Below are positions 1 through 33,000 of a stretch of 33,000 bases of DNA, in pieces. This DNA comes from Candidatus Iainarchaeum sp. (GTDB taxonomy: Archaea > Iainarchaeota > Iainarchaeia > Iainarchaeales > Iainarchaeaceae), in contig JACQPB010000040.1 in assembly GCA_016202305.1 (NCBI GenBank), positions 1 through 33,000 on the forward strand, in the 5' to 3' direction. Numbering within the stretch: the first letter of the stretch is position 1; the number at the start of each line of letters is the position of its first letter. The notes beneath the pieces are model-generated. The model was not told the DNA's origin. It made no database searches and worked only from the letters and a program-made list of their open reading frames with translations. The position numbers were made by a program, and so were the translations under genes.

Positions 1-32
1 CTTTATATACTGATCTGTGACATTATTTTAAC

Positions 33-1319
33 ATGGCGACGCTTACAAGAGATGCCGTTCTGGAAATCCTGGCTGACTGGAATAGCTGGGGCAAGCAGAC
101 CCGTACTGGAATCATGAGGGATAGCTACTTAAGGGATTTTGAAAGGAAAATGCGGAGCGAGGAAATAGTAATTTTACAGGGAGTGAGGAGAGCGGGAAAG
201 TCCACCATTGCAAAACAATACATTGAAAGCATGGGAAATCCTGATTCCGCACTTATAATAAATTTTGAAGATGCACGCCTGTCAAAAGTTTCGGCCAATG
301 ACCTGAACAGGATTTTTGAGGTTTATCTCTCAGAATTCCAGCCCAAGGAAAAGCCGGTTGTGGTGCTTGACGAAATCCAGGAAGTGCCTGAGTGGGAGAG
401 GTTCGTGAGATCTCTCCATGACAGAAACGCGGCACACATAGCCGTGACAGGCTCATCATCAAAACTTCTATCCGGAGAATACGCCACGCTATTAACAGGA
501 AGGCACATCAACACAACGGTTTACCCACTGAGCTTTGCAGAATTCCTGCAATTCACCGGAATAGAGGCAAAAAGCAGGATGCAAGCGATCGAAAACAGGC
601 TGCAGATACAAAAGAAGTTCCGCGAATATCTTGAATTCGGCGGGTTCCCAAAACCTGTGACCTTGAAAGATGCTGTCTTGAAGAAAGAATTGCTCAGGAC
701 TTACTATGAGGACATAATACACAAGGACATACAAAAGAGGCACTCGATACAGGAAGGCAAAAAACTTGACGAACTGGGACAGTATTACATGACAAACAAT
801 GCCCGCATTGCGAGCCACAACCAGATAAGGAAATTCATTGGGCTGAGCCTTGATTCAGTGCAGCGTTTCTCCAAATACATGGAGGAAGCTTATCTCATAT
901 TTTCCGTTCCTCTTTTTTCATATTCGAAAAAAGCCCAGATTGCAAACCCAAAAAAAGTCTATTCAATAGACACGGGGATGAGGAACGCAGTTTCATTCAG
1001 GTTCTCAAAAGACTTTGGATGGAATGCGGAAAATGCGGTATTCCTGCAGCTCAAAAGGACAGGCAGCGAAGTGTACTATTATACAGACCATAAAACGGAG
1101 TGCGATTTCATAGCAAAAAAACAGGGAAAAAAGGCCGCAATACAGGTTTCCTGGAACCTCGAAGACGAGAAACGCGAAATAAAAGGCTTGCTGCAGGGAA
1201 TGAAATCCATCAAGGCAAAAGACGGCCTATTGTTGACCGAAGACCTGGAAGAGGAAAGGAAAATCGAAGGAATGAAAATACGCATAATGCCGCTGTGGAA
1301 ATGGCTGCTGGGTAAATGA
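33..1319 (+). CDS. AAA/P-loop ATPase with C-terminal DUF4143-like nuclease-fold region
   Basis: 428-aa ORF; Walker A-like GVRRAGKST, Walker B VVVLDEI, ITGSSS-like sensor (VTGSSSKLLSGE), C-terminal ECDFIAKK motif typical of DUF4143 ATPases; TATA-like TTTATATA at ~2-10 upstream of ATG. Confidence 0.85.
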   Translation: MATLTRDAVLEILADWNSWGKQTRTGIMRDSYLRDFERKMRSEEIVILQGVRRAGKSTIAKQYIESMGNPDSALIINFEDARLSKVSANDLNRIFEVYLSEFQPKEKPVVVLDEIQEVPEWERFVRSLHDRNAAHIAVTGSSSKLLSGEYATLLTGRHINTTVYPLSFAEFLQFTGIEAKSRMQAIENRLQIQKKFREYLEFGGFPKPVTLKDAVLKKELLRTYYEDIIHKDIQKRHSIQEGKKLDELGQYYMTNNARIASHNQIRKFIGLSLDSVQRFSKYMEEAYLIFSVPLFSYSKKAQIANPKKVYSIDTGMRNAVSFRFSKDFGWNAENAVFLQLKRTGSEVYYYTDHKTECDFIAKKQGKKAAIQVSWNLEDEKREIKGLLQGMKSIKAKDGLLLTEDLEEERKIEGMKIRIMPLWKWLLGK

Positions 1320-1486
1320 GATAGAGGCTCCACGAAATAAGTATAAGCGGATTGCAACTTAGGGGTTGTTCGGAAATAACATTCACAGGCTTTGGGACGA
1401 CATTGCCGGAAATCGCAGGGATTCCAACCAGAACCTGCCAATTAGCCTACCGAAATTGAAAGATTTATTTTTGCACAGGCCCTTAA

Positions 1487-1618
1487 TCAGACGGCCTTCA
1501 CGGTCTTCGTGAGCGGGTCCCTGACTTTCGTGAATATCTTGTATCCGCAGCTCGGGCACCTCACCGCACCTATGATTATAGAATTGACTTCCTTCTGGCA
1601 CTGCAGGCATCTGTACAT
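1487..1618 (-). CDS. rpoP: DNA-directed RNA polymerase subunit P (Rpc10/RpoP), 43 aa; not in the supplied ORF list
   Basis: Hand translation: MYRCLQCQKEVNSIIIGAVRCPSCGYKIFTKVRDPLTKTVKAV*; CxxC...RCPxCGYKI zinc ribbon; TGATG overlap with rpl37ae stop; expected superoperon position. Confidence 0.88.
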   Translation of the reverse strand: MYRCLQCQKEVNSIIIGAVRCPSCGYKIFTKVRDPLTKTVKAV

Positions 1619-1968
1619 CAATTACCGCCCTCCGCATTTTCCCCCGCGGCTTCCTCTGCCTTCGAGCCTTCCCTGACCTTCGAAAGCGACTCCACAAGCT
1701 CCGGGGAGAACATCTTCTGCATCACCATCTTCGAAATGATGCCGCCTGTAAGGGTCTGGGGCAGGTACGAGCCTCCTACGAATTCATGGTTGCACTTGGC
1801 ACAGTGGAAAACGCCCTTGCTTTTCCTTTTCACCTTGCGGAAACCGCAATTCGGGCACTTGTGGCGCTGGAACTGAGACGGCTCTATCTTCAGCAGCTTC
1901 CTCCTTATGCCTACACCGTACCTTGAGCCGAAACGGCCAGTGCTCAACACTTTCTGCGTGCCTGCCAT
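1618..1968 (-). CDS. rpl37ae: 50S ribosomal protein L37Ae
   Basis: GRFGSRYGVGIRRKL and CPNCGFRKVKRKSKGVFHCAKC zinc ribbon. Confidence 0.9.
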   Translation of the reverse strand: MAGTQKVLSTGRFGSRYGVGIRRKLLKIEPSQFQRHKCPNCGFRKVKRKSKGVFHCAKCNHEFVGGSYLPQTLTGGIISKMVMQKMFSPELVESLSKVREGSKAEEAAGENAEGGN

Positions 1969-1989
1969 ATTATACCACTATTAGTACCC

Positions 1990-2769
1990 TCACAGTAACT
2001 TTCTTATTTGTTTGCTATTCCGCATGGCGATGTCTATGCAGGCGTTTATTTCCTCATACTTGAACGAGCCCGCAAGCCCTTTTTGGAACGCCGTTATCTT
2101 GTCGTCCTCCGTCACCGCGACCGAGAACCTCGCCGACATGGATTTCTCCTCGGAAAGCACAGGGTCCGCCACTACCACGTTGCCTACCTTGGCGAACGTA
2201 TTCAGTATAGGCTTTGCCTTTATCTTCAGCTTCCCGGCATACTCGCCCTTCACTATCTTGCCGCCATCCAGCTTGGGGAGCTTGGTCTCCAGCAATGCGC
2301 TGATGGCCGCGACTCCGCACGCATCAAAGAGGTTGCCGTCATTGTTCAGTATGTAGATGTCTACAAACCCGATCCAGACCTGCTCGCCCTCCTTTATGCA
2401 CAAATCCTTGAAGTCGATTGCCTTGCTCTCCCTGATGCCCCTGTCCACGACCCTCGAAAGCTCTATCGCCTCGGCCCTCGGGGGCCCGACCTCGAACTCA
2501 GGGTCGGCCATCGGCAACAGCTCGGCGCCCACGCTTATGCTGCCCTCATCAGGCATGTCCGGATAAGGCTCGCCCGGCACCATCTTGATGCCTGCAATTA
2601 CATCCGTTTCACCTAGCCTTACCCTCGCGGAGCCATCAGCGTTCTCGCTCACGCCATGAGTCACGGTTATCTTCCTGACCTCGTCCACTTTCCTTGCATC
2701 AATCCTGCGGCCCTCCTTGAGATCCGCCACTACCTTGTCGACCCTCAGGTCCCAAAGCTCTGAAATCAT
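1990..2769 (-). CDS. rrp42: Exosome complex subunit Rrp42 (RNase PH-like)
   Basis: RNase PH fold signatures (RIDARKVDEVR, GNLFDACGVAAISALLETKLP); adjacent to rrp41. Confidence 0.95.
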   Translation of the reverse strand: MISELWDLRVDKVVADLKEGRRIDARKVDEVRKITVTHGVSENADGSARVRLGETDVIAGIKMVPGEPYPDMPDEGSISVGAELLPMADPEFEVGPPRAEAIELSRVVDRGIRESKAIDFKDLCIKEGEQVWIGFVDIYILNNDGNLFDACGVAAISALLETKLPKLDGGKIVKGEYAGKLKIKAKPILNTFAKVGNVVVADPVLSEEKSMSARFSVAVTEDDKITAFQKGLAGSFKYEEINACIDIAMRNSKQIRKLL

Positions 2770-3536
2770 TCCGCATCAACCCCTTTAGCTTCGCCTTTTT
2801 CCTCCACGTTCGCGTACTTCGCCTTGAGCGCGGCCTTCTGCACATCGTATATGTGCATCGCGGCCGCCTCGCCCATCTTGTACGCCTGCTCCCACTCGGC
2901 TCTCGTGAGAACCCCGTCAAGTTGGAGGAGCACTATCTCCTTCGAGTTCGGCAGCATCGCAATCGGTATGTCCACCGCGTCCGGCGCGTCCTCCTCGTTC
3001 TTGTCGAGATCCACGATGAGCTTGCCGCCGGCCTTGCCGACGCTCGTGCCGCACACCATGTCCCTCATCGGGATGCCGGCGTCCGCAAGCGCCACAGACG
3101 CGGCCGTCAGAGCCGCTATCCTGGAGCCTGCATTGCTGTCCACTATCTCGACTGTTATGTCTATCTGCGTGTTCGGGAAGCGCTCCACGAAAATCGCCTT
3201 CTCGAGCGCCTCGCCGCACACCTTCGAAATCTCCACCTCACGCCTGCCCGGCTTGGGATTCTTCCTGTCAGGCACGCTGAAAGTCGCCATCCTGTACTCG
3301 AACTTCACGACAGCCTTGTAAGGCGACGCCGTGTGCTTAGGAAGGCACTCGCGCGGCCCATAGACTGCGGCAAACACCTTGTTCTGGCCCCACTCAAGAT
3401 ACGCGGAGCCGTCGGCGCGCGGAATAACGCCCGCCTTTATCTTCACTTCCCTTAACTCGTCCACTTTCCTGCCGTCGAGCCTCTTTCCCTTCGAGTCGAC
3501 GTATGTCACAGATTCATCCTTCTTCTTTCCCATCAT
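2766..3536 (-). CDS. rrp41: Exosome complex exonuclease Rrp41
   Basis: KRLDGRKVDELREVKIKAGVIPRADGSAYLEWGQNKVFAAVYGPRE; overlaps the Rrp42 start. Confidence 0.95.
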   Translation of the reverse strand: MMGKKKDESVTYVDSKGKRLDGRKVDELREVKIKAGVIPRADGSAYLEWGQNKVFAAVYGPRECLPKHTASPYKAVVKFEYRMATFSVPDRKNPKPGRREVEISKVCGEALEKAIFVERFPNTQIDITVEIVDSNAGSRIAALTAASVALADAGIPMRDMVCGTSVGKAGGKLIVDLDKNEEDAPDAVDIPIAMLPNSKEIVLLQLDGVLTRAEWEQAYKMGEAAAMHIYDVQKAALKAKYANVEEKGEAKGVDAE

Positions 3537-4219
3537 CGGTCACCTTCTCCAATCATCATGTTTCCATTGCCTTGGGGCCCCTGAGGCTGCGCCTGCTGCC
3601 TCACAGCCCCGCCGTTCTCGCGCAGGAACTCCATTATCCTGTTGGTCAGGTTGTCCATGTGCGCCTCACGGTCAATCTTCTGCAAAGCCTTGCGCAGGAG
3701 ATCTATGTTTCCGCCCTTGGCCCAAATCCTGCCATTCCTGCCCACTATTATGTTGGAGCCCGTACCGTCGCGCATCGCGTTCAGCATAGAACCCTCCTTG
3801 CCTATGACGCGCGGAACCTTCACCGGCGTCACGTGTATTATCTCGCCCCCGAAAAAGAGCCTTATGCTCCCGAGGTCCACCTCATTCATTTCGTTCACCT
3901 TGAGTATCTTCGCGGATATTATGCTGCCGGGCTTCAGAACCTCGCGCAGTTCCTTCTTCGAGACAAAGCTCGGGTAGAAGCTCCCTATATCCACGCCGTA
4001 ACCTGCGAACCTTTCCGAAGTTATGACGCCTATGACGACGTCGTTCAGCTGCGGCATGTACTTGCCCTCGAGCGGCACGACAGAAGCGAAATCGGCCTCA
4101 TCGTTCACCAGCCCCATGGAATCCGAGTAAATCCTGCCTTCCCTCACGAAAACGTGCGAGCCGAGCTTCTTTCGCTCCTCGGTAACCAACTCGCCCGGAA
4201 TCACTAACCTTTTAGACAC
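3533..4219 (-). CDS. rrp4: Exosome RNA-binding subunit Rrp4 (S1/KH); listed ORF extends to 4273 but a GTG start at 4219 is favoured
   Basis: VSKRLVIPGELVTEERKKLGSHVFVREGRIYSD; KH-like VPRVIGKEGSMLNAM; SD-like GAGGTGG just upstream of the GTG. Confidence 0.92.
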   Translation of the reverse strand: MSKRLVIPGELVTEERKKLGSHVFVREGRIYSDSMGLVNDEADFASVVPLEGKYMPQLNDVVIGVITSERFAGYGVDIGSFYPSFVSKKELREVLKPGSIISAKILKVNEMNEVDLGSIRLFFGGEIIHVTPVKVPRVIGKEGSMLNAMRDGTGSNIIVGRNGRIWAKGGNIDLLRKALQKIDREAHMDNLTNRIMEFLRENGGAVRQQAQPQGPQGNGNMMIGEGDR

Positions 4220-4235
4220 ATTTCCACCTCTCAAA

Positions 4236-4934
4236 CTACCTTTTTTCCAGAATTTTTGACTCCACTTCGCCATGCGTCAGGTGGTTCAGTTCGCCGAAAA
4301 GGTCCTGCTTCACTCCCGCAGGAATCTCCAGCAGCGCCACGAGGCTGCCGTCGTTCTGCCACTCCTCCTTCTGCACGCCGTACTTGTGCAGCACCACGGA
4401 CGCCTTGCCCGTGAACTGCGCCGGAATCCTCACCGCAATGTTCAGCTTGTCGAGCGAAATCGGCAGGAGCTTCCTCAGTTCCTTCAGTGCCTCCTGCACC
4501 TGAACGCTAACAGGCTTGTTTATGTCCACGCTGAACCTTATTTCCTCAAGCGCCGTCTCAATCCTCTGAACAGGATGAGGCGCGCTGGTCTGCGGGTTCA
4601 TGGCGTTCCTCGCAATGAATGCAACTATTTCCCTTTTCTTCCTCTCCGCAATGTCCCTCCTCTGCTGGACCGTCAGCTGGAGTTCGCCCTCCTTTATTAT
4701 GCGCGACACCACTTCCTTCACGTCGGCCGTCCCGAAAACCTTCTTCAGGCTATCAGGGCCCTTCTCCTCGCCCTTGCGGGCATCCTTGAAGACCGTGTCA
4801 ATGAGCATCAGCTCCTCGAAATCCACGGCCTTCCCATGCTTCATGTCCATCGCAATGTGCGGGTCAACCAGTATTTCGAACTTCTCGCCGGAATGCTCGA
4901 AGCGCGCAATCACCGCGTCCTCAGTCCTTACCAT
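4236..4934 (-). CDS. SBDS/SDO1 ribosome maturation protein (start reassigned to MVRTEDAVIARF)
   Basis: AVIARFEHSGEKFEILVDP...VFKDARKGE...QLTVQQRRDIAERKKREIVAFIARNAMNPQTSAPHPVQRIE, characteristic of SBDS. Confidence 0.93.
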   Translation of the reverse strand: MVRTEDAVIARFEHSGEKFEILVDPHIAMDMKHGKAVDFEELMLIDTVFKDARKGEEKGPDSLKKVFGTADVKEVVSRIIKEGELQLTVQQRRDIAERKKREIVAFIARNAMNPQTSAPHPVQRIETALEEIRFSVDINKPVSVQVQEALKELRKLLPISLDKLNIAVRIPAQFTGKASVVLHKYGVQKEEWQNDGSLVALLEIPAGVKQDLFGELNHLTHGEVESKILEKR

Positions 4935-5009
4935 ACCGCAATCTGCCTCTTCCAAAACACTGTTCACGAAACGGCCGCAAAACCCCCGCGGCCCCATGAA
5001 ACTAAACAC

Positions 5010-5738
5010 TCACTCTTTCTTCGCGAAATAAGCCCTCAGCTCGTCCTGGGAAACCGGCGTGAACTTCCTCGCGGAATCTATGTACATGAACTGCAGCCTC
5101 TTAGGGTCGAGCTTCTCCTTCTCGTCAAGGCCCTGCTCAAGCGCCTTCAGCAGCAGCCTGACGGCCCCGTCCCTCGACATGTTCTCCTTCCACTCCTTCT
5201 CGAACAAATCCATGGCCTTGTTCTTGTTCTTGCCAATCGCAATCGCGTGGTACTCCGCCAGCGCACCGGAAGGCTCTGTCTCGAACAGCCTCTTGCCCGT
5301 ATTGTCAATGCCGCCGAAAATGAACGAGACCCCGAAAGGCCTCATGCCGCCGTACTGCGTGAAAACCTGGTTGATGTTAGAAATGTCCTTCACGAGATTC
5401 TCGATCTGCACGGCCTCCTCGTAATACATGCGGTTCTCCTGCGCCTTCTGCCTCGCGATGCCGACAACGCGCCTCGCGTCGCCGACAAGGCCTGCGGAAA
5501 CGGCTATTATGTGGTCATCCACTATGAACATCTTCTCCACTGACTCAGGAAGCAGAAGCCTGCTCGCGATTTTCTTGTCCGCACCGAAAATGATGCCATC
5601 AGCGTACTTGCACGCGACGCCCATCGTGCCCTGCGACACAATCTTGGACGCATACTCGACCTGGTATAGCCTGCCGTCCGGAGAGAACATTGTCGCTGCA
5701 CGGTCATAATTCGCGGGCTGGCTAGAACTTGGGTACAA
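5010..5738 (-). CDS. psmA: Proteasome subunit alpha (TTG start)
   Basis: YDRAATMFSPDGRLYQVEYASKIVSQGTMGVACKYADGIIFGADKK, alpha-subunit signature. Confidence 0.96.
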   Translation of the reverse strand: MYPSSSQPANYDRAATMFSPDGRLYQVEYASKIVSQGTMGVACKYADGIIFGADKKIASRLLLPESVEKMFIVDDHIIAVSAGLVGDARRVVGIARQKAQENRMYYEEAVQIENLVKDISNINQVFTQYGGMRPFGVSFIFGGIDNTGKRLFETEPSGALAEYHAIAIGKNKNKAMDLFEKEWKENMSRDGAVRLLLKALEQGLDEKEKLDPKRLQFMYIDSARKFTPVSQDELRAYFAKKE

Positions 5739-5784
5739 AAATAATCCCTCTTTACGCCTGAATCAATAGTATTTCTTAATGAGT

Positions 5785-5802
5785 AAGGTATATAAAGGCG
5801 AC
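5785..5802 (-). promoter_or_regulatory. TATA/Box A-like promoter for the psmA-SBDS-exosome unit
   Basis: Minus strand reads CCTTTATATACCTTA in the gap between the vapC 3' end and psmA. Confidence 0.5.
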
Positions 5803-5812
5803 TTTGGAGGCC

Positions 5813-6196
5813 TCATTTGAGCACGACTGCGCTTTTCCGCCCCAAGAAATCCCTGTCAAAAGTCACCAGCTCCGCACTTATTCCCAGCGCAGTTCGGTAG
5901 ACCACTGAATCTGCAAGCGATAGGCCCAGCCTTGCCGAGTCATCCGCGCTTTTTTCAAGAATCTCCTCGGAAACGTCCAGCACGATAGAATTGTCTTTCA
6001 TGAAGTCAAGCGACTCTGTAATCCTTGCCCCCCCTCTTTTTGCGAGCAAAAGCCGCTTCTTCACTTCGTACAGGGAAATGGCCGAAGTGAACAATACGCA
6101 GTCTTCTTCATTTATTACCCTGGTTATTCTCGGCTCTCCTGCGAGGAAATATTCCAACCATGCGGAAGAGTCAATAAGGCGCTTATATTCTGTCAA
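5813..6196 (-). CDS. vapC: PIN-domain toxin (VapC-like)
   Basis: IDSSAWLEYFLAGEP...LADSVVYRTALGISAELVTFDRDF, PIN acidic residues. Confidence 0.85.
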   Translation of the reverse strand: MTEYKRLIDSSAWLEYFLAGEPRITRVINEEDCVLFTSAISLYEVKKRLLLAKRGGARITESLDFMKDNSIVLDVSEEILEKSADDSARLGLSLADSVVYRTALGISAELVTFDRDFLGRKSAVVLK

Positions 6197-6395
6197 CCTT
6201 ATCCCTCAGGCCATCCAGGATTTCCTCAGTGGTCCACTTCTTTCCACCGGCCAAAGCGCCAGCCATTGACTTCCTCCGGCGGGTCTCTATGAGGCGCGAT
6301 ATTGCCTCGTCATATGACGCTGTCTTGGTCCTTTCCATAATCTTCCTCAGCCTCATCGCAGTATAATCCCTGACCTGAATAGTGGTAGTAGCCAT
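6183..6395 (-). CDS. vapB: VapB-like antitoxin
   Basis: TTTIQVRDYTAMRLRKIMERTKTASYDEAISRLIE RHH-like; overlaps vapC. Confidence 0.8.
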   Translation of the reverse strand: MATTTIQVRDYTAMRLRKIMERTKTASYDEAISRLIETRRRKSMAGALAGGKKWTTEEILDGLRDKVDRI

Positions 6396-6409
6396 GAAAT
6401 CACCGATAT

Positions 6410-6431
6410 ACTATAGCACTATAGCACTATA
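6410..6431. repeat. Tandem 8-bp repeat ACTATAGC x2.75 in the vapB promoter region
   Basis: ACTATAGC ACTATAGC ACTATA read directly; unit contains palindromic CTATAG. Confidence 0.85.
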
Positions 6432-6480
6432 AATAACTTTCTGAATATAATTGCCGATGCAAACAATTTGGCCAACCTCA

Positions 6481-6500
6481 CTTCAGCTTCCTCACCGAGC
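6481..6500. repeat. Direct repeat copy 1 of the pop5 3' coding end (CTTCAGCTTCCTCACCGAGC)
   Basis: 19/20 identical to 6733-6752; minus strand encodes SVRKLK* like the Pop5 C-terminus. Confidence 0.8.
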
Positions 6501-6541
6501 GCCTCAATAAGCTTTTATATTCCGGGGCGGACAAGCATGCT

Positions 6542-6700
6542 ATGACACAAGAGACCGTCACGGTTCCACGCAAGGAGTACGAGTCGCTGAAGAGGCAGGT
6601 TGAGATTTTCAAGGAATCTAATATTTACAAGAGGCTGATTGAGTTCGAAAATAACATTGCGGCCGGAAAGAAATTTTACAGGGAAGACCTAGGGTTTTGA
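6542..6700 (+). CDS. Small antitoxin-like protein, 52 aa
   Basis: MTQETVTVPRKEYESLKRQVEIFKESNIYKRLIEFENNIAAGKKFYREDLGF*; resembles small archaeal antitoxins; TATA-like TTTTATATT at ~6513-6521. Confidence 0.65.
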   Translation: MTQETVTVPRKEYESLKRQVEIFKESNIYKRLIEFENNIAAGKKFYREDLGF

Positions 6701-6720
6701 TTTTCGTTTTACCTCGGATG

Positions 6721-7074
6721 TCAGTAACTGCCCTTCAGTTTCCTCACCGAGCCGGAAACCTTCACAATCATAGGGATGACATCCTGCTGGCCCACCCGCC
6801 TGAGGAAGAGAATGCCGGCCTTCACGTTCTCCTCCTCCCGGAGAGCGCACCTGATTATGCCCTCGTTCGAGTCCTGGAACCACTTGAGCAACCACAGCCT
6901 CTGCAGCCCCATGCCTGAAGAGCCGAAGAGGCCGCTGAAAACCCCTGAAACCGCGGGCCATGCGTCCTTCTCCGCGAGCTTCGCGCCGCAAACCAGCCTG
7001 AACTTCACGTAGCGCTTCTTCCCGCGCAACGTGGGAGGAATAGGGTTGAGGGATTTCTTCCCCGAAGGCATCAT
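6721..7074 (-). CDS. rnp2: Ribonuclease P protein component 2 (Pop5)
   Basis: NPIPPTLRGKKRYVKFRLVCG N-terminus and IIRCALREEENVKAGILFLRRVG; adjacent to Rpp30. Confidence 0.85.
   Translation of the reverse strand: MMPSGKKSLNPIPPTLRGKKRYVKFRLVCGAKLAEKDAWPAVSGVFSGLFGSSGMGLQRLWLLKWFQDSNEGIIRCALREEENVKAGILFLRRVGQQDVIPMIVKVSGSVRKLKGSY
6733..6752. repeat. Direct repeat copy 2 within the pop5 3' end (CTTCAGTTTCCTCACCGAGC)
   Basis: 19/20 identical to 6481-6500. Confidence 0.8.
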
Positions 7075-7637
7075 TCCGCCCCCTTCCGCGCAGAAATGTC
7101 CGCGGCAGAAAAATCCTTCCCGATTCCGGCGAGAGCGAAAAGCTCCCGCTCCAGCTCAATGGCGGGCACCTGCGTGGAAACTATTTCGGCCATCTTTTTG
7201 CCGCTGGCCGAGCCATAGCGCGATTTAAGGTAAGCGTAGCGCTCGGCGAGCGAAACCACCTTGTCATGGTTAACGCGCTTGTCCGCATACCACACAATCT
7301 TCGCCTCGAGCCGCGTTTTTTGCCCGAACACCAGCACTTCCTCGAGGCCGTGCTGTTTCACTGCCTCCCCGAATTCCGGATAGCCGCGCTCCGCGAGGAC
7401 TCTCCCGGCCTCGTGCGCATGCCTGCATTTGTTCCTGATGCAGTGAACCTTGAGGAAATCGTGCATGAGAGCGGCCCTGTCAACAAGCTTTGAGTCAACA
7501 TCATTCCCGCGCGCGGAAATTTTTTCCGCAAGGAAGTTCGCGATTCTGCGCACCGCTTCTGTGTGGGCCATGACATTTTCAGGGACATCGTACTCGCGCA
7601 TGATGGCCATGCACTCCGACATGGAGGGAATCTTCAC
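7071..7637 (-). CDS. HD-domain hydrolase (GTG start at 7637 or ATG at 7622; longer listed ORF overlaps rpp30)
   Basis: HTEAVRRIANFLAE...LVDRAALMHDFLKVHCI...CRHAHEAGRVL HD motifs; overlaps the neighbouring RNase P subunit genes at both ends. Confidence 0.82.
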   Translation of the reverse strand: MKIPSMSECMAIMREYDVPENVMAHTEAVRRIANFLAEKISARGNDVDSKLVDRAALMHDFLKVHCIRNKCRHAHEAGRVLAERGYPEFGEAVKQHGLEEVLVFGQKTRLEAKIVWYADKRVNHDKVVSLAERYAYLKSRYGSASGKKMAEIVSTQVPAIELERELFALAGIGKDFSAADISARKGAE

Positions 7638-8251
7638 GTGAACCGCCCCGCAAACTCTTCCGCGTTGCCGCGGACCGCCCTCAGCGCATCTTCCTTCCCC
7701 ATGCCGAGCATCACGCCGAAAGAGGAAAGGTCTTTCGAGGCGCGCATCTGCTGCCAGCTGCGCGCGCCGCTGAGCAGGAGAATTTTCGTGCCCGCGCTGG
7801 CGCAGAGCTTCACGCACATAGCCGCGTTCTTGAAAAGCTGCGCCTGCCTGAACCCGTCGCTTTCAAGGAAATCGCTGAAAAGCACGCCGACAAAAACAGC
7901 CCTGTCGCGCAGGACGTTGGCCGTCTGGATGTCGAGGAAGCACTTCTCCGTGCTGAAAGGCTGCAAAAGCAGGTCAACTCCTTTCGAGTTCGCGGCCCAA
8001 GCGCATGATTCCGGGCTGGAGCCGCGCACCGCGACAACGAAACCCTTGTCAGCTGACTTACGTGGCACAGCGCTGCCTGGCCCCTCTAGGATGGAGCAAG
8101 GTATTATGCCCGGGGAAGAAGCCAAGGCAGGGCCTTTCACGTGTCCTGCCGCAGGACCGGGACCCGCGACAATGACCGCATCCTCCCCGAATAGCGCGGA
8201 GTACCTTGAAATGGTACCGAAATCCGAAAACCTGACCAAGTTAAGATGCAT
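7634..8251 (-). CDS. rnp3: Ribonuclease P protein component 3 (Rpp30); start reassigned to MHLNLVRFSDF
   Basis: PHP-like Rpp30 features (ILLLSGARSWQQMRASKDLSSFGVMLGMGKEDALRAV); adjacent to pop5. Confidence 0.82.
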   Translation of the reverse strand: MHLNLVRFSDFGTISRYSALFGEDAVIVAGPGPAAGHVKGPALASSPGIIPCSILEGPGSAVPRKSADKGFVVAVRGSSPESCAWAANSKGVDLLLQPFSTEKCFLDIQTANVLRDRAVFVGVLFSDFLESDGFRQAQLFKNAAMCVKLCASAGTKILLLSGARSWQQMRASKDLSSFGVMLGMGKEDALRAVRGNAEEFAGRFT

Positions 8252-8334
8252 GTGCAATACCTGAAGAAGACAGCCATGAAAAATATAAAAACCACCCAGA
8301 GTGCAGAATGGACGCGAAGGAAAGGATTTTATAC

Positions 8335-8352
8335 ATACATGCATGCATGTAT
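8335..8352. promoter_or_regulatory. 18-bp perfect palindrome ATACATGCATGCATGTAT just upstream of the vapB-like start
   Basis: Perfect inverted repeat ending 4 nt before ATG at 8357; candidate operator overlapping promoter/start. Confidence 0.7.
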
Positions 8353-8356
8353 AGAT

Positions 8357-8581
8357 ATGACAAGGGTCATTTCCATTTCGGACGAGGCTTACGAAAGGCT
8401 CAGGAAAAGGAAGAATGGTGGGTCGTTTTCTGAGGCGATAATGGAGCTTACGGGCGGCAATAAGAAAAAGAGCCTCTATGAGTACCTGAAAGAAAGGGGC
8501 CCTAACCACGAGCTTGCTGACGCATTTGAAAAAGCTTACAAGGAAAGGGGCAAATACAAGTTCAAGGACGTGACTCTCTGA
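8357..8581 (+). CDS. vapB: VapB-like antitoxin (DUF217-type); start reassigned to MTRVISISDEAYERL
   Basis: MTRVISISDEAYERLRKRKNGGSFSEAIMEL, typical DUF217/VapB; adjacent to vapC. Confidence 0.85.
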   Translation: MTRVISISDEAYERLRKRKNGGSFSEAIMELTGGNKKKSLYEYLKERGPNHELADAFEKAYKERGKYKFKDVTL

Positions 8582-8973
8582 TGGTCTGCCTTGACAGCGA
8601 TATCCTAGTAGCCGCCACTAGGAACGACAGGGCGGCGGTGTCAAAAATAGAGGAGTTGGACTTGGCCGGCGAGAGGCGCACCGTAACGCCAATCACCATA
8701 ACCGAGCTTTACAAAGGCGCGTACAAAAGCGGCTCCGTACAGAACATTTCCAAAGCCGAAGAACTGTTCAGTTTCCTTGAGGTGATAGAGTATGATTTTG
8801 ACGCAGCAAGGGAAGCCGGAAGGATATTCGCGCTGCTGGAACAAGGAGGCAGCAAGATAGGCGACATGGACACGCTAATCGGCGCAATCGCGCTACGCCA
8901 CGGCGAAACCCTGCTGACGCGCAACGCGAAGCATTTTGCGAAAATACCAGGGCTGAAAGTGGAGAAGTGGTAA
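8581..8973 (+). CDS. vapC: PIN-domain toxin (VapC-like)
   Basis: VCLDSDILVAATRND...GDMDTLIGAIALRHGETLLTRNAKHFAKIPGLKVEKW. Confidence 0.92.
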   Translation: MVCLDSDILVAATRNDRAAVSKIEELDLAGERRTVTPITITELYKGAYKSGSVQNISKAEELFSFLEVIEYDFDAAREAGRIFALLEQGGSKIGDMDTLIGAIALRHGETLLTRNAKHFAKIPGLKVEKW

Positions 8974-8976
8974 CCT

Positions 8977-9753
8977 TTGAAATCGAATGCCACCGGAAGC
9001 TTTCCGAGATTAAGGAGGATGATTCGCAGAGCTGAACCCTGGAAAATATCTGGACGGGCAAGGCAAACGTATATTCCTGCGGATGAAAAACTTGCGGAGA
9101 AAATAGGTATAGCCCAAAATGACAAGATAATCGTTTTTGCCGGTGGCGCAGGCCAGTGGGCATCGGAACTCTCGAAATTTGCCGATGTTCGCTATACGGA
9201 CATTTCCCCAAGCATGGCCAGCCATGCTAAATTAAATATGACGAGGATACGAACAGTCAGAGTAGCCCCGGCAGAGCTAGTGCCATCAAGAGAGCGCATA
9301 TACGACTGGAGCTTTTCATTCGAGCCATTTCAACTCATGGACCCTCGACATGGAATGGCCATTAAAGTGGCCATACTCCGCGCCTTGACAAATAATAAAG
9401 GGGCTAAACTAGTATTCGGACCTTTGCTTTTCAAGAAAAATGAAGAATCATTCAGAAAGATACCGGACATTTATGGCGCTACAACCAGGATTAGTAAAAC
9501 AGGCATCATGTGCATGGAGCATTCAGGGGAAACGAAAGAAAATCGATTCACAGTAATAGACATATTGACAAACGATTCCGCAAGAAACGACGCCAAAGTA
9601 GACATCCGGATTATGCGATTACTGGATAGAGAATACACCCAAGGCAAAAGGCCGACAATACAGGATATAGCAGAAAAAACAAATATAGAAAGCGGCACAG
9701 TAGAAAGAAGCCTTGAAAGACTTCATAAAATTAACAGCATGAGATGGATCTAA
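8977..9753 (+). CDS. Methyltransferase-like (Rossmann) protein with C-terminal winged-HTH-like region
   Basis: KIIVFAGGAGQWASELSKFADVRYTDISPSMASHAK (motif I-like glycine-rich loop then acidic strand); C-terminal TIQDIAEKTNIESGTVERSLERLHKINSMRW HTH-like. Confidence 0.55.
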   Translation: MKSNATGSFPRLRRMIRRAEPWKISGRARQTYIPADEKLAEKIGIAQNDKIIVFAGGAGQWASELSKFADVRYTDISPSMASHAKLNMTRIRTVRVAPAELVPSRERIYDWSFSFEPFQLMDPRHGMAIKVAILRALTNNKGAKLVFGPLLFKKNEESFRKIPDIYGATTRISKTGIMCMEHSGETKENRFTVIDILTNDSARNDAKVDIRIMRLLDREYTQGKRPTIQDIAEKTNIESGTVERSLERLHKINSMRWI

Positions 9754-9772
9754 AACTTCACATTGACCTATT

Positions 9773-10375
9773 TCACTTCGCAGTCCTGTTATGCGCCCTC
9801 TGGCTCGGGAAGTTCTTCTCGTGGCCCCTGCCCTTCTTGAGGCCACGGCCTTTCTTGCCTCTTGAGGTGAGGCCGCGCTCGGCCCTGTGCCTGTGCTTGT
9901 GCGAGGCAATCCAGCGCCTGTCAGAATCGGCAAGGACTGCCGGGCTCGCCCTGTCCACGAGAATGACCTCGAAGAAAGTGTTCAGGCCGTCCTCTCCCAC
10001 CCAGTAGCTGTTCAGCACCTCGCAGTTCGGGAACTTTACGCCGGCGCGCCTCTCTGCCATGGCCTGCCTCGGCGCCCTGCGCGTCAGCTTGGTGACGCCC
10101 ATCCTCTTCGGCTTCCTGCCGCGCACAGGCCTCCTGTGCATGCCGGAGCCCTTCCTTATCCTGGAAAGGGCAATGATGAAACCCTGCTTGGCCTTGTAGC
10201 CAAGTGACCTGGCCCGCGCGATGTTTGATGGCCTCTCCAGCCTTATGACCGCGGAATCCGCGTTCCTCTGCCGGAAAACCTTTTCGCGGTATATCGCCGC
10301 ATAATTGTAATCCTTTGAACCCTCGCCGGAATACTCCTTCTGCAACGTGCCAGTCAAATGCTTGTAAAGGCCCAT
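9773..10375 (-). CDS. rpl15e: 50S ribosomal protein L15e
   Basis: MGLYKHL...RLERPSNIARARSLGYKAKQGFIIALSRIRKGSGMHRRPVRGRKPKRMG. Confidence 0.95.
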   Translation of the reverse strand: MGLYKHLTGTLQKEYSGEGSKDYNYAAIYREKVFRQRNADSAVIRLERPSNIARARSLGYKAKQGFIIALSRIRKGSGMHRRPVRGRKPKRMGVTKLTRRAPRQAMAERRAGVKFPNCEVLNSYWVGEDGLNTFFEVILVDRASPAVLADSDRRWIASHKHRHRAERGLTSRGKKGRGLKKGRGHEKNFPSQRAHNRTAK

Positions 10376-10465
10376 AAAACCACTTTAAACCGAAAAACCA
10401 GTTAAATCAATTAATTCTATTAGGGAAGGAATATAAAGTAATTGCCAAACCGCGGAAAAACGCGG

Positions 10466-10999
10466 CTAATGAAGGCCCTTGCGCGCGCTTATCCGCTGGC
10501 GCAAGAACTCGGCAATTTGGGAGTCGGTCTCTTGACTAAGCCTCAATCCCAAAGTCGCCGAAATGTCCTTGCCAGGCATATCAACCAAGGCGTCCCATGC
10601 AGCCCTCCTCACGAGCGGATGCGATTCTTTTTCAGGATTGGTTCTTGCAATGAGCTGCAGAAACGAGCCAGCATGCCTGAACACGCCGAGGGTTCTCGCG
10701 GCCTCGGCCCGGACAAACTCACTGCCGGATAATAGAAGAGGAGCTACTGACTCGGCAGCCTCAACCGCATTTAGGGCCGCCAGTGCCTTCAGGCACTTTG
10801 CCTTCACAATAGGACTCGGATTCGACAGATAGCCTATCAACTCCGCCGCAGCCTTTGGCCCCTGCCCATGCAACCGGCCTATGCGCCCAATCTCTATTGC
10901 CTCCTCTCCGCGGCCGTGTTTTCCCTCGAAACCTTTCCGCGATAAAAACCAGCTAGGCTCGGCGCCAACCGGCCTATGCACGTTTTGCTTTTTTCTCAT
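10466..10999 (-). CDS. HEAT-repeat protein (start reassigned to MRKKQNVH)
   Basis: Repeated helices such as ELIGYLSNPSPIVKAKCLKALAAL...APLLLSGSEFVRAEAARTLGVF...VRRAAWDALVDM; TATA-like element upstream of 10999. Confidence 0.7.
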   Translation of the reverse strand: MRKKQNVHRPVGAEPSWFLSRKGFEGKHGRGEEAIEIGRIGRLHGQGPKAAAELIGYLSNPSPIVKAKCLKALAALNAVEAAESVAPLLLSGSEFVRAEAARTLGVFRHAGSFLQLIARTNPEKESHPLVRRAAWDALVDMPGKDISATLGLRLSQETDSQIAEFLRQRISARKGLH

Positions 11000-11080
11000 G
11001 CCATAACCAATGCCGAACCGAAAAATATAATTGTTACGTCCACCAACCGCATTTAAAGCATTCACAGGAAATAAGTTTAC

Positions 11081-12124
11081 ATGCAGGAAATTTCCCTTAA
11101 CCGCTGCGACAAATGCGGCTCAGAAGCCAAGGTGCACCTGCCATACGGCCCGCACAGGCTCTGCGCGCAGCATTTCAACGAATTCTTCGAGCACCGCGTA
11201 CGCAAGACCATGCGCACCAACAGGATGGTGAAATACGGGGAGAAGGTGGCGGTAGGCGTTTCAGGCGGCAAGGACTCAATGGTCACACTGCACATGCTGA
11301 ACAAGGTGTTCGGCGAAACCTGGCAGAACAGGATAGAGGCCATAATGATTGACGAGGGCATAAGAGGGTACAGGGACAAGGCAATAGAGATAGCCGAGGA
11401 ATACTGCACGGCACACTCGATTCCTTACAATGTCGTGAGCATGGAAGATGAACTCGGCATAAGCACCGAGCAGGCAATGCGAAGAATCCACGAAGCGCAG
11501 GGAAGCATGGGCGCCACATGCAGCTACTGCGGCGTTTTCAGGAGGCAGATGCTCAACAGGACGGCCCGCGAAACAGGCGCACAAAAGCTCGCCACCGGAC
11601 ACAACATGGACGATGAAGTGCAGAGCATTGCAATGAACGTGTTTTCCGGCGACTTCACGCGCCTCGCGAGGATTGGCGAAGTAGCTGGAGGGGTGAAAAG
11701 CGCGAAGCTCGTGCCGAGGATAAAGCCGCTATACGAAACCCCGGAAAAGGACATCATCGCGTATGCGGCGCTCAATGGCATAAGACACTACAGCGACGAA
11801 TGCTGCCCTTACTCGTGGATGGCCAAGCGCAACATGTACAGGAAAACCCTGAACGACCTCGAAAATGCGGTTCCCGGGACCAAGCACTCGATACTGGCGT
11901 CATTCAGGAAGCTGAAGCCAGCGCTCCGGATGCTGGAAAGCAACAGGAGCAGCGCAATAACGGAATGCGCGCAATGCGGCGAGGCCTCGAACTCTGGAAC
12001 ATGCGCCTCGTGCAGGCAGATGGAAAAACTGATGGAAATGCGGGGAAATAAAGCGCCTATCCGCCCAAAAATCCTCAAGAAAGATGGCGCACTCACATGC
12101 AGCCAGACGAAGTCCGTGGGCTGA
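11081..12124 (+). CDS. TtuA/Ncs6-family tRNA 2-thiolation protein
   Basis: N- and C-terminal CxxC zinc motifs, PP-loop GVSGGKDSMVTL, CSYCGVFRRQMLN, ATGHNMDDEVQ. Confidence 0.92.
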   Translation: MQEISLNRCDKCGSEAKVHLPYGPHRLCAQHFNEFFEHRVRKTMRTNRMVKYGEKVAVGVSGGKDSMVTLHMLNKVFGETWQNRIEAIMIDEGIRGYRDKAIEIAEEYCTAHSIPYNVVSMEDELGISTEQAMRRIHEAQGSMGATCSYCGVFRRQMLNRTARETGAQKLATGHNMDDEVQSIAMNVFSGDFTRLARIGEVAGGVKSAKLVPRIKPLYETPEKDIIAYAALNGIRHYSDECCPYSWMAKRNMYRKTLNDLENAVPGTKHSILASFRKLKPALRMLESNRSSAITECAQCGEASNSGTCASCRQMEKLMEMRGNKAPIRPKILKKDGALTCSQTKSVG

Positions 12125-12835
12125 TTATTTCAGGCCAGCTATTGAGAGAAAATTCCCGAATATTTTATTGCAGTTTGCAAGATACTCGCCCTTGACCTTT
12201 TCATACTCAGACCTGAACTGCGGCGAATCGATTTTCCTCAAGTCAGGGTCATTTCTTACCCATTCCTCGAACATTTCATCATCCAGCTCGAAATGCCCCT
12301 GGATGCCGTACGCTCTAGACCCCACTTTCACGACCTGATTCACACAGTGCTTTCCGATTGCGAGCAGCCTCATTCCATGGGTTGGGACAACGGTTTCCCC
12401 GTGGAGGTGGAATACCCTCATGGTAGAGCCACAGCCCCGGAACAGCGGGTCCTTTTTCCCTTCCTCAGTCAGCTCAATTTCGTAATACCGGCCTTCGGCG
12501 TCCTTTATTCCAATCTCCTTCACTGGGTTCCTCACAACCTCCCCACCAGCGGATTTCACGAGCGACTGCAGGCCGAGGCATATGCCAAGGAAAGGCACGC
12601 CAGCATCAACCGCCTCCTTGTTCCTGGCAAGCTCCATCTCCATTTTTTCCGTATCATCATTCGCGCTGTCCGGCCCGCCGAAGACAATTATCGCAGAATA
12701 GCTCCGCGGGTCAGGATACTGCTGGCCCTTGCTCAAATCCACCTGCTCGAATGCGATTTTGCGCTCCAAAAGAATATGTCTGAGAGAGCCAGCCTCCTCG
12801 CGTGTCTCGTTCTGGACGAGGAGGATTTTGGGCAT
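12125..12835 (-). CDS. Type 1 (class I) glutamine amidotransferase, GMP synthase GATase-like
   Basis: IIVFGGPDSAND, GVPFLGICLGLQSLVKSAGG nucleophile elbow, GIQGHFELDDEM. Confidence 0.85.
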   Translation of the reverse strand: MPKILLVQNETREEAGSLRHILLERKIAFEQVDLSKGQQYPDPRSYSAIIVFGGPDSANDDTEKMEMELARNKEAVDAGVPFLGICLGLQSLVKSAGGEVVRNPVKEIGIKDAEGRYYEIELTEEGKKDPLFRGCGSTMRVFHLHGETVVPTHGMRLLAIGKHCVNQVVKVGSRAYGIQGHFELDDEMFEEWVRNDPDLRKIDSPQFRSEYEKVKGEYLANCNKIFGNFLSIAGLK

Positions 12836-12892
12836 GAAAGAAGTGTATAAGAATGCATTTTAAAAGTTTGCAAGGAAAACATCCTAAGTTTA

Positions 12893-12996
12893 GGGGTCGT
12901 AGTTCATTGGCAGAACAACACGTTGACGAATCCACTAAGCAAAAGTTTATGGGTTCAAGTTCGTGTGGGTAGCAGGTTCGATTCCTGTCGGCCCCA
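12893..12996 (+). tRNA. tRNA-Val(GAC) with a 32-nt canonical (37/38) intron
   Basis: Acceptor GGGGTCG/CGGCCCC+A73, D arm GTTC-ATTGGCA-GAAC, anticodon stem ACACG/CGTGT, T arm GCAGG-TTCGATT-CCTGT. Bulge-helix-bulge: bulge CGA, 4-bp helix TTGA/TCAA, bulge GTT; intron 12929-12960. Confidence 0.88.
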
Positions 12997-13012
12997 TTTT
13001 TGGCTGTTTTTT
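12997..13012 (+). terminator. Poly-T termination signal after tRNA-Val
   Basis: TTTTTGGCTGTTTTTT immediately 3' of the tRNA. Confidence 0.5.
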
Positions 13013-13071
13013 CCTAGGCAGGAATATTTAAATAGTCGCGTATAGCAATTATTGTATACATTGGTGATTCC

Positions 13072-13371
13072 GTGCAGGTTGTGACCACAAGGCTTGACGA
13101 CAAGGATTTGAAGGAACTGTCAGAGATTGAGAATGCGGAAAAGGCCGACAGGGCAATAGTAATAAGGAAGCTGCTGGCGAGGGGGACAATGGCATGGAGG
13201 CTTGAGTCGGCAGTAAAAAAGCTCCGGGACAGGGAAATATCCATAAGGAAAGCGGCCGAGCTTGCACGCCTGCCTTACTCCGAAATGCTCGACATCATGG
13301 AAAGGGAAAACATTGATTCTGGTTACACCCTCAAAGACCTTTACGGGGATTTCGGGAAGCTCAAGAAGTGA
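13072..13371 (+). CDS. UPF0175-like antitoxin (GTG start)
   Basis: RHH-like N-terminus plus ISIRKAAELARLPYSEMLDIMERENI UPF0175-like; overlaps a PIN-like toxin gene. Confidence 0.75.
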   Translation: MQVVTTRLDDKDLKELSEIENAEKADRAIVIRKLLARGTMAWRLESAVKKLRDREISIRKAAELARLPYSEMLDIMERENIDSGYTLKDLYGDFGKLKK

Positions 13372-13871
13372 CGGCCTTGATTGCGGACTCTTCGGTTCTC
13401 ATACCGCTTGCAAGGGCAGGAAAGTTAGGGCTGCTTAGGGTAAGGTACAGGAAAGTCAGGGTAACGCCGTCCATCGAAAAAGAGACTGTTTACGAGAACA
13501 AGGTCGGTTCATCGGAGATTAAGAAAGCCATTGGTCAGTGGATAATAGTGCAAAAGACCGGGAAAGGGCTCGAAAGAGATGCGGATGAACTAGCTGTGGC
13601 GGAGAATATTTCCCGCGCAGACGCTGAAATAATCCTGCTGGCCCAAAAAAATAGGGAAGATATACTGACCAACGATTATAGGCTGGCCATTGTCGCAAAG
13701 GCAAACGGCATCAAGGCAGTATGGCCCACCGCTTTCCTTCTTGAATGCATGAAACGCAAAATCATCACAAGGCCAAAGGCGAAGGAAACCCTGCTCGAAC
13801 TCGTGAAAAACGGCCTGAGGCTGAGCCCGGAAGTGTTTGCAGAAGCACTGAGGCTCATGGATGTGGTCTAA
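13368..13871 (+). CDS. PIN-like toxin (DUF3368 type)
   Basis: ALIADSSVLIPLARAGKLGLL...ADAEIILLAQKNREDILTNDYRLAIVAKANGI. Confidence 0.8.
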   Translation: MTALIADSSVLIPLARAGKLGLLRVRYRKVRVTPSIEKETVYENKVGSSEIKKAIGQWIIVQKTGKGLERDADELAVAENISRADAEIILLAQKNREDILTNDYRLAIVAKANGIKAVWPTAFLLECMKRKIITRPKAKETLLELVKNGLRLSPEVFAEALRLMDVV

Positions 13872-13944
13872 GCCGCAGGAAAAAAACGAGGTGCACTGAA
13901 GTGTTATTGTCCCGCAAGAATGCCAGTAAATCGCCAGCTCAAAA

Positions 13945-16353
13945 TTATTTCTTGGCAGAATGAATCTGCTGCTCCTTCCTCGCAATCGCCTGCCTCGTCT
14001 TCAGCACCGTGTCGGGGTTCAGCGAAATCGAGTCGATGCCCTGCTCCACGAGGAACTCTGCAAAGTCAGGGAAGTCAGATGGCGCCTGGCCGCATATCCC
14101 TATCTTCCGCTTGCGGGCCTTCGCGACCTTTATCACGTGCGCAATGAGGTTCTTCACAGCCCCGTTCTTCTCGTTGGCGATGTGCGTCACGATGCCGGAA
14201 TCGCGGTCAAGGCCGAGAGTCAGCTGGGTGAGGTCGTTGCTGCCTATCGAGAAACCGTCGAAGACCTTGCAGAACTCCTCGGCAAGAATGACGTTCGAGG
14301 GTATTTCGCACATGACATAGACCTCGAGGCCGTCCTTCCCCTGCACGAGGCCGTTCCTCTTCATCTCCGCAATGACCTTACGCCCTTCCTCAGGCGTGCG
14401 GCAGAACGGAACCATCACTTTCAGGTTTGCTAGGCCCATTTCCTTGCGCACTTTTTTCACAGCCTCACACTCGAGGCCGAATGCCTCCCTGAATGCAGGG
14501 TCGTAATAACGCGATGCGCCACGCCACCCCAGCATCGGGTTCTCTTCCTTCGGCTCGAACTGCGCCCCGCCGATGAGGTTGGCGTACTCGTTGGTCTTGA
14601 AATCGGAGAATCGCAGAATCACGGGCCGCGGATAAAAGGCCGCGGCGATCATTGCGATGCCCTCGGCGAGTCTGTCTGTGTAGAACCGGACCTTGTCCTT
14701 GTAGCCATGCGTCAGAGCCTCTATCCGCTTCTTCGCGGCCTCATCCTTGAGCGAACTGAAGTTCAGCAGCGCATTGGGATGTATCTTGATGTAGGAATTC
14801 ACTATGAACTCCTCGCGGCAGAGGCCCACGCCGTCATTCGGAATCATGGCGAACTCGAACGCCTGCTCCGGATTGCCGACGTTCATCATGATTTTGGTGT
14901 GCGTTGCCGGCAAATCCGAAATCCTGGTCTTGCGCACCTCGAATGCGAGCTTGCCGTCATAGACCCTGCCCTTCTCGCCTTCCGCGCATGAAACAGTGAC
15001 AATGGCCCCTGTCTTTATCGCGCTGGCGGCGTTACCTGTCCCGACAACAGCCGGAATGCCGAGCTCGCGCGAAACGATTGCCGCATGGGAAGTGCGTCCC
15101 CCGCGCTCCGTCACGATCGCGGAAGCAATCTTCATTATCGGCTCCCAGTCAGGGTCCGTGGTGTCGGTGACGAGAATTTCACCCTTCCTGAACTCGCCAA
15201 TCTTCGAAGCGTCGTTTATCACGTGAGCCCTGCCGGCGCCTATCCTGCCGCCTATAGCCTCGCCCTCGATGATGACCCTGCTCTTGCCCTTCAGGACATA
15301 TTGCTCGAACACGCCGTTGTCACGTTGGCTCTGCACGGTCTCCGGCCTCGCCTGCACAATGAAAAGCTCCCCAGAGTTGCCGTCCTTGGCCCATTCTATG
15401 TCCATCGGCATGGGCTTCCCGCGCTTCGCCGTGTAATGCTTCTCTATCAGGACACCCCACTTGGCCAGCCTCGTTATCTCGGCATCGTCCAGCGTGAACC
15501 TCTGCCTGTCCCTCTCGCTGACGCTTACCGTCTTCACCGGCCTGAGGCCCTCGTGGCAGTAAACCACCTTGATGGCCTTCTCCCCCAGCTTCCTCCCGAT
15601 GATTGGCATGAAGCCCCTCTCTAGCGACGGCTTGAACACTATGAACTGGTCAGGGTTCACCGCACCCTGAACCACGCTCTCCCCAAGCCCCCACGCGCCG
15701 TTTATCAGCACAATCCTGTCAAAGCCCGTTTCAGTGTCAATAGTGAACATCACGCCGGAGCAAGCGATGTCGGAGCGCACCATCTTCTGCACGCCGACGG
15801 AGAGCGCCACCGCGAAGTGGTCGTACTTCTTGTCATGCCTGTAAGAAATCGCGCGGTTGGTGAAAAGCGAGGCAAAGCACTTCTTGCATGCATTCACCAC
15901 GTCATCCGCGCCGCGAATGTTCAGGTAGGTGTCCTGCTGGCCAGCGAAACTCGCATCTGGCATGTCTTCCGCCGTGGCACTGCTCCTCACGGCAACGTCA
16001 AGGCCATGGCCGTACTCCGACTCAAGGCGCCTGTAAGCCGCCACAATCGCGGATTCAACCTCCTTAGGCAGCTCGGTGCGCACAATCATCTGCCTCACGT
16101 TATGGCCCTTCCTCGAAAGCGAGGCCATGTTGCCGGTGTCGAGGCCTTTCAGTTCCGACTCTATCCTCCTGCGCAGCCCCGTGCTGTCAAGGAAAATCCT
16201 ATAGGCCTCTGCAGTCACGGCAAAGCCGTTGGGCACCTTCACGCCCTTGGAGGAAAGCTGCCGGTACATCTCGCCAAGAGAGGCGTTCTTGCCGCCGACC
16301 ACGGGCACGTCCTCGATGCCGAGCTCATCAAACCAGAGAACAAGCTTCTTCAC
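13945..16353 (-). CDS. ppsA: Phosphoenolpyruvate synthase
   Basis: VGGKNASLGEM N-terminus, GGRTSHAAIVSRELGIPAVVGTG phospho-His domain, C-terminal GSNDLTQLTLGLDRDSG. Confidence 0.97.
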   Translation of the reverse strand: MKKLVLWFDELGIEDVPVVGGKNASLGEMYRQLSSKGVKVPNGFAVTAEAYRIFLDSTGLRRRIESELKGLDTGNMASLSRKGHNVRQMIVRTELPKEVESAIVAAYRRLESEYGHGLDVAVRSSATAEDMPDASFAGQQDTYLNIRGADDVVNACKKCFASLFTNRAISYRHDKKYDHFAVALSVGVQKMVRSDIACSGVMFTIDTETGFDRIVLINGAWGLGESVVQGAVNPDQFIVFKPSLERGFMPIIGRKLGEKAIKVVYCHEGLRPVKTVSVSERDRQRFTLDDAEITRLAKWGVLIEKHYTAKRGKPMPMDIEWAKDGNSGELFIVQARPETVQSQRDNGVFEQYVLKGKSRVIIEGEAIGGRIGAGRAHVINDASKIGEFRKGEILVTDTTDPDWEPIMKIASAIVTERGGRTSHAAIVSRELGIPAVVGTGNAASAIKTGAIVTVSCAEGEKGRVYDGKLAFEVRKTRISDLPATHTKIMMNVGNPEQAFEFAMIPNDGVGLCREEFIVNSYIKIHPNALLNFSSLKDEAAKKRIEALTHGYKDKVRFYTDRLAEGIAMIAAAFYPRPVILRFSDFKTNEYANLIGGAQFEPKEENPMLGWRGASRYYDPAFREAFGLECEAVKKVRKEMGLANLKVMVPFCRTPEEGRKVIAEMKRNGLVQGKDGLEVYVMCEIPSNVILAEEFCKVFDGFSIGSNDLTQLTLGLDRDSGIVTHIANEKNGAVKNLIAHVIKVAKARKRKIGICGQAPSDFPDFAEFLVEQGIDSISLNPDTVLKTRQAIARKEQQIHSAKK

Positions 16354-16404
16354 TCCACTGCCCCCTCAAAACCACGCGAACAGCTGCAAATAAACACGGA
16401 AAAT

Positions 16405-18204
16405 TCACCCTTTCCTGCCCTTCCTCTTCTTGCGCACCGCATCCTCCGGAATCTTCCCCAGCAACTCCGCCACATCAGCGGAAAATTTCTTCTGGAAGTC
16501 GGAAAGCTCCTGCATCTTCGCGTCTATGCGCCCAAGGTAATCATTTATTGCCTTGTCCTTGGCAATCATGCCCTCGGCAAGCCCCTTCTTCGACTTGTTG
16601 TAGTCCTCGATGCTGCGCTTCACAGTGTTGAGGAACTGCTGCTTGAACAGGTCAAGGGAATCCAGCGAGGCATTGAACTTGTCCACGTCAATCCGCTTCT
16701 CAAGCTCGTCAATCTCCTTCTTCTTCGCCTTGAGCTTCTTGTCCCATTCCAAGAGATTCTCCGAGAAAAGCTCGTCCACGCTCTCGCTGTACTGCTTCTT
16801 GAGCGCGGCCAGGTTATCCGCCTGCGACTTGGAAACCTCCTTCGTGAAAGCGGCCATGTCGCGCCTCATGTCCTGGAACAGGCTGTCGATGTAGTCACGC
16901 ATCTCGCGCTTCTTGTCGAGCACCTGCAAGTCAATCTCCTTGCCCCTGCGCATGAGCTGCTGCTCCAGCTCCTTGAGGCTCGCCAGCCTGTCGGTAATCC
17001 CCTTTGGATCTACCTGCGCCGTGAGCTGGTCAAGCTGCGCGAGCTTGGACTGCACCCTTGCGCCGAGCTCCTGCTCCTTCTCGAGGCGCATGGACGAGAT
17101 TTTCTGCCTCAGGTCCTCGAGCGTACCTTCGGTAATCTTCTCGTGAAGCTGGAGAGCGCGGTTGAGCTTGTCCTCGTCCTCGCCTCGCGACCTCTCTGCA
17201 TTGCGCATGAACTCGCCGAACTTCGACTCCATCCCCATTATGGAGCCATTGGTCTCAGAAATCATCTGGCTCTTCACGGCGTCGAGGCCAGCGAGCCTCT
17301 CATTGAGCGAATTCAGCAACTCGGTGTTGAACTTCTTCTCCCCCTGCACCTTCGCAAGCTCGGCCTGCACTTTAGTATGTATGTCCTGCATCTCCCTCGC
17401 CCTGGCCTCCACGACCTTCATGACCTCGTTCGAGCGTGCCTCCAAATGCGCGTCAATCTTATTAGTGAAAAGAGCGCGCTGGGAATCCAGCAATATCTCG
17501 ACCTTCTTCGACTCAAGGGCTACCTTCTCCGAAATCTTCTGCTCGAGCACTGCGTCAAGCTCCGCCTTTATGCGCTTCATCTCGCCGAGCTTCGCGTCGA
17601 CAGTCGAAAGGATGCCCTTCTCCCAGAGTTCGGAAACGCTCTCGTCCGGCCCGGCCGAGTAGCCCGGATTGTTGATTTGCTTGCCCTTCACCGGAGTGAC
17701 GAGCGGCTCCTCTTCCTCGTCGGCATCACTGTAAATGTCCTCGTCATCAGGAATCATGGGCCCTTCATCCTTCGCCTCCGCATGCGCCTTTGCATCTGGC
17801 TTCTCCCGCACCTGCGCCTTTCCGGCCTGCACCGGCTGCGGCTTCTGGGCAGGCTGGCCGCCGAACTGGAAAAACGGCCTTCCGGCCTTCCCCTGGCTCT
17901 GCGCAGGCGCAACCTGAGGAGGCTTCTCCGGCACCTTCCTCTGCACGGCATCCGAAGGGCCTGGCTGCACCGGCTGCGGCTGCTTAGCCTGCTGACCCGC
18001 ACCGGGCCAGCCTTCAGGAAGCCCCTGCTGTGCCACCTTTCTGCCGGAAAGCTCTGCCTTTGTCTCATCCAAAAGGCCCTTCGCGAGCTGCATGTCTATC
18101 CCCACGGCACGAAGGTTGTCCAGGATTTCCTTGTCGGAAATGTTGAGCTGGAGCAGCCTCACAATCGAATCCTTCAGAACCTGACGCTTGTCCATAACCG
18201 GCAC
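16405..18204 (-). CDS. Large coiled-coil protein with Pro/Gln-rich linker
   Basis: 599 aa; charged heptad-like sequence across the C-terminal two thirds; PQPVQPGPSDAVQ-type linker; conserved-looking N-terminal helical region. Confidence 0.7.
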   Translation of the reverse strand: MPVMDKRQVLKDSIVRLLQLNISDKEILDNLRAVGIDMQLAKGLLDETKAELSGRKVAQQGLPEGWPGAGQQAKQPQPVQPGPSDAVQRKVPEKPPQVAPAQSQGKAGRPFFQFGGQPAQKPQPVQAGKAQVREKPDAKAHAEAKDEGPMIPDDEDIYSDADEEEEPLVTPVKGKQINNPGYSAGPDESVSELWEKGILSTVDAKLGEMKRIKAELDAVLEQKISEKVALESKKVEILLDSQRALFTNKIDAHLEARSNEVMKVVEARAREMQDIHTKVQAELAKVQGEKKFNTELLNSLNERLAGLDAVKSQMISETNGSIMGMESKFGEFMRNAERSRGEDEDKLNRALQLHEKITEGTLEDLRQKISSMRLEKEQELGARVQSKLAQLDQLTAQVDPKGITDRLASLKELEQQLMRRGKEIDLQVLDKKREMRDYIDSLFQDMRRDMAAFTKEVSKSQADNLAALKKQYSESVDELFSENLLEWDKKLKAKKKEIDELEKRIDVDKFNASLDSLDLFKQQFLNTVKRSIEDYNKSKKGLAEGMIAKDKAINDYLGRIDAKMQELSDFQKKFSADVAELLGKIPEDAVRKKRKGRKG

Positions 18205-18382
18205 CGCGGCAAAAAACCGAGGATAGTATTGGGGAATTCTATTATATAAGCGTTTTTAGGGAACCGGGATTCGACCGCGAAGTCGTTTCCGCGCGTAAAG
18301 CCCGATTCCAAACCGCAAAAAAAAGGCCGACGCCCCAGAACGACCTGATGCCTTAATAACCTCCGGAATCGATTATTCTATA

Positions 18383-18916
18383 ATGCACATTCCTGCGCGA
18401 AACGCGATTGCAATATCGGACAGGCTGAAAACACATGCCGGCTGGCTGAAGAGCATGGCCATGCAGCGCGGCAACAACGGCAACGGCCACTTGAATGGCG
18501 TCCGCATAGACGCCATGACTCCGCGCAAACACCGGAGGCAGCTCCTTTTCGCCGCCGGCGACGGAAAGAGAGAAGCTTTCCGGAAAGCATGGGCCGGCGC
18601 AGAAAACCTTCGCGAGAAGGTCGGCCGTAAACTGCATGGCCCGGAAATACGAAAGAAGGACGCCGTCAAAATCAAAAGACTCATGGAAGAGCACACCCTC
18701 GCCCAAGAGCGGATGGCCGAAAAAAACATTGGAAGGACAGGAGTGCACCGCAGGAGACTGGGAAAAATGGAAAAAGGCTCGGCAGAGGCAAGGTACACGG
18801 AGCTCCGCATGGCACGCCACCAAAGCAAGGGGGCCGCATTCCGCGATGCGCACAGGCATTCGGCCGCACTGCAAAAAACTGTTTTCGGGCTGCTCGGAGA
18901 ATGGAAAAACAGCTAA
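18383..18916 (+). CDS. Hypothetical basic protein
   Basis: 177-aa ORF, strongly basic, no recognised family. Confidence 0.4.
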   Translation: MHIPARNAIAISDRLKTHAGWLKSMAMQRGNNGNGHLNGVRIDAMTPRKHRRQLLFAAGDGKREAFRKAWAGAENLREKVGRKLHGPEIRKKDAVKIKRLMEEHTLAQERMAEKNIGRTGVHRRRLGKMEKGSAEARYTELRMARHQSKGAAFRDAHRHSAALQKTVFGLLGEWKNS

Positions 18917-18917
18917 A

Positions 18918-19014
18918 TGGACCCTGCGGGACTCGAACCCGCCGTCTACTGCACATTGGTAAGCTTTCTGCCTAATGCCATGCAGTCGTGTTAAAGCCTC
19001 TACACTAAGGGCCC
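18918..19014 (-). tRNA. tRNA-Ala(GGC) with a 22-nt intron
   Basis: Acceptor GGGCCCT/AGGGTCC+A73 with G3:U70 (Ala identity); D arm GTGT/ACAC; anticodon stem ACTGC/GCAGT; loop ATGGCA-[intron]-T; T arm GCGGG-TTCGAGT-CCCGC. Relaxed BHB (bulges CAT and TGT, ATGG/CCAA with one mismatch, then TAGGC/GCTTA); intron 18954-18975. Confidence 0.9.
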
Positions 19015-19758
19015 CTGGAATTTCCTAGCTTTGTATGGCCTAATAAGCTCTATAAAAGAGCCTACACTGCGACTAAGGAGATATGTGCTGTGACAATCTT
19101 TTAAATTTGCCCTATGATTGACCGAGGTAAAGGAATGGAAGCCAAACTCGGCCAATAAAGATTTTGTTTGATTTGCCAACGATTCGGATGTTGTGTAGAA
19201 GGCTATTCTAATTCTTTTATCCTTACATCGGCATATAGTTCCGTCGGTATCTACTAAGCCGCGCAAAAAACCAATTTTGAATTCCCGCGGAAAATCGGCC
19301 CTTTTCAGTTTTACCGTGCAGTGCTTTATTTGCGGCACATAATCAAGATAACTCATGAAATGCCAGAATATTTTTTTGGAATAAGTTGTTAGCCTGAAGC
19401 GGCCCATAGATTCTTTTTTCAGCCTGAATTTTTTGTTGAAATAACTTTCGAATAGTCCCTTTACATATTTGACATATTCCAGTTTGCCAAAATGCACGTT
19501 TACAGCGTAACTGCCCCTGTCTTTCGCATGGTGTTGACTACCATCTCCTGCGAATATTCCAACAATTTCACCTTCGAGCTCGGAATAGTTTGTCTCGAAC
19601 TGTGGCTCTTCAAATTTCTTGCCACCTTTGAGTTTGGCATAGTACCAATACAATGTAGACTTGTTCCGCCCGGTGATTTTCGAAATTTTATTGAGGGAAA
19701 CGCCTTGCAGGATGAGTTTTTCCACCAGCCCTTTTTCTTCAAAAGTTAATCTGGACAT
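19000..19758 (-). CDS. LAGLIDADG homing endonuclease-like protein with N-terminal HTH (start reassigned to MSRLTFEEKG)
   Basis: Two LAGLIDADG-like motifs with acidic residues retained (IVGIFAGDGS, FLRGLVDTDGTI); HTH LNKISKITGRNKSTLYWYYAKL; TATA-like AATATAAA ~25 nt upstream of this ATG; last codons GGG CCC TTA GTG TAG lie in tRNA-Ala. Confidence 0.85.
   Translation of the reverse strand: MSRLTFEEKGLVEKLILQGVSLNKISKITGRNKSTLYWYYAKLKGGKKFEEPQFETNYSELEGEIVGIFAGDGSQHHAKDRGSYAVNVHFGKLEYVKYVKGLFESYFNKKFRLKKESMGRFRLTTYSKKIFWHFMSYLDYVPQIKHCTVKLKRADFPREFKIGFLRGLVDTDGTICRCKDKRIRIAFYTTSESLANQTKSLLAEFGFHSFTSVNHRANLKDCHSTYLLSRSVGSFIELIRPYKARKFQGPLV
19050..19061 (-). promoter_or_regulatory. TATA-like element (CTCTTTTATAGAGC) for tRNA-Ala, inside the endonuclease ORF
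   Basis: AT-rich box about 40 nt upstream of the tRNA 5' end. Confidence 0.45.
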
Positions 19759-20024
19759 ATAATGAGTCCGCAAAATTTCTTTATATTCCTCCCCACACCT
19801 CATTGCCGGTGCGGAATCCGGACGGTTCATTCCGAACCACCCTCTATTGCGGATAGAATCCATAGCTCGCGATCAGACAACTCATCGCCATTCTCTGCCG
19901 CCCGAATAGCGGAAAGTATTTCTTCAACAATGCGAAAAGCCTGCCAAAAATGTTTGAATATTTAGGAGATTAGCTATTAGTGTATCAATCTGATAATATA
20001 ATCCCTAAAGCCTTGCCTGAAGTT

Positions 20025-20255
20025 TCACGGACTTATCAGCAGCACGGTGTCGCCGCGCAGGAGCATCTTCCCGTACCTGTTCTTCGGCTCGCCGCCGACC
20101 AGCTTCTCCGCGTCCTCGAGCACGAGGTTCATGTGTATGTCGAAGGCCTTGAGCGTGCCCCTCACCGCCGTGTTCTCCTTGAGCTCCACGAGCACGGGCT
20201 TGCCTATGGAATCGCTGAGCAAATCAAACGGCCTGTTGCTTACCTTCTCGTTCAT
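20025..20255 (-). CDS. Sm-like archaeal protein (LSm/SmAP)
   Basis: RPFDLLSDSIGKPVLVELKENTAVRGTLKAFDIHMNLVLEDAE Sm1 and LLRGDTVLLISP Sm2. Confidence 0.95.
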   Translation of the reverse strand: MNEKVSNRPFDLLSDSIGKPVLVELKENTAVRGTLKAFDIHMNLVLEDAEKLVGGEPKNRYGKMLLRGDTVLLISP

Positions 20256-21079
20256 TGAAAACCACTTTGTGCTGCCGCCTGCTTCGGCTTGCCACCAAAC
20301 ATTGAGCGCAACTTGTTTAAAATACCCGATACAAGGCCATCCCCATGCGCGGCCTCTGGCGAAACCGGAAGTCCGGCGAGCTTTGCCGCGGCGAGCTGTA
20401 TAGATACGGCCGAAGGCGCATTGGGGCGCCTTATCATCACGGGCGACGCTGTCTCGAACATGAAGCTCTTCCGCATCTCGTCATCGTAAGGCACGGTCGC
20501 GAGCACTGGCAATTCAAGCATCTTCACTATGTCGTCCTTCTTTATCTCGCCCTTCTCGTAGCGCACGAAGTTGATTATGACACCGATTGCCTTGCTACCC
20601 AGCCTCTGCGAAGTTATCTTGGCCTTGAGCACGTCGGCAATGCTCGGGCTGGTCGGCATAGTGATGAGAAGCACCTCATCGGAAGCGGAAATCGCGGCAA
20701 TGACGTTCTTCTCGATGCCTGCGGCGCAGTCAAGGAGCACGAAATCGTACTGCTGCTTTATCGACTCGATGACCGCATGCAGCCTTTCCGAGTCGACGCG
20801 CCGGTAGTTCTCGAGGCTCAGGCCGGAAGGCATGAACCTGACCCCGGCAGGCCCGTCATAAATCGCGTCCTGCACGCTGGCCTCACCCAAGAGGACGTCG
20901 TGCAGCGTGATGGGCGAGTTCTGCATGTTGAGCAGCAATGAAAGGTTGGCCATCGCTATGTCGGCGTCCACGAGGCACACGGAAAGCCCGCGCTTCGCGA
21001 GCGCGATGCCGAGGTTCGCCGTGATGCTGGTCTTGCCCACGCCACCCTTGCCCGAAATCAGCGCTATTACCCGGCCCAT
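20252..21079 (-). CDS. MinD/ParA-like P-loop ATPase
   Basis: ISGKGGVGKTSITANLGIALAKRG deviant Walker A, VCLVDADIAMANL, VLLDCAAGIEK. Confidence 0.93.
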   Translation of the reverse strand: MGRVIALISGKGGVGKTSITANLGIALAKRGLSVCLVDADIAMANLSLLLNMQNSPITLHDVLLGEASVQDAIYDGPAGVRFMPSGLSLENYRRVDSERLHAVIESIKQQYDFVLLDCAAGIEKNVIAAISASDEVLLITMPTSPSIADVLKAKITSQRLGSKAIGVIINFVRYEKGEIKKDDIVKMLELPVLATVPYDDEMRKSFMFETASPVMIRRPNAPSAVSIQLAAAKLAGLPVSPEAAHGDGLVSGILNKLRSMFGGKPKQAAAQSGFQ

Positions 21080-21177
21080 GACAACCCTTCAAGAAACAAA
21101 ATATGACCAACTATTAAAAAGATAATCCCCCAAAAAACGCCCGAAACACGGTAAACGGCCGCACAACGGCGCGGTAT

Positions 21178-21648
21178 TCAGCCGGTTCCCTTGTGCAGGA
21201 AGAAATTCTCAATCTCCCTCGCGAGGGCCCTCATCTCCACCGGCGATAGGTCTGAAGCGGCCTTCACTATGTAGAGCTTCCTGTTAGAGGGGAAAAACAT
21301 GTGCCACCCGGCGCCGCTCGCCGACTTCACGAGGATTGCATCGCTCCTCGGAATCTCCGACTTCACGTAATTGAAGAGCGCCGCGCCGGAAACCGCCTGC
21401 GAAACAGAATCGCCGTTGGTGGAGGCTATCGCGCTGCCATTGAGGCTCGATACCACTATGTCGTCCACGAGGTGCTTCTTCTTCAGCACCGCGAGGAACT
21501 CGCGCACGTCATCCTTGTCCGTGTCGAACTCGAACCTGTGAGCATAATCCTCAAGGAGCCTTATGTGCCCGCGCGGCTGCTCCGTGTCGTCGACATCGAG
21601 GACCTTCTCCGCAAACTGCATCAGCAGCCTTCTCGCAGCGCCAATCAT
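21178..21648 (-). CDS. Roadblock/LC7-like domain protein (tentative)
   Basis: DDIVVSSLNGSAIASTNGD...AILVKSASGAGWHMFFPSNRKLYIVKA pattern; overlaps the upstream gene. Confidence 0.55.
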   Translation of the reverse strand: MIGAARRLLMQFAEKVLDVDDTEQPRGHIRLLEDYAHRFEFDTDKDDVREFLAVLKKKHLVDDIVVSSLNGSAIASTNGDSVSQAVSGAALFNYVKSEIPRSDAILVKSASGAGWHMFFPSNRKLYIVKAASDLSPVEMRALAREIENFFLHKGTG

Positions 21649-22139
21649 TCTCCCAACCCGCTCAAACCAAGCTTCTTGAACACGTCGCTCTTCGACTCGG
21701 TCTTCTTGACCGCTTCCTTCAGCACTGAACGCGCATGCTCCGTCGTGTAAATCTTCGGAATCAGCCTCGCGACGTCCTGCTTCTGCACGGCCTTGAGCAG
21801 CTTGCTCTTGTCGTTGAAGGCCGTCACGAGGTCAACCTGCTGGTTCGTGAGCGAAACTATGTCCGCAACGACATATTCAGCCGCGAAAGAATTAAAAACA
21901 TGAACAACGGCCGCATCGCCGAAAACCGTGAGGTCGTAAAGGTCATAATCGTAAATCGCGGCCGTCATAGAGCCGTCACGGAAAAGAAGCGCGCCCTCCT
22001 CGATACCGTCAAAGCCCTCAATCGTGTCCACTATGTAGCCGGAAAAGCCCTTCTCGTAAAAGCCCTCGACGAGCCTCCTGACATCTATCTCGCGCAGGCT
22101 CACGCCGCTGCTAATCACCTCGCCGACAGGAAGATTCAT
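21645..22139 (-). CDS. DUF2226-like protein (tentative)
   Basis: GFSGYIVDTIEGFDGIEEGALLFRDGSMTAAIYDYDLYDLTVFGDAAV resembles the archaeal DUF2226 pattern. Confidence 0.5.
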   Translation of the reverse strand: MNLPVGEVISSGVSLREIDVRRLVEGFYEKGFSGYIVDTIEGFDGIEEGALLFRDGSMTAAIYDYDLYDLTVFGDAAVVHVFNSFAAEYVVADIVSLTNQQVDLVTAFNDKSKLLKAVQKQDVARLIPKIYTTEHARSVLKEAVKKTESKSDVFKKLGLSGLGE

Positions 22140-22306
22140 GCAAACACCACAAAGGCCGCAAGGGCAATATCCATGACGCGGCTCCGGTTTAAAAAGGTTG
22201 ACAAAAGGTCCGAAAACCCCAAAGCGAAGCCATGCGGGCGCACCTGAAAAACCTGCCGCAACCTATTTAAACTGAACCAAATTAGAATTCTTGGATTGGT
22301 GTTTTC

Positions 22307-22714
22307 ATGGCTGACGGGGAAAAGCGGTTCCAGAGCGCTGGCACATTGAAGCCCGGCTCTTACGTGCTGATTGACGGCGAGCCGTGCCAGGTGAAGGGCA
22401 TAGAGAAGTCAAAACCCGGAAAGCACGGGGCCGCGAAAGTGAGGATGAGCGCATTCAGCATATTTTCCGACCAGAAAATGAACCTCATGAAGCCGACGGA
22501 CTACGAGGCCGAAATACCCATAATAGAGAAGGGCAGTGCGCAGGTCGTGGCCCTGATGGGCAGCACGGTGCAGATAATGGACGTAACTGATTACAAGACC
22601 TACGACGTCGAAAAGCCCAAGGATGTACAGGGAATAGCCGGCGGCACCGAAGTCGAGTTCATAAAGTGGGGCGACAAGGTGCGCATCACGAGAAAGAAGG
22701 GCGAAGGGAAATAG
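22307..22714 (+). CDS. Translation initiation factor aIF5A
   Basis: GTLKPGSYVLIDGEPCQVKGIEKSKPGKHGAAKVR hypusination loop; 135 aa. Confidence 0.96.
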   Translation: MADGEKRFQSAGTLKPGSYVLIDGEPCQVKGIEKSKPGKHGAAKVRMSAFSIFSDQKMNLMKPTDYEAEIPIIEKGSAQVVALMGSTVQIMDVTDYKTYDVEKPKDVQGIAGGTEVEFIKWGDKVRITRKKGEGK

Positions 22715-22862
22715 GCTCGAACCCCGTTTCAAGCGGCCGCGAATTTTATGCCAAGCCAGCATGCATCATGAAATCTGGCAAAAACAAGTAGACAATCGCC
22801 TGTCATCAAACCTGCGGAATTCTTTATTAAAACGTTTATAGCCGAAATATTCAGATGAAAGC

Positions 22863-24815
22863 ATGAGCAGGGCACTTATAACCGGTCTTTTGATTTTAGT
22901 GCTCTTGCTGTCCGGCTGCTTTTTCGTGACGACAAAATGGATTCCAAAGGACAATATTTGTGACATGACCAATGGCGAAAATCACAATAACTCCCCAGAT
23001 GACTGCCCGGAAAAACAAACCCCAAAAGACGATGAAACGACAACGCCTATAACCGGAGGCACGATACAAATCACCGTAAAAGACAGCGAAAAGAACAAAC
23101 CGATATCCGGCGCAGAAGTCATACTATACAACACTATCCTTGACGAGGTGCACAGGGGCACCACTGACAAGGAAGGAAAAATCGCTTTTTACAACCGGCA
23201 GGTGATTTTCCCCGAATCAATCAAAAAACTGATGCAACAGTACAACTTCAAGGAACCGGTAGTGTACGAACTGAATTCACAGGAATACTTTGCCAGCGCC
23301 GGCGCTCAAGGATACGAAACTGCAATAGAGGAAATACACTTCACACAAGGAAAGGACACTTTCATCGAAATGCAGCTTGGCGGCACAGTGACAGCGCTGC
23401 TTGAAGAAGAACTCATCTCCCCAATGGTTAATGGCAGTGTTACTGCCGGATTTGCGGATCCCGGCTCTTACTATTACGGGATCTTTATAGGCGACAAACC
23501 CCCAATAAGCACTGTCAGCAACCTTGATGGCGGCAGTACCCTGGTTTACGAAAACGGAATCCGCAGGACTGTTTCCACAAGCCCGAATGGAAGCAAAGTA
23601 GAGTTCATTGAGGACCCTAAATTCAACCACAAGGCCACGCTTATCATTGCTCCGGGAGGTGGCACTGTAACAATGGCGGAAGAGGTTGATGGCAAGTATT
23701 CACAGTGGACAAAGGCCACTAACCAAAACGGCAGCATTACCACGACGCATAGTGATGGCAAGGTAGAGAATAGCATTCGCAATTATGACGACACGATTAC
23801 GACAACCACGACGATGGAAGGGGAACCAACCGAAACCGTAACCCGCCATCCTGACGGCAAGCAAACAATGAGAGTGACAAGATACGATAATGGAGAAGTG
23901 ATAGAAGACGCATCCGGCAAGCACCCGTATGAGCCTGATGTATTCACGGCCACGGACCCTGACGGAAGCAAGAAAGTGCTGAAAACTTACGGAGAAGGCC
24001 TTCAAGAACTAACAGAGTATGATTCCCAAGGAAACAGTATCACCGTAAAGCGCCAGGATAGAGAGGGAAATGAGCTTTCCGAGGAAGAATTCATTGCCCG
24101 CATGGAAGCGTGGACATGGGAAAGAGTTCAGGATGCTAAGGAACAGCAGAAACCGGATGGCTCTCTTGACGACAAGCCTATTACTGGCACGGGTTCCCTG
24201 GAAAAAGACATCCCCGTAAATTTTACACTATACAAATCCAAATGGTGTTTCTTTTTGTTTGGCAACGTGGCGACATCGCCAGCGCAGCCGCTAAAGTACC
24301 TGTCCAAGTATTACATCACCGGAACCATCAAGGGCACAGAAAGCTGTTCGGGGAGCTATCTCGTCAACCTCTACAGCGCCCTGCCGGAGTTGCAAGGCTT
24401 GCCACTCCTAATAAATGTAAGTGGCAACAGAGGGCAATTCAAGGCAGGGCCGTTCACAGCCGACATGGGGCACCTCGGGGGAACACGATGCGGATATACG
24501 TTGGCCGCGGAAATAAAAACCAGAAACCCGGATGAAGCAACGCCACCCGTCAACAGACTGGACTTCCAGTACAAAATCTACGGCTGCTCCGACCCGAGCA
24601 TTTGCCCCTCCGGCTTCGCATGCGAACCACTCGGCAACACCAATGTGAACGATGCAGAAACATGCACAATAGTAAACCCAAGAACACTTGAGGAAAAAAC
24701 AGGCCAGCTAAATAGGGAAAAACAAATGTCAGCATGCATGCGTTACATGCACGAAGACCCATGCATATCACCAAGAACCGACGAAATGTGCCCAAGCACC
24801 AAAGAAGCTTCTTAA
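22863..24815 (+). CDS. Large secreted lipoprotein: carboxypeptidase-regulatory-like N-domain, YD-like repeats, Cys-rich C-terminus
   Basis: Signal peptide with lipobox LLLSGC; IQITVKDSEKNKPISGAEVILYN; repeated xHxDGK/YDxxG segments; Cys-rich end YGCSDPSICPSGFACEPLG; TATA-like GTTTATAG upstream. Confidence 0.75.
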   Translation: MSRALITGLLILVLLLSGCFFVTTKWIPKDNICDMTNGENHNNSPDDCPEKQTPKDDETTTPITGGTIQITVKDSEKNKPISGAEVILYNTILDEVHRGTTDKEGKIAFYNRQVIFPESIKKLMQQYNFKEPVVYELNSQEYFASAGAQGYETAIEEIHFTQGKDTFIEMQLGGTVTALLEEELISPMVNGSVTAGFADPGSYYYGIFIGDKPPISTVSNLDGGSTLVYENGIRRTVSTSPNGSKVEFIEDPKFNHKATLIIAPGGGTVTMAEEVDGKYSQWTKATNQNGSITTTHSDGKVENSIRNYDDTITTTTTMEGEPTETVTRHPDGKQTMRVTRYDNGEVIEDASGKHPYEPDVFTATDPDGSKKVLKTYGEGLQELTEYDSQGNSITVKRQDREGNELSEEEFIARMEAWTWERVQDAKEQQKPDGSLDDKPITGTGSLEKDIPVNFTLYKSKWCFFLFGNVATSPAQPLKYLSKYYITGTIKGTESCSGSYLVNLYSALPELQGLPLLINVSGNRGQFKAGPFTADMGHLGGTRCGYTLAAEIKTRNPDEATPPVNRLDFQYKIYGCSDPSICPSGFACEPLGNTNVNDAETCTIVNPRTLEEKTGQLNREKQMSACMRYMHEDPCISPRTDEMCPSTKEAS

Positions 24816-24975
24816 CATGGTTTAAAGTCGGGGAGCACCCTAAAGGCGATAAAAAAACCGGTATTGTAAATCCGGGAAATGCGGAGAGGGGTTTTCGACT
24901 GCCGAGCAGATGCCTGATGCCCACAGCAGGAAAACACTTGCCCCACGGAAAGAGCCCATGAGGGCAAAGGCGCAG

Positions 24976-27246
24976 TCACCGCACCGACACTTCAACCCTC
25001 TTCCATTTGCCGCCACAGAACTTCACGATGTTCCCGCATATCTCCTCCATGGCGGAATCCAGCTCACGCTGAGGAGTGCGGGCATTGCCCTGAACGTAGA
25101 GGAAAACGTTCCTCGTTTCATTCGTGACCTTCGTGTGCTCACCCTGCTTCACGTCAAGGTGGCACAGCACCACCTTGTCATCCACGAAAACATACTCGCC
25201 GCTCTTCACCGGAACGGCCTCCTGCGCCCCCAGCGGAATGTAAACCTCGGAGCCATCGGCTATTTTCACGCGCACGTTGCCCGAAACCCTGTCCAGGTCA
25301 TGCGCGCCGACAATGAAGCCCCTCGTGATTGAAGTCAGGTTATAGGAATCGACAACCGTGTTTATCGTGGGAAGCTTGCCGGACTGCCGCGCAATCTCCA
25401 CGAGATTGGCGACCGCGTGCCTCTGCCTCGGAACGCCGAGAGCGTCATAAAGCTCCAAGTAGCCCTGTATCACGCCGCTGGCCTCCACGGCCGAAAGGTC
25501 GGCGGCCTTCACGGTCTCCCTTATGCTGCGGTCAAGGCCCTCGTGCTTCTTCTTCACTGAAACGCCCTCCACCACCGCGCACGCGAGCTTCAGGCCGAGC
25601 GCATCCAGCCTTGGCTCTATGGAAACGGAAATGTCACGCGCAACCTGCGCCTTGGCCTCGGCAGGCACATCCTTCTTCACGAAAAGGATTTCCTTGGTGC
25701 CAAGCCTTTTGCCGCCCCTGAGCAGGCCGAACTTCAAATCCTTCCAAGAGCCGAGCGGGACATTGAGCTGCCCCGAGATGCGCACGGCAGTATCAGGCAT
25801 GAAAGGCGAGAGCAGGATTGCAATCACGCGCAGGGAATCGAGCAGCGAATAAAGGGCCGCCTCCGCCTGCTTCCCCTCAAGTTTCCACACTTCCTTCCCG
25901 TTCACGTAGCGGTTGCACGCCGAAACGAAGGAGAAAATCTCCGCGAGCGCCATGTGCGGCTCAAGCGCGTCCATGTGGGAAACGATTTTTTTCAGGCCCA
26001 GCTGCTTCGCGAGCTCCTGGTCTACCTTCGCCTTCGGAACAATGCCATTGAGCTTTTTCTCCGCCAGGGACATGGTGCGGTTGAGCAGGTTTCCCAAATC
26101 GTTCGCTAGCTCGCGGTTATGGCGCTCCACGAGTGCAGCCTCGGAGAAATTCCCGTCCTCGCCGAGCGGGATTTCGCGGAGCAGGTAATAGCGCACACTG
26201 TCAACCCCATAAGTATCGCCAACCTCTAATGGGTCAACTATTGCGCCGGTGGTCTTGGAGAGCTTCTCCCCCGAGGCGGAGCGGATGAAGCCATGCACGA
26301 GTATTTTTTTCGGCAGTTCGATGCCGAGGGAAAAAAGCATTGTCGGCCAAATCACTGAGTGGAACCACAAAATATCGACGCCTATGACATGGATGTCTGC
26401 AGGCCAGAATTTTTTTGATTTTGCCGAAGGCCAGTCCACCCCGGACAGATAGTTGAGTAAGGCATCGAACCAGACGTAAATCACGTGCTTCGGGTCGCTC
26501 TTGAGCGGGATGCCCCAGTCAAAAGTCGTGCGCGAAACGCTCAGGTCATGCAGGCCCTCCCTTACCCTGTTGACGACCTCGGCACGCTTGCTCTTCGGAA
26601 AGATGAAGCCCTGATTCTTTTCCATGAAGACGAGCCACCTCTTCTGGTACTTTGACATGCGGAAAAAGTAGCTCTCCTCCTTCACATTCTCGACAGGCTT
26701 CCTGTGGACAGGGCACAGGCCATGGTCAAGGTCCTTTTCGAGGTAAAAAGCCTCGCACGCGACGCAATACAGGCCATCGTAAGTGCCGAGGTATATGTCG
26801 CCGCTGTCAAGCGCCTTCTGGAACAGGCCCTGGCACATCCGCTCGTGGCCCTGGTCGGTGGTGCGGATGAACCTGTCGTGCGAAACGCCCCACTTCACAC
26901 AAAGTTCCTTGAAACCTGTGACCTGCCAGTCAACGAATTCCTTCGGGGGTTTGCCGGCCTTCTCCGCTGCCTGCTGTATCTTCTTCCCGTGCTCATCCGT
27001 GCCCGTGAGGAAAAAAACATCCTCGCCCTTCAGGCGGTGCCAGCGCGCAATGCAGTCGGCAACGGTTTTCTCATAAGCGTGGCCGAGATGCGGCTTGGAG
27101 TTAGGGTAATCTATCGCGGTCGTGATGTAGAACATGCCCTTTTGCCCCTTAGCCGACCTGACTCCAATTCCGGTGGCCCGTCCGGTTTTGGCATTGCCTG
27201 TCCGCTTTTTTGCCCCGCGTGAATCTTTCCCCGCCTTCATGTACAT
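24976..27246 (-). CDS. metG: Methionyl-tRNA synthetase with C-terminal B3/B4-like domain (start uncertain: 27255 TTG, 27246 or 27240 ATG, or 27135)
   Basis: FYITTAIDYPNSKPHLGHAYE, TGTDEHGKKIQQ, KLSKTTGAIVDP (KMSKS-like); C-terminal ~220 aa contain LPTINTVVDSYNLTSITRGFIVGAHDLDRVSG and TKVTNETRNVFLYVQG, typical of B3/B4 domains. Confidence 0.92.
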   Translation of the reverse strand: MYMKAGKDSRGAKKRTGNAKTGRATGIGVRSAKGQKGMFYITTAIDYPNSKPHLGHAYEKTVADCIARWHRLKGEDVFFLTGTDEHGKKIQQAAEKAGKPPKEFVDWQVTGFKELCVKWGVSHDRFIRTTDQGHERMCQGLFQKALDSGDIYLGTYDGLYCVACEAFYLEKDLDHGLCPVHRKPVENVKEESYFFRMSKYQKRWLVFMEKNQGFIFPKSKRAEVVNRVREGLHDLSVSRTTFDWGIPLKSDPKHVIYVWFDALLNYLSGVDWPSAKSKKFWPADIHVIGVDILWFHSVIWPTMLFSLGIELPKKILVHGFIRSASGEKLSKTTGAIVDPLEVGDTYGVDSVRYYLLREIPLGEDGNFSEAALVERHNRELANDLGNLLNRTMSLAEKKLNGIVPKAKVDQELAKQLGLKKIVSHMDALEPHMALAEIFSFVSACNRYVNGKEVWKLEGKQAEAALYSLLDSLRVIAILLSPFMPDTAVRISGQLNVPLGSWKDLKFGLLRGGKRLGTKEILFVKKDVPAEAKAQVARDISVSIEPRLDALGLKLACAVVEGVSVKKKHEGLDRSIRETVKAADLSAVEASGVIQGYLELYDALGVPRQRHAVANLVEIARQSGKLPTINTVVDSYNLTSITRGFIVGAHDLDRVSGNVRVKIADGSEVYIPLGAQEAVPVKSGEYVFVDDKVVLCHLDVKQGEHTKVTNETRNVFLYVQGNARTPQRELDSAMEEICGNIVKFCGGKWKRVEVSVR

Positions 27247-27370
27247 AAACACCAAGTTACTTTATTTAAAACAAATCCGCCGAATAAAAAAATTCCGCGC
27301 ATAATAAGAACCTGGATTTCCAGCCCAGCGCACCAAAACCCATATTACTTCCACGAGCCACTATCTGTCA

Positions 27371-27709
27371 ATGGCCCTTGACAGGCGCATGGCAATAGGA
27401 ATAGGCGTTTCCGCAGCCCACTTTGCACTTCAGCTGGCCACGCTTTTCGCCGCCTTTTCCATGAGCATGCAGAGGTTCGACACGATGGCCGCGAAGGGAA
27501 CGGCGGAAACCCTGCTGACGGCCATGTCCGCAATCCTGGCTTTCCCCATAGTGTGGGCAATAGGGTTACTGCCAAAAAGCATCCTGAACTCCATTTCAGG
27601 CATGGGAATGGCAGGAAGCATCATAGGCTACATACCGTATGTATTGAACAGCGCAGTATGGGGAATAGCCGCAATAGTCGCATACGACTCACTCAAGAAA
27701 AGAAAATGA
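27371..27709 (+). CDS. Small hypothetical membrane protein
   Basis: 112 aa with about three hydrophobic segments. Confidence 0.55.
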   Translation: MALDRRMAIGIGVSAAHFALQLATLFAAFSMSMQRFDTMAAKGTAETLLTAMSAILAFPIVWAIGLLPKSILNSISGMGMAGSIIGYIPYVLNSAVWGIAAIVAYDSLKKRK

Positions 27710-27808
27710 GTTCGCTTTCCATACAGGGCATTGGAAAAAAGTTCCGAAACTAAAGCCAACTCCATTAAGTATTTTGCACTCGTTATAGGATAAGCAGAAA
27801 AATTCCCA

Positions 27809-27934
27809 ATGCGAATTCTCCCAAAACGCGACACTTGCGGCGAAAAGCCGGACAGCCGAGAGGCAGCCATGCTTTGCAATGCATGTGAAGCAGGTCCGCA
27901 AAAGGCCGTGGGGGCCAAAAGGCGGAAGAAATGA
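27809..27934 (+). CDS. Possible small Cys-containing protein, 41 aa
   Basis: MRILPKRDTCGEKPDSREAAMLCNACEAGPQKAVGAKRRKK*; TATA-like GTTATAGG ~24 nt upstream; weak. Confidence 0.25.
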   Translation: MRILPKRDTCGEKPDSREAAMLCNACEAGPQKAVGAKRRKK

Positions 27935-28006
27935 TTGGCAGCCGGCACCGGCAATGAGGCCTGGGGCCATTTATAAGCCGGCAATAACATATCGGTATGG
28001 GTATGT

Positions 28007-31000
28007 ATGGCGTCGGAAGGGGCTTTTGGCCAGCGCGAGGACAATCCTTTCGTGGAGAAGTTCGAAGCGTTCTTCAAGAACAGGCTGGTGAAGGAAATAG
28101 AGCGCCTCGTGGCGGATTACCCTTCAAAAAAAAGCCTGAATGTCGATTTCCGCGAGCTCGAGCACTGGGAGCCGGAGCTCGCTGACGAGCTCCTCGTAAA
28201 CTCGGACGTCTGCCTCGAGGCCGCGGAGCAGGCGATAAAGCGCATTGACGTCCCGCTCCTCGAACTCGAGGAAGACGATTTCGCCCCGCACATAAGGGTG
28301 TTCAATCTGCCCCTGGAAAGGCAGCCCATACTGCGCGACATAAGCGCCTCGCACATAGGGAAACTCATAACGGTCGAGGGCGTCGTGCGCCAGGTCACGG
28401 ACGTCCTGCCGAAGCTCAAGTACGCCACATGGGAATGCACCCGCTGCGGCGCGGCCTACAAGATACCGCAGACGAAGAACCAGACAAAGACGCCGAGCTT
28501 CTGCGCGGAATGCAAGAACCGGATGTTCAGCCTCAAGGAAGAGACAAGCGAATTCGAGGACTACCAGAAAATACAGATACAGGAGCCGCTCGAGCTCCTC
28601 AAGGGAAGCGAACAGGCCACGAACCTCGACATTTACGTGAGCGACGACATAGTGAACAGCATAAGCCCCGGAGACAGGACGAAAATAACCGGCATACTCA
28701 GATTAATGCCGCCCAAGGAAAAAAAAGTCGTGTACGGCAGGTACCTCGAGGCCATACACCTCGAGGAAACGGCTAGGGAATTCGAGGAAGTGGAGATATC
28801 GAGGGAAGAGGAAGAGGAAATAAAGAAACTCGCGGTGCGGGATGACGTCTACGAAATGCTCATACAAAGCATAGCCCCGCACATTTACGGCCATGAGGTC
28901 ATGAAGGAATCGATAGCGCTGCAGCTGTTCGGCGGCGTGAAAAAGAACCTCCCCAACGACCAGACAGTGAGGGGAAACATACACGTGCTCCTTGTCGGGG
29001 ATCCGGGCGTAGCCAAGTCCGCGATTCTTAGGGCAACCGACTCCATAGCGCCGAAATCCATCTACGTTGCGGGAAAGACAAGCACCGGCGCGGGCCTCTC
29101 GGCAACGGCAGTCAAGGACGAGTTCGGGGAAGGAGGATGGACGATAAAGGCCGGCGCACTGGTCCTCGCATCCGGCGGAATGGCCATGGTGGACGAGTTC
29201 GACAAGATGGAGCCCGGGGACAGGAGCGCGATGCACGAAAGCATGGAGCAGCAATGCTACCACAAGGATTTCGAGATAATGCTAGCAGACGGCTCAACAC
29301 ACAGGATAGGGGAACTCGTCGATGGGTTCATGGAGGAAAACAAGGGCAAGGTAATGCACGGAAAAGACTGCGAGATACTTGAAACCGGCAATCTCCTGCT
29401 TCCCACAACAGATTTCAGGAATGTTTTCTGCATCGCCGCAAAAAGCGTGAGCAGGCACAAGGCCCCGGAGTATTTCATCGAGCTGACATATTCAAACGGC
29501 AGGAAAATAAAAGTAACCCCTGACCACCCGGTATATGTATATGACAAGAACGGATTCAGCGAGATACCGGCAGAGAAGGTAAAAGAGGGCTCGGCAGTGC
29601 CGGCTGTCAAAAAATACCCTTCACTGAAGCAGGACGTCAAGCTGGCTCCCGCCACCGAAAAAGGGAGAAAAGAAATTTTACTGCCGGCAGGGATGAACGG
29701 AAACGTTGCAAGGGTTTTGGGATACGTTGCAACGGAAGGATATTCATACAGGAATATCGAGAACAGGTATGCCGAGATTGGTGTCTGCAACACTGACGCA
29801 GGCATTCTGGCTGACATGGAAAAGTCGTTTTCATCCGCATTTTCGGCAAAACTCAACCTCAACATGGTGCCTGCATGGAAAAAGGAAAACGCGACAAAGG
29901 ACATTACAACTGTGCGCTGCAGCTCCAAGGAGTTATATAGTTATTTTGAGTCCAATTTTCCGGAATTGATGCAGAAGGCAAGGGCAAAAAGGGCGCCGAA
30001 CAAAATCAAGAAGGCAAATCAGGAAGAAATAAAGAATTTTTTGCAGGCCGCGTTCCTGGGAGACGGGTTTATAGATAGCGAAAGATTCGGGTACAGGACA
30101 GCATCCTATAAGCTGGCGTGCGACTATCAGGACCTCCTGCTCCAGATGGGGATTTACTCCTACATTGCCGGGGAGAAAGGCGAGTTTTACAAGACCGTCG
30201 TTTCTGGAACCGGCAACATGGAGCTGTTCCTCGGCAAGGTTGTCTCAGATGATGACAAAAGGAGAGAAAAACTGGCGCGTTTTGTTGAGAGGAGCAAAAA
30301 AAGGGAATCCGGAAGGAACCTTCTGCCTCTGGCGATTGCGGAGCAAATAAACACGATACTCAAAAGCCTGAAGGCGAGTGACGGGTACATCGGGGAAAGA
30401 GTAAGGAAGGAAGAAAACATCGAGGCAGGAACCGCAAAAAAACATTTGGAAAAAGCCTCCGGAAAAATTCTGCTCTCCGAGCAGGCAATAGCAGCAGGCA
30501 ATCCCCGCGAGATAAGGAAAGCGGCAGGAATAAGCATTGCTGAAATTGCACGCAAAACCGGCATTTCCGGAAGCATGGTAACATACATAGAACGCGGCCA
30601 CGCACATGGCTCGCGCCAAAAACTCCTTGAAACTGCCAGGCGGATGGCTTCTGAAAAAATAGCGGACATTAAAAAAAGCGCCGAGGAAATAGCCGCATTA
30701 ATAAACTCTGACCTGAAATTCCTCAAAATCACGAAAGTCGAAAAAATCGCAAACGCGGACTCAAAATGGGCATATGATGTCAGCATCGAGCCGACACACT
30801 GCTTTATTTCCTCAGGAATAGTGCTGCACAACTGCATTTCCGTGGCCAAGGCCGGCATCGTCACGAAATTCAAGACCGAGACATCCATACTCGCGGCCGC
30901 GAACCCGAAGTACTCGCGCTTTGACCCTTACCAGCCCTTCATCGAGCAGATTGACCTGCCGGCCTCGCTCATAAGCAGGTTCGACCTGTTCTTCATGATA

Positions 31001-31702
31001 AAGGACGTGCTTGACAGGACAAAGGACGCGGAGATTGCGGGGCACATACTCAAGAGCCACAAGGCGGGGGAAATGATGCTCCAGCGCCAGAAGAAAGGAA
31101 TAAACTCCAAGGACAAGGAACTGGAGGAGATAACCGAACTGATAACCCCGAAGATTTCCGGCGAACTCCTGAAAAAATACATTTCATACGCGCGCCAGAA
31201 CATCTTCCCCGTGCTCGCGGATGACTCCATGAAGGAAATATCCGAATTCTACGTTTCATTGAGGGACCAGGGAAGGAAAGAGGGCGCCTACACGGCAACG
31301 CACAGGCAGCTCGAAGGCCTGATAAGGCTCTCTGAAGCGTCAGCGCGCGTCAGGCTCAGCGACTTCGTCGAAAGGCGCGACGTCGAAAGGGCCATAAGGC
31401 TCGTGCGCACCTCGCTGCAGGACATGGTGACGGACCCGGAAACAGGGAAGATAGACATAGACATCATAACATCCGGCCAGACGCACACCACGCTCTCGAA
31501 CCTCAAGAAAATCCTCGGCATAATAAAGGAGAAGGCGCAGGAACTCGACATGGTGCCGATAGAGGAAGTGATAACCGAAAGCAAGGCCCTCGGCATCGAA
31601 TCTGACAAGGTGCGCGACCTCCTTGACAAGCTCAGCAAGTCAGGCGACATATACACGCCGAGGCACGGGTTCGTCAAGCCCACGAAAAACAGGGGCGAGT
31701 GA
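28007..31702 (+). CDS. mcm: MCM replicative helicase precursor containing an intein
   Basis: VEGVVRQVTDVLPKLKYATWECTRCG, Walker A LLVGDPGVAKSAIL, Walker B MAMVDEFDKM, LISRFDLFFMIKDV arginine finger; internal intein. Confidence 0.97.
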   Translation: MASEGAFGQREDNPFVEKFEAFFKNRLVKEIERLVADYPSKKSLNVDFRELEHWEPELADELLVNSDVCLEAAEQAIKRIDVPLLELEEDDFAPHIRVFNLPLERQPILRDISASHIGKLITVEGVVRQVTDVLPKLKYATWECTRCGAAYKIPQTKNQTKTPSFCAECKNRMFSLKEETSEFEDYQKIQIQEPLELLKGSEQATNLDIYVSDDIVNSISPGDRTKITGILRLMPPKEKKVVYGRYLEAIHLEETAREFEEVEISREEEEEIKKLAVRDDVYEMLIQSIAPHIYGHEVMKESIALQLFGGVKKNLPNDQTVRGNIHVLLVGDPGVAKSAILRATDSIAPKSIYVAGKTSTGAGLSATAVKDEFGEGGWTIKAGALVLASGGMAMVDEFDKMEPGDRSAMHESMEQQCYHKDFEIMLADGSTHRIGELVDGFMEENKGKVMHGKDCEILETGNLLLPTTDFRNVFCIAAKSVSRHKAPEYFIELTYSNGRKIKVTPDHPVYVYDKNGFSEIPAEKVKEGSAVPAVKKYPSLKQDVKLAPATEKGRKEILLPAGMNGNVARVLGYVATEGYSYRNIENRYAEIGVCNTDAGILADMEKSFSSAFSAKLNLNMVPAWKKENATKDITTVRCSSKELYSYFESNFPELMQKARAKRAPNKIKKANQEEIKNFLQAAFLGDGFIDSERFGYRTASYKLACDYQDLLLQMGIYSYIAGEKGEFYKTVVSGTGNMELFLGKVVSDDDKRREKLARFVERSKKRESGRNLLPLAIAEQINTILKSLKASDGYIGERVRKEENIEAGTAKKHLEKASGKILLSEQAIAAGNPREIRKAAGISIAEIARKTGISGSMVTYIERGHAHGSRQKLLETARRMASEKIADIKKSAEEIAALINSDLKFLKITKVEKIANADSKWAYDVSIEPTHCFISSGIVLHNCISVAKAGIVTKFKTETSILAAANPKYSRFDPYQPFIEQIDLPASLISRFDLFFMIKDVLDRTKDAEIAGHILKSHKAGEMMLQRQKKGINSKDKELEEITELITPKISGELLKKYISYARQNIFPVLADDSMKEISEFYVSLRDQGRKEGAYTATHRQLEGLIRLSEASARVRLSDFVERRDVERAIRLVRTSLQDMVTDPETGKIDIDIITSGQTHTTLSNLKKILGIIKEKAQELDMVPIEEVITESKALGIESDKVRDLLDKLSKSGDIYTPRHGFVKPTKNRGE
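29255..30832 (+). mobile_element. In-frame intein of ~526 aa in MCM at MEQQ|C...HN|C, with LAGLIDADG and XRE-HTH-like segments
   Basis: Begins CYHKDFEIMLADGSTHRIGELVD; ends YDVSIEPTHCFISSGIVLHN followed by +1 Cys; LAGLIDADG-like RVLGYVATEGYS and FLQAAFLGDGFID; exteins rejoin as MHESMEQQ-CISVAKAGIVTKF. Confidence 0.95.
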
Positions 31703-32049
31703 AGGCAAGATGGATGGGAAAAAACATGGCGGACAATTTGCGGTTAAAAACACTCAGAGAAGTCTGGACAAAATTTATTATCAACAGTTCACTGTGCCAA
31801 GCTATAATAAAATGCGTTTCGAATATCAGACACAATAAAAAATACGGCAATTACAGAGTTGTGAAAGCTCAGGACGACATTGAAAACGGCGATACTTTCG
31901 GCACCATATCAAAAAGTAACAAAGCACCTGGAAAAGGCAGGCACATATTGAAAGTGAGAGCCCGCTTCAAAGAATTTCCACCAAAGTATACGTACAATCC
32001 AAGTAGATATATCGAACTGGAAGAATTCCAAAAACGTGACAATGCATGA
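31699..32049 (+). CDS. Hypothetical protein (start uncertain)
   Basis: 116-aa ORF overlapping the MCM stop; no recognised family. Confidence 0.4.
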   Translation: MKARWMGKNMADNLRLKTLREVWTKFIINSSLCQAIIKCVSNIRHNKKYGNYRVVKAQDDIENGDTFGTISKSNKAPGKGRHILKVRARFKEFPPKYTYNPSRYIELEEFQKRDNA

Positions 32050-32878
32050 ACTTGATAGGGTTAAACATTGGATTAAGATACGCCGGAATGAAAAAAATAG
32101 CTACTCCGCCATACCAGATAGGGTTCAAACATTTGCATTTACCGTTTTATAATTCTAGTTCAACTGAAAATCTAAAATTGAAAGGAAAACTAGTAGTGGA
32201 CAAAAGAGGCGCCCCATATCTTACGTTGGAATTAGACAATACCAATCCTATATATCTTTCGTTCGGAAATAATGAATACACAAAGTTGATTGGTAAATAT
32301 GTTACCGCAATTGGAAAAAAATCTTTTATCAATGGACAAGATTATCTAAAACGTCTAATTAAGGATAACAAATACTTTAAAGTTGAACAGATTTATGAAG
32401 AAGAATCTCAGTTGAAAAATGAATGGCCAGTACCAGTTATAGAAAAAATAGACGATTATCTTCCGTATTTTACTAGCTCACAAAAAGAAGAGCCTATAGA
32501 AGCGTTCCTTTTGAGCCTTATAGGAACAAATGAACCAAACCAAAAGGTAGGGGTTGGTTTGCTGACACACATACCAAAAGAATTACACCCTAAAAATGCA
32601 GAACCTATTATTAAAATGTATAAAAGATTAGACCCATTCCAAAACATAAATGGCAATACAGATAGATTAAGCATTGCAGGTTTGGCAGAAGAAGAACATG
32701 AGCCAATAATAACTAGAAAAGCAAAGCAGAGTGAAATAGATTATTTACTTGCAGAGAGGCCGTACACCACAGATAGAATAACAAGGAGGCTTCTTACAAA
32801 CAACGCAGAATTATTCACCGTTATCGGTGAAGACGGCCTAAACAATGGAGATTATTACTCTGGAGTGAACCCCTATTT
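32046..32878 (+). pseudogene. Hypothetical AT-rich gene, apparently truncated by IS insertion (listed ORF runs into the IS to 32954)
   Basis: Coherent ORF to about GVNPYF; remaining codons are antisense to a transposase 3' end. Confidence 0.6.
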
Positions 32879-33000
32879 TGGACAATCAGTTCGAACCAAT
32901 TATGCGGTTACCTCCTTTAATACTGATTGCTCGAATTCAGCCGGCGGCTTGTAGCCAATGGCTGAGTGGAGCCTTTTTTTATTGTACACTTCTTCGATGA
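32879..33000 (-). mobile_element. End of an IS3-like insertion sequence, continuing beyond the window
   Basis: Candidate end TGGACAATCAGTTCGAACC followed by a transposase 3' end on the minus strand. Confidence 0.7.
32900..33000 (-). CDS. IS3-like (DDE, rve) transposase C-terminus, partial
   Basis: Minus-strand translation IEEVYNKKRLHSAIGYKPPAEFEQSVLKEVTA*, the typical YNxxRxHSAxGYxxPxEFE ending. Confidence 0.9.
   Translation of the reverse strand, partial: IEEVYNKKRLHSAIGYKPPAEFEQSVLKEVTA

Follow-up and report, generated by a model that had tools for sequence, protein, structure and literature searches.

Free-standing LAGLIDADG endonuclease genes beside tRNA genes in Diapherotrites/Iainarchaeota, one of them ending inside an intron-containing tRNA-Ala(GGC) gene

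Results

An endonuclease gene ends inside tRNA-Ala(GGC)

The window (the whole stretch of DNA analysed, 33,000 nucleotides of contig JACQPB010000040.1 from Candidatus Iainarchaeum sp.) contains a minus-strand locus in which an endonuclease gene is the sole gene between an LSM gene and tRNA-Ala(GGC). The following features were recognised.

20025..20255 (-): LSM (Sm-like) gene, identified by Pfam; a conserved neighbour that served as anchor for finding empty sites
19759..20024 (-): spacer between the LSM gene and the endonuclease gene, in which the tRNA 5' end is not repeated
19000..19758 (-): free-standing helix-turn-helix plus LAGLIDADG endonuclease gene, 252 aa (Pfam, AF2, Foldseek, pN)
19651..19755 (-): N-terminal helix-turn-helix, residues 2-36 (sub-threshold PF13936; helices 6-17, 22-29 and 33-43 in the AF2 model)
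19537..19569 (-): LAGLIDADG motif 1, EIVGIFAGDGS, with D72 (alignment)
19237..19269 (-): LAGLIDADG motif 2, FLRGLVDTDGT, with D172 (alignment)
19000..19014 (-): overlap of 15 nt, in which the last four sense codons and the TAG stop of the endonuclease gene are tRNA positions 1-15 (sequence)
18918..19014 (-): intron-containing tRNA-Ala(GGC) gene, presumably where the element homes and lands (tRNA finding, sequence reading)
18954..18975 (-): canonical bulge-helix-bulge (BHB) tRNA intron of 22 nt at 37/38 (sequence reading and fold)

The endonuclease reading frame is open from 19863 to 19000, and its start at 19758 is backed by the alignment with a homolog from the same genus (L003). The protein matches LAGLIDADG_3 (E 2.7e-15) and, weakly and below the curated cut-off, HTH_38 (E 6.6e-4). 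It has no splicing domain and is encoded by its own frame, not within an intron or intein. The first-pass annotation had described the acidic residues of both motifs as retained; D72 and D172 are indeed invariant across 31 homologs. In the AF2 model (pLDDT 90) the protein is predicted to have a two-repeat fold like that of I-DmoI, and Foldseek groups it with I-DmoI, PI-PfuI and I-Tsp061I (E about 6e-9 for I-DmoI and PI-PfuI; TMt about 0.73-0.81 for I-DmoI). The gene appears to be under purifying selection, since pN is 0.27 in comparison with its counterpart in the related genome G043, while synonymous sites are saturated. With the window protein alone as query, no match was found in the genome contigs and viral contigs scanned; query A1 gave one weak match among the viral contigs.

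The terminal codons of the endonuclease gene, GGG CCC TTA GTG TAG (stop at 19002-19000), coincide with nucleotides 1-15 of the tRNA gene, as had been read earlier. Processing of the tRNA 5' end could conceivably cut the 3' end of the endonuclease mRNA, as the first-pass annotation proposed. Direct reading of the tRNA places the anticodon at 18979-18977 and reveals G3:U70. The intron, which had also been anticipated, is bordered by a BHB motif with a central helix of four positions flanked by two 3-nt bulges; paired positions are 5/5 in the outer, 3/4 in the central and 5/5 in the inner helix, and the computed fold gives largely the same stems. The homologous intron of G043 tRNA-Ala is 21 nt long and pairs at 5/5, 4/4 and 5/5 positions. 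The TATA-like string noted earlier within the endonuclease codons, TTTTATAG, is present about 37-45 nt upstream of the tRNA and is at most a candidate tRNA promoter; G043 has no matching string at this position. The two genomes instead share GCTTATwAkGCCAT, another candidate, about 30 nt upstream of the tRNA. Elsewhere in the window, at 12893-12996 (+), lies a second intron-containing tRNA (104 nt, Rfam tRNA 51.8 bits), which has no adjoining endonuclease and is missed by default ARAGORN.

A gene that directly adjoins a tRNA on the same strand could be the remnant of an integrase-type element of the pNOB8 or SSV style, for which the tRNA would be attB. When archaeal elements integrate, the tRNA is restored at the junction, and in the pNOB8 type the integrase gene adjoins it directly in the same orientation (PMC3293823). 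At the present locus no integrase was found and the protein is a LAGLIDADG endonuclease, without companion genes between LSM and tRNA in either the window or G043. A search of the 19759..20024 spacer for a leftover tRNA half, which would be a direct repeat upstream of the reading frame, yielded 8 nt as the longest exact match to the tRNA. This origin is therefore very improbable.

Empty and occupied alleles of the same site

G043 belongs to the same genus. Its endonuclease is 60% identical to that of the window, lies in the same LSM/MinD-like neighbourhood and likewise enters tRNA-Ala(GGC), in another frame that ends at a TAA in the D-loop after an overlap of 23 nt. In both genomes the endonuclease frame is homologous up to tRNA position 1, and the junction is therefore flush. 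Across much of the order, tRNA-Ala(GGC) comes after the LSM gene. The first-pass annotation had read the locus as an insertion and had proposed a comparison with relatives, in which empty sites with an undisturbed tRNA 5' flank would support this reading. Such sites exist: in 39 genomes tRNA-Ala(GGC) stands beside LSM without the endonuclease, and in 23 of these the sense spacer is at most 80 bp, where in the window a reading frame intervenes. Insertion is thus backed by 39 empty versus three occupied alleles.

Two of the three occupied sites (among 42 genomes) carry a LAGLIDADG gene and one a different gene. The latter was encountered when the LSM-to-tRNA-Ala gaps of other genomes, which hold mostly unrelated reading frames, were checked for hidden endonucleases.

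L212, about 3200-1800, G004:C40 (-): HTH reading frame followed by a 378-aa reading frame, flush on tRNA-Ala(GGC) (ORF reading)

The 378-aa frame is of unknown class (Pfam gives no match, and structure comparison nothing informative). Its C-terminal MGP and stop codon fall on the tRNA-Ala bases GGGCCCTTAG, the TAG stop being at positions 8-10. The tRNA itself carries more than one insertion. Different, unrelated genes have thus landed flush on one and the same tRNA. The G004 frame is possibly a second nuclease class that shares the landing strategy.

Free-standing homologs adjoin tRNA genes throughout the phylum

Homologs were sought in 87 genomes of Diapherotrites/Iainarchaeota, all of them assemblies and mostly MAGs, by a protein search followed by a profile search, which gave matches in 48 and 73 genomes, respectively. 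Since ARAGORN labels are unreliable for intron-rich tRNAs (Gln appeared as Leu or Stop, Val as Pro or Tyr), a custom tRNA finder and manual reading were used. A tRNA gene was present within 100 nt of 95 of the 107 complete free-standing homologs versus none of the 24 intein-type homologs (Fisher P 1e-17). In 7 of the 12 exceptions the tRNA had been missed by the finder, was lost at a contig end or lay 108-123 nt away, or the endonuclease copy was broken. Conservation of the gene far from any tRNA, which would have spoken against the earlier reading, was not seen among these free-standing relatives. Same-locus reading frames, 87 of 326 of which lie near a tRNA, were dropped as adjacency control in favour of the intein-type homologs, because the loci had been chosen around tRNAs. 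A long frame at 27977-31702 (+) of the window, matched weakly by the endonuclease profile (E 1e-10), is probably an intein-containing gene; it is not adjacent to a tRNA.

Four arrangements were distinguished.

Arrangement A, same strand: the endonuclease 3' end enters the tRNA at its 5' end; the overlap is repeatedly 15 nt, with the stop at tRNA positions 13-15, or 10 nt, with the stop at 8-10
Arrangement B, other strand: the 3' ends of endonuclease and tRNA abut; Thr-GGT, Gly-GCC, Asp, Ile
Arrangement C: endonuclease downstream of the tRNA; Thr-CGT, Val-CAC
Arrangement D: endonuclease 17-56 nt upstream of the tRNA; Lys, Phe, most Arg-TCG

The identical 15-nt overlap was found before Glu, Gly, His, Val, Gln and Leu tRNAs in other genomes. 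The overlap in the window is more than chance, because it recurs before these tRNAs and, in another frame, in the sister species. Many homologs stop at the conserved TAG of the tRNA, at positions 13-15 or 8-10. Judged from the tRNA sequence, bases 8-10 and 13-15 would provide TAG in two of the three frames, and a gene that arrives flush would not have to bring a stop codon with it.

Records named Pacearchaeota, Nanoarchaeota, Woesearchaeota and Aenigmatarchaeota also contain homologs, at Val, Arg and Ala tRNAs. A record labelled Chloroflexota (L236, DAOWAC010000057.1) bears the tRNA-Val endonuclease, equals contig G025:C42 of the Diapherotrites phylum in length (6759) and is probably misbinned or mislabelled. 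The genome of the window itself has at least two more tRNA-adjacent endonucleases, one preceding a multi-intron tRNA-Lys by 37 nt (L059, G000:C16) and one antisense over a tRNA labelled Arg (L327, G000:C19).

Endonuclease clades follow tRNA identity

In a tree of 96 endonucleases, 26 tRNA/orientation labels, some of them set by hand as introns confuse ARAGORN, required 26 changes; the minimum is 25, the mean after shuffling was 77.1 and none of 200 shuffles came out as low. When all labels were assigned automatically (77 rows), the 22 anticodon labels needed 25 changes versus 60.6 when shuffled. The Val-GAC clade spans phyla, with Pacearchaeota and Nanoarchaeota members (L234, L239, L240). The tRNA-Thr(GGT) site type is occupied by two separate clades (the L098 group, and L084/L090/L322). 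Specificity of the endonucleases for tRNA identity is likely, not proven, and the tRNA gene as their target is supported indirectly, in that the clades track tRNA identity.

It could be argued that the endonucleases are passengers that target other sites, and that the neighbourhood of a tRNA is simply a transcribed, conserved and insertion-tolerant harbour. Many elements commonly insert at tRNA genes (PMC3293823), and the position upstream of a tRNA is evidently tolerated. Such passengers would not, however, be sorted by tRNA identity, whereas the clades match one isoacceptor and one orientation in several phyla, which makes this explanation quite unlikely.

Vertical inheritance at an orthologous tRNA locus would also cluster the labels on the tree. 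Among 234 same-label endonuclease pairs, 124 have a neighbour gene in common and 110 have none; no common neighbour was found in the 10 Glu pairs or the 3 Ile pairs. The pairs that share neighbours, together with the purifying selection on the window gene, would suit a vertically inherited, domesticated gene that was placed once per tRNA long ago, perhaps as a regulator of the tRNA gene or as a non-cleaving DNA-binding protein like WhiA. WhiA, with its LAGLIDADG-derived fold, is indeed among the Foldseek structure matches. WhiA is not known to keep the catalytic acidic residues; the window family has not undergone this loss, both residues being invariant. The presence of the gene is moreover very patchy (3 of 42 genomes at tRNA-Ala), broken copies exist (L066 and L088), and tRNA-Thr(GGT) is held by two unrelated clades and tRNA-Ala(GGC) in one genome by a different gene. 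Domestication is thus unlikely.

Introns are frequent in tRNAs beside endonucleases

Introns were present in tRNA-Ala(GGC) at 3 of 3 endonuclease-bearing versus 6 of 39 empty sites (P 0.007, relatedness ignored). The same comparison gave 11/14 with versus 3/28 without endonuclease for tRNA-Phe (P 2e-5) and 7/8 versus 8/33 for tRNA-Gln (P 0.002), again with relatedness ignored, with controls partly taken from best BLAST hits and with the Gln isoacceptors incompletely separated. An intron in the D-loop of tRNA-Gln occurred in five genes with and none without an endonuclease. Grouped by arrangement, 41 of 64 tRNAs in A and D (hand count) had an intron versus 8 of 35 in B and C. A census with RF00005 found an intron in 24 of 108 tRNAs of three genomes, which differ greatly from each other, and it misses some intron-rich tRNAs. 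Introns at unusual positions adjoin endonucleases in Gln, Val, Glu, Arg-GCG, Lys and Phe tRNAs. The association of introns with endonucleases holds in the present data. The introns may be mobilised together with the endonuclease, may confer protection against it, or may do both. Protection by introns cannot be the sole source of immunity, because roughly one in three tRNAs in the flush or near-flush position lacks a recognisable intron.

Discussion

The recurrence of the arrangement, with each lineage keeping to its own, often intron-bearing, tRNA, is suggestive of selfish elements that form a family homing on tRNA genes. With good confidence we regard the window gene as a member of a large family of free-standing LAGLIDADG homing endonucleases that would be specialised on tRNA genes in Diapherotrites/Iainarchaeota and other DPANN, with one tRNA per lineage. 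For this family we infer cleavage, homing, a recognition site and a role of the intron. Each lineage would recognise one tRNA gene, which would be tRNA-Ala(GGC) in the case of the window, and would cut the cognate allele that is free of the element. Recombinational repair from the occupied allele would copy the endonuclease gene in, flush with or next to the tRNA, and a flush landing would leave the tRNA whole. In the flush same-strand mode, T8-A9-G10 or U13-A14-G15 would supply the TAG stop, and the conservation of tRNAs would thereby hand a stop codon to any gene landing in this way. In the allele that carries the element, the adjoining intron probably interrupts or changes the target site, and it may be carried along with the endonuclease gene. 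The recognition site could lie across the tRNA 5' junction, where the insertion would split it, or within the tRNA, where an intron or base changes would protect the host allele; in the antisense and downstream arrangements the position of the target would have to differ.

The LAGLIDADG enzymes I-DmoI, I-Tsp061I, PI-PfuI and the TliVMA intein have the same fold and catalytic motifs as the window family. Their place is within an rRNA intron or an intein, whereas the window family is free-standing and lies outside the tRNA, and the window copy has an additional N-terminal HTH domain. In collaborative or intronless homing (F-CphI of cyanophage S-PM2; seg and mob of T4) a free-standing endonuclease lies beside an intron-bearing target gene. 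This resembles the pairing of free-standing endonuclease and intron-bearing neighbour described here; the introns are of group I in those systems, whereas here they are archaeal BHB tRNA introns spliced by proteins. The SSV and pNOB8 integrases also join an element to a tRNA gene that is reconstituted (PMC3293823), but they are site-specific recombinases that leave direct repeats, none of which were seen at the window locus. The nearest known analogue is SegB, a free-standing homing endonuclease of T4/T6-like phages that is widely found next to tRNA genes, cuts within them and amplifies tRNA loci (PMC13096335). SegB shares with the archaeal family its free-standing nature and its place beside tRNA genes; it differs in being a GIY-YIG and not a LAGLIDADG enzyme, and in belonging to phages and not to a cellular archaeal genome. 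Isoacceptor-specific clades, the borrowing of a stop codon and a link to tRNA introns are not described for SegB in the passages of PMC13096335 consulted. In the open-licence literature on LAGLIDADG or homing endonucleases at tRNA genes in archaea, DPANN and Diapherotrites, the association was not reported.

The accumulation of introns in archaeal tRNA genes, often at unusual positions, is a long-standing puzzle. Mobile-element invasion has been put forward as a pressure for tRNA disruption, with integrases implicated (Randau and Soell, as cited in PMC3293823). Isoacceptor-specific endonucleases at intron-rich tRNA genes would be a concrete and cloneable agent of such pressure, and the family may help to spread tRNA introns. 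More tentatively, and with somewhat less than even confidence, the endonucleases might be the motor of archaeal tRNA intron gain, and the tRNA introns of DPANN in part their co-mobilised or resistance-conferring footprint. A lineage would then cut intronless alleles of one tRNA, and repair would copy the endonuclease gene together with a small BHB intron, either canonical or at an unusual position such as the D-loop. Empty, occupied, intron-plus and intron-minus alleles all exist for a comparison of cleavage, and the family would offer many natural enzymes with predicted tRNA-gene targets.

Some tRNAs of unusual structure were met in the course of the survey. Two endonuclease-adjacent tRNAs (L288 in G033:C125, and L240) have very large insertions, apparently several introns, and span 171-201 nt. 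At G033:C72:3641-3871 (L389) the 5' part of a tRNA-Gln (query 1-25) lies downstream of the 3' part (47-73) on the same strand, which represents either two genes or a permuted tRNA.
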